DNA of 38,347 nt from positions 1 to 38,347 of the IMG/VR virus record IMGVR_UViG_3300009285_000650; one strand, 5' to 3'. The position numbers and the translations under genes were made by a program. The notes under the pieces were generated by a model. The model was not told where the DNA came from. It was given only the letters and a program-made list of their open reading frames with translations, and did no database searches. Numbering within the stretch: position 1 is the stretch's first letter; every line of letters starts with the position of its first letter. Below are positions 1 through 38,347 of the stretch, piece after piece. The DNA comes from a virus.

Positions 1-3000
1 TAGGCTAGTCCACCGTCATAAGTAGATGCTGACCCGTAAGCGTCGGTCCTTGACTCGACACCAATCAAAGGCATTGCAGAATTGATCGTGTCGCTTGACC
101 GGCCCAATATTCCTACCCTGTGGCCAGTCGTTCCCGTAACAGCACCGTTCTCCGTGGCAAAAGAATATATCCCGGCAGTCACATCAGTCGCGTTCGTCGC
201 CTGCCCGTTGTAATTTATCATCAACGGTATTTTCAGCAACGCCCCAGGAGTCTGCGTTGTCTCCACGATGTGCAGACGGTGCAGCGGATCAGCGTATCCA
301 AGTCCGAGGTTTCCGTTTTTTACAGCAACGGTTGTCTCCCCAACTGAAAACGCATTTCCCTTAATAGTGCCGGTCCCTTGCACTATTATTTGTCCTGAAA
401 TTTGTATATCCCCTGCTGCTGTAAAAGACGATTTTTGAACAACAACATTCCCCGAAGCACCTTTTACAACAACTTTTTCAACGCCACCATTTCTTAAAAT
501 GATATCGCGATCCGCACTTTGTCTTGGCTGAACTATAATGTGTCCAGTTTCATTCGGCCTAATACCAGTCGGACCTCCGGTAGATTGCCACACCATTGCA
601 TAATCAAGACTATCCAGGGGATCATCACGAGAGTCCATAGCCAACCCAGACGATCTTAGCTGCAAAAGCCTTGGCGAAATAAATGCGGCACCAATACCTA
701 CATTTCCTCCAGATGTGACTGTAACTCGTGCTGTATTATTTGTTCCTAGTTGTAATGCTTGCGCTGAATCAATCGACAAAACACCAGCATAGGCTTGTCC
801 GCCCGAAACTAGCGATCCGCCTACTGAGCTTTCTATACCAGAGGCTAAATTCCCGCCTGTATTATTCGCTCGATAAGAAACTCCGTTAGTGCCCGTCGTG
901 GCGAGTGCTTGTATAACTGAAACCCCAGATGCGGATTGAAAGGTGCCTTGCCCAGTGACTGTTAAACTATTTCCAAACATTCCACCAGTGGTGGAGATCG
1001 ACGATCCACCGACGAGAAACCCGCCGGAGCCGGTCAGGACAATGCTCGAACCACTGTTGACGAATAGGCTCCCGCTTGGGTTGAAATAGCTCTGCGCGGT
1101 CCCAGAACCGATGTAGACCCGCCCAGCCTTGTTCCCGCCCGCCACCTGGAACGGACAGACGCCCTGGGTGCAGATATTGGTATTCCCATAGCGTCCATCC
1201 TGGCTCGGATAGCGGTTGACGAAATTGAGATCGCCATAGTCGCCATACTCGAAATCTCCGTTGTTGGCGTTGTTTAGCTGGATGCCGACGCTAGATATCG
1301 TCCCGAACTCAAGCCGCAGCTCTGCCGCGCCGGACGTGGCCTGATCCGTAGAGACGTCCCACCGATGCACAACGCCTCCAAATGGCTTTGAGGAAACGAA
1401 ATGTGCCGGAGCCAACGGGTTCCCGGTCCCGATCCCGAGCCAACCCCAGCCATTCCCCTCCGCTCCTTGCAGGGTCATGGCGATCGACGACCCTGTTACC
1501 CAGTTGAACGCCGCGTCCATCCCGACGTAGTCATTGGCGTCGCTGTAGGTCCCGTAGTCGAAAGGACCGTCGTTGTGAGAATTGCTCCCCCAAATCCGGT
1601 ATGCCGACGGGCTGCTGCGGAGGCGCAGCTTGAACTCGCCAGTTGTGGCACCGTTCTCACCTGCATCCCACTCGGCCAAGATGGTTCCCGCAGTCGTCGA
1701 CGTCACCTGATGGTACTGGTATTGCGGATCGTTGGTTCCCAATCCGACGAACCCGCTCGCCTTCTTGACCGTCATGGTGCTGCCGTTTACGCCTACACTG
1801 AAAGATTCTTCAAGGTCAAGCGAGTCCAGACCTTGCAAAGAGTGGTCGGCTGCATTTTCGACGATGTTGTCTCCGAGACAAGAATCCTCGAAGTTATCCT
1901 CGTTCTCGTTCTCTACTGCGGTGTAGATTTTATTGTTCGTCGCGCTCGCATCGCAGACGTAAGGGAATCGCCCGGTCCCGCTGAAGTTCCCCACTTCGGC
2001 GTTGTACCCGATCTCCTGGCCGCTGCCGGTGCTGACCTGGACGCCGATGTAGCCGGGATAGTAGAGGCTATTGCCCTTGACCATGTGACCGTCGCCGATC
2101 GATCTGATGGAGATCAAAGCGGCGTCGATGCTGTTCCCCTCGACCACGTTGCCTTGGCCGCTGATCTGGATTCCGGTTAGCTGGTCGTTGGAGCCCTCGT
2201 CATTGAGCATGTTGGCCGTGATATGCCCGCCCATGCCGTCGTAGTTTATCCATGTCCCGGTGCTGGGCTGGCTGATGATGTCGCCGAAATAATTGTTGCT
2301 GATCGTGACGCCAACGCCATTGACCACCTGGATGCCGTTGGGGCCGGACTCGAAGACGTTGTTGCTGATGTCGCCCGCGTTATAGCCGCCCCCGGACGTA
2401 CCGAGCGTTACCATATAGTTGTGGGTCGATACTCCGATCATGGCGTCGAAGAAATTGTCGCGCAGATAAACTGCGTTCGTGAATGACCCCGTGTCGTAGA
2501 TGTCACGGGACATCGAGATCCCGAAATAGCTGTTTGCCACGACCAGGGATACGGTGTTTCCGACATAGATTCCGATGGTCCCGACGTTGCCGGAATTGTC
2601 CTCGAAATCAATGTCGTCTATCGTTACGTCGGCGACCTGTGCGGCCGACGCCGTGCTGACGTTGACCATGCAGCCGGTCCCGGTCACGTCGGTTTCGAGG
2701 CTGAAATTCTCAAGCAACCGCTTCGCGCTTCCCCCCGATGTGCCCGTGAACCTGATGAGGCCGTTGGTCCCGAGTCCGCAGGCCCCGCCGCCGTCGGATT
2801 TGAATAGCAGGGTGCTCTTGCCCAATCCTTCCAGTTTTGCCCCTGGAGCAACGGTCAATGCCGCGTGGTTGTTTGTCACGGAGTTCCCGAATACGCATGT
2901 CGAGTTGGACGGCAATTTGCACGCGATACCCGTCGAAGCGGACGCCGTGACGCACGCCTGGATCGCCACCGAATCGTCGGTTGTCCCATCGCAAGCTGCA

Positions 3001-3353
3001 TTGTAGGGGGTGTCCGACACGGTAGCAGGGATATTCGTCAGCGCCGATCCGTTACCGAAGAATGCGGAAGCGTTGACGCTGCTTCCAGAGGTGATGTACC
3101 CGCCCTGCCCGGTCATGTAGATGCTGGTCCCGCTCAGCAAGACTGGAGCCTTGAACGTACTGGAGCTCGCGAATGTGTTTGAATCCACCTGGCTCGCGGC
3201 CTTGGTGGAGATCTGATAGATGTCGTTGTTGATCTTCTGCCCCCACGAATAGCTGCCTATCGCCGGCACGGTCAGGCCGCCGAGGCGCGAAGTCGTCCCG
3301 TCTGCCGACCATCCCTCCGAGGCCAGCAACAGAAGAAAGATTAAGATTTTCAT
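1..3353 (-). CDS. Tail fibre / beta-helix adhesin (3' end outside window)
   Basis: The frame opens at ATG 3353 and the segments I translated along it show no stop down to the left edge, so at least 1117 residues are present and the C-terminus is missing. The N-terminus MKILIFLLLLASEGWSA looks like a Sec signal peptide. A Ser/Thr-rich stretch with a SVNASAFFGNGSALTNI phrase follows. Residues about 100-480 have the short, Asn/Gly-rich turns of a parallel beta-helix (pectate-lyase or NosD type), for example repeated GNSI and NNYFG units. The distal part has GNVGIG and GNLGLGYADPLHRLHI phrases typical of trimeric tail-fibre shafts. It follows the tail hub gene by 10 bases, so a receptor-binding or polysaccharide-degrading tail fibre is likely. 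No catalytic residues can be assigned by eye. The signal peptide is unusual for a virion protein. Confidence 0.75.
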   Translation of the reverse strand, partial: MKILIFLLLLASEGWSADGTTSRLGGLTVPAIGSYSWGQKINNDIYQISTKAASQVDSNTFASSSTFKAPVLLSGTSIYMTGQGGYITSGSSVNASAFFGNGSALTNIPATVSDTPYNAACDGTTDDSVAIQACVTASASTGIACKLPSNSTCVFGNSVTNNHAALTVAPGAKLEGLGKSTLLFKSDGGGACGLGTNGLIRFTGTSGGSAKRLLENFSLETDVTGTGCMVNVSTASAAQVADVTIDDIDFEDNSGNVGTIGIYVGNTVSLVVANSYFGISMSRDIYDTGSFTNAVYLRDNFFDAMIGVSTHNYMVTLGTSGGGYNAGDISNNVFESGPNGIQVVNGVGVTISNNYFGDIISQPSTGTWINYDGMGGHITANMLNDEGSNDQLTGIQISGQGNVVEGNSIDAALISIRSIGDGHMVKGNSLYYPGYIGVQVSTGSGQEIGYNAEVGNFSGTGRFPYVCDASATNNKIYTAVENENEDNFEDSCLGDNIVENAADHSLQGLDSLDLEESFSVGVNGSTMTVKKASGFVGLGTNDPQYQYHQVTSTTAGTILAEWDAGENGATTGEFKLRLRSSPSAYRIWGSNSHNDGPFDYGTYSDANDYVGMDAAFNWVTGSSIAMTLQGAEGNGWGWLGIGTGNPLAPAHFVSSKPFGGVVHRWDVSTDQATSGAAELRLEFGTISSVGIQLNNANNGDFEYGDYGDLNFVNRYPSQDGRYGNTNICTQGVCPFQVAGGNKAGRVYIGSGTAQSYFNPSGSLFVNSGSSIVLTGSGGFLVGGSSISTTGGMFGNSLTVTGQGTFQSASGVSVIQALATTGTNGVSYRANNTGGNLASGIESSVGGSLVSGGQAYAGVLSIDSAQALQLGTNNTARVTVTSGGNVGIGAAFISPRLLQLRSSGLAMDSRDDPLDSLDYAMVWQSTGGPTGIRPNETGHIIVQPRQSADRDIILRNGGVEKVVVKGASGNVVVQKSSFTAAGDIQISGQIIVQGTGTIKGNAFSVGETTVAVKNGNLGLGYADPLHRLHIVETTQTPGALLKIPLMINYNGQATNATDVTAGIYSFATENGAVTGTTGHRVGILGRSSDTINSAMPLIGVESRTDAYGSASTYDGGLA

Positions 3354-3363
3354 TTTCGCTCCA

Positions 3364-6300
3364 TTAGCTTGCGGGGATCTTCATGAGTATCAAGGATTGT
3401 CCAGCTTCCGCTCCTTTGTCGGAGACAGATGAATGTCGGAAATAGCCCGCGACATAATAGTCCGTAGCTATCCCAGTTATCTCGTTAATGACGTTGACCC
3501 TGTCCCCTGGTTGCATGTTTAGCCGAGGCGGGAATATGTCGAAATTCGGTATGTAGGAGACGGGGTCTTTCTGGTTCGCGATTATCCGACTCGCAACCAA
3601 ATCGCAGATTGAGCCATCTCTGAAATAGTTATTGTTTACGTCAGAGTGGCGCTTGCGGTGCCGGAAGATGCTAGTGGAGTCGGAAGCCAAGGATTGGTAT
3701 GGGGTCTGAAGTTTACTGAACGACTTGCCGATCAAACGCAAATCCTCGATGGTGCCCGGGGCGGTGACGGTGAGGGTTAGGATAGGCTTGATCGGGTGAA
3801 TATAAGATATGGCTGCGGTCCCGGTCGCGGTCCCCCACGTGATCGCGATGCAACTCCCCCCAGCCATCCCGGACGTGTCCATCCCGCCTTGAATGACGCA
3901 ATTATAGGTGACAGTGCCTACGGCTACTATGAGAGGATTGGATGCGGATACCTTGTCCGGTGGCGTCCCGGTGATGCATTGCCATTGGTCGTCCGCATCT
4001 GTCCCGGTCAAGACCAAAGGCTCTGCGGTGACGGCCACGTCGTTGATGATTGCGGTATCCCCAGCCAGCGTATCGGAGATCTGCTCGCTCAAGTCGCATA
4101 TCCCGTTCTGGTCGTTGATGTAGAAATCGACGGAGCTATTCCACTTGGACTGCCCGGTGCCCGTGAACCAATTAAGGGAGAGGTTGTATATCGTCGGAGT
4201 GGCCAGGGTACCGAGTGCGATGTCTCCCGCGTCCGTGAATGTAATCCTTATCAGCTCGTATCGCTTCACTTCCGAAGGGTCCACTTCGCCTATCGTCGCC
4301 GTGCGCCATGGTTCGAATGATATGCCGTCGTCGCTGACCGCAGTCTCGACTAGGAGCGAGGTGCCGGAAGGGGTCAACGAAGAGCAATTAAGAATCCCAG
4401 CCTGGTTCACCGTGGCTCCCCTGTCTATGACCGGAGAAAGGTAGATGGCCTGCAAATTCGACAGAGCGTTTGTGATGTTCCCTACCTGCGTGGAGTAGTA
4501 AATATCCGTTATGTTCAACAGCATGTTCCCAGCGCCGCTGCTGGCGCGGGCCGCGACTCCAAAGTATCCAGCGTTGAGGTACGTATTGTCCGTCACCGAG
4601 TCCACCAAGACGTTGTCCTTGTAGACGGACATCGCACCGGAGGCGCTTCTTGATATCGACCATTGATGCGCGGAGGTCATGGAGGAATAGTCGCCGCACA
4701 AGAGCAATTCCGTCCCCTCGCTGATTTTTGAATTGTCGAATCTAACCAGGTATATCCTGCTCGATACAAGGTCCGCAGTAAAATTGAATCGCAACCCATA
4801 TCCCGAAGCGACGATGTTGTCGTAGGGATAGACCGCTAAGTCGGAGAGCACCCCTACCTGAAAGAACATTATCACGCAGCTCCCGGCGTAAGACCCCGTC
4901 CCCACTGGGTCGATATTAAATGTCTTAACTCCTACGGATTCCGCGCAAGGGGTATCTCCCCCGACTCTGGAAGTTGATCCGCTTGCCCCGAATTGGAGGT
5001 AGCCGGGTGATGCCAAAAACGTGGTCGATCCAGAATCGACTTGCTTCGTCCATTTAGAATAATCCCCTCCGGCGAAATCGTCGAGCAGCCACCATGCCCT
5101 AGAGATATAATTCGGGGTGCTGGTGCTGTCTATATTGGTCAGCGTCCCGGCTTCCCATCCCGCTTTTGTGTTGACATTGTACGCCTGCGGGGTGAGCTCT
5201 AAAAAATACTGGAATATAGCGTTGCCGGATTCGTCGAAGTAGAATAGGGCGTCTCCGGAAGCTTGGACGAGTTCTTGGATCACAGTCAACAGCGAGGACT
5301 CGTAGTAGAAGAAATATGGCTGAACGATCGTGGTCGTAGCCAACGTCATCTCGTAATCGCTGATTCCGTTCCGGTTGAGGATATACCTGATGCAATCCGA
5401 GATGTCTATGGAAGTCTTGAGTCTGCAAGAATCCTGATGGTCTATAAGATGCTTGATCCCGTCCCGCGCTACGATCTCGGATTGCGCGGAACCGGCCACT
5501 GGGGTTATGGAATCTATCGAGCCTGTGAATGTCCTGATAAGCTCGATCCCCGAAGCCGTGTAGAATCCCTCGTTGACCTCGAGTCCTATGCCCAGGAGTC
5601 CGAGTTCTGAGTTGACGAATCCAGCCGCAATCTCAGCTGCGGTAGGGCTATAGGAAGGAGAGAAGAATCTGTCCGAATTGTCGACCGTCAGGACTTCTTG
5701 CGTGGCGATGGGCTGGGAGAGCTTGAAATCTTTTTTCCTGTCCGGTCCCTTGTATTCCAATATCCTCGACGTGATATCCACTAACTGAAAAGCCTCCAAT
5801 TCGACCAGCTGGGCTACTCCTCCGGATTGCGTAGCGTAAATTAAAAGCCTGATCTGGGTAGTCGTTATGGTTTCAAAGTCGTATTGATCCAACCCTCCTG
5901 TAGCCCCAGCTCCGGGCCACCATGGATTGACCCCGCCATAAGGCCCGTCCCCATATTTGCCCGAACCGTAGGACCCAGTCCCTCCGGGAGTAGGCGTATA
6001 CCTATCTATTGTGCCGGCAAAGTCTACCCAGCTACTCTCATTCCAATATTGGAGCAAGTAGGAGGTAATCGGATCGGACGCCAGGTTGTATAGTTTTATC
6101 CGGTTAATTTTCCTCGTCGCGTTAAAAGAAAGTACCAACCAAACATTCCCAGACCCGTCCGGGGTTAGGTCGGACTTCCAAGAAGACTTGCCGACCCCGT
6201 TGTCGGCCGCCGACGCTGCTCCGATATTAATCTCCGTATGGTCGGAATCGATAACTCCTTCCTTCGGATAGTTGCCGGATACATCGTCTCCGGATGAAGT

Positions 6301-6417
6301 GATTGTCGTCCCAGCTCCCGACGCCGCGTAATTCGGGAGGGCTAGATATGTCGCGTACGCCGGAAACGAAGAATCGGCCTCTTGCGCAGCTTCAAATTCG
6401 GGGCTAACTGTTATCAA
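3364..6417 (-). CDS. Tail hub / central tail protein with carbohydrate-binding-like domains
   Basis: This 1017-residue protein starts at TTG 6417, directly after the TGA of the upstream gene; GAGGGGG about 6 bases upstream supports that start. Residues about 40-210 look like an F5/8 type C (discoidin) beta-sandwich, with the phrase WLVLSFNATRKINRIKLYN. Residues about 215-330 (ILEYKGPDRKKDFKLSQP, VLTVDNSDRFFSP) resemble the domain shared by tail hub proteins. Residues about 445-640 look like a concanavalin/LamG-type sandwich. The C-terminus (MQPGDRVNVINEITG, YYVAGYFRHS) resembles the end of hub proteins of the gpJ / tail-endopeptidase type. Position between the distal tail protein and the fibre fits the tail tip. 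Domain names rest on phrase-level resemblance only. Confidence 0.65.
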   Translation of the reverse strand: MITVSPEFEAAQEADSSFPAYATYLALPNYAASGAGTTITSSGDDVSGNYPKEGVIDSDHTEINIGAASAADNGVGKSSWKSDLTPDGSGNVWLVLSFNATRKINRIKLYNLASDPITSYLLQYWNESSWVDFAGTIDRYTPTPGGTGSYGSGKYGDGPYGGVNPWWPGAGATGGLDQYDFETITTTQIRLLIYATQSGGVAQLVELEAFQLVDITSRILEYKGPDRKKDFKLSQPIATQEVLTVDNSDRFFSPSYSPTAAEIAAGFVNSELGLLGIGLEVNEGFYTASGIELIRTFTGSIDSITPVAGSAQSEIVARDGIKHLIDHQDSCRLKTSIDISDCIRYILNRNGISDYEMTLATTTIVQPYFFYYESSLLTVIQELVQASGDALFYFDESGNAIFQYFLELTPQAYNVNTKAGWEAGTLTNIDSTSTPNYISRAWWLLDDFAGGDYSKWTKQVDSGSTTFLASPGYLQFGASGSTSRVGGDTPCAESVGVKTFNIDPVGTGSYAGSCVIMFFQVGVLSDLAVYPYDNIVASGYGLRFNFTADLVSSRIYLVRFDNSKISEGTELLLCGDYSSMTSAHQWSISRSASGAMSVYKDNVLVDSVTDNTYLNAGYFGVAARASSGAGNMLLNITDIYYSTQVGNITNALSNLQAIYLSPVIDRGATVNQAGILNCSSLTPSGTSLLVETAVSDDGISFEPWRTATIGEVDPSEVKRYELIRITFTDAGDIALGTLATPTIYNLSLNWFTGTGQSKWNSSVDFYINDQNGICDLSEQISDTLAGDTAIINDVAVTAEPLVLTGTDADDQWQCITGTPPDKVSASNPLIVAVGTVTYNCVIQGGMDTSGMAGGSCIAITWGTATGTAAISYIHPIKPILTLTVTAPGTIEDLRLIGKSFSKLQTPYQSLASDSTSIFRHRKRHSDVNNNYFRDGSICDLVASRIIANQKDPVSYIPNFDIFPPRLNMQPGDRVNVINEITGIATDYYVAGYFRHSSVSDKGAEAGQSLILMKIPAS

Positions 6418-7041
6418 TCAAACCCCCTCGAGTACCCACCCCGAAGCCTGACCGACATCGACTTGACCGCCGATGAATTGCGCCCCAATCTCCTCCATCG
6501 ACACCAGCCACCCGGAATAGGAGTACGTGACGTAGTGAGGGTTGCTTGTGTCCAAAGGAGTCCCCGGAGTGATCGTATACGTCGCGTCCGCGTAGCTCCC
6601 TCCCGTGTAGTAGTTCGTCCCCGTGCCTGCTGGATTGTCGTATATGCCATCGATGGAGACGCTGCCGGCTGCGCCTGCGGCCACCAAGGCGGCGGAGAGT
6701 AGGACTGCGCTGTTCTCCCGAATGGGGAGCGCGGTTGCGCTGTCTGGATAGCAAATCTCAAGCGAAGTCTGGAGGTCGCCGTTGCGGACTTTGAAGCTCA
6801 ACATCGTGTCCGTGACCGCAAGCAAGGATTGCATCCTGCAGTATTCTGAGAATGTAAAATACTCCGATTGCAGCGTCAGCGTGGGGAAGCTTGTGCGGTA
6901 GACCCATTTCTTAAGGTGCCCTGAAATGGTGCGCTTTCGGGCCGCGATCTGAGTAGAACGGATTTCGAACTGCCTGGGGTTGATGTCAAACGTCAACTCG
7001 TACCCTGGTCGTCCTAGGTAGAACTGCGAATGCCATGACAT
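6418..7041 (-). CDS. Distal tail-like protein
   Basis: A 207-residue protein encoded directly after the tape measure, whose TGA overlaps this ATG. Position and size fit the distal tail (Dit-like) protein that joins tube to tip. The N-terminal half reads as beta-rich, with a predicted strand pattern around residues 12-75 and the phrase YFTFSEYCRMQSLLA, which is reminiscent of tail proteins that register against tube rings. No enzymatic motif is seen. The stop abuts the TTG start of the hub gene, so the two are probably translationally coupled. Assignment rests mainly on gene order; a minor tail protein of another kind is the alternative. Confidence 0.5.
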   Translation of the reverse strand: MSWHSQFYLGRPGYELTFDINPRQFEIRSTQIAARKRTISGHLKKWVYRTSFPTLTLQSEYFTFSEYCRMQSLLAVTDTMLSFKVRNGDLQTSLEICYPDSATALPIRENSAVLLSAALVAAGAAGSVSIDGIYDNPAGTGTNYYTGGSYADATYTITPGTPLDTSNPHYVTYSYSGWLVSMEEIGAQFIGGQVDVGQASGWVLEGV

Positions 7042-8669
7042 CAGGCTATCCCCTTTCCAAGCATGCTCAGCTCCCCTCTTCCCCGTATCCTCTGGGTCAC
7101 CAATCGAGCCAACTCTTCAACGAAATCCCTCGGAGATTTGACGCTAGGCAAGGATATGTTTCCTATGCTGATGTAGGTATTGCCTCCATCGCCCTTTGCG
7201 CCGCCTCCCTGGGAAGCGGGAGTAACCGTCACCCTCTCCGGCTGACCGCCCTCGCCGACCAGCAGGCGCGTCGGCCTGTCGAACATGGTATCCATCCCAG
7301 TGGCAGCCGCCACCATCGGGTAAAGCGGAACATAAAGAGCAGCTTCGGCCTTCATCGCCGCTATGCTTCCAGGAGGTCCAAGAATTGCGCCCCACGCCCC
7401 GGCAGCCGCTTCGGCTACCGCCTGAAACGACACCACGGCGGCGGTATTGGTGGCAACCATCACTCCATGCCGGGAAGCCACGGCGGCGGCTTCCTGAACG
7501 GTTAGTAACGCCTGGGTGGCCCCGTGGAACGCGACCTTTGCCGCCTGTATCCCCTTGTCGACTATCTCTACAGCAATAATCCTGGCAATAGCCTGCTCGG
7601 CAACCTCGACGAATAAAGCCTTGGCAGTCTCTCCAAAATTCTTGCCTTCCATGACCATCTTGGCGAAAGACATGCCGATGGCGTTGGCTGCGCCTTGGAA
7701 TGCGGTGGAGGCGACTTGCTTGTAATCCTGGGCTTGGTCCTTAGCGAGACCAAAGAAGGAGCGGGTCTTGGTGGTGGCTTCCTGCGTCCGCTTGTCAAGA
7801 TCAACCCAATACTTGATCTGGTCGGCCCGCATGGACTCGAACGCCTTCTCGGCTTCGAGCTTGGTGCTGATCTGAGCGGCCCTGAGCTTGTCGGTCCCCT
7901 TGGTTGCGCCACCGATAGCACTATCCAAGTCCTTTATTTTCTTCTCAAGCGCGGCGATCTCCGGGTTGGTAGCCGCCGCAGAGGACTTGATCTTTCCCAT
8001 GGAAGCGGCGGTCGCCCCGGCTCCAACCTCCATGGCCTTGAGCGGGTTGATAGTCGCCTCGAATACCTTGCCCGCTTCGGTCGCGGCGGCCTTGGTGGCG
8101 TTTTCGACACCATGCCAGGCAGCCGCGGCCTTGGCCCCCATAGTTGGGGTTTGCTTCTCTACCTCGAGCTGCGCTTGCAGCAACGCCAAGGAAGCTTTCG
8201 CCTGGTTCAGAGTCGCCTGCGCGGCGCGTTCGGAATCCGGAGCGAGGGCGCGGACCTTTTCTAGGAGTTTATCGTACTCCTTGTTGGCTTCCTCTCCATT
8301 CGCGGACATCGCCCTAATCGCGGAGGACAGGCCAACGATAGCGGCGGTGGCTGCGATGAATGGTATCGAGATACCCCCGCCAGTCGACACCAATCCGAAT
8401 AGGATATCGTTGAATACTCGCAATGGACCCTGAGCGACTTTGCTCGCTCCGGCCAATTCCGATACTTGTCGAGTGACGAGATTGAGCGCCTGATGAGCAG
8501 TACGATGAGGAATAATTGCTTCTTCGGCTTGGCGGGATAGGTTGGAGAGGCTATTAGGAAGCTTCCCCATGCTGGAGTCGAAACGATCGACTGAATCCGC
8601 AAGGCCGTCGAACGCCGTGATGGCACCGGCGGCGTTCGCGCTTATCCCTACGTTTAGTTCATCAGGCAC
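7041..8669 (-). CDS. Tail tape measure protein
   Basis: This 542-residue protein is mostly helical and Ala/Lys/Glu/Gln-rich, with heptad-like coiled coil at about 130-330. It has hydrophobic stretches at about 90-125 and 395-450 that could insert into membrane on ejection. The C-terminal phrase DRPTRLLVGEGGQPERVTV is common near the end of tape measures. It follows the frameshifted chaperone and precedes the distal tail gene, the canonical siphovirus slot. By the usual rule of about 0.15 nm per residue the tail would be short, about 80 nm. The start overlaps the chaperone extension's end by 8 bases. Confidence 0.88.
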   Translation of the reverse strand: MPDELNVGISANAAGAITAFDGLADSVDRFDSSMGKLPNSLSNLSRQAEEAIIPHRTAHQALNLVTRQVSELAGASKVAQGPLRVFNDILFGLVSTGGGISIPFIAATAAIVGLSSAIRAMSANGEEANKEYDKLLEKVRALAPDSERAAQATLNQAKASLALLQAQLEVEKQTPTMGAKAAAAWHGVENATKAAATEAGKVFEATINPLKAMEVGAGATAASMGKIKSSAAATNPEIAALEKKIKDLDSAIGGATKGTDKLRAAQISTKLEAEKAFESMRADQIKYWVDLDKRTQEATTKTRSFFGLAKDQAQDYKQVASTAFQGAANAIGMSFAKMVMEGKNFGETAKALFVEVAEQAIARIIAVEIVDKGIQAAKVAFHGATQALLTVQEAAAVASRHGVMVATNTAAVVSFQAVAEAAAGAWGAILGPPGSIAAMKAEAALYVPLYPMVAAATGMDTMFDRPTRLLVGEGGQPERVTVTPASQGGGAKGDGGNTYISIGNISLPSVKSPRDFVEELARLVTQRIRGRGELSMLGKGIA

Positions 8670-9311
8670 GCGCTAGCCTCGTGGCGAGCTTCTCTTGAAG
8701 TGCTTCCGCTTCGACTCGCTCATGCTCTTTCTGTTTGAAGGCGTCGTGGGTCTGGTCGATGACGTCGAATAATTCCATGAGGTATGCAGGTTGATCCAAG
8801 ACGCCTCCCGCCAGTGGGAGGCACTTGTTCACCCGGCATCGCGCATGCAAGTTCAATACTGCCAACACGTCCCCTCCCGCGTCCGGCATGCCGCAGTGCG
8901 GGCACGCCTTGCCCTTCTCCTTTACGCAGTCTTGCCGGCGGCAGTCGAAGGACCCTGCTCGGAGGACCCATTCGACGGCAGCCGCGAGTCGTTTTTTAGG
9001 TCTTTGTCCTTCATGCCGGAGATGTCTGTCTCTTTCCAGATGAACAAGCCGAGCTCGATGGCGAAGTTATGGTCCGGAAGATCAGGGACGTTGCGAAGCT
9101 CCTCCGGAGAGTAGGGCACCTCCTTCCCATCCCGAGTCAAGCCGCGCCAACCGATAACCATCAGCCGAGCGGCGAGCTTGAACCGGGTCGGGACGTCGTC
9201 CTTGGAAAACGCCACTTCCATCCGGTCCTGGGAGGTGGCGTGGGGCTTGACCAAGACGACCATGTCCCCGTACGTAAATTCCTTCGGTTGTCCGTGCTTC
9301 GAAGCTTCCAT
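8662..9311 (-). CDS. Tail assembly chaperone GT-type frameshift product
   Basis: Inferred -1 frameshift fusion. Translation starts at ATG 9311, reads 107 codons in frame 0 through CTA AAA AAC, then continues from base 8991 in the -1 frame for 109 codons to the stop at 8662, giving about 216 residues. The -1 frame has no stop between 8991 and 8662 and encodes a plausible domain: a four-cysteine zinc ribbon (CRRQDC ... CPHCG), a second Cys pair (CRVNKC), and a charged helical C-terminus. The only ATG in this frame (8889) falls inside the zinc ribbon and has no good ribosome site, so a shift is needed to make the whole domain. In lambda-like phages G and GT bind the tape measure and recruit tail tube subunits. 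Confidence 0.8.
8922..9311 (-). CDS. Tail assembly chaperone G-type (unshifted product)
   Basis: Encodes 129 residues from ATG 9311, which has GGAGG 5 bases upstream; the frame is open further upstream but that part overlaps the major tail gene in a shadow frame. The protein has a compact N-terminal domain (about 1-105) with phrases such as FTYGDMVVLVKP and LRNVPDLPDHNFAIELGLF, then a short Ser/Gly-rich tail ending TAAGKTA. The frameshift site sits at the end of the folded domain, so shifting swaps the low-complexity tail for the zinc-ribbon extension. Lies between tube and tape measure genes as in lambda, HK97 and most siphoviruses. Confidence 0.82.
   Translation of the reverse strand: MEASKHGQPKEFTYGDMVVLVKPHATSQDRMEVAFSKDDVPTRFKLAARLMVIGWRGLTRDGKEVPYSPEELRNVPDLPDHNFAIELGLFIWKETDISGMKDKDLKNDSRLPSNGSSEQGPSTAAGKTA
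8991..8997 (-). promoter_or_regulatory. Programmed -1 ribosomal frameshift slippery heptamer
   Basis: On the minus strand the bases read A AAA AAC, phased as the third base of CTA followed by AAA AAC, which is exactly the X XXY YYZ phasing needed for tandem -1 slippage. AAAAAAC is one of the most efficient bacterial slippery sequences. It lies about 70 bases before the zero-frame stop, and the -1 frame stays open to 8662. A stimulatory stem-loop downstream was not modelled. Confidence 0.85.
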
Positions 9312-9319
9312 TTCGCCTC

Positions 9320-10975
9320 CTAGTAGGCCGATCCGTAACCGTTTACGAGCGTCGGCAAGATCGTATATCCGACGCCGGTGCCGTAGACGCCGACTCCGGT
9401 GAAGACTATCTTTATGAGATCCTTGGAAATGGGGAACGGCGCGGCCGAGTAGTTCAGCGCCGGGATGCTCAGTGCCAGGCTGTATGGGAATCCAGCCTTT
9501 ATGAGCTCGGTCGATGTCATCGCGATGCTGAAGGAAGTCGAAGTCCCCGCGATAAACTTGGCCCATTCCGTGGTGTCCTCGACGATCATGGAAAAGCTGA
9601 CCGTCACCTTCATGCCCTTGGAGTAGATTTTTGTGCCGTAGATGGTGTTGCTCACCACGTGCTCCACGGCGACCTGATTGTCTATGGTCACTTTAAGATC
9701 GTCGTAGTTTGTGACCGGGGATCCCGCGATAGACGGGATGCACATGTCGAACTTGAAGGGCTGGCGGCTGGAGTAGGTGGCGGCGTGCGTGATCCCGGTC
9801 CCGTCGTATTTTAGACCGAGCCAGTCGCAGTCCACAATCACGAACTCTTTGGCCTTGATGTCGAACTCGAGCTTGCTCAGCATGCACCCGGCGTGCTGGG
9901 GGTAGTTTACGCCGTTCTTCTGCCACCATGTGTAGGACGGGAGAACCGCGTTTTGAAGGCGGCTGAATGCATGGGACATAACGAAGTCCGCCGTGGTGCT
10001 GTCGGACGTGGCAGCGATCGCGCTCGCAGAATCAGCAGTGAATCCCAGCAACGTCATTGCCGATATCCCGGCATCGAGTCCGGTGGTCCATTTCAGAACG
10101 AACACTCCGGAATTTTTCGTGATCGTAATTTTCTTGGTGGAATAGCTGTAAGTGACTGTGTAGGTCGCGATGGTCCCGTTGGCAGATTCAAGCTGGTCTT
10201 TGATGAGCTTGCATAAAGTCCCGGAGGTCGCCGAGGTGGTCCCTATGGCGTAGGTCCCCGCAGTCAGGAAAGCCGTAACCTCTGAACCCCCATCCTCCGT
10301 GAACGGAATCGCGTCGTTCGCCGTCTCCGCATAGGTGATGGCCGTCGGAGAGGTCGCGGATATGGAGGAGGCCGTGTCGGCCGCGAATCCCAAGAGCGTG
10401 TCCGCTGCCTTGGCGTTATTGGTCCCGCTGTTCCAAAGGATCACAAAAACCCCCGAATCCTTGGCAATGGTGAACTTCTTGGTCGTGGTGGAGAATGAAA
10501 CTGTGTAGGTCCCAGACCCTACCGCTTCCATCCGAGTCTTTATCTCCGCCAGAAGTCCCGCCAACGTGTAGGTGCCGGCCGTGAGGTGGGCGCTGACCTC
10601 ACCTCCGCCATCTTCGGTGAAATCTATGTAGTCATTGGTGTTCAGCGTCACTGTGAATGCTGTGTGCGCGACTACAGTGAAAGAGGCCGTCTCGGTCGGC
10701 GTGTCCGTCCCGAACGCCGCCATCAAGTCGTCGCCCACTTCTTCGGGATCAAGCTCATACTTGATCTTCCCACTCTTGAGCTGCCCGGCTCCCTGCGCCA
10801 CCTTGCGGACCAGGTCGGCCACTCCGGAGACGCCCTGGCCTTCCAGCAAGTTTATGTCCGTCGAGAAGTTGAATGGAGGTATGAACCTTCGATACCGAAC
10901 GGGCGCGGCCTCCGCCGTTCCGAGGACGCTTTCCTTCGCAAGACCTGCTTCGCCGAGTTGACCGATGAATGGCAT
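9320..10975 (-). CDS. Major tail (tube) protein with duplicated internal domain
   Basis: This 551-residue protein is preceded by AGGAGG. Flanking parts (1-110 and 330-551) resemble a tail tube protein: TEDPEEVGDD-like early region, then beta-rich segments with KLEFDIKAKEFVIVDCDWLGL and VTVSFSMIVEDTTEWAKFIAG. Two homologous blocks are inserted at about 114-209 and 220-324. Each starts with FTEDGG(G/S)EV(S/T)A(H/F)LTAGTY, runs through a TYTV(S/T) ... KK(F/I)TI(A/T)K(D/N)SGVFV phrase, and ends LLGF(A/T)AD(T/S)AS. Typical tube proteins are about 150-300 residues, so the insert nearly doubles this one. It sits directly upstream of the chaperone gene. Repeats may form surface domains on the tube. 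Confidence 0.78.
   Translation of the reverse strand: MPFIGQLGEAGLAKESVLGTAEAAPVRYRRFIPPFNFSTDINLLEGQGVSGVADLVRKVAQGAGQLKSGKIKYELDPEEVGDDLMAAFGTDTPTETASFTVVAHTAFTVTLNTNDYIDFTEDGGGEVSAHLTAGTYTLAGLLAEIKTRMEAVGSGTYTVSFSTTTKKFTIAKDSGVFVILWNSGTNNAKAADTLLGFAADTASSISATSPTAITYAETANDAIPFTEDGGSEVTAFLTAGTYAIGTTSATSGTLCKLIKDQLESANGTIATYTVTYSYSTKKITITKNSGVFVLKWTTGLDAGISAMTLLGFTADSASAIAATSDSTTADFVMSHAFSRLQNAVLPSYTWWQKNGVNYPQHAGCMLSKLEFDIKAKEFVIVDCDWLGLKYDGTGITHAATYSSRQPFKFDMCIPSIAGSPVTNYDDLKVTIDNQVAVEHVVSNTIYGTKIYSKGMKVTVSFSMIVEDTTEWAKFIAGTSTSFSIAMTSTELIKAGFPYSLALSIPALNYSAAPFPISKDLIKIVFTGVGVYGTGVGYTILPTLVNGYGSAY
10004..10636 (-). repeat. Tandem domain duplication within the major tail protein
   Basis: Two diverged copies of a domain of about 100 residues encoded at 10349-10636 and 10004-10318. 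Shared landmarks are the TEDGG-EV start, LTAGTY, the KK-TI-K-SGVFV strand pair and a closing LLGF-AD. The second copy has an extra loop of about 8 residues (TTSATSGT). Divergence at protein level shows that the duplication is old. Confidence 0.85.
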
Positions 10976-10984
10976 TGTATCCTC

Positions 10985-11530
10985 CTACATTAACGCCGGC
11001 ACCGTTTGCAGGCGCAGCTGGAATTGACCTAGGGCGAAATACTTAGGCCCTGGGGTACGTCCCGACAACAGCGCGGGCGAGAAATTCACGGCCGACATCT
11101 CACTGAAGATCCACGACGTTCCATTCGAAGCGTATTTATTGCTCGGCGGATTGGAGCTCCGATCGTTGAGCGCATTGTTGCTGAAGAGCTTCTGAAACAG
11201 CGCGCCTCCGTCCGTGACCAAGACCGCCACGTCTTCCACGGTGTCCGCTCCCACGGCATACCAGAAATCGAAGGTTTGCCAGCGTTGGAATCGAGCCGTG
11301 GTGACCATGGAAGGCGTCACATTGACCGGCTGAATCATGCAGCAGGGGATCGGGGCGCGGTCCTGCTCTTCGATCGCAAAGGAGCGTAGACCCTTGAGCG
11401 GAGGCAAACCGGGGATGCATTGCTGGACCAAGGCGATGAGCGTCTCGACTTGGGTGTCCACGTCGTTTATGACTTGCCCGGCCGATTGACCCGGACTTGC
11501 CAACGTCGTGTCGATCCTGGAGTTACCCAT
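10985..11530 (-). CDS. Tail terminator / tail completion-like protein
   Basis: A 181-residue protein between the virion-morphogenesis protein and the major tail protein, overlapping the former by 8 bases. In siphoviruses this slot holds the tail terminator that caps the tube. The sequence opens with a helix (DVDTQVETLIALVQQ) followed by beta strands, including RFQRWQTFDFWYAVGADTVED, which fits the alpha/beta fold of tail terminators (gpU or gp17-like). No specific motif proves it. Function is inferred from order, size and predicted fold. Confidence 0.5.
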   Translation of the reverse strand: MGNSRIDTTLASPGQSAGQVINDVDTQVETLIALVQQCIPGLPPLKGLRSFAIEEQDRAPIPCCMIQPVNVTPSMVTTARFQRWQTFDFWYAVGADTVEDVAVLVTDGGALFQKLFSNNALNDRSSNPPSNKYASNGTSWIFSEMSAVNFSPALLSGRTPGPKYFALGQFQLRLQTVPALM

Positions 11531-12101
11531 TGACGGCCTCCGAGAAATTCAAGTCCATGCTTAGGACTTCCTTCTTCAGCGCTACCATTCGCCCCGCACG
11601 AGAGAATAGGAATTGCTTGTAGTTCTCCCCGAAGCTGATGTAGTTCTGCAATTCCCTCTTGATGCCAAGTCGGTCGGATTCACCAAGGAAGATTGTGTTT
11701 CTCTTCTCTCGGTTGTACATCGCGGCGTCCGCCGCCTCGGCGTCGATGGGTGCGCCGAAGATAACGCGATGCGCGTCGACGAATTGGGCGAAGCCGGAGA
11801 CGTTCAGCAAAGATTGCATCAGGTTCCCAGTCCGCACCATGAGCCAATTCGCGAACCCGGCCCGCTCCTTGGCCCTGCGGTACTTCTCGGTGAGAGGCTC
11901 CCACCGTAGCGGCGTCAGCGAACCGCCGCTAAAACCGCTCGACTCGCTACCCTTTCCGGCATCGAACTTCTCGACGTTACCCCTGGCCCATTCCGCGACG
12001 ATGCTGGCGAACGGAATGGAGAAGTCCCGGACCCGTTGCGCGATCTCCGCGCATTCCGCGAGGTTGAGGTCGTATTTGATCCGGAGCTTAAATGTTCCCA
12101 T
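11523..12101 (-). CDS. Virion morphogenesis / tail completion protein (gpG/HK97 gp10-like)
   Basis: A 192-residue protein with the pattern W-LT-YR-AK-AG ... L-RTGNLMQSL at about residues 65-95, a signature of phage virion-morphogenesis proteins of the Mu gpG / P2 gpS and HK97 gp10 kind. These join head and tail by finishing the neck. It begins with a basic beta strand (FKLRIKYDL) followed by an amphipathic helix, and stands two genes before the tail tube gene. Three bases separate it from the preceding gene, so it belongs to one operon. Confidence 0.62.
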   Translation of the reverse strand: MGTFKLRIKYDLNLAECAEIAQRVRDFSIPFASIVAEWARGNVEKFDAGKGSESSGFSGGSLTPLRWEPLTEKYRRAKERAGFANWLMVRTGNLMQSLLNVSGFAQFVDAHRVIFGAPIDAEAADAAMYNREKRNTIFLGESDRLGIKRELQNYISFGENYKQFLFSRAGRMVALKKEVLSMDLNFSEAVNG

Positions 12102-12104
12102 AAC

Positions 12105-12761
12105 TCACCAAGGGGGCGTCCCAGGGCTCATCCCATAAGTTATCGATCCAGAAGCCGGGGCGTGACGTTGACCCTGGCGCTTGTAATACATGTCGCGGAA
12201 GTTCTCCGCGTCCTTGACTGCGGCCCGCGCCAGCTTGAGAAAAGCTTCCGTGGGGGTCTGAGGAGCCGCGCTTGCCCCTCCTCCTGAGGAGGCGTACTTG
12301 GGGGCTTCCTGGGCTGCGCGGCGGGTGAAGAATACCGAAGCGGCATAGCTGCATTGCGCCGGGTAGAGCCCTTCCGCGAGATCCGTCCCCGCCACCCCTC
12401 CCAGCCATGCGGTCGCTTGGTCCAGCATTGAATTGTATTCCGCGTCCAGATAAAGCTGGGAGAAATAGTCAAAATAGAAAGGCTGCGTCGCGCTCGCCCC
12501 GTCCGCGTCCGGAGCCGGGTCCACTGTAAGGTAACCGCTGGGGCCGTCAAGAACGACGAACCCGGTAGACGCCCTGATGGTGGTCCCGTAAGTCATAAAG
12601 ATACTTCCGGTCACGGGATTGGGGAAGGCGAGCCGGAAGGTCTTATTGGTCCCGTTGCGCTTTCCAGTCGGAGTTTCCCCGAAATGCGGGTTACTCGTAG
12701 AGGTATCGCTGGTCAATATTCTGACCCTCGGAACCAGTAGAGCGTAGTTGGTCGCGCTCAT
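12105..12761 (-). CDS. Putative head-tail connector protein
   Basis: A 218-residue protein of unknown family. The N-terminal half is beta-rich, with GKRNGTNKTFRLAFPNPV (residues about 33-50), a phrase resembling receptor/adaptor strands in structural proteins. Residues about 100-140 are helical (LYLDAEYNSMLDQATAWLGG), and the Pro/Ala/Gly-rich C-terminus contains a charged helix (FLKLARAAVKDAENFRDMYYKRQ). Its ATG overlaps the preceding TGA (ATGA). Position between the capsid genes and the tail-completion genes suggests a neck role; this is inference. Confidence 0.4.
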   Translation of the reverse strand: MSATNYALLVPRVRILTSDTSTSNPHFGETPTGKRNGTNKTFRLAFPNPVTGSIFMTYGTTIRASTGFVVLDGPSGYLTVDPAPDADGASATQPFYFDYFSQLYLDAEYNSMLDQATAWLGGVAGTDLAEGLYPAQCSYAASVFFTRRAAQEAPKYASSGGGASAAPQTPTEAFLKLARAAVKDAENFRDMYYKRQGQRHAPASGSITYGMSPGTPPW

Positions 12762-13234
12762 TTTTGCTCCAGCTGTTCAACCATGCTCGGATACAGCTTG
12801 CGGAGCTTGACGTCGTTGAGCGGATAGCGCGAGTGCCTCGGACCCAGCGCGGCATAGCGCGAGCCGTACTTGTGCGCGATCTCGCGACGTTTCTCGACGT
12901 TTGCGGCGTCGTACTCCTTCTGCGTCTTGAACAAGTCCACGATGACGCCTCCGGGAATGCCGAAGTACCAACGACTAAAGCGAAATCGGTACGTGTCATC
13001 GGCCGCTTGGAGCTTGAACCCCCAGACCTGGGCCGGAGTTTGGTTGGTCGCATATGGAGCGTACTCCAACGGCTCGCTGATCTTGTCCTTGGATCGGATC
13101 TCGTCCATCTTGGCCTTGAAATCCTTCTCGGACTGCTGGAATTGCCGCTTCTCCTCCGCGTCCGGATCGGAAGGGACGGGGCGATTAGTCACCGGCAAGA
13201 CCTTGCTTAGCGATGCGACCTTGTTGAGTTTCAT
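12758..13234 (-). CDS. Structural-region protein of unknown function
   Basis: A 158-residue basic protein. Residues about 25-60 form a charged helix (EEKRQFQQSEKDFKAKMDEI). A central segment reads VWGFKLQAADDTYRFRFSRWYFG, and the C-terminal helix is Arg/Lys-rich (KYGSRYAALGPRHSRYPL). I do not recognise the family. It lies between the post-capsid gene and the connector-like gene and is linked to both by 4-base ATGA overlaps, so a head or neck accessory role is possible. Confidence 0.45.
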   Translation of the reverse strand: MKLNKVASLSKVLPVTNRPVPSDPDAEEKRQFQQSEKDFKAKMDEIRSKDKISEPLEYAPYATNQTPAQVWGFKLQAADDTYRFRFSRWYFGIPGGVIVDLFKTQKEYDAANVEKRREIAHKYGSRYAALGPRHSRYPLNDVKLRKLYPSMVEQLEQK

Positions 13235-13620
13235 TTATCCCCCAACACGCTGACTCGGATGCGCGTCGCGGAAGCCCCCAAGACCAAGGCCTTGACCTTG
13301 ACCAGGAGGAATCGGCAGACGTAGAAACTTTTCGTGGACGTGTTCTGCCAGACCACGTCGCCGTTGCCGTTGCTCGTGTTGACGTGTTCGACGATGAGGG
13401 AAGCTTCGTTGTACGCCAGGTTGTCGAGACTCGCCAGGAGTAAGACGTCCCAAGATGTCGGGACCTGCACTGCTCCCGCAGCGTCCAAGCCGGTGACCTG
13501 GAGTGCATACTTGTTCGGTATTGGGTAGAGCGGGATGACCGTCGCGGATTCCACGGTGAAGGGGTTGTAGCTCCCCTCCGCCGTGAAGTCCTTTTCGAGA
13601 TGGAATAGTGGCAAGTACAT
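13231..13620 (-). CDS. Small beta-rich head protein of unknown function
   Basis: A 129-residue protein directly after the major capsid gene, with GGAGGACAC before ATG. Composition is beta-rich with few charged residues; several alternating hydrophobic strands (SWDVLLLASLDNLAYNEASL, FYVCRFLLVKVKALVLG) suggest a jelly-roll or similar fold. Could be a head fibre, a decoration protein or a neck component. No known motif is visible. Confidence 0.45.
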   Translation of the reverse strand: MYLPLFHLEKDFTAEGSYNPFTVESATVIPLYPIPNKYALQVTGLDAAGAVQVPTSWDVLLLASLDNLAYNEASLIVEHVNTSNGNGDVVWQNTSTKSFYVCRFLLVKVKALVLGASATRIRVSVLGDK

Positions 13621-13639
13621 GTGTCCTCCGTGGGACCTA

Positions 13640-13667
13640 GGGGAGCCCCCAGTTACGAGGGCTCCCC
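13640..13667 (-). other. mRNA hairpin after the major capsid gene
   Basis: A perfect 9-bp inverted repeat, GGGGAGCCC and GGGCTCCCC, with a 10-base loop. It lies between the capsid stop (13686) and the next start (13620). There is no T-tract on the minus strand, so it is more likely a processing or stability hairpin, or a weak Rho-independent attenuator that lowers expression of genes after the capsid. Confidence 0.6.
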
Positions 13668-13685
13668 ATTTTCAGTCCCTTACGA

Positions 13686-14933
13686 TCAGGTCACCGACCC
13701 GTCATTGCCCAGCACGGCGAAGCGCGGCTCGCGCCACTCGATGGTCCAGAACTCGTCGATCTTGTTTCTGAACAGGGAATGGCTGAAGCTCGGCCCGCTG
13801 GCCGGGTTCTCCGCGATGACGCGAACGGGGCGCACTTGCTGGCAGGTGAAGCCCTTGCCCGCTTGCATGATGCCGTAGCAGGTATTGGGCAGCCACAGGC
13901 TGTCCACCAGGTTGTAGGCCCCCTTGAGGATGTTCGTGGCATGCTGCGTGCCGAGGGTCGTGTCGGTCCCCGCGGCTCCTCCAGACTGCACCGCCGCGAT
14001 GGACGCGGTCGACGGCCATAGCGGAGATCCCAGCATCTCCTTGAACCCGTCCGTCAAGCCGACTCCGCAGATGATGGTGTCGGGGTTGACGAGCATCTTG
14101 TGGCCTCTCGGGTCCAGCATCTCGCGGGCCATAGCCCGGAGCTGGATGATGGTCCGATAGGTCGCGGCTGCGTAGGAGCTCAGACGGTTCTTGCCTCCGC
14201 CCTTGGTGAAGGCGGTGTTCCACGGCCAGGTGGTCTCCCCAGCCTGCGAGCCGGTGGCCGAGACGGGGACGTAATTCCCGCCCGCGTCGCGCACCGTGCT
14301 GGCCTTGGACAGCCACTTGCCCGCCGCCCAGGAGTCCTTGAAGATGGGCATGTTCTGCGCGATCTGCTGCACTTGCTCCTGGACCTGGTTGGTCTGGTCG
14401 AACATGAACATCTCTTCCGTGACCGTGAGCATCTTCGCCGCCTTCTGCTGATTGGCGATCTGGATGTCCGCGCCCTCGATGCTGGCCTGGGGAGCTTCTT
14501 CTCCGGGTCCGATCATCTCCGGGAAGTCGGCGCGGTAAGCCGGGGCGTATAGCTCGACCGCTTTGTTCGACGAGACCGTGCTGTAGGCCTGATCGAAGTT
14601 GACTTCGACGGCTTGGTACTCCTTGTTGACCGCGAGCTGGATTCCGGCACGGAGGAACTGCTGGAGCATGCCCTCCGCGTTGGACTCGCGCAACGCCCGA
14701 GCCATCCGGTAAACGCTCTCCCGGAAGCCCTTGATCGAGAAGTCCGGAGACAAGACGTCCAACTTCTCCGCGACTTCGGCCTCGGAGATATCCACGTCGT
14801 AGGTTTCTTGAAGATGCCTGCGGAGGGATTCCACGACGCGATGCTGCCCGGCCTTCCAGACCTTCTGGTTGGCCTCCTTCAGAGTGCGGCCACGCTTCGC
14901 CGCCGCCGTCTCTCTTATGTCGATTTTGTCCAT
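13686..14933 (-). CDS. Major capsid protein (HK97-fold candidate)
   Basis: This 415-residue protein has a long charged helical N-terminus (about 1-90, possibly a delta domain) followed by a globular part with alternating helices and strands. RTIIQLRAMAREMLDPRGHKMLVNPDTIICG (shown here only by its central phrase MLDPRGHKMLVNPDTIIC) is typical of an HK97-fold P-domain helix and strand, and the C-terminal IDEFWTIEWREPRFAVLG fits the last P/A-domain strands. It follows the protease-scaffold and decoration genes, the usual head order. AGGAGGACATAGCA precedes ATG. Homology to a named capsid family was not tested. Confidence 0.75.
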   Translation of the reverse strand: MDKIDIRETAAAKRGRTLKEANQKVWKAGQHRVVESLRRHLQETYDVDISEAEVAEKLDVLSPDFSIKGFRESVYRMARALRESNAEGMLQQFLRAGIQLAVNKEYQAVEVNFDQAYSTVSSNKAVELYAPAYRADFPEMIGPGEEAPQASIEGADIQIANQQKAAKMLTVTEEMFMFDQTNQVQEQVQQIAQNMPIFKDSWAAGKWLSKASTVRDAGGNYVPVSATGSQAGETTWPWNTAFTKGGGKNRLSSYAAATYRTIIQLRAMAREMLDPRGHKMLVNPDTIICGVGLTDGFKEMLGSPLWPSTASIAAVQSGGAAGTDTTLGTQHATNILKGAYNLVDSLWLPNTCYGIMQAGKGFTCQQVRPVRVIAENPASGPSFSHSLFRNKIDEFWTIEWREPRFAVLGNDGSVT

Positions 14934-14957
14934 ATTGCTATGTCCTCCTTCCCTCGT

Positions 14958-15470
14958 TTAGAGAGACGCGATCGGGAACTGCGGGATGACGAGCACGGGG
15001 ATGAGAACCGTCGCTCCGCCTGCGATCGTCAGCGACGCCGATCCGGAAGGCATCTTGACGACTCCGACCGGATGACCGGCTCCGGGGTCCGTCTTGGTCA
15101 GGGTCTGCGCGTCCGAGCTGTAGAACACCTGATCATTGTCGTAGTAAGTCTCGGCGTTCGTGCTGTAGAAGGACGCCACGCAACCGAAGCCCACCAGGGC
15201 GCAGTCGTAGTAGCTCTTCTGCATGGCGGGACCGGACGCCTGGCCGAAGCTCACGTAGGGGGCGAGGTACGCCGCCCGAACCGCCACGCCCACGAGCGTC
15301 GCGGCGTGCGCGTCGCTGTCCAGCGCCTTGACGATGTGGGCCGAAGAGTCCCAGTAGAGGAGGTCGCCCTGGTTGAAGTCGAACGTCCCGTCGTTGATCA
15401 GCGCATAGGTGAGCTGGCTGACTCCGAACCGGACGTCCTTGAGGATGTTATTTCTGCTTTTGGTCGCCAT
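14958..15470 (-). CDS. Capsid decoration protein (DUF2190-like candidate)
   Basis: A 170-residue, beta-rich, nearly Cys-poor protein. The phrases GDLLYWDSSAHIVKAL and ATLVGVAVRAA resemble the small beta-barrel of DUF2190-type and lambda D-type cement proteins, where a covering strand follows a short GDLV-like turn. It lies between the scaffold/protease gene and the major capsid gene, exactly as gpD lies between C/Nu3 and E in lambda. It would trimerise on the expanded capsid surface. Confidence 0.6.
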   Translation of the reverse strand: MATKSRNNILKDVRFGVSQLTYALINDGTFDFNQGDLLYWDSSAHIVKALDSDAHAATLVGVAVRAAYLAPYVSFGQASGPAMQKSYYDCALVGFGCVASFYSTNAETYYDNDQVFYSSDAQTLTKTDPGAGHPVGVVKMPSGSASLTIAGGATVLIPVLVIPQFPIASL

Positions 15471-15475
15471 GGTGT

Positions 15476-16066
15476 TTAGTCCTCCTTGGGAGCGAAGGCC
15501 TCAATGAACGCCTTCTTCCCGGCCCCTGCGGATTCTTGGACGCCCGCGCCGCCGCGCAGGGACGCGACGGGAGTCTCGTGCTGCTTGAGGATGGAGGCGG
15601 CGAACCGCGCATCCTTGGCGATCTGGGCCTTGGCTTCCCGGTAGGGAAGCTTGACCAGTCTCGCGATGTCGGCTTCGGCGTAGGAGTCCTTCGGGAGCTT
15701 CGACTCCCGGAGCAATCCCATTACCGCGTCGCGCTTGGCTTCCATCGCGTCGGCGGACTCGGCTTCGCCTTCCTCTTCGCCGTCGGCTTCCTCGGCGGGA
15801 GGCGCGACCGGATCTTCGCCGTTGCCGACCTTGTCGGCCAGCTTCTTAGCCATGCCCTTGAGACGCGCCATGTGGGCATCGTCGGTCTCGCCTTCGCGCT
15901 TGGCCATGATCTGGTCGAACGCCTCTCCCTCGGCCTCGCCTTCGGCTTCCCTGGCGAAAGTCTCGAGGGCCTTGACGGCTTCCGTCAGCTTCTTCGCTTC
16001 CTCGCCTTTCACGGGCTTCATGGCCTCCGCGAACTTGGCGAGAAGTGCTTGCAGCTTCTTTTTCAT
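15476..16066 (-). CDS. Scaffold protein from an internal start (Nu3-like)
   Basis: An in-frame ATG at 16066 (codon 222 of the protease gene) is preceded by AGGAGGAAAGA, one of the strongest ribosome sites in the window. Translation there gives 196 residues, MKKKLQALLAKFAEAMKPV onward, with long acidic/Ala-rich helices and a Glu-rich linker at about residues 95-125, typical of scaffolds. This is the lambda C/Nu3 arrangement, in which the scaffold is made in excess from within the protease gene. Confidence 0.75.
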   Translation of the reverse strand: MKKKLQALLAKFAEAMKPVKGEEAKKLTEAVKALETFAREAEGEAEGEAFDQIMAKREGETDDAHMARLKGMAKKLADKVGNGEDPVAPPAEEADGEEEGEAESADAMEAKRDAVMGLLRESKLPKDSYAEADIARLVKLPYREAKAQIAKDARFAASILKQHETPVASLRGGAGVQESAGAGKKAFIEAFAPKED

Positions 16067-16729
16067 TCTTTCCTCCTGTGTTATTGGGGTAACGGCCCCG
16101 GCTTTGTCTTCTTTGATCACGGCGAGCCCCCGTCCGCCTCGGGCCGGGGTCGTAACCAAATCGCATGAGTCCGCTTCCGTTATAGCGGTCACGTAATTGA
16201 CTTCTATGATCTGCCCGTCCACTTCCATCTCCCTCGGCTCCGCCTCGCCGTCGGCGTTCACCGATAGACCGACATACTCCGTCTCGCTTTCCGGGAAATG
16301 TTGCTTGTAGAGAAGGGCCGAGCGGAGCTTGTCCGCCAGCAGCTTGCCGGACTCCGAGAGGTCGCAATGCAGCTCGCCTCCGCAAGCGGGCAGGCCCTTG
16401 TCTTCCATCAACGCCAGCCCTTTGAAGAAGCCCGCCTTGTCCTGCACCCTCCGCTCTGGCAGCGTCTCCATCTCATCCTCGTCCTGGTGGTTGAGGTAGC
16501 AGAACCGCCCTTCGAAAGCCTTGACGCTCGTCTCGATGGCCTCGTCGCCGTAGAAGTTCTTATTGCGCAGATTCCCGAGACCCTTGGAGATCAGGATTAC
16601 CTTGAAAATCTTCTCGCCGTTGGGACCGTCTTGCGCAGCCTCCAAGATGCGCGGAGCGACCTTGGAATAGAACCGCGTCTCCGGGACGCCAGATTCCTTG
16701 AACTTCCAATTCCTAGCGATGCCGGGCAT
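15476..16729 (-). CDS. Head maturation protease with in-frame scaffold domain
   Basis: The frame is open to 17080, but the part upstream of 16729 is a shadow of the gene at 16840-17304; ATG 16729 has GGAGGAAAGAAA before it, giving 417 residues. Residues 1-215 are the protease: strand FKVILISKG, YLNHQ with candidate catalytic His81, VGLSVNADG with candidate Ser156, and the strand end SCDLVTTPARGG. This His...Ser layout matches S78/U35-type prohead proteases. Residues 222-417 are Lys/Glu/Ala-rich helix, the scaffold. The protease cuts the scaffold during head maturation. Lambda C/Nu3 and many siphoviruses share this design. Confidence 0.78.
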   Translation of the reverse strand: MPGIARNWKFKESGVPETRFYSKVAPRILEAAQDGPNGEKIFKVILISKGLGNLRNKNFYGDEAIETSVKAFEGRFCYLNHQDEDEMETLPERRVQDKAGFFKGLALMEDKGLPACGGELHCDLSESGKLLADKLRSALLYKQHFPESETEYVGLSVNADGEAEPREMEVDGQIIEVNYVTAITEADSCDLVTTPARGGRGLAVIKEDKAGAVTPITQEERMKKKLQALLAKFAEAMKPVKGEEAKKLTEAVKALETFAREAEGEAEGEAFDQIMAKREGETDDAHMARLKGMAKKLADKVGNGEDPVAPPAEEADGEEEGEAESADAMEAKRDAVMGLLRESKLPKDSYAEADIARLVKLPYREAKAQIAKDARFAASILKQHETPVASLRGGAGVQESAGAGKKAFIEAFAPKED

Positions 16730-16847
16730 TTTCTTTCCTCCCGCCGCCATCGCCGTGGCGCTTGACCTCGCGCAGCTTGCGCCGGTCCGGGTGCTCTCGG
16801 CAGTGGTCGTGGCGCCTGAATCCGCTGTCCTTCCAGGTCTTACCCAT
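16713..16847 (-). CDS. Small basic protein overlapping protease start
   Basis: A 44-residue ORF from ATG 16847, 7 bases after GGAG, ending 17 bases inside the protease gene. The product is rich in Arg, Lys and His (MGKTWKDSGFRRHDHCREHP ... REVKRHGDGGGRKENARHR). It overlaps the end of the preceding gene by 8 bases. Good ribosome site and tight packing support it, but high charge and overlap could also come from chance. Function unknown; nucleic-acid contact is possible. Confidence 0.5.
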   Translation of the reverse strand: MGKTWKDSGFRRHDHCREHPDRRKLREVKRHGDGGGRKENARHR

Positions 16848-17304
16848 TTTGAATCTCCAAGACGAAATTGTCTTCGTGGTCCATGAAGCCATTCTCGAAA
16901 GCGAGCTCCGAGAACTGCTTGCCATTGAACCGGGCGTATGCGTCCATCTTCTCGACGATCCCATTCAGCATCCCTACCAAGTCGGGATTCGCCCTGAGCA
17001 AGACGGCCAGCTCGTAGTTCTCCTTGGAGATGTGCTCGGCCAGGTTCTTGGCCTCCACTGAGATATGCCGAGCGGAACAAAGAGCGAGCGAGTGAAATGA
17101 GATATGGCAGCGGATGCGGTTCTCCGTCATGGTCACGGCCCCCGCCTCGATCCCGTCAAGGCGAGACCCTCTTTGCGACGCCGTGTTCGCGATTATCCAC
17201 AACATCGCGATGAAGGCCGAGCAGACCCCGTAATTCTGCGTCGCCTGCTCCAGCAGCCTTCCGGACTTCTCTCCGACCGCGCTCAAGACGCTTTGTTCTG
17301 GCAT
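16840..17304 (-). CDS. Head-region protein of unknown function
   Basis: A 154-residue protein with GAGGT before ATG, between the gp7-like head protein and the small basic protein. The first 60 residues are mixed helix with a hydrophobic stretch (CSAFIAMLWIIANTAS). The rest is mostly helical (EAKNLAEHISKENYELAVLL). It contains several Cys and His residues (IRCHISFHSLALCSARH) that could bind metal, though no standard finger is formed. I do not recognise it. Confidence 0.5.
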   Translation of the reverse strand: MPEQSVLSAVGEKSGRLLEQATQNYGVCSAFIAMLWIIANTASQRGSRLDGIEAGAVTMTENRIRCHISFHSLALCSARHISVEAKNLAEHISKENYELAVLLRANPDLVGMLNGIVEKMDAYARFNGKQFSELAFENGFMDHEDNFVLEIQNG

Positions 17305-17305
17305 G

Positions 17306-18325
17306 TTACCTCGCTATCCGGGAGCCTGCGACTCCCATAATGTTGATCCCGCGTTCCCCGCCCATCCACTCGTCGAAGCTCAACATCGCATGCGCCTTGA
17401 GCTTGCCCGTCTCCGGATCGACGATAGCCATGGCGTCGGGAACCAATCCAAGCGCGTCGCGCGTCAGCGCAGCCTGCCGCTCCGCCTCGTCCCCGTTCCT
17501 GAGCAAGTCCGCGAAGCCGACCGGGACGATTCTGGTAAAGCATCGGCAGCGGAAACCGAAGATGTGGTCCAACGACATGTCCACTTCCTCGATGGGCTTG
17601 CCATCCTGGGAATCACAATCCTCGCAGACGCGCCCGTCTTCCATGGTTTGGAAAATCTCCTCGGCTACGATGTCTCCGTTTTCCTCGGCGACGTCGGAGC
17701 GGGCGTCGCGCTGGGTTTGTAGAATCTGGTCTATCAGAAAGGAAGAGAACTTGTATGCCGGGTCGTGGCCACCCACCTTGGTGGCGTTCACCTCCATGGC
17801 GGCGGAGTCGATGTCGCCCTCGTGCAGCGCCTCGAGCCTGAGATTGGTCATTAGGTTGCTGTGGTACGCCTCGACCCACTCCGCCAGGGCCGTCTCCCAT
17901 CCGCTCTTGGAGTCTCCCGGCTTTGCCGATGCTTCCCGAAGGACCTTGGACGGGAGCGCGGGCTGGACGCTGCGCGGCGTCAAACAGTCCAGCATCCACA
18001 ACTGCCGCGCAAGCTCATGAAGGTAGGATTCCCTAACGAACGTCTTAATCCTGGAATAGGACACGATGTAAAAAGTGGACAGGCACCCCAGCGTCCGATG
18101 CCGGATGCGTGGCAGCGTGCCCTTGGCATGCGCTTCTGCGGTGTGCCAGAGGCCTGTCCCGAAGTCGCGGCGGTACTCCTGGAGGATGATGTATTCGATG
18201 TCCGCCTTGGTGCCGGCCCAAAGCTTTCCAAGCTCTTCGCACTGCCTGTCTTCCAGACGGCGGCCAGCCTTGCGGGACTCGGCCTCGAGCCGATTCAATA
18301 CGCCTTTCTGGGTTGAGTAGCTCAT
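17306..18325 (-). CDS. Head morphogenesis protein (Mu F / SPP1 gp7-like)
   Basis: The chosen start, ATG 18325, overlaps the portal TGA (ATGA), giving 339 residues; the open frame upstream overlaps the portal gene. The C-terminal part has EDGRVCEDCDSQDGKPIEEV (Cys234, Cys237) and FGFRCRCFTRIVPVG (Cys260, Cys262), the Cys-pair pattern and final beta-hairpin of the phage Mu protein F-like domain shared with SPP1 gp7. Such proteins enter the procapsid with the portal and help DNA release. The gene directly follows the portal, as in SPP1 and Mu. Confidence 0.78.
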   Translation of the reverse strand: MSYSTQKGVLNRLEAESRKAGRRLEDRQCEELGKLWAGTKADIEYIILQEYRRDFGTGLWHTAEAHAKGTLPRIRHRTLGCLSTFYIVSYSRIKTFVRESYLHELARQLWMLDCLTPRSVQPALPSKVLREASAKPGDSKSGWETALAEWVEAYHSNLMTNLRLEALHEGDIDSAAMEVNATKVGGHDPAYKFSSFLIDQILQTQRDARSDVAEENGDIVAEEIFQTMEDGRVCEDCDSQDGKPIEEVDMSLDHIFGFRCRCFTRIVPVGFADLLRNGDEAERQAALTRDALGLVPDAMAIVDPETGKLKAHAMLSFDEWMGGERGINIMGVAGSRIAR

Positions 18326-20181
18326 AGGTTCGAGTGCTGGTCCTTGATGTCCTGTTTTCCCGATCCGTGGACTGGATTGTCGTCGTCCGCACCATCGGCT
18401 GGGACGGCGGGAGCTCCGAAGCGACCCGCAGGCAATAGCGGAGGATTCTCCAAGTCCTGCATCTTCTGGTCGTCCGCCATCTCCTTCTGCTCTCGGTCGA
18501 AATCGTAGTTGTCGCACTCGAGTTCCTGCGCCACCATAGTCGCGGCTCGCCGCTTCGAGATGTAGCCGGAAGCTTCCGCTGTGGCGACGTTCTTGACATA
18601 CTCCGATACCGTGTCCTTGGTGACGGCTGGGAAAACGACCTGCCATTCGTCCTCGTCGTATTCCAGCCCGTGTCGCTCGCAGAAATTCTCGATGAGCTGG
18701 TCAAGGAGGTCGGTTAGGTCTTCCTGCAGGTCCTCGATTACCTTCGTAAACGGCTCCGAACCGACGATAGCGGTCGCCCGGCTGCCTGCGGACGAAATGA
18801 CGTTGAAGTGATCCTTGGGGATGCCGACTGCCGTGGCTAGGAAAGAGAGAAGCTCTTGGCCGATGTTGTTGGCCCCTCCACTCGTCACGCCCGCCATGGG
18901 GGCGAGGGGCTTGCGGACCACGGATTCGTTGTGGACGAAAATCGAAGGCGCGACTGGGATGTAGGCGTACTTGGAGCCGTGCGCGTTGACGTCCGCTTGG
19001 TCACCCTTGACCTCGTCGTCCCAGACAAAGGAGGCCCGGAGCTGCTCGCCAAGCACCTGGGCCGTGTAGAGATCCTTGAGCTTCTTGAGCCAGCCGAGGA
19101 TGGGATAGAGGACCGAACGCCCGCGCTTCTCTTGGCTGGTGCAGTTGGTTTTGATGTGGACGATCTGGTCGTATGGGATCTGACGGATTATCCAGCGACC
19201 AAACTTGGTATCCACCGAACCCGCGACGCCCGGCACCTTGATGCCGGACCAGACTTGGGTCGCGGTCTGGTACATCTGCTGATAGTAGAGGACGCGGTCG
19301 ATGTACTCTCCGTACCCCTCACATACGATGTCCATGATGGTGGAGGGGTCAACCGTCACCATCCGGATTTTGTCAACGAAAATTTCGCCGTCGACGAGGT
19401 ACTCCCGCGCCCAGTGCTTTCGGAGCTTGTGCTGGATGCGGTTGGTCTTCTGATAGACCTTCCAGATTTCGGCGGTCTTCTCGTTGTTGCAGCGGATATC
19501 GAAGCCCCGGCCGAGCGCGTACTGGCATAAGAGGTCGATTATGCGCTTGGCGACCGGGTTGTGATTCGCCGCTTCGCGGGCAGCCGCCATCCCTGGGAAG
19601 TAGGCGTAGGGGAGGTTCTTGTAGTAAGGACCCGAAAACCACGGGGTGAACTCAGTGAACTGGTTCGGGTCCATCGACATGTTGGAGCCGAGGTCGGAGT
19701 TGGAGTAGAACGACCCGCCGCCTATCCCCATCCCGAAACCGACCGAGTCCATCGCACCTTCCTTCGCCTTGGACCTCCTCTTGGACTCGCTGAGCCGCTT
19801 GCGCAACCTCGTGAAGCTTTCCTTTAGGTGGGCCATGGCCTCGCGGTACGCACCGTCACCCTTGACCCGGACGAGCCTATACGGCTTGCCGCCCGCGACG
19901 TCCGACTCCCGCAACATCATCCCGTCTTTGTTGAACCGCCCGCAGAATAGGATCGCGTCTTCGACTTTCGCGTCACCGGACTCGATAGCCTTGCATGCCT
20001 CTTTGTAAGGATCGGACTTAGGGTGCTCCATGTCATCGTATATCCCATCGACGTCCGGGAGCTCCACGTTGACTTGGAGAGCCGCGGGCGCGACTCCCTT
20101 CCGAGCAGATTCCATCCAGTCCCCAGGCGTCCCTCCTTTGCCACGAGCGAGGGACGCCTTGGTGCGCCGGGCCTGCTTCAT
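18322..20181 (-). CDS. Portal protein
   Basis: This 619-residue protein starts at ATG 20181 in a TAATG overlap with a 43-residue gene. After a basic N-terminus (about 1-150) comes a portal core: residues about 205-225 (NHNPVAKRIIDLLCQYALGRG), the stem and wing with RKHWAREYLVDGEIFVDKI, and DQIVHIKTNCTSQEKRGRS followed by LYPILGWLKKLKDLYTAQVL, a clear portal pattern of DIVHIK-like strand plus clip helix. Then LSFLATAVGIPKDHF and SRATAIVGSEPF, also portal hallmarks. The C-terminus is a charged, Pro-rich tail. It is the dodecamer at the packaging vertex. The N-terminal extension of about 150 residues is longer than usual. Confidence 0.9.
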   Translation of the reverse strand: MKQARRTKASLARGKGGTPGDWMESARKGVAPAALQVNVELPDVDGIYDDMEHPKSDPYKEACKAIESGDAKVEDAILFCGRFNKDGMMLRESDVAGGKPYRLVRVKGDGAYREAMAHLKESFTRLRKRLSESKRRSKAKEGAMDSVGFGMGIGGGSFYSNSDLGSNMSMDPNQFTEFTPWFSGPYYKNLPYAYFPGMAAAREAANHNPVAKRIIDLLCQYALGRGFDIRCNNEKTAEIWKVYQKTNRIQHKLRKHWAREYLVDGEIFVDKIRMVTVDPSTIMDIVCEGYGEYIDRVLYYQQMYQTATQVWSGIKVPGVAGSVDTKFGRWIIRQIPYDQIVHIKTNCTSQEKRGRSVLYPILGWLKKLKDLYTAQVLGEQLRASFVWDDEVKGDQADVNAHGSKYAYIPVAPSIFVHNESVVRKPLAPMAGVTSGGANNIGQELLSFLATAVGIPKDHFNVISSAGSRATAIVGSEPFTKVIEDLQEDLTDLLDQLIENFCERHGLEYDEDEWQVVFPAVTKDTVSEYVKNVATAEASGYISKRRAATMVAQELECDNYDFDREQKEMADDQKMQDLENPPLLPAGRFGAPAVPADGADDDNPVHGSGKQDIKDQHSNL

Positions 20182-20312
20182 TAGGCCTTCTTCTCCGACT
20201 CCGCGAGGATTTCGGCGGCGCGGATGAGATGGTCGCGCTTGACCTCATTCGAGGACCCGCGAGACTTCTCCGACTCCTTCATTGCCTGAAGGACAGCTTC
20301 GATTGCGTTCAT
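20181..20312 (-). CDS. Small helical protein upstream of portal
   Basis: A 43-residue ORF, ATG 20312 with GGAGGGAGC before it, ending in TAATG with the portal start. The sequence (MNAIEAVLQAMKESEKSRGS ... LIRAAEILAESEKKA) is two amphipathic helices with Glu/Lys/Ala. Coupling to portal and a strong ribosome site support it as real. Function unknown. Confidence 0.6.
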   Translation of the reverse strand: MNAIEAVLQAMKESEKSRGSSNEVKRDHLIRAAEILAESEKKA

Positions 20313-20321
20313 GCTCCCTCC

Positions 20322-21320
20322 TTATTCGATTCCTTTGAGCTCACCCGAAGCGCTATTTCCGAGGGTGACGAACTGTCCTGCGGCGGCTCCCGTCCCGGTG
20401 GCGACCGCGATGTCGTACGGTATTCCGCAGTCCGAGCAGAGGTAAGCGTCACCGACTGCCGGGGTCAGTCCGTTGAGCTGAGCCTTGGTCCTGAGGTACA
20501 GCTTGAGCGGACCTGCCGTCACAGCCAAAGCCGTGGTCGCCGATACCGAGGTGGTGGCGGTGATCGAGGTCTTGGCGGTGATAGCCCCGCCAGCGTCGAA
20601 GTTGCCGGAAGCGGCGGTCATGGTGCTGGTGTAGGCGGTCGCGGGAGCGATATACAAATCGCCCGTGGTGTTGAGCTTCCCGGTCACAGTGTAATCTCCC
20701 GTGCCCAGAGAACCCGCGAGGACACTCGCTGCCGGGACTCCGGTTATGTTCGTGCCTAGTACGGTCGGGGTGTTGGTGAACGAAGGAGCTCCGGCACCGT
20801 TCGCCTGAAGGACGTAATTCTGCGTCCCAGCCGCCAACGCTGACATGACTCCGGTTGCCGAGAAGTAGGGAACCGCGCCAATGGTGGCGGCGCTCATGTT
20901 GCCGCCCGTGCCTCCGTAGGTCGATCCCAACGCCGAGGACAGGACCAGGGTGCCGGCCCTGCTCATGGAGAGCAGCTCGGAGCCGGTGTTGTTCTGAACC
21001 GCGAAGACCTTATGGGCGTTCGCGCTGGACGTAGACTTGACCAGGAACGTCATGTCCGCAAGCGCGGAAGTCGAACCGACGGAACTGGGGCCTTGCGTCC
21101 CAATCCCGTAAGCGGTCCCCAGGATCGACACACTGCCCCCGCTGAACGTGTAGGGAGCCGCCTGCCCATGGACCAGGACCGCCGCCCCCAGGTCCCCGTC
21201 CAAGATGTTCTCGGCCCGAACGCACGAGCTGATGGTGTATCCCGTGCAAGTGCTCGCCCAGCCCATGGCCGGGAAGAGCATTAATGACAGCAGAAACTTC
21301 AGTATATTCCGTATCGTCAT
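20322..21320 (-). CDS. Secreted Ser/Thr/Ala/Gly-rich fibre-like protein
   Basis: A 332-residue protein with a strong Sec signal peptide: basic start MTIRNILK, a hydrophobic core, then AMGWA and a likely cleavage before STCTG. The mature part is low-charge and repetitive, with beta-rich Ser/Thr/Gly phrases (GTAYGIGTQGPSSVG, SALGSTYGGTGGNMSAATIG, GTNITGVPAASVLAGSLG) like phage fibre shafts. Residues about 255-320 end with LRTKAQLNGLTPAVGDAYLC, which resembles a small C-terminal domain found in fibre/tip proteins. It sits between large terminase and portal, not with the tail genes. A virion fibre and an exported host-surface protein are both possible. Confidence 0.6.
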   Translation of the reverse strand: MTIRNILKFLLSLMLFPAMGWASTCTGYTISSCVRAENILDGDLGAAVLVHGQAAPYTFSGGSVSILGTAYGIGTQGPSSVGSTSALADMTFLVKSTSSANAHKVFAVQNNTGSELLSMSRAGTLVLSSALGSTYGGTGGNMSAATIGAVPYFSATGVMSALAAGTQNYVLQANGAGAPSFTNTPTVLGTNITGVPAASVLAGSLGTGDYTVTGKLNTTGDLYIAPATAYTSTMTAASGNFDAGGAITAKTSITATTSVSATTALAVTAGPLKLYLRTKAQLNGLTPAVGDAYLCSDCGIPYDIAVATGTGAAAGQFVTLGNSASGELKGIE

Positions 21321-21340
21321 TTGTCCCTCCTTCCTCTAGT

Positions 21341-22606
21341 TTATGCCCACTCCGGCTGGGCTTCTTGTTCCGACGCGGCCTCCGAGGCACCCCATTGACT
21401 GGCGGGATGCTTGGAGGCTTTCGACTTCCAGTGCTGCCATGCCAGCGCGTGGGCACAAACGCAATCGTCATGCATCCCCTCTGGCGCGGAGTACCTCACT
21501 CCGGTCCTCGTGTATTCGAACTCGAAGCTTTCCATCTCGGCGCGGTGCGGTCCCTCGAGAACCGACGTGGCCCGTTCCTGTATCCCGTTCGCCAGGCCCT
21601 CCATCAGCTGCTGCTTGGACTTGACGTGGAACACATAACCTTCGAAGTTGCCGCCGTAACCCTTGCCGCGCTGCAAATCTTCAAGCACCGGGTCGCCCAC
21701 GCCCGTCGCGTCCACAAGTGTCGGGACCGCACCGCACACCCGGCGGATAGTCTCCTTCGCCTCCATCCAGGGCTTGAGGAACTGCTCGAAGAAGCACACC
21801 ATCCCCAGATGGTCGAGCCCTATAATGACGGTCGGGTCCACGTGCTTGCCCAAGTCCACGCCGTAACAGACGGCGGGATACTCCGAGATCTCCTTGACGC
21901 ACGCCGCGATGTGCCCGATGCCGAACGGATTACCGCCGTCGTCGCTGGGCACGCCCATGTAGAGCTCATTGAAGATCGCCTCGGGCAAGACGCGCTTCGC
22001 GTCCTCGACATCCTTGGCGTCCAATACTCCCGCTTCGACGGCGTCCTTGCTGAGTATCTTGGCGTAGTGGCACTCGGCGAGCGGGCCCTTGAGCGCCATC
22101 TCCTGCTCGGCCATGCGGCATAGGTTGTAGTGCCAGTTCTTGCGTCCCTTGATGTTTGCAACCCCGCGCACCTTGCCCTTAGTCTTGGTCAATGTCGTCC
22201 GCGCCGCCCACCAAGCCTGCACTCGCATGCGGGTGCATTCGTCCAGTACCATCGACCCCACGTCTTCGCCATAAAGGTTGTCGGGCTTCTCGGCAGACTT
22301 GTACCACATGACGTGCTTGTTGATGAGGGTGAGGGTCATGTCGGAGTCGTTGGGGCGGTACATCTTTGGAGGTAATCCCGCTTTGGTCCGGTCGTAGGCG
22401 ATGCGGGCCTGGGCGTAGACTGGAGCAACCCACCAGTGATTGGTGTATGGAGAGCCGACGAGGGCTTGCTCGGTCAGCCACGCCATCCCAGTCACGGTCT
22501 TCCCACACTTCGTTGTCCCCTCGACCCAACCTTCGCGCTTGTCGTGGAAGAAGGCATAGAGCTGATAGGACTTGAGAGGAGGCCGTTCGTAGGTAGCGTT
22601 CCTCAC
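21341..22606 (-). CDS. terL: Terminase large subunit
   Basis: This 421-residue protein is the packaging motor. The ATPase has Walker A GTTKCGKT at residues 30-37 and Walker B SMVLDE at 118-123. The RNase H-like nuclease follows, with YGVDLGK (Asp251), LVDATGVGDP (Asp299) and GMHDDCVCAHALA (Asp380/381), the three acidic positions of TerL nucleases. ATG 22606 overlaps the small-subunit stop (ATGA). All key residues are intact, so the enzyme should cut and package DNA. Confidence 0.95.
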   Translation of the reverse strand: MRNATYERPPLKSYQLYAFFHDKREGWVEGTTKCGKTVTGMAWLTEQALVGSPYTNHWWVAPVYAQARIAYDRTKAGLPPKMYRPNDSDMTLTLINKHVMWYKSAEKPDNLYGEDVGSMVLDECTRMRVQAWWAARTTLTKTKGKVRGVANIKGRKNWHYNLCRMAEQEMALKGPLAECHYAKILSKDAVEAGVLDAKDVEDAKRVLPEAIFNELYMGVPSDDGGNPFGIGHIAACVKEISEYPAVCYGVDLGKHVDPTVIIGLDHLGMVCFFEQFLKPWMEAKETIRRVCGAVPTLVDATGVGDPVLEDLQRGKGYGGNFEGYVFHVKSKQQLMEGLANGIQERATSVLEGPHRAEMESFEFEYTRTGVRYSAPEGMHDDCVCAHALAWQHWKSKASKHPASQWGASEAASEQEAQPEWA

Positions 22607-22989
22607 TCGCCACTCCGCGACTGGCCGATATCCAGCGTGAAACGAATCGGCTCGTCTCCTTCGTCACCACCAACCAAAGGTTGAGGAACTTTGCCGAGGA
22701 TGCGCTCTGAGAGCGAAGCGAGAGCCTTGCTGTCTCCCGACATTGCGGTTTCGACCCAAGCAAGGGCGACGCGCTGTGCGCCCGTGGGATTGCGACCGAA
22801 CGATTGCTTGGCAGCCTCGAATGGCTGGGTGAGGAGAACAACCAAAGCCGAGCGGAAGGCGTCCTTCACTTCGACCCCAAGGAGATTGTTCACGATACCT
22901 TTAGGACGCCCATTTGGGTTGGGACTAACGCCGGGCTTGAATTGCCCTTTGTTCTTGCCCTTCGCCTTCGGCTTTGGTTTGAGCTTCAT
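22603..22989 (-). CDS. Small terminase-like protein (DUF5681-type N-terminus)
   Basis: A 128-residue protein just upstream of terL. The N-terminus is Lys/Pro-rich followed by GQFKPGVSPNPNGRPKGIV, the motif of DUF5681 proteins that often precede terL. The middle is helical (VKDAFRSALVVLL, AQRVALAWVETAMSGDSKAL). Position and motif suggest the DNA-recognition subunit of the packaging complex. Some DUF5681 proteins have no tested role, so the name is an inference. Confidence 0.7.
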   Translation of the reverse strand: MKLKPKPKAKGKNKGQFKPGVSPNPNGRPKGIVNNLLGVEVKDAFRSALVVLLTQPFEAAKQSFGRNPTGAQRVALAWVETAMSGDSKALASLSERILGKVPQPLVGGDEGDEPIRFTLDIGQSRSGE

Positions 22990-23011
22990 GGCCTGTTATG
23001 GCCTGTTTTTA

Positions 23012-23338
23012 TCAGGCTCTCCTGATCCCGCCTGTGAGGATATCGCGCAACGAACGTTTGCCATTGCTTTGGCGCATCTCCTGAGCGACGTGCTCCTGAG
23101 CGGCCATTGTCTGCGCGATCTTGCAATAGGTCATGTAGATCTGGAACTTGCATGAGTCGATCCAACGTTTTGCGCCTTCGTAGTCAAGACGATCGAGACG
23201 GAAGCCGATCCAGAACGAATTCGTCATCCGATCGTAGTGCATCACCGGCTTCTGGTCGGTGGGCGGGAATGCGTACTTTGCCTCGGCTTCCTGCGAGGGT
23301 CCGGCGAGTTGCGACTGGGACTTCTCTTGGTTCTCCAA
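23012..23338 (-). CDS. First late-operon protein, unknown function
   Basis: The frame is open upstream to 23473, but an intrinsic terminator lies at 23404-23432, so a start after it is preferred: TTG 23338 with GGAGG 5 bases upstream, giving 108 residues beginning MENQEKSQSQLAG. A Gln/Ser/Pro-rich N-terminus precedes a folded part (about 40-85) with FWIGFRLDRLDYEGAKRWID. The end is basic (NGKRSLRDILTGGIRRA). Family not recognised. It precedes the terminase genes by 22 bases and could assist packaging. Confidence 0.6.
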   Translation of the reverse strand: MENQEKSQSQLAGPSQEAEAKYAFPPTDQKPVMHYDRMTNSFWIGFRLDRLDYEGAKRWIDSCKFQIYMTYCKIAQTMAAQEHVAQEMRQSNGKRSLRDILTGGIRRA

Positions 23339-23403
23339 TGTGTCCTCCGGTACGGTCAGCGCGCCAGGGGGAACGCGATGGCCTTTGTCGTGCTGAAGCA
23401 AAT

Positions 23404-23432
23404 AAAAAGCCCCCGGTGTTTCACCGGAGGCT
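23404..23432 (-). terminator. Intrinsic terminator at the head of the late operon
   Basis: On the minus strand AGCCTCCGGTG and CACCGGGGGCT form an 11-bp stem (one T:G wobble) with an AAA loop, followed by TTTTTATTTG. It lies 66 bases upstream of the first late gene. This is where lambda places tR' between the late promoter and the late genes, which suggests antitermination or attenuation control. Confidence 0.85.
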
Positions 23433-23480
23433 AGGCAGGCTTGCTGAGGGCGTGCCGAGATCGTGCTGGTCATATTTCAT
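23421..23480 (-). CDS. Possible 19-residue leader peptide
   Basis: ATG 23480, with GAGGGAG about 6 bases upstream, opens MKYDQHDLGTPSASLPSLR, and the TGA lies inside the loop side of the terminator hairpin. Such placement would let translation influence the upstream inverted repeat and the terminator. Chance is a real alternative for so short a frame. Confidence 0.35.
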   Translation of the reverse strand: MKYDQHDLGTPSASLPSLR

Positions 23481-23498
23481 CCAGCACTCCCTCAGCAA
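23441..23498 (-). promoter_or_regulatory. Two-part inverted repeat in the late leader
   Basis: TTGCTGAGGG (23441-23450) pairs with CCCTCAGCAA (23489-23498), and inside it GTGCTGG (23463-23469) pairs with CCAGCAC (23481-23487). The result is a long hairpin with an asymmetric internal loop, about 10 bases before the terminator stem. All 17 pairs are perfect, which is unlikely by chance. Confidence 0.7.
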
Positions 23499-23540
23499 TA
23501 CTAGTCTAGGTCATGGTGTGGTTTCTGTCCATAGAAAAGT

Positions 23541-23560
23541 TGTCCGATTCTGTCCGATTC
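23541..23560 (-). promoter_or_regulatory. Tandem 10-bp direct repeat, possible activator site
   Basis: Two perfect adjacent copies of GAATCGGACA (minus strand), with a third partial GGACA at 23526-23530. One helical turn apart, they lie about 45 bases upstream of the leader hairpin, in the only plausible promoter space for the late operon. No sigma-70 -35/-10 pair of good quality is seen nearby. Confidence 0.45.
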
Positions 23561-23576
23561 TCGTCGACAATACCAA

Positions 23577-23804
23577 TTATCTTGGGATGGTTATTTGGAA
23601 GCGTTTAGCCCACAAATATATTGTCGATCTAGAAATTGGGCACTTTCTCATCCGAAGCTTTAGACGGAACTCCTGGCGCACCATGCGCAGCGCCGCCTTA
23701 CGGCAAGGAGTCTCGCGCATGCTTTCAACGAATCGCTCAAGGATGCTTTTCTGAAGGGCAGGATCGAACATTGTTATTTTCGCGCTCGCGTCATAGAGCA
23801 TCAT
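23577..23804 (-). CDS. Small basic HTH-like protein
   Basis: A 75-residue basic protein; a later ATG at 23771 would give 64 residues. The C-terminal half (CRKAALRMVRQEF ... CPISRSTIYLWAKRFQIT) has the spacing of a helix-turn-helix of the transposase/resolvase or terminase type, with SRSTIYLWAKRF as the recognition helix. It is the last early gene and sits next to the late leader, the place of late regulators such as lambda Q. A role in late activation is therefore plausible but not shown. Confidence 0.5.
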   Translation of the reverse strand: MMLYDASAKITMFDPALQKSILERFVESMRETPCRKAALRMVRQEFRLKLRMRKCPISRSTIYLWAKRFQITIPR

Positions 23805-23812
23805 CCGTCGCG

Positions 23813-23842
23813 CCCGCGGGCCCCGTTCTGGCAGCCCGCGGG
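23813..23842 (-). other. GC-rich inverted repeat between early genes
   Basis: CCCGCGGGC (23813-23821) and GCCCGCGGG (23834-23842) form a perfect 9-bp stem with a 12-base loop, just after the PrimPol-ParB stop and 9 bases before the HTH gene start. No T-tract follows. It could be a processing hairpin or, since each arm contains a palindrome, a pair of protein-binding sites. Confidence 0.5.
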
Positions 23843-23855
23843 GAGAGTGGACATG

Positions 23856-25679
23856 TTATTTTCCTGCCTTGGTTTTAGCGTCGAACTCGGCTCCGGCCTT
23901 CTTGGTGATCTCGGCGGTGAGTTTCTTGACGTCGATTCCCACCGCGTCCAGCAGCTGATCATCGTTGCAGTTGTGCCAGGATACTACGAGGGCTCCGAGC
24001 TTCAAGCAGTCCTCGGCTTCGAGCTTCTTGCGGTTGATCTTGAGGTCTTTGCACAGGTTCGTCAGCTCCCAGCTGTCCACGGTCCGGAACAGATTGATGA
24101 TCTGTTTCTCGTTCATGTCGTGCTTGAGCTTGTCGGCAGCCTCAGATATCCCATCGGTTACGGCGGATGCGATGAACTTCTCGCGGGGAGTCTTGGGTTT
24201 AGGGCCGGTGGAGGATCCAGTGGATTTCTTTTCCGCCTTCGACACCCAGACCTTGTTGTCGGGCTTGGAGATCACCAGGGATTCGTCCGTGGCGAGTTTG
24301 CGGTTCTTGGTCAATTCCACTGACACGCGCGATCCAGCAGGGATATACATGTTCTGGTAGACCGCATTTCCCGAGATCGTTATCTGGACACCAGGGTGAT
24401 TCTCCGTTAAGGCAAGCGTTCTCTCGTTCCAGAAATGATCTATCTTCTGGTTAAAGCACGTCCGGTTGAGGCACTTGCCCTTCTCGGCTCCGTCGAACAG
24501 CATCCCATGGTTCCCGCTGTTATCGGGACAGGCCGTGCACCCAGGCAGCCCGGCATAGGCATCCTTCTTCGGAAACGGAGAGGCATCGAGATTCTGACCA
24601 AGAGTCTGCTCGATGAACTCTTGCAGATGCTTGGCGGTATTTTTGCCTTCGGTTCGGCACTCCCATTCGTCGAACCACGCCATGAACGTCTCCTCGCGCT
24701 TCTCCTCCGGTACGCGCAGCAATTGGTGACCGTGAGCCGGGGTCAGATCTCCGGACTCGATGAGGGCGATAACCTGTATCGGAAGCCCAAGCAGATTTGT
24801 GGATCTGTAGACGTAGGCCTCCGATTTGTCCACGACTTGCGCGAGTTGGGCAACGGTATATTTCCCAGCTGCGATCAAGGTCTGAAACGCCCTCGCCTCC
24901 TCGATTGGAGTCAAGTCCTTGCGGTGGATGTTCTCCGCGGCTTGGTATTCGAGGGCCTGTTGATCATCGAGATCAAGGACCCGCGCCGGTACTGTTGTGA
25001 GCCCTGCCAGGCGTGCACAGGTATGGTCCCTGGAGCCCTCAGGAGCGCCCGCTAGGGCCGTTGTGAGCCATCCGGGGGTATCTGATGGCCCCCCCCCGCC
25101 CGCGGAGGCCGTGGCGGGCAACGTGGGCCCGCTGGTAGGGGTGGAAATCATGTCCAGCAGGGCCTGAGGGGCCGTGGGGATGTCCTCCATGGTGGTTGGT
25201 TGGATAATCCACTCGTAAGCCGGGCCATCCGGATGGACGCTCGGCTGGACCACGATATAGCCAACCCCCCGGATATCTACCTGCCAGACTGGTTTTTGTG
25301 TCTCGGGGTTGATGTCTGGTGATGCTAGCATCGCGACGCGATCGGGGATTGGTCCCGGAGCCTCCAGGAGAACGTGGAATCCGTTGATCGTGCGTTGCCG
25401 AGGCGCGAACTGCGGTAGCTCGACTCCGGCGTCGCGCAGCGCTGATTCGGCGCCGGGGCCGTCCAGGTCGACCGCGAAGAGCCCGCGGCCGAGCACCAGG
25501 GCGATGTTTCGCGGTTCAGGAGTTAGGAACCATCGTTCGAGATCGGCGTCGGTCGGCGCGGTGTTCTGGTATTTTTTCCAGGAGATCAGAGGTGGTTTTT
25601 TCGTGCGGGTGCGGAGAGGGACCGGGTTCATCCCGAGCGCGCGGTATCGACGGGCCCATTCTAGAGTTTTTGTTGACAC
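23856..25679 (-). CDS. PrimPol-ParB fusion protein
   Basis: A 607-residue protein. Residues 1-180 are a bifunctional primase/polymerase (PrimPol) domain with VDLD (Asp71, Asp73), NGFHVLLE (His102), VDIRGVGYIVVQPSVHPDG (Asp135) and W-I-P ending; these are the metal and nucleotide positions. After a Gly/Pro linker and the PrimPol-like GWLTTALAGAPEGSRDHTCA (203-221) the sequence becomes ParB from RLAGLTTVPARVLDLDD (223-239): AENIHRKDLTPIEEARAF, an HTH at about 265-300 (YTVAQLAQVVDKSEAYVYRS) and the Cys cluster CTACPDNSGN ... CLNRTCF. The ParB N-terminal CTPase/nuclease motifs are absent. It begins 19 bases inside the nuclease gene. Probably a DNA-binding primase for replication. Confidence 0.75.
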   Translation of the reverse strand: MSTKTLEWARRYRALGMNPVPLRTRTKKPPLISWKKYQNTAPTDADLERWFLTPEPRNIALVLGRGLFAVDLDGPGAESALRDAGVELPQFAPRQRTINGFHVLLEAPGPIPDRVAMLASPDINPETQKPVWQVDIRGVGYIVVQPSVHPDGPAYEWIIQPTTMEDIPTAPQALLDMISTPTSGPTLPATASAGGGGPSDTPGWLTTALAGAPEGSRDHTCARLAGLTTVPARVLDLDDQQALEYQAAENIHRKDLTPIEEARAFQTLIAAGKYTVAQLAQVVDKSEAYVYRSTNLLGLPIQVIALIESGDLTPAHGHQLLRVPEEKREETFMAWFDEWECRTEGKNTAKHLQEFIEQTLGQNLDASPFPKKDAYAGLPGCTACPDNSGNHGMLFDGAEKGKCLNRTCFNQKIDHFWNERTLALTENHPGVQITISGNAVYQNMYIPAGSRVSVELTKNRKLATDESLVISKPDNKVWVSKAEKKSTGSSTGPKPKTPREKFIASAVTDGISEAADKLKHDMNEKQIINLFRTVDSWELTNLCKDLKINRKKLEAEDCLKLGALVVSWHNCNDDQLLDAVGIDVKKLTAEITKKAGAEFDAKTKAGK

Positions 25680-26041
25680 AAAGCGATTGCCTCCTCCGGG
25701 GAACGAACGACCGCTGCCAATCCGCCGGCGGCGTTAAGGACGGAAATAAAATTAGCCTGCTCCGGGCTCACGCGCCCGATTTGCGTTTTGACCTCGATCG
25801 CAACGAACTGAGCGATGCGTTGACCAGGCTGCGCGATGATGGTTCGCCAGCCGATGAGATCGGAGCTGCCGGTGCAGAGTCCGGCGTGCAGAGGTCGAGG
25901 ATTTATAAGCACAATCCGATCTGGTGAGTGGCTGGCCACGTCGCCGATCCAGCCGGTTCCGGTGTTGTTCCTGAATACCCTTATACCAAGCATAGCGCCC
26001 ACCGCCAGGCGGATGCGCTGTAGTATTGGAGTTTCGTTCAC
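25661..26041 (-). CDS. VRR-NUC nuclease
   Basis: GTG 26041 is preferred because it overlaps the TGA of a 27-residue gene and because family members begin close to this point; it gives 126 residues. Motifs are RNNTGTGWIGD (Arg24), SSDLIG (Asp61), IEVKT (Glu83, Lys85) and QANFI (Gln95), the PD-(D/E)XK core of VRR-NUC domains. Such stand-alone nucleases are often encoded beside phage helicases and primases and cut branched DNA. All catalytic residues are present. An upstream ATG at 26089 is possible but would overlap two tiny genes. Confidence 0.82.
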   Translation of the reverse strand: MNETPILQRIRLAVGAMLGIRVFRNNTGTGWIGDVASHSPDRIVLINPRPLHAGLCTGSSDLIGWRTIIAQPGQRIAQFVAIEVKTQIGRVSPEQANFISVLNAAGGLAAVVRSPEEAIALCQQKL

Positions 26042-26121
26042 CGGGTCACCCACATAACGCACACCCACCCCGCGACAATCGCCGCGCATACAGCCCAGTC
26101 GTTTCGCAGGAGGCGGGTCAT
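26038..26121 (-). CDS. 27-residue membrane micropeptide
   Basis: MTRLLRNDWAVCAAIVAGWV onward, ending CVMWVTR: basic ends around one hydrophobic segment (residues about 9-24), typical of a single-pass small membrane protein. ATG 26121 overlaps the stop of the 17-residue ORF and its TGA overlaps the nuclease GTG, so it sits in a translational-coupling chain. Small size limits certainty. Confidence 0.45.
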   Translation of the reverse strand: MTRLLRNDWAVCAAIVAGWVCVMWVTR

Positions 26122-26171
26122 GGGAGCTGCCTGGAGCCGCCCTGCAAATACTCGATCTTTGACCGTTGCAT
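26118..26171 (-). CDS. 17-residue micro-ORF
   Basis: MQRSKIEYLQGGSRQLP, starting in a TAATG overlap with the preceding gene's stop and ending in an ATGA overlap with the next. It may serve only to carry ribosomes across the gap (translational coupling) rather than make a functional peptide. Confidence 0.3.
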   Translation of the reverse strand: MQRSKIEYLQGGSRQLP

Positions 26172-26341
26172 TATTTCTCCCTCTCCGCGATCATGGCGTC
26201 GGCATAACGATACGCCTCTATCGCACATTGTGACGGGTCCGGGCAATAATCAGGCAAAAATGCGCGCATCGCATTTGCGGCAAAATAATCCCTGAGCGAC
26301 ATCACTTGCGGAAACGCCTGACCTACGTCTGGTTTATTCAT
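26171..26341 (-). CDS. Small phage protein with SLRDYFAA motif
   Basis: A 56-residue protein; ATG 26341 follows AGGAGGATAACG. The phrase MSLRDYFAANAMRAFLPDY followed by a helix with ...AYRYADAMIAEREK is a common small protein in early regions of temperate phages. No function is established that I know. The gene overlaps the end of its neighbour by 8 bases. Confidence 0.7.
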   Translation of the reverse strand: MNKPDVGQAFPQVMSLRDYFAANAMRAFLPDYCPDPSQCAIEAYRYADAMIAEREK

Positions 26342-26756
26342 CGTTATCCTCCTGCTTCCCATCGTCATTAGCCTTCCCGTCTGACTGGGGAGCGAGGGCG
26401 TTTTTTATCACGCCAAGGCATATTTCCTTTTTACCCGATTCGTCTTGCACGGCCAAACGGATGTAATAATCTGCTGCATTTAACGCTTTCCTAAGATCCA
26501 AATTCCTCGCGTTCATTTTGTCGATGATACCCTCCAACTTCTCGACCTGATCCATGAGTTCAGGTCCGTCTTTTTCCCACATCCTCAGACGTTCGTTTAG
26601 CTTTGAAATCATGCCCCGGAACTCGTCGCGCTCCTTGACCGCCGCGTCCATGAAAACTGCTATCGTTGACTTTGCATCCGCATAACATGACGCGCAGTAC
26701 GCGACCATATTGTCCGTCCCGTGCTCGGACTTGCAGTTATGGCAGGTGTATCTCAT
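26334..26756 (-). CDS. Zinc-finger plus coiled-coil protein
   Basis: ATG 26756 overlaps the preceding stop (ATGA), giving 140 residues. The N-terminus CHNC (Cys5, Cys8) and CASC (Cys21, Cys24) form a four-cysteine zinc site. Residues about 35-95 are a coiled coil with heptads (FRGMISKLNERLRMW, LMDQVEKLEGIIDKM). The C-terminus is acidic. Likely dimeric; partner unknown. Confidence 0.65.
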   Translation of the reverse strand: MRYTCHNCKSEHGTDNMVAYCASCYADAKSTIAVFMDAAVKERDEFRGMISKLNERLRMWEKDGPELMDQVEKLEGIIDKMNARNLDLRKALNAADYYIRLAVQDESGKKEICLGVIKNALAPQSDGKANDDGKQEDNDE

Positions 26757-27148
26757 TTGTTTGCCTCGTTCACTGTTTTTAGAGAAGCAGCCCTTTCCCA
26801 CTCAACCAATTCATCGACACCGTTACCTTCGTCATATTTTACTGCCCTCCACAATGACTCTCCGGCGCTAAGCATCCTAGACAACTGATTTTCCAATTCG
26901 TCACACCTTATTTTTGCCTGCATAAGTTGTGACTTTGCCTCAATCACATCGTCGATTAGTAGAGGGATATCCTGACGGGCTTTGGAGATAAATTCAGCAT
27001 CCATAACGCAAGCGTCAAGAGGCCTGCGTCGCATACCTGCAATAAAATATTTCTCGCTGGTCACTAAATGATTTGTTCTATACCACGGCCCCGGACTCGC
27101 CGCCTCGCACCGCGCCTTCATCTCCGCAAGCTCAGCGTCGGTGATCAT
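26753..27148 (-). CDS. Ead/Ea22-like phage protein
   Basis: A 131-residue protein with RCEAASPGPWY (residues about 13-23) and DAEFISKARQDIPLLIDDV followed by coiled coil. This N-terminal ASPGPW phrase and FI--ARQDIP motif is common in Ead/Ea22-like early proteins of lambdoid and other phages, whose role is unclear. Overlaps both neighbours by 4 bases. Confidence 0.6.
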   Translation of the reverse strand: MITDAELAEMKARCEAASPGPWYRTNHLVTSEKYFIAGMRRRPLDACVMDAEFISKARQDIPLLIDDVIEAKSQLMQAKIRCDELENQLSRMLSAGESLWRAVKYDEGNGVDELVEWERAASLKTVNEANK

Positions 27149-27609
27149 GGCTCAACCTCAACCGAATCGGTAAGAATCTTTACCGTGTTCTGAAATGCCT
27201 TCTCCAATAATTCGTGAGGAAGTTTCAACGGGTAAACGCTGCCACTACGCGCCTTACCGGCCATGACGCAATCGACGACATATTCCAAAACGTCGATTAG
27301 GTTTACATCATAACGGATTACGGCTTGATTACTTATGTGGTGACGTTCTACCGCCTGGTGCATCTCCCACCATTTTGTCGTCTTGAAGCCATTTTGAAAA
27401 TCAGCAAAGAAAGAATCTATTGCGCTGATCTTGGTATGATCGTGATCATCTGATGCCTTGATAATCATTCTGACGAATAGGTGCAACCCTTCTCGAACAT
27501 CTTCGATGTGTTGACGTGACGACGACAACAGAACATCCTTTGTCACCTTTGACCAATCGCAAGTCCTCGTATCTGCCGTGCTAGACTTCTTTATTCTGAT
27601 TTTGCTCAT
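27145..27609 (-). CDS. DUF5662-like putative metal-binding protein
   Basis: A 154-residue protein with His/Asp positions like an HD-type or DUF5662 fold: His34, DHDHTKIS (His56-Asp57-His58), WWEMHQAVERHH (His84, His90, His91) and NLIDVLEYVVD (Asp106). In DUF5662 a similar HD...H...HH set is taken as a metal site. The opening is basic. Substrate unknown. It is linked to the downstream gene by a 4-base overlap. Confidence 0.55.
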   Translation of the reverse strand: MSKIRIKKSSTADTRTCDWSKVTKDVLLSSSRQHIEDVREGLHLFVRMIIKASDDHDHTKISAIDSFFADFQNGFKTTKWWEMHQAVERHHISNQAVIRYDVNLIDVLEYVVDCVMAGKARSGSVYPLKLPHELLEKAFQNTVKILTDSVEVEP

Positions 27610-27648
27610 CTCCCCTCCTAACCTTGCTGACGGACAGGCTGCGCTGAT

Positions 27649-28734
27649 TCATTTGGACTCCGTGTTAAAAAACGCCTTGAACATATCCGCTCCGTAAGCC
27701 CCCGCCGTGATCTTGATTATTCCTGCTACCGTGATCTTCTCCGGAGTCTGGCGCTGATTCATCCACGCTCTAACCCCTGGCTCACATGCCCCAGTTATGG
27801 TTCTGTATGCCCGGATCGCGTCCCGCTTCGTTACTTCTAGGTCCAGCTTCCACGCCTTAAATTCCGTCGTGTCGCGATTGCCTATCTTGTACATCAAGCC
27901 GTCGCGGGCCTCGGACAAAGTCTTTCCGTGCGAGAACGCCTCTCCGTCGGTGACGAGGTAAGATACCTTGGTCTGACCGCAAACAATAACTCGGGAAACT
28001 GGTCCGCGCTGTGACACGATACGCGCCAGGATACCGTCGGCAAACGAGAAACCGGCAGCAGCGAATGCCGACAGCAGCATTGCTCGGCAACGATTCGGTG
28101 CTTCTGTGTCGTTTGACTTTACGCCGGACCAATCGCCACTGGCGTCGATGGAGCCGCCCACCGAGGTCAGCTTCGGGAACGCAGACTTCGTGTCCGCGCC
28201 ACTGGCGTAGATGTAGCCGCCCACCGAGGTCAGCTTCGGGAACGCAGACTTCGTGTCCGCGCCCCTGGCGTAGATGGAGCCGCCCACCGAGGTCAGCTTC
28301 GGGAACGCAAACTTCGTGTCCGCGCCACTGGCGTCGATGGAGCCGCCCACCGAGGTCAGCTTCGGGAACGCAAACTTCGTGTCCGCGCCACTGGCGTAGA
28401 TGTAGCCGCCCACCGAGGTCAGCTTCGGGAACGCAGACTTCGTGTCCGCGCCCCTGGCGTAGATGGAGCCGCCCACCGAGGTCAGCTTCGGGAACGCAGA
28501 CTTCGTGTCCGCGCCACTGGCGTCGATGGAGCCGCCCACCGAGGTCAGCTTCGGGAACGCAGACTTCGTGTCCGCGCCCCTGGCGTCGATGGAGCCGCCC
28601 ACCTTTTTAAGATTTGGGAACAACTCTTTTTTATACTCTACAGCGGAAAGATTTCCTGTTATCTCGGTGTAATCGTAAACCTGGCCGGCATTGGCCACCA
28701 AGTCCCCTGTAAAGATATTCTTCTTGTTTTTCAT
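27649..28734 (-). CDS. Tandem-repeat (LRR-like) protein
   Basis: A 361-residue protein. Residues about 40-200 hold one diverged and seven near-identical 21-residue units (AFPKLTSVGGSIDASGADTKS type) with regular Leu/Val/Gly spacing, which should form a solenoid like leucine-rich or beta-helix repeats. Similar repeats (L-SVGG-L-I) are found in phage and plasmid proteins that share this C-terminal domain, here about 225-361, with KVSYLVTDGEAFSHGKTLSE, GNRDTTEFKAWKLD and RTITGACEPGVRAWM. Function is unknown to me; a binding or recognition surface is likely. It has no signal peptide, so acts inside the cell. A stop lies 39 bases before the next start. Confidence 0.75.
   Translation of the reverse strand: MKNKKNIFTGDLVANAGQVYDYTEITGNLSAVEYKKELFPNLKKVGGSIDARGADTKSAFPKLTSVGGSIDASGADTKSAFPKLTSVGGSIYARGADTKSAFPKLTSVGGYIYASGADTKFAFPKLTSVGGSIDASGADTKFAFPKLTSVGGSIYARGADTKSAFPKLTSVGGYIYASGADTKSAFPKLTSVGGSIDASGDWSGVKSNDTEAPNRCRAMLLSAFAAAGFSFADGILARIVSQRGPVSRVIVCGQTKVSYLVTDGEAFSHGKTLSEARDGLMYKIGNRDTTEFKAWKLDLEVTKRDAIRAYRTITGACEPGVRAWMNQRQTPEKITVAGIIKITAGAYGADMFKAFFNTESK
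28141..28603 (-). repeat. 63-bp tandem repeat array with 189-bp higher-order repeat
   Basis: Copies begin (plus strand GGCGT landmark) at 28141, 28204, 28267, 28330, 28393, 28456, 28519 and 28582, exactly 63 bp apart. Units are identical except at four single-base positions, all changing the residue: Asp/Tyr, Ser/Tyr, Arg/Ser and Ser/Phe. In coding order the types run SID-AS, SIY-AR, YIY-AS, then the same three again, then SID-AS, so the last expansion copied a three-unit block. Confidence 0.95.
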
Positions 28735-28748
28735 TTACTTTCCCTCCG

Positions 28749-29375
28749 TCAGTGATTTTTATTTGGCCCCGTCCCGCCGTTCAGCGCAGCGTCATGTTGT
28801 TTCCGCAGTGACCGCTTCAATCCTTTTACATCTGGGCGACTGTGGCCGCTTTCCACAATCTCTCTGGCCATTTTCCGGAATGAGTTGACGCGGGTCCTTA
28901 CTGAGTGTACGTTCATCTTCAATTTCCGCGCTGCGAAAATTAGATTGTTTTTAGTCTGTGAATCTGCCATTACCATGAATATCTCTAAGTCACTGTTCAT
29001 GCTCGACAATAACAAGGCAAGCGTCTCTCTGAGCACTAGCCTATGCGATGGACATTCTAAATTGAGATCGCGCATAGGGACATTGATACGGTCTAACAAA
29101 GTTTCATCAGAGTTTTCGTCCATTGAGCTCTCTATGCTTACGGACGGACACAACCTTTCACGTCGTGCCATCTTTCTCACTTGGCTCTTGATCGCCCACA
29201 GGATGTTCTGTTTGATGCAGACGGGGGCATTTGTCCAGGCTTCTCCTTGGTGCCGCCTTAACTTTTCAAATACAGCTGTAACGACGTCCGCTCCTTCTTG
29301 CTCCGAATCTAGCAGTCCGAGCAGGTAGGCATTACGAGTGGCGAAATCAAGGTAATCATCCAGGTTATCTATCAT
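28749..29375 (-). CDS. Sigma-factor-like DNA-binding protein
   Basis: A 208-residue protein. Residues about 5-75 are helical with VFEKLRRHQGEAWTNAPVCI and ILWAIKSQVRKMARRER, resembling sigma region 2. Residues about 115-170 (LALLLSSMNSDLEIFMVMAD ... KLKMNVHSVRTRVNSFRKMA) resemble region 4, where a helix-turn-helix ends in S-RTRV---RK-A. The overall layout matches extracytoplasmic-function-like sigma factors that phages use to redirect RNA polymerase. The region 2 -10 motif is not clear, so a plain HTH regulator is the alternative. Its start overlaps the previous stop by 4 bases. Confidence 0.5.
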   Translation of the reverse strand: MIDNLDDYLDFATRNAYLLGLLDSEQEGADVVTAVFEKLRRHQGEAWTNAPVCIKQNILWAIKSQVRKMARRERLCPSVSIESSMDENSDETLLDRINVPMRDLNLECPSHRLVLRETLALLLSSMNSDLEIFMVMADSQTKNNLIFAARKLKMNVHSVRTRVNSFRKMAREIVESGHSRPDVKGLKRSLRKQHDAALNGGTGPNKNH

Positions 29376-29515
29376 CGTTCTGACCTATTTCTCTCATCCA
29401 ACTTACGATGATGCCCGCACAGCCACCGCTTCCCGACGCGGTAGACAACGCGCTTGAGGCAACGGTGAGCCGGTGCGTAGGTGCTCGCGGGGACGGGGGC
29501 TTGACAGGTGGTCAT
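29372..29515 (-). CDS. Small basic Cys/His protein
   Basis: A 47-residue protein, ATG 29515, whose start and stop both overlap neighbours (TCATGA and ATGA). The core CLKRVVYRVGKRWLCGHHRK has Cys and His spaced as in a small zinc knuckle (C-x13-C-x-HH). Similar mini-zinc proteins are common in phage early operons. No function known. Confidence 0.55.
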   Translation of the reverse strand: MTTCQAPVPASTYAPAHRCLKRVVYRVGKRWLCGHHRKLDERNRSER

Positions 29516-29682
29516 GAACCTGCCGCCATCGAATGCTCTACTACAAGTTCCAGCATTTTACCGTCAAGAGCTTTATTTATCTCCCTAGGATTGTTTCCCC
29601 TGCAACCTCGCATGTAACACATGTAAAGTTCAGTCAATTCCTGCTCGGTCAGTTCCAACGATATCATTTTCTTTGTGTTCAT
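29512..29682 (-). CDS. Small phage protein downstream of dnaB
   Basis: A 56-residue protein from ATG 29682, with GAGGATAT before it; the first 53 bases overlap the end of the helicase gene in another frame. MISLELTEQELTELYMCYMR suggests two helices of a small regulatory or binding protein. Internal ATG at 29667 is an alternative start. Family not recognised. Confidence 0.5.
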   Translation of the reverse strand: MNTKKMISLELTEQELTELYMCYMRGCRGNNPREINKALDGKMLELVVEHSMAAGS

Positions 29683-30949
29683 ATATCCTCAGGCTTTGTG
29701 GGTCCATTTCTAGGATGACTTTCATTTTGCGTCGTGACTCTCGGCTTTTGCAGTTTATGGCCTGTAATATTCTCTTGCCTTGATTTTTATTTGCATCGGA
29801 TTCGATGATTGGCGGCTCCCATATCAACACGACTCGGCTGCTCTCCTGCTCTACAGCAGATGACTCAGCAAGCTCGCCCATAGTCGGGGCCGTGTCAGCC
29901 TTTCCAGCGTAGGCCATTCGGTTTAGCTGGCTTGCAAGGTGGACTACAACATCATGACGGCGGGCTATCGAGTGCAGACGGATCATAAACTCCTTGATCC
30001 GCAAGCGCATCGGGTCAGACTTGGACAGCGACGGAAGGTTGCAGTGGGTCAGGTAGTCGATAAAAACAACATTCGGCTTGCTCTCAGATATTGCAGTCTC
30101 TATGTCCTGCAAACTCGGCTCTGGGTTATCCATAAGCCTAATCCCCATCTTCTGCAATTCTTCTGCTGTATCTCTGTACTTTTCAAAACCTGACAGAGAT
30201 AGACCGCGACGAAGATCATAGGCTCCGGGACCTCCGAAGATAGACATTATCCGGTCGCTCTGCTCAGTGTTGCTCATCTCGGTCCCGACCATCAGGCACG
30301 GCCATCCCTGCTCGGCGCAATGGCGCATTATGTTGACCATAAGTAACGACTTACCGACGCCAGGAGCTGCGGCCCAGGTGGTTATCTCTCCAGGTAGGCA
30401 CCCACCCCATAGATCGTCAAACCCTCTGTACCCAACAGTGTAAAGCACGCGCGGTGTCTTTTTGTCGTATCGCTCAATAGCCTTGTGCAGAACATCGCCT
30501 ATTGATTCAGTCCTGTCTTTACCTACGGAATCAAGGCACCTAACAGCATCGGCAATCTTGTCTATATTGCATGGGTCCTTGCATTCAACTAGGCGCAAGC
30601 ACTCATCGTTTATCCTGCGCTCCCAGTAGTGGCGGGCCACAATGTTGCAGTAGTGCGTAAGGTGAGATGCGTGTCCGATAGAGTGTAATATGTCTGTAAG
30701 CGCTTCTATGCCGCCTACATCGTCTAGTTTTCCAATCTCTTTAAGTAGGCCTGGAAGGGTAACGATATCTATAGGCACCGTAGGCCCCATGTCCAACATG
30801 GCCTCATAGATTGCCCGGAATGAGTCAAAATAGAACATCTCTGGTTTTATCCTTGCCATTGCCGAACGCAATGAACATCCGCCAGAATCAACAAGGATTG
30901 ACGCCAGGATTGCCTTTTCGGCTTGTTGGTTGTTTGGAGGTGTTAGCAT
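29630..30949 (-). CDS. dnaB: Replicative DNA helicase (DnaB family)
   Basis: A 439-residue hexameric helicase. The N-terminal domain (about 1-105) opens with PPNNQQAEKAILASILVD. The RecA-like motor has Walker A APGVGKS (195-201), the GTEMS step, Walker B VVFIDYL (294-300, Asp298), and the H4 region with LASQLNRMA and SSAVEQESSRVVLI. It starts 7 bases inside the initiator gene, so the two are coupled, as with lambda O and P or phage P22 gene 12/18. The initiator is expected to load this helicase at the origin inside its own gene. Confidence 0.93.
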   Translation of the reverse strand: MLTPPNNQQAEKAILASILVDSGGCSLRSAMARIKPEMFYFDSFRAIYEAMLDMGPTVPIDIVTLPGLLKEIGKLDDVGGIEALTDILHSIGHASHLTHYCNIVARHYWERRINDECLRLVECKDPCNIDKIADAVRCLDSVGKDRTESIGDVLHKAIERYDKKTPRVLYTVGYRGFDDLWGGCLPGEITTWAAAPGVGKSLLMVNIMRHCAEQGWPCLMVGTEMSNTEQSDRIMSIFGGPGAYDLRRGLSLSGFEKYRDTAEELQKMGIRLMDNPEPSLQDIETAISESKPNVVFIDYLTHCNLPSLSKSDPMRLRIKEFMIRLHSIARRHDVVVHLASQLNRMAYAGKADTAPTMGELAESSAVEQESSRVVLIWEPPIIESDANKNQGKRILQAINCKSRESRRKMKVILEMDPQSLRIYEHKENDIVGTDRAGID

Positions 30950-31647
30950 TGCTTTGAGTCAGCCACTAATTTTTCGTATGTGTCTATTATTTTAGGACCT
31001 TTGTTATTGTAATTATTTCTCTCCCAAGTCCTAATTGCTGCCTGCCAGTCCTTCATCTTTGTTTTCCCAAGCATCCAACCTCTAGCCTCGTAATGGTCAA
31101 TAAAATTATTCGGGTCTATCCCGTTATTTCTTCCAATACAATAAGCTGTTACTAATTCAATTTTTGGAGGTATAATTTCCCTTTCTTTCCTTTCTTTAAC
31201 TGTCTTTAAATGTCTTTCTCCATATAGGCGTTCAGTGGGCTGAACGCTTCCGTTCAGTGGGCTGAACGCTTCCGTTCGGTGGGCTGAACGCTTCCGTTCA
31301 GTGGGCTGAACGCTTTTTGATTGATTCGTGCGTTCAGTGGGCTGAACGCTTGACCATTTTTCGTAGTCTTTGTTTAAATACAATCTGCCTGATTCATCTT
31401 TTATTATAACTTCATTGTCTATAAGAACTTGCATTGCAAGATGAACGCTTCCTATTGGCATTGAAAGTTCCTTTGATGCTTTCCTAAATGACCATTCTTT
31501 AATAAATTTTCTGTTCCATCCATATGAAGATCTAATGACCCATAGCGCAAATCGTAGGCCATTACCAGAAAATGGGTGCCTAACAATCGCGTCAAGCAAC
31601 TCATTAGATATTCTTGTATGCCCATTTTCTAGTTGAGGTGAAGCCAT
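30943..31647 (-). CDS. Replication initiator, phage O-like
   Basis: A 234-residue protein. The N-terminal 100 residues match phage replication protein O: MASPQLENGHTRISNELLDA, then LRFALWVIRSSYGWNRK and a winged-helix (FRKASKELSMPIGSVHLAMQ). Residues about 104-140 encode the iteron array and read as SVQPTER, RSAHRTEA, FSPLNG. The C-terminal part (NNFIDHYEARGWMLGKTKMK ... WQAAIRTWERN) is the helicase-contact domain common to DnaD/O-like initiators. No Shine-Dalgarno precedes ATG 31647; a T6 tract ends 3 bases before it. Binds its own iterons and recruits the helicase encoded next. Confidence 0.85.
   Translation of the reverse strand: MASPQLENGHTRISNELLDAIVRHPFSGNGLRFALWVIRSSYGWNRKFIKEWSFRKASKELSMPIGSVHLAMQVLIDNEVIIKDESGRLYLNKDYEKWSSVQPTERTNQSKSVQPTERKRSAHRTEAFSPLNGSVQPTERLYGERHLKTVKERKEREIIPPKIELVTAYCIGRNNGIDPNNFIDHYEARGWMLGKTKMKDWQAAIRTWERNNYNNKGPKIIDTYEKLVADSKQC
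31228..31349. other. ori: Replication origin: five iterons inside the initiator gene
   Basis: Five copies of a dyad, consensus CGTTCAGTGGGCTGAACGC (8-bp arms GCGTTCAG/CTGAACGC with TGGG between at the best copy), lie at 31229-31247, 31251-31269, 31273-31291, 31295-31313 and 31331-31349. Four are exactly 22 bp apart; the fifth is 36 bp away. Copy 3 carries one change (CGTTCGG). An AT-rich, pyrimidine-tract region at about 31130-31226 would be the unwinding element. This copies the lambda layout, ori within O. Confidence 0.88.
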
Positions 31648-31650
31648 CTT

Positions 31651-31677
31651 AAAAAAGGCCCGCGCCCCTTTGGCGGG
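31651..31677 (-). terminator. Terminator abutting the initiator start codon
   Basis: On the minus strand CCCGC (31677-31673) pairs with GCGGG (31663-31659), then CC and T6 (31656-31651); the ATG follows after AAG. The same GCGCGGG (31665-31659) can instead pair with an upstream CCCGCGC (31712-31706). A U-tract right before a start codon, with no ribosome site between, suggests regulated readthrough. Confidence 0.7.
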
Positions 31678-31680
31678 TTG

Positions 31681-31752
31681 CCTGCGAGAGCGACCAACAA
31701 TTGGAGCGCGGGTTAGATTTGGTATTCATTGTTGGTCATCATCTCTCGCAGG
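31681..31752 (-). promoter_or_regulatory. Nested inverted repeat in the initiator leader
   Basis: CCTGCGAGAG (31681-31690) pairs with CTCTCGCAGG (31743-31752), and inside it ACCAACAA (31693-31700) pairs with TTGTTGGT (31729-31736). The loop holds CCCGCGC (as minus strand, 31712-31706), which is complementary to GCGCGGG of the terminator. The two alternative folds are the parts expected of an attenuator. Confidence 0.7.
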
Positions 31753-31760
31753 GCTTTCAT
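31713..31760 (-). CDS. Possible 15-residue leader peptide
   Basis: ATG 31760 to TAA 31713 encodes MKALREMMTNNEYQI. The A of ATG lies 7 bases after the -10 box, at the expected +1, so translation would be leaderless. The frame covers the 5' arms of the nested repeat and ends just before the CCCGCGC segment, so ribosome progress could select the fold. No run of a single regulatory codon is present, apart from Met-Met and Asn-Asn pairs. Confidence 0.35.
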   Translation of the reverse strand: MKALREMMTNNEYQI

Positions 31761-31766
31761 GACTAA

Positions 31767-31795
31767 ATATTAAATTAATGTTTCGATGATGTCAA
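31767..31795 (-). promoter_or_regulatory. Sigma-70-like promoter for the replication operon
   Basis: TTGACA (31795-31790), a 17-base spacer, and TAATAT (31772-31767): a perfect -35, a 4-of-6 -10 and ideal spacing. Predicted start is near 31760. It is the only good promoter before the initiator-helicase operon and sits in the 193-base gap between genes. Confidence 0.75.
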
Positions 31796-31840
31796 GCGTT
31801 ATTTCTCAGCAACAAAAATATGCTTTCACGACTGGAAAAA

Positions 31841-32191
31841 TCAAAGAGCTTTCCATAAGGTTATGCGGACGCCTGTTCGTTCGTTCATTCTCCGGCCAAC
31901 CGCCACAATTGCGCCTCGGTCGCGCAGCTCGCTAATGCGGCTCCTGACTGTGCCTAGATGGCCCTGGGATGTTGGGTCCATGCCTATCTTTCGGCAAACT
32001 TCCTCTGCCGTAATAGGTATGGGGCTTTCTGTGAGTGCCAAAAGGACTCGGGCTCGGATTGCATCGGCTGAAAACAAGGCCATTTGCAGGCCGTCGCGTC
32101 GGGAGTCGGCAGCATCCTGCCTAAAACGGTCAAACTCGCGTCCTGGGGCAGCCTTGGAAGCCGCAGGGGCCTTTAAATTCTGGTTGCTCAT
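31841..32191 (-). CDS. Small winged-helix protein
   Basis: A 116-residue protein. Residues about 45-116 form a winged helix: RARVLLALTESPIPITAEEV, CRKIGMD, then VRSRISELRDRGAIVAVGRR and a final beta wing. The N-terminal 40 residues are flexible and basic. Likely a DNA-binding early regulator; the SRISELRDRG recognition region is well formed. Overlaps the upstream nuclease gene by 4 bases. It could control the promoter 46 bases downstream of its stop. Confidence 0.65.
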   Translation of the reverse strand: MSNQNLKAPAASKAAPGREFDRFRQDAADSRRDGLQMALFSADAIRARVLLALTESPIPITAEEVCRKIGMDPTSQGHLGTVRSRISELRDRGAIVAVGRRMNERTGVRITLWKAL

Positions 32192-32541
32192 GCCAATTCC
32201 CCATATTTGTATCCGTTTGCCTTTAGCCAGGACATGACATCTGGCACGCTCCTGGCCAGGACATAGTTATGGCCACGATCTACCAAGACCTTGGCCATTA
32301 GCTCCTGCGCGGGACTTCGCGTTCCTGTTTTGCTCTTGACCTCAATCCACAAAACCTTGCTCTCAGGCAGGAGGACTACGACATCCGGGATTCCCGGCAC
32401 AAAGTACGCGCTGGTCGGTATGTTGTAACGCCCCGTCCGCTTGTTGTAGTAGCCCATGTTCGGGATGTGGAACGAGATGTACCCAAGCGCCCGAAGTGCG
32501 CCTTGGATTCTGTTTTGGGTAATTAGTTCGGGACCCTTCAT
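32188..32541 (-). CDS. VRR-NUC-like nuclease 2
   Basis: A 117-residue protein of the PD-(D/E)XK fold: N-terminal helix ELITQNRIQGALRALG, then PGIPDVVVLL (Asp53), LWIEVKSKTG (Glu67, Lys69) and SPAQELMAKVLVDRGH (Gln79) followed by a strand VLAR. The GIPDV...E-K...Q series is the VRR-NUC core. All catalytic positions are present. Overlaps the next gene by 4 bases on each side. Confidence 0.8.
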   Translation of the reverse strand: MKGPELITQNRIQGALRALGYISFHIPNMGYYNKRTGRYNIPTSAYFVPGIPDVVVLLPESKVLWIEVKSKTGTRSPAQELMAKVLVDRGHNYVLARSVPDVMSWLKANGYKYGELA

Positions 32542-33215
32542 GATGGCTCGGTGTCTGATACGTTCGCGGCCTCCAGCATGGCGCTAGCGCATTCGTCTTT
32601 TTTATGGGCATCATTCGGATCGAAATGCCCAAACGGGAGCCCGCGAGGATCGCGCGTGGGGCAATAGGTCCCGCACTTGGGGCAACTGACGTGTAAGAAT
32701 CGTTCATGCCGCCAGTTGAAGTCCCTCATGTATCCGAGAAGCACATGTAAAAGATGGTTCTCTCCAAGCGTTGTCGGGACAAAGACCGTCTGGATGTCTC
32801 TGGATTTCTTGGCGAGATTGAGTTGCCAGTGGCTTTCTCCGTGGTAACTGCCGGCGCTTACGCATTCGAGCAGACCGATCTCGGGCGGCAACTCCTCGGG
32901 CTCGATTATCCCCTTCGGAGTCGCGAAGTAGAAGCGGTTGAAGAACGGGACATAACTCCGCCACTTCTTGTCACTGGCAAAATCGGCGCGGCTGACCTTA
33001 ACCTCGTATCCGTAGACGTAAAATGTCCGCAGGTCGATGACCATGAGGTCCACGCGCCCGCCAGCGAAACCGACCTCGGTCATGTACAGCGAGTCCATCC
33101 ATTGGCGGACTCGATAGTATCGGCAGAGGCTCATGATCTCCGTCGCTGTCGGTCTGGGATCGGGCATTATCGGTTTTACCTCCTGGATTTTCTGCACGGA
33201 TTCGGAGCAGTTCAT
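32538..33215 (-). CDS. MmcB-like PD-(D/E)XK nuclease
   Basis: ATG 33215 overlaps the previous TGA (ATGA) and gives 225 residues; a second ATG at 33167 with AGGAGGT 10 bases upstream would give 209. The core AGGRVDLMVIDLRTFYVYGY (Asp56) and EVKVSRADF (Glu71, Lys73), SDKKW--Y, FNRFYFATPKGIIEPEELPP is the MmcB-family DNA repair nuclease pattern. The C-terminal CPKCGTYCPT could bind zinc. Acts with the other nucleases on phage DNA repair or on host DNA. Confidence 0.78.
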   Translation of the reverse strand: MNCSESVQKIQEVKPIMPDPRPTATEIMSLCRYYRVRQWMDSLYMTEVGFAGGRVDLMVIDLRTFYVYGYEVKVSRADFASDKKWRSYVPFFNRFYFATPKGIIEPEELPPEIGLLECVSAGSYHGESHWQLNLAKKSRDIQTVFVPTTLGENHLLHVLLGYMRDFNWRHERFLHVSCPKCGTYCPTRDPRGLPFGHFDPNDAHKKDECASAMLEAANVSDTEPS

Positions 33216-33349
33216 TTGCAGCACCTAGGGAACTTCCCAACCAACTGCCAGAACACAAACGCCAGCACCTTCCCCGCTTCGGCACCGAATGATTTGGCTT
33301 TGCGCCACAGTACGCCTAGCGATTTGGCCAGGAGTAGAAGGATGGTCAT
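33212..33349 (-). CDS. Small 45-residue protein
   Basis: ATG 33349, with GAGGAAAGCC before it. MTILLLLAKSLGVLWRKAKS onward is amphipathic or weakly hydrophobic with basic patches and ends VGKFPRCCK. Both ends overlap neighbours by 4 bases (ATGA), so it belongs to a coupled chain. Function unknown; a membrane-associated peptide is possible. Confidence 0.5.
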   Translation of the reverse strand: MTILLLLAKSLGVLWRKAKSFGAEAGKVLAFVFWQLVGKFPRCCK

Positions 33350-33507
33350 TGGCTTTCCTCGACCGTCAGGACCAAGACCTTATTGACGCACATGGCTATG
33401 GCAGATGCCTTGGCCTGGTCCTCAGGGCTAATCTCAAACGTCAGCTTCGCGTTTCCCTCTCGATCCGTCCGGCTTCCGCAGACGGTGGCTTTGACTGTTA
33501 TCTGCAT
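33346..33507 (-). CDS. Small 53-residue protein
   Basis: ATG 33507 to TGA 33346, three bases after the coiled-coil gene. MQITVKATVCGSRTDREGNA leads into KLTFEISPEDQAKASAIAMC: a beta-hairpin plus helix. Similar small proteins occur beside RecT and nuclease genes, but I cannot name a family. Confidence 0.5.
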   Translation of the reverse strand: MQITVKATVCGSRTDREGNAKLTFEISPEDQAKASAIAMCVNKVLVLTVEESQ

Positions 33508-33509
33508 GG

Positions 33510-34166
33510 TCAGATGGGCCGGACGTGGAATTTAACGCCGTCAACCTTAACCGTGTCGTGCGTCGATCTGGCCTGTTGCCCGAGCCTGATGGTATCCCAA
33601 CACAGATAGGCGCGAGCGTTTATGATCTGCTGATTCGTCATGCGCTCTATCGGGATTGGCGTAGCCATCCACGTTTCCGGGATGCGCGTCTGGACCTTGG
33701 GGATCGTGCGGGCCAGGATAACCGGAGCTGCCTGCACCGGGGCCTGTAGTATGGCCTCGGCCTGGGCCTTGTCGCCGGCCTTCTCGGCCTCTGCGGCTGC
33801 GGCGATTGCGGCGTCCTCGGCGGCTTTGTCGGATAGGTCCTGGAGGCGCTTCTCCTCCGCCTGGCGGGTGGATTCCTGCTCCAACTGATAGACCCGGATT
33901 TTCTTCTTGTAAACGTCGCGTGTCTCGGTGATGAGGTCGGTGACTGCCTTCTTCTCTGCGACGGCGGCTTTGTGCCCCTGGTGCCATCGCTTGATATTGG
34001 GGTCGTACTTCTCATTGGCCTGTTTCTCGATCTCCTTGAGTTCTACGCAGGCTATGTCTGCCCGTTGAAGGTCGGCGTCAGTGGTGATGCAGAATGACTT
34101 AGCGGCCTCAAGAGCCGTCTTGGCCCTGGTTGCTTCTATAGCTGTTTCTACTATTTCTGTTTCCAT
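33510..34166 (-). CDS. Coiled-coil early protein
   Basis: A 218-residue protein with CGGAGATAAAAC before ATG. Residues about 20-140 are a long helix rich in Ala, Glu and Lys (ADIACVELKEIEKQANEKYD, EEKRLQDLSDKAAEDAAIAA). The C-terminal 55 residues are compact, with MTNQQIINARAYLCWDTIRL and KVDGVKFHVRPI. Proteins of this form are frequent near phage annealase genes, and some are thought to help recombination; no domain is certain here. An intrinsic terminator lies 46 bases upstream of its start. Confidence 0.6.
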   Translation of the reverse strand: METEIVETAIEATRAKTALEAAKSFCITTDADLQRADIACVELKEIEKQANEKYDPNIKRWHQGHKAAVAEKKAVTDLITETRDVYKKKIRVYQLEQESTRQAEEKRLQDLSDKAAEDAAIAAAAEAEKAGDKAQAEAILQAPVQAAPVILARTIPKVQTRIPETWMATPIPIERMTNQQIINARAYLCWDTIRLGQQARSTHDTVKVDGVKFHVRPI

Positions 34167-34211
34167 GTTTTATCTCCGTGGAGTTTCATACAGCTTACAT
34201 TTCTCATACAT

Positions 34212-34266
34212 AAAAAGACCTCCGGGCAAGCGGTTTGTTGTTGTGGACAGCAGACCGGCCCGGAGG
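34212..34266 (-). terminator. Long-loop intrinsic terminator upstream of the coiled-coil gene
   Basis: CCTCCGGGC (34219-34227) and GCCCGGAGG (34258-34266) form a 9-bp stem; inside, CGGT and ACCG can extend it. On the minus strand TC and T5 follow (34216-34212). It separates the small HTH gene from the coiled-coil gene. Confidence 0.75.
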
Positions 34267-34331
34267 CAAGATGGAATAAAAGAACCGCCGAACGATCGGG
34301 GGGTATCCCTTTGACAAAACCGCGATAAGAC

Positions 34332-34517
34332 TCATGCGGCTATGCTGCGCCACCTGGCAACCGTCATGTGAGAGACGCCCATCATCTCGGCTACTTCGCG
34401 GGTGGATAGGTCCTTCTTGAGTACGGGCACGATGTAGCGTTTCCAGACCAAGCGCCCAATATCACCCCCCAAAGTTATCTGAGGCGGGGCCTTCAGCTTC
34501 TTTTTGCGTTTTTTCAT
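34332..34517 (-). CDS. Small HTH DNA-binding protein
   Basis: ATG 34517 with GAGGAAACGACC before it gives 61 residues; the longer frame upstream has no ribosome site. A basic start (MKKRKKKLKAPPQ) precedes VWKRYIVPVLKKDLSTREVA and EMMGVSHMTVARWRSI, a clear helix-turn-helix with SHMTVARWR as recognition helix. Size and fold fit a Cro-like or transposase-type regulator. An inverted repeat GTAAC-N5-GTTAC lies 142 bases upstream and could be its operator. Confidence 0.7.
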   Translation of the reverse strand: MKKRKKKLKAPPQITLGGDIGRLVWKRYIVPVLKKDLSTREVAEMMGVSHMTVARWRSIAA

Positions 34518-34658
34518 GGTCGTTTCCTCTTTTCTTCGCGGGCGGCGGTACTTTGAGTAACGCCTTGACCGCTTCCTCAAACCCCATAGGGGCAAGAGTA
34601 ATTGCCGTGCTTTTTTACTTTAGGTATTTCCCGGCATCTTCTTGTTCGTAAACACAGC

Positions 34659-34673
34659 GTAACATAAAGTTAC
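34659..34673. promoter_or_regulatory. Possible operator GTAAC(N5)GTTAC
   Basis: A perfect 5-bp inverted repeat with a 5-base AT spacer, in the 170-base gap before the HTH gene. On the minus strand it lies inside the spacer of a weak CTGACA-N17-TACGCT promoter. Short palindromes like this are common by chance. Confidence 0.3.
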
Positions 34674-34687
34674 AGCTTTGTCAGGGC

Positions 34688-35638
34688 CTATTCTATTGGA
34701 ATCGAAAACATTTCTGGAGGCCCAATCCCGGAGCCGGTCCTGGTGACCCGATATTTATTTCCCCTCTTTACCATTTTGAGATGGTTGCTTGAGCCCCCAT
34801 TGCGGGCCTCGAACGCAAAGTTGAAGTTCATCTCTGGCAAATCAAATCTGATCTCGTTGCCTACAAGGTGCGGGGTAAGAGCTTCTTCATACAATTGCAG
34901 TTCCCGTCCGCCGAGCTTGCATAGATTCTTTATTTTCAACGTCAAAATCGGACCTCTCCAGAAATCCTCACTTGCATATTTCTGTTTGCTTATTTCGAAT
35001 CGCTTGCGCCTTGCTGTTATCCATTCTTGATATTTCACTTCGGCACTTAAATCGTAAATCCCGTAATTCCCATTGTTTTCTACTAGGAATTGCAGGCGGC
35101 CGCGACTTATTTTGGGCGTGACAGTTGGCAGGGAGTCCCCTCCGGTTACGGTTTTTAGAGTTTCGTTAACTGCTCCCAACGTTTTCCCTATGCCAGCCAA
35201 TGTCTCATTTGTCGCATTTTCCGATTGCACGAACCCAGAAAAAGCGGCCGCACCAATAACAATGCACAGCACCACAGAAGCCCCGATTTCCAATGAAATT
35301 GGCGGGTCCCTTTTTAAATTTTTGTATACCGCCAGCGCAATTGCTTGAATCATGGCTATAATTCCAGCAAAAACCGTAAGGTATAGAGACATCCGTCCCG
35401 CAGCGAAAATCTCTCTAAATGGGATTGGGGCGAGAGCTTTAATCCAGAAATGAGCGCATGCGTATAATAATACTGGCCACCGTAATATGTAAGATGCTTC
35501 TTTAATATGCCGCTCCGTCTTACGGGCGATTTCCGGCCACCGATCCGTTTTGAATTTCCCCCACATCTCTCCGAGTGCTGAAGGCGGCGCTTGCTCCGGA
35601 CGGCCTTCGGCTGTAACTTCCTGTTCCTGTTTATCCAT
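34688..35638 (-). CDS. Three-helix membrane protein
   Basis: A 316-residue protein. A charged N-terminus is followed by three transmembrane segments at about 54-72, 84-105 and 115-137. The C-terminal region of about 175 residues (GRLQFLVENNGNYGIYDLSA ... LPEMNFNFAFEARNGGS) is beta-rich and soluble. I do not recognise the family. It is an accessory gene with lower GC than its neighbours. It starts 24 bases from the plus-strand gene facing the other way. Superinfection exclusion or host-membrane sensing are possible roles, not shown. Confidence 0.7.
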   Translation of the reverse strand: MDKQEQEVTAEGRPEQAPPSALGEMWGKFKTDRWPEIARKTERHIKEASYILRWPVLLYACAHFWIKALAPIPFREIFAAGRMSLYLTVFAGIIAMIQAIALAVYKNLKRDPPISLEIGASVVLCIVIGAAAFSGFVQSENATNETLAGIGKTLGAVNETLKTVTGGDSLPTVTPKISRGRLQFLVENNGNYGIYDLSAEVKYQEWITARRKRFEISKQKYASEDFWRGPILTLKIKNLCKLGGRELQLYEEALTPHLVGNEIRFDLPEMNFNFAFEARNGGSSNHLKMVKRGNKYRVTRTGSGIGPPEMFSIPIE

Positions 35639-35662
35639 CCGCCGATTCTACCAAAAGGGGTC

Positions 35663-36322
35663 ATGATGGAACCTCTTTCTTTGTACAATCCCCGCATGAA
35701 AGCTCGGGAAGTGGCATTAGTATTTTTGAAAGATGCAGCAGGAGACATACGGGCGCTAATAACAGGAAGTATTGTCCTAACGGCATGGGGTTTTCTTTGG
35801 CCAGCACTAAAACGCATAGTCCAATTAGCATGGATCGGCCAGCAATCCCCCCTCCCATTAACCGCAGGATGGGCTCGTATCTCTCTTTTGGCTCTTCTGG
35901 GTATCGCGATATCCACCATAGTCCTCGTAATAGTTGCGTGGCGGCAACGCAAAGAGTTGAACAGACTACTAGAACATAAATGTCCAGAGCCGATATCTGG
36001 CAGACCGCAGTCATATCCGGGCCTCAAATTTAAATATGACGGGGTTGATTGGATTCCGGTATTGCGATACATCGGGAATGATGCCGACGACAAAATTGAG
36101 ATCAGTCGGCCCCAATGCCCCGACTGCTCGACTCCCTTGATATTCTTTACTGACAGAGAGGGTAGTTGCCCAAACCCAGATTGCATGCATAAGTTTTATC
36201 TTCAACGACCTGTTGGGATTGTTTCCGAAATGGCTAGATTTGATGCCATCGGAAGGGCGGCTAGTGGCGAGTTGCACTTCCCCGGGAAACCTGGTTTTAA
36301 GCCCCTTTTGCGAAGGGGATAA
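35663..36322 (+). CDS. Membrane protein with C-terminal zinc ribbon
   Basis: The only convincing plus-strand gene. ATG 35663 (or 35666, which suits AAAAGGGG better) gives 219 residues. Transmembrane segments lie at about 31-48 and 72-93. Next is a basic stretch (WRQRKELNRLLEHK), then FKYDGVDWIPVLRYI and a four-cysteine zinc ribbon, CPDC (152, 155) and CPNPDC (169, 174). Minus-strand frames here are less protein-like. It probably faces the cytoplasm with its ribbon. No family known to me. Likely an accessory moron with the membrane protein beside it. Confidence 0.7.
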   Translation: MMEPLSLYNPRMKAREVALVFLKDAAGDIRALITGSIVLTAWGFLWPALKRIVQLAWIGQQSPLPLTAGWARISLLALLGIAISTIVLVIVAWRQRKELNRLLEHKCPEPISGRPQSYPGLKFKYDGVDWIPVLRYIGNDADDKIEISRPQCPDCSTPLIFFTDREGSCPNPDCMHKFYLQRPVGIVSEMARFDAIGRAASGELHFPGKPGFKPLLRRG

Positions 36323-36351
36323 TCCCCGAACGATCCACTGTCCACGGTTCT

Positions 36352-36380
36352 ATTATACATTGTGGTTTTGTGACAGTCAA
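36352..36380 (-). promoter_or_regulatory. Strong sigma-70 promoter, antisense to the plus-strand gene
   Basis: TTGACT (36380-36375), a 17-base spacer, TATAAT (36357-36352): the best promoter in the window. Start is predicted near 36345. It overlaps the stop of the RecB-like gene and reads left, antisense through the whole plus-strand gene (36322-35663) and into the membrane-protein gene at 35638. Confidence 0.75.
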
Positions 36381-36937
36381 CGATAAAAACTCATAGCGTT
36401 ATAGGCCGCCACAAGTGAGGCCCATCGCTTCATATCACTATAGTCTTTGTGTTCTTCTAGACGATATGCCCCTTTGTTGGACAATCGTAATTCATATCTT
36501 GAAACCACATTAATATTGTTTCGTTGCAGCATCAAGAAATATGCGGCCAGTTGCAGTCTAGTTCTCTTATTTGCCGCTGATGGTTTAAAATCGCAGACAC
36601 TTAAAACTCCACCAATCTCAGCAACAAGGTCGGGTGTCCCGCAGACGCCCAAGACCTCATCAAAATATGGTTTCTCGCCGGAAATGTAGACTGGCTTGAC
36701 CTCGGACATGAACTTCCTGAACCCATCCACGGCCCCGGCGATAAGTTCATCGGGCTCGTTCTCCAACTCAATTCCCTGGATGATGGCGTGGAACCATTCA
36801 TGCCTAGCAGTCCCGAGCATCCGGCCTTCTTCTGTGTAGAACTGGATCGGAGGAAAGTAAAGGTCAAGAATGCTGCTAACTGACGGAACAGTCCTTCCGT
36901 CAACCCGGTAGACGTGGTTTTCGTCGAGAGTGATCAT
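36377..36937 (-). CDS. RecB-like PD-(D/E)XK exonuclease
   Basis: ATG 36937 gives 186 residues; the frame is open upstream but overlaps the annealase gene. Motifs: GTARHEWFHAI (His46), CGTPDLVAEI (Asp103), SVCDFKPS (Asp116, Lys118) and RLQLAAYFLML (Gln129, Tyr133), the RecB/Cas4/YqaJ-like core. Next to a RecT/Bet annealase, it should be the partner 5'-3' exonuclease, as Exo is for Beta. The start has only a weak ribosome site. Catalytic residues are intact. Confidence 0.8.
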   Translation of the reverse strand: MITLDENHVYRVDGRTVPSVSSILDLYFPPIQFYTEEGRMLGTARHEWFHAIIQGIELENEPDELIAGAVDGFRKFMSEVKPVYISGEKPYFDEVLGVCGTPDLVAEIGGVLSVCDFKPSAANKRTRLQLAAYFLMLQRNNINVVSRYELRLSNKGAYRLEEHKDYSDMKRWASLVAAYNAMSFYR

Positions 36938-36986
36938 AAATTTGTGCCCGCTATTTTTGTTTGCGGCGGGCAAGCGCAAAACGGTT

Positions 36987-37877
36987 TCACAGACTGGCCT
37001 TTTCCATCGTGACGACGTTCTTATAATCACCGGCGATCTTGTAGCCAACGGTGATGGAGAAATTCAGAGACTTGGCCTCTTTTGCCAGTTCTCCGAACTT
37101 TGAATCGAACGTACCGAACCACTCATCTCCGGACCTGACCCCGTATTTCGTCCACGGCTTCCCATTCTTCTCCCCGGACTTCTCGGAAACGGCGGCGGGA
37201 ATGAAGGTCACAACTCCGTCGCAACCTTCTTGCAAGGAGTCATCATCTGGCTTAGTTGACTCTGCCTTTGCAGCAGCCTTAGGCTTCGGGGGTTCGATGG
37301 AGGTTGTTCTGCTTTCGTCGTTGTCGGCCTGTTGCATTTCGTCATCGGTATAGACGCCTCCGAGTTCTGCCGGGAATGCCTTCCGCAGGGCCAGTACCTC
37401 GGCGCACTTTCCGAGCATTAGATATGGCATCTTCCGCCACATGAACCCCTGATCCTCTCCAGGGAAATACTCGGACCATCTTGCCGTAGCTCCGAAGGCG
37501 ATCCTTTCACCATTGATGAGCTTGTACACTGTCACCGTCGCAGAGACAGGTTTCCCGTCTTTCTCGACGAACACGGGATCATCGTTGCCAGCATATTTCC
37601 CGGTCCGATCTGCCACAAGTCGATAACCGTCTATCGCCGTTTGGAATGCCACCTTAGGGCCGCTTTTTGAATTGCGCTTGACGAAATGTATCTGCTTGGC
37701 CATGGGATCAAGTCCCGTTCTCTTGCAGGTGTGCAAGAATAAGGCCAGCTCGTCATCCGTGGCCCCGACTGCCACTGTCCTTTTTACCAGTTCGACTTGC
37801 TCCCTAGTAAAAGTCATTGAAGGGACGCCAATAACCTCATGACTAGGATGCTCCACAACCGCAACTTCATTTTGCAT
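36987..37877 (-). CDS. bet: RecT/Bet single-strand annealing protein with OB-like C-terminus
   Basis: ATG 37877 follows AGGAGGACGAC and gives 296 residues. Residues about 15-190 match phage Bet/RecT annealases: TDDELALFLHTCKRTGLDPM, KQIHFVKR, FQTAIDGYRLVADRTGKYAG, MLGKCAEVLALRKAFPAELG and a VYTDDEM end. After an acidic/Lys linker (about 195-225), residues about 228-296 read as an OB-like domain (VVTFIPAAVSEKSGEKNGKP ... YGVRSGDEWFGTFD). It pairs complementary single strands in recombination. The nuclease gene next to it completes the pair. Confidence 0.85.
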   Translation of the reverse strand: MQNEVAVVEHPSHEVIGVPSMTFTREQVELVKRTVAVGATDDELALFLHTCKRTGLDPMAKQIHFVKRNSKSGPKVAFQTAIDGYRLVADRTGKYAGNDDPVFVEKDGKPVSATVTVYKLINGERIAFGATARWSEYFPGEDQGFMWRKMPYLMLGKCAEVLALRKAFPAELGGVYTDDEMQQADNDESRTTSIEPPKPKAAAKAESTKPDDDSLQEGCDGVVTFIPAAVSEKSGEKNGKPWTKYGVRSGDEWFGTFDSKFGELAKEAKSLNFSITVGYKIAGDYKNVVTMEKASL

Positions 37878-37887
37878 GTCGTCCTCC

Positions 37888-37977
37888 TTAATCATCGAAT
37901 ATGTTCTTACGCTTGCGGGGCTTGCTTTCCGGTTCCGTCGCAGTCTCCTGCTCTGCATCTTTCTCAAGGTATGTCAT
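37888..37977 (-). CDS. 29-residue charged peptide gene
   Basis: ATG 37977 with AAGGTGGATT before it, TAA 37888. MTYLEKDAEQETATEPESKP followed by RKRKNIFDD: an acidic half then a basic patch. It sits 10 bases before the annealase start, whose ribosome site directly follows its stop. A short peptide or a translational coupler. Confidence 0.45.
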   Translation of the reverse strand: MTYLEKDAEQETATEPESKPRKRKNIFDD

Positions 37978-37986
37978 AATCCACCT

Positions 37987-38220
37987 TTATTCTGTGATGT
38001 TATTTACCGGCAAACTCGCGCAACTAGACCGACGCATCCCACGGCCGCATTGCGGGCATCTGTAGACGGTGTTGTGCTTTGGCGACGCTGGCGGCTCAAC
38101 GTCAACAGGGCACTCGCACTCGGGGCAGCACAACTCGTACTCGCCGCCGTTATACGATTCATCATCATCGCGATTTCGGCAGGTGTGCGTATGGGTTGGG
38201 TCCTGGTAGTAGCGGCTCAT
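37987..38220 (-). CDS. Small zinc-ribbon protein
   Basis: ATG 38220 is preferred because a terminator hairpin lies upstream and AGGTCC is 5 bases before it; the protein has 77 residues. Cysteine clusters CCPECEC (about 32-38) and CPQCG (about 55-59) form a zinc ribbon. The N-terminus is polar (THTHTCRNRDDDES). Function unknown; DNA or protein contact in the early operon is likely. Confidence 0.6.
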   Translation of the reverse strand: MSRYYQDPTHTHTCRNRDDDESYNGGEYELCCPECECPVDVEPPASPKHNTVYRCPQCGRGMRRSSCASLPVNNITE

Positions 38221-38233
38221 GGCTGGACCTCGT

Positions 38234-38295
38234 AAAAAGGCGAGCATGCCGAGGAGATGCCGGCTGTGCATCCGGCGTTGGTTTCGGCATGCTCG
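38234..38295 (-). terminator. Intrinsic terminator with 12-bp stem at the right end
   Basis: CGAGCATGCCGA (38241-38252) and TCGGCATGCTCG (38284-38295) are perfect partners; the loop holds a smaller GCCGG/CCGGC hairpin. On the minus strand CC and T5 (38238-38234) follow, 14 bases before the ATG of the zinc-ribbon gene. It ends transcription from genes right of the window or acts as an antitermination target. The last 50 bases (38296-38347) show no gene start I can support. Confidence 0.85.
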
Positions 38296-38347
38296 AAATC
38301 GGCCGCGCGGCAGGTGGTCAAGCCACTCTCTGTCTCCGCGCAGCTTT

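Follow-up and report, generated by a model that had tools for sequence, protein, structure and literature searches.

A promoter-proximal RNA hairpin at the late operon of an uncultivated phage as a candidate control element shared with other phage leaders

In phage lambda, the late operon is transcribed from the promoter pR', which is followed by a short leader and a promoter-proximal terminator, tR', and is under the control of Q. Known antitermination systems that rely solely or mainly on RNA are few, and the phage example considered here is the put RNAs of HK022, whose action runs through the zinc-binding domain of the RNA polymerase β' subunit. These RNAs, encoded immediately behind the early promoters or in their vicinity, need no phage protein to act on the polymerase, and consist of two promoter-proximal stem-loops of ~70 nt (PMC9378689).

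We analyzed a 38,347-nt stretch of phage DNA (the window), whose late operon is headed by a leader comparable to both systems. As at pR'-tR', there is a constitutive-looking late-operon promoter, a short leader, a promoter-proximal intrinsic terminator, as in Q-dependent late antitermination, and a small, putatively DNA-binding gene just upstream. However, the conserved element here is an RNA hairpin, P1, and not a DNA binding site; neither the spacer nor the repeats are conserved, no homologue of Q was found, and comparison of the window with its relative G001 revealed no conserved DNA binding element of the Q type in the late promoter. The likeness to putL and putR lies in a structured RNA of ~60–90 nt just past the promoter, followed by terminators, and in an element common to the operons of one phage. 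The position close to the promoter is the same, whereas the P1 leaders contain one bipartite hairpin of 56–87 nt instead of two stem-loops, also occur at the late operon, and have an antitermination activity that is putative. Sequence similarity to put was rejected because local alignments to putL and putR, located in HK022 by mutual similarity and not by annotation, were no better than those of shuffles. A third likeness is to attenuators, in that the antiterminator-like P1 and the terminator P2 of the non-late leaders compete for folding. The differences are the interleaved A-B-A'-B' strands, the local terminator outside P1 in the late leaders, and the lack of a known sensor.

The late leader and its counterpart in G001

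All the late-leader features lie on the minus strand of the window, in the 5'-to-3' order tandem 10-mers, −35, 17-nt spacer, −10, five bases, P1, and terminator. The earlier note saw no sigma-70 promoter, but a sigma-70-like one, TGGACA-17-TAGACT, was found at 23531–23503, with the −35 at 23526..23531 and the −10 at 23503..23508. On its own score, this promoter is not above chance in the window; G001 has TTGACA-17-TAGACT at the same place, with the identical −10 and a better −35. The start site is predicted at ~23497–23495. The 5' arm of P1, TGCTGAGGG (23489..23497), begins at the predicted start, 5 nt past the −10, and pairs with the 3' arm, CCCTCAGCA (23442..23450), the whole P1 spanning 23497–23442. 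Inside this 9-bp outer stem, an inner stem is formed by GCTGG (23481..23485, kept in G001) and its partner at 23454..23458, and the big apical loop carries the conserved motif ATGACCA (23467..23473), with an in-frame ATG common to the window and G001. The intrinsic terminator (23403..23432), composed of an 11-bp stem, an AAA loop, and U5, lies ~9 nt downstream of P1 in both late copies and has equal position and length in G001. The late leader folds with a z of −6.0, and none of 200 shuffles was as stable; in 1912 scanning windows on both strands, the most strongly structured places are this leader, the O-gene repeats, and the replication leader. No terminator-breaking alternative fold was found for it.

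The tandem 10-mers (two copies of GAATCGGACA, 23541..23561, minus strand), detected by TRF upstream of the −35, are phage-specific. Two period-10 arrays are present in the genome and none in 10 shuffles; a second perfect tandem 10-mer is located at 22988–23007, directly ahead of the DUF5681 gene. The 19-codon ORF starts with the ATG at 23480, and its TGA falls inside the terminator loop. The 10-mers, this ORF, the two-part inverted repeat, and the strong terminator described in the earlier note were confirmed, all on the minus strand. The late-module alignment with G001 contains neither the 10-mers nor the ATG of the ORF. Since both are missing while the promoter, P1, and terminator persist, the conserved module, as read from this alignment, is the promoter, P1, and terminator, without the 10-mers or the ORF. 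The repeats and stems had been expected in close relatives, and in G001 this was borne out for the stems, along with the promoter and terminator, and not for the 10-mers.

G001 (IMGVR_UViG_3300009296_000007) was reached via the helicase gene. Its early region is 99.4–100% identical to that of the window over several kb, whereas no relationship is seen for most late genes or for the genes immediately preceding the late promoter. The late module aligns without gaps from the −35 through the terminator, with the −10, P1, inner stem, ATGACCA, and 3' arm kept, and the flanks outside it show 15–35% identity per 20-nt block. Within the module, the promoter spacer differs, and the terminator differs in sequence with its stem kept, three pairs having changed on both sides and one pair on one side. 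In the late operon of G001 (L021, 10374–11861), a long hydrophobic protein is encoded right behind the small terminase gene; by eye, it looks similar to an O-antigen polymerase or ligase, and it has no PHROG match. Both phages also carry 63-nt repeats within one gene (window, 28071–28684; L021, 5641–6474), which encodes 361 aa in the window and 277 aa in G001 and differs in copy number, in surrounding DNA that is >99% identical.

The first late gene (23012..23338, minus strand) has a TTG start with GGAGG upstream and encodes 108 aa with no assigned function. The DUF5681 protein in the position of the terminase small subunit (22603..22989) and the terminase large subunit (21341..22606) are encoded on the same strand. 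Directly upstream of the late promoter is the gene for a 75-aa possible HTH protein (23577..23804, minus strand). Of the two phage-encoded regulators proposed in the earlier note, this small HTH protein is a weak match with no homologue in the phage records searched, and no such gene is seen beside the late promoter of G001. The other, a sigma-like protein of 208 aa (28749–29375), has a weak SigH-like match (E 7e-4) and is also present in G001. Among the proteins scanned near the module, none matched an antiterminator in PHROG, Pfam, or NCBIfam, a search that a novel protein could escape.

P1 hairpins at other operon heads

At least five further phage contigs carry P1 hairpins at operon heads, early operons among them. 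The early leader of G001 was noticed by reading around a strong promoter; on the minus strand, ahead of the early genes, it reads TTGACA-16-TACAAT-N5-TGCTTAGGGACA...TGTCCCTAAGCA. The window contig stops ~800 bases before the corresponding site, so this copy is unobservable in the phage of the window. A scan of the viral collection for the promoter plus TGCTNAGGG gave 37 stretches, two of them the G001 sites. The exact 3' arm was present in two further stretches, G002 (= L146) and G003 (= L157), and by chance, two such arms in the 35 promoter-plus-arm matches would be expected with a probability of ~6e-5. G003 has a second P1 copy on the opposite strand with its own promoter. In L163, for which only the 5' side was used in selection, P1 is 16 bp long and includes G-U pairs in its 3' arm; L029, found by architecture alone, has the relaxed variant arm TGCTTACAGGCA, spaced identically from the −10. 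P1 begins 5 nt past the −10 in the G001 early leader, G002, both copies of G003, and L163.

In eight P1 sequences, 6 of the 12 pairs had changed on both sides, and none of 500 shuffles reached the covariation score. The percentage of paired positions is inflated by members selected by 9-nt arm pairing; unselected pairing is seen in extension pairs 10–12 of G002 and G003 and in the 3' arm of L163. The arms were aligned separately because MAFFT misaligned one 3' arm. A looser architecture scan, which gave 1–4 matches per shuffle, was replaced by a stricter scored scan, and this yielded five non-redundant matches (L138 among them) versus 0, 0, 2, and 0 in shuffles. The phage-wide scheme of one design suggested in the earlier note gains from the P1 copies at the G001 early operon and in G002, G003, L163, and L029 and from the covariation; the 10-mers and ORF of that design are not conserved.

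Other searches defined the range of the element. The first hairpin pattern, applied to viral and bacterial collections, had one real match, G001, with the others in apparent coding regions, and the P1 pattern matched eight of 398 genomes of one phylum, which is about the expectation, none of them convincing. No Rfam family exceeded the gathering threshold, a permissive search gave only chance-level matches, and BLAST of the leaders against phage records returned only chance fragments. The terminase-based relatives (L002–L020) are distant, those inspected lacking the module, and a primase-polymerase query found no relative. P1-like arms before a possible cell-wall gene of a bacterial genome (L172, 1501–1580) have extension pairs that misfit and are probably due to chance.

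In the non-late copies, the P1 loop contains one of the two terminator arms and the second comes directly behind P1, so the helices are interleaved. This strand order, A-B-A'-B', was found in G001 early, G002, G003, L029, and the replication leader of the window. The interleaved terminator duplex has 22 bp in G002, 18 bp in G003-R, and 12 bp in G001 early, and the terminator arms usually end in or precede U-rich sequence. None of 1000 shuffled loops gave a duplex energy as good in G002 or G003-R, versus 127 of 1000 in G001 early, which is not unusual. Plain folding favours the terminator structure in these three leaders, and in them synthesis of the last terminator strand comes after P1 is complete.

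The replication (O) operon of the window has the promoter TTGACA-17-TAATAT (31767..31795, minus strand), followed on the same strand by a P1 (CCTGCGAGAG/CTCTCGCAGG) with an inner stem and loop (31681..31752). Strand B in the loop, CCCGCGCTCC (31703–31712), and strand B', GGGGCGCGGG, with CC and U6 behind it (31651..31668), form an interleaved duplex of 10 bp plus U6 ahead of the O gene, which starts at 31647, and none of 2000 shuffled loops was as good. Because its P1 sequence and its distance from the −10 differ from those of the late P1, this leader is counted as architecture only; judged by its strands, it has the same architecture as the non-late copies and is not a proven family member. 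The common architecture of the late and replication leaders claimed in the earlier note is upheld, and does not extend to the P1 sequence or to the tandem 10-mers, which TRF did not find in the replication leader. An AUGACCA motif common to both leaders was not significant (P ~0.09), and the idea that all O-gene leaders are structured this way was rejected, most of the 80 O relatives being without it.

Unrelated long or Y-shaped structured leaders were observed upstream of the O-like gene in L029, L033, L036, and L043; a U-run ends those of L029, L036, and L043, directly before the gene in the last two. The O-like gene of the window contains four 22-nt iterons, each with an inverted repeat (31229–31351), which are likely the replication origin, as in lambda.

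Proposed control of the late operon

We propose, with a probability of roughly 0.6, that the late operon is controlled after initiation, by promoter-proximal termination governed by P1. The promoter, P1, terminator, conservation, covariation, and recurrence are sequence-based; from them we infer termination itself, its government by P1, and the route used. Host RNA polymerase would initiate at the sigma-70-like promoter, at ~23497, and the 5'-terminal P1 hairpin would be made at once, with the intrinsic terminator ~9 nt behind it. By default, most transcripts would stop near 23403, giving an RNA of ~95 nt, and the late genes would be expressed when the terminator is overridden, with P1 deciding between termination and read-through. 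A promoter with a terminator within a hundred bases points to regulated read-through, and P1 is the likely recognition or control element because it is kept in both layouts while the terminator sequence and layout vary. The earlier note's reading as a whole is partly supported and its observation partly confirmed.

Two routes can be envisaged. P1 may recruit or modify RNA polymerase in a put- or nut-like manner, or it may compete kinetically with the terminator where a terminator arm sits in the P1 loop. Recruitment appears to fit the late module better, because the late P1 is kept although the terminator is entirely outside it. We favour an RNA element that would allow the polymerase to resist terminators; for the non-late copies, the main alternative is kinetic attenuation. 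A single mechanism for late and non-late leaders is an assumption, as their terminator layouts differ. An early-encoded shared factor or the host polymerase would explain the same P1 beside unrelated late regions.

Ordinary attenuation, in which P1 as an antiterminator delays terminator folding and is tuned through the binding of a protein, a ribosome, or an RNA, is an improbable account of the whole. The interleaved strands of the non-late and replication leaders suggest it, and in the non-late leaders P1 and the terminator are competing structures that exclude each other in unknotted folding. Yet the terminator strand of the late leader is not sequestered: both late leaders have a local terminator beyond the reach of P1, and P1 is nevertheless conserved. 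Marginally less probable is a Q-like arrangement, in which a phage protein such as the 75-aa HTH protein binds the tandem 10-mers on DNA and renders the polymerase terminator-resistant, with P1 secondary. The putative DNA-binding gene and the direct repeats are placed where Q and its binding element sit, and in phage 21 the late-promoter DNA site to which Q binds is a direct repeat (PMC6606751). This arrangement is opposed by the absence of the 10-mers from G001, the unconserved spacer, and the lack of homologues of the 75-aa protein, and the element that recurs is P1, not the DNA repeats.

It is quite unlikely that the terminator merely ends the early operon, with the late promoter weak or unused and P1 protecting the RNA 5' end or giving a stable ~95-nt RNA; past the last early gene, this is the sole strong terminator before the late genes are reached, and stable RNAs typically have such a shape, with a 5' hairpin and a terminator, but the fixed P1–promoter distance at several operon heads and the conservation of the promoter would be left unexplained. 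Leader-peptide control coupled to translation from the ATG at 23473 or 23480 is very improbable, because, although both late leaders have an ATGACC start and similar codons (MTxxxSARPQQA), G001 lacks the 19-codon ATG, ribosome-binding sites are weak, and the common residues fall in the P1 3' arm, where pairing alone can explain them. Of the two modes raised in the earlier note, antitermination is strengthened as a candidate, and translation-sensitive termination is weak, with just an in-frame ATGACC start common to the two late leaders and no good Shine-Dalgarno sequence in G001.

Returning to P1 as an RNA element acting on the polymerase, the P1 leader looks like an apparently so far undescribed RNA switch that turns phage operons on. 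More tentatively, it may represent an RNA family that is new and has no relation to HK022 put; its 5'-terminal hairpin, TGCTNAGGG...CCCTNAGCA at ~+1, would act on the host polymerase and take it past terminators in the early and late operons of several unrelated phages. A literature search on comparable phage leaders found nothing close, which is weak evidence of novelty given its incomplete coverage. With its covariation and its fixed position at the transcription start of early and late leaders in several phages, such a hairpin would add another RNA-centred system to those known. P1 is small enough for tests with purified polymerase, and it offers a sequence handle for locating operon heads in uncultivated phages.

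Elsewhere in the window, with no promoter recognised, a large-loop hairpin followed by a U-tract is located at 34222–34268 (minus strand), ahead of the gene at 34166.
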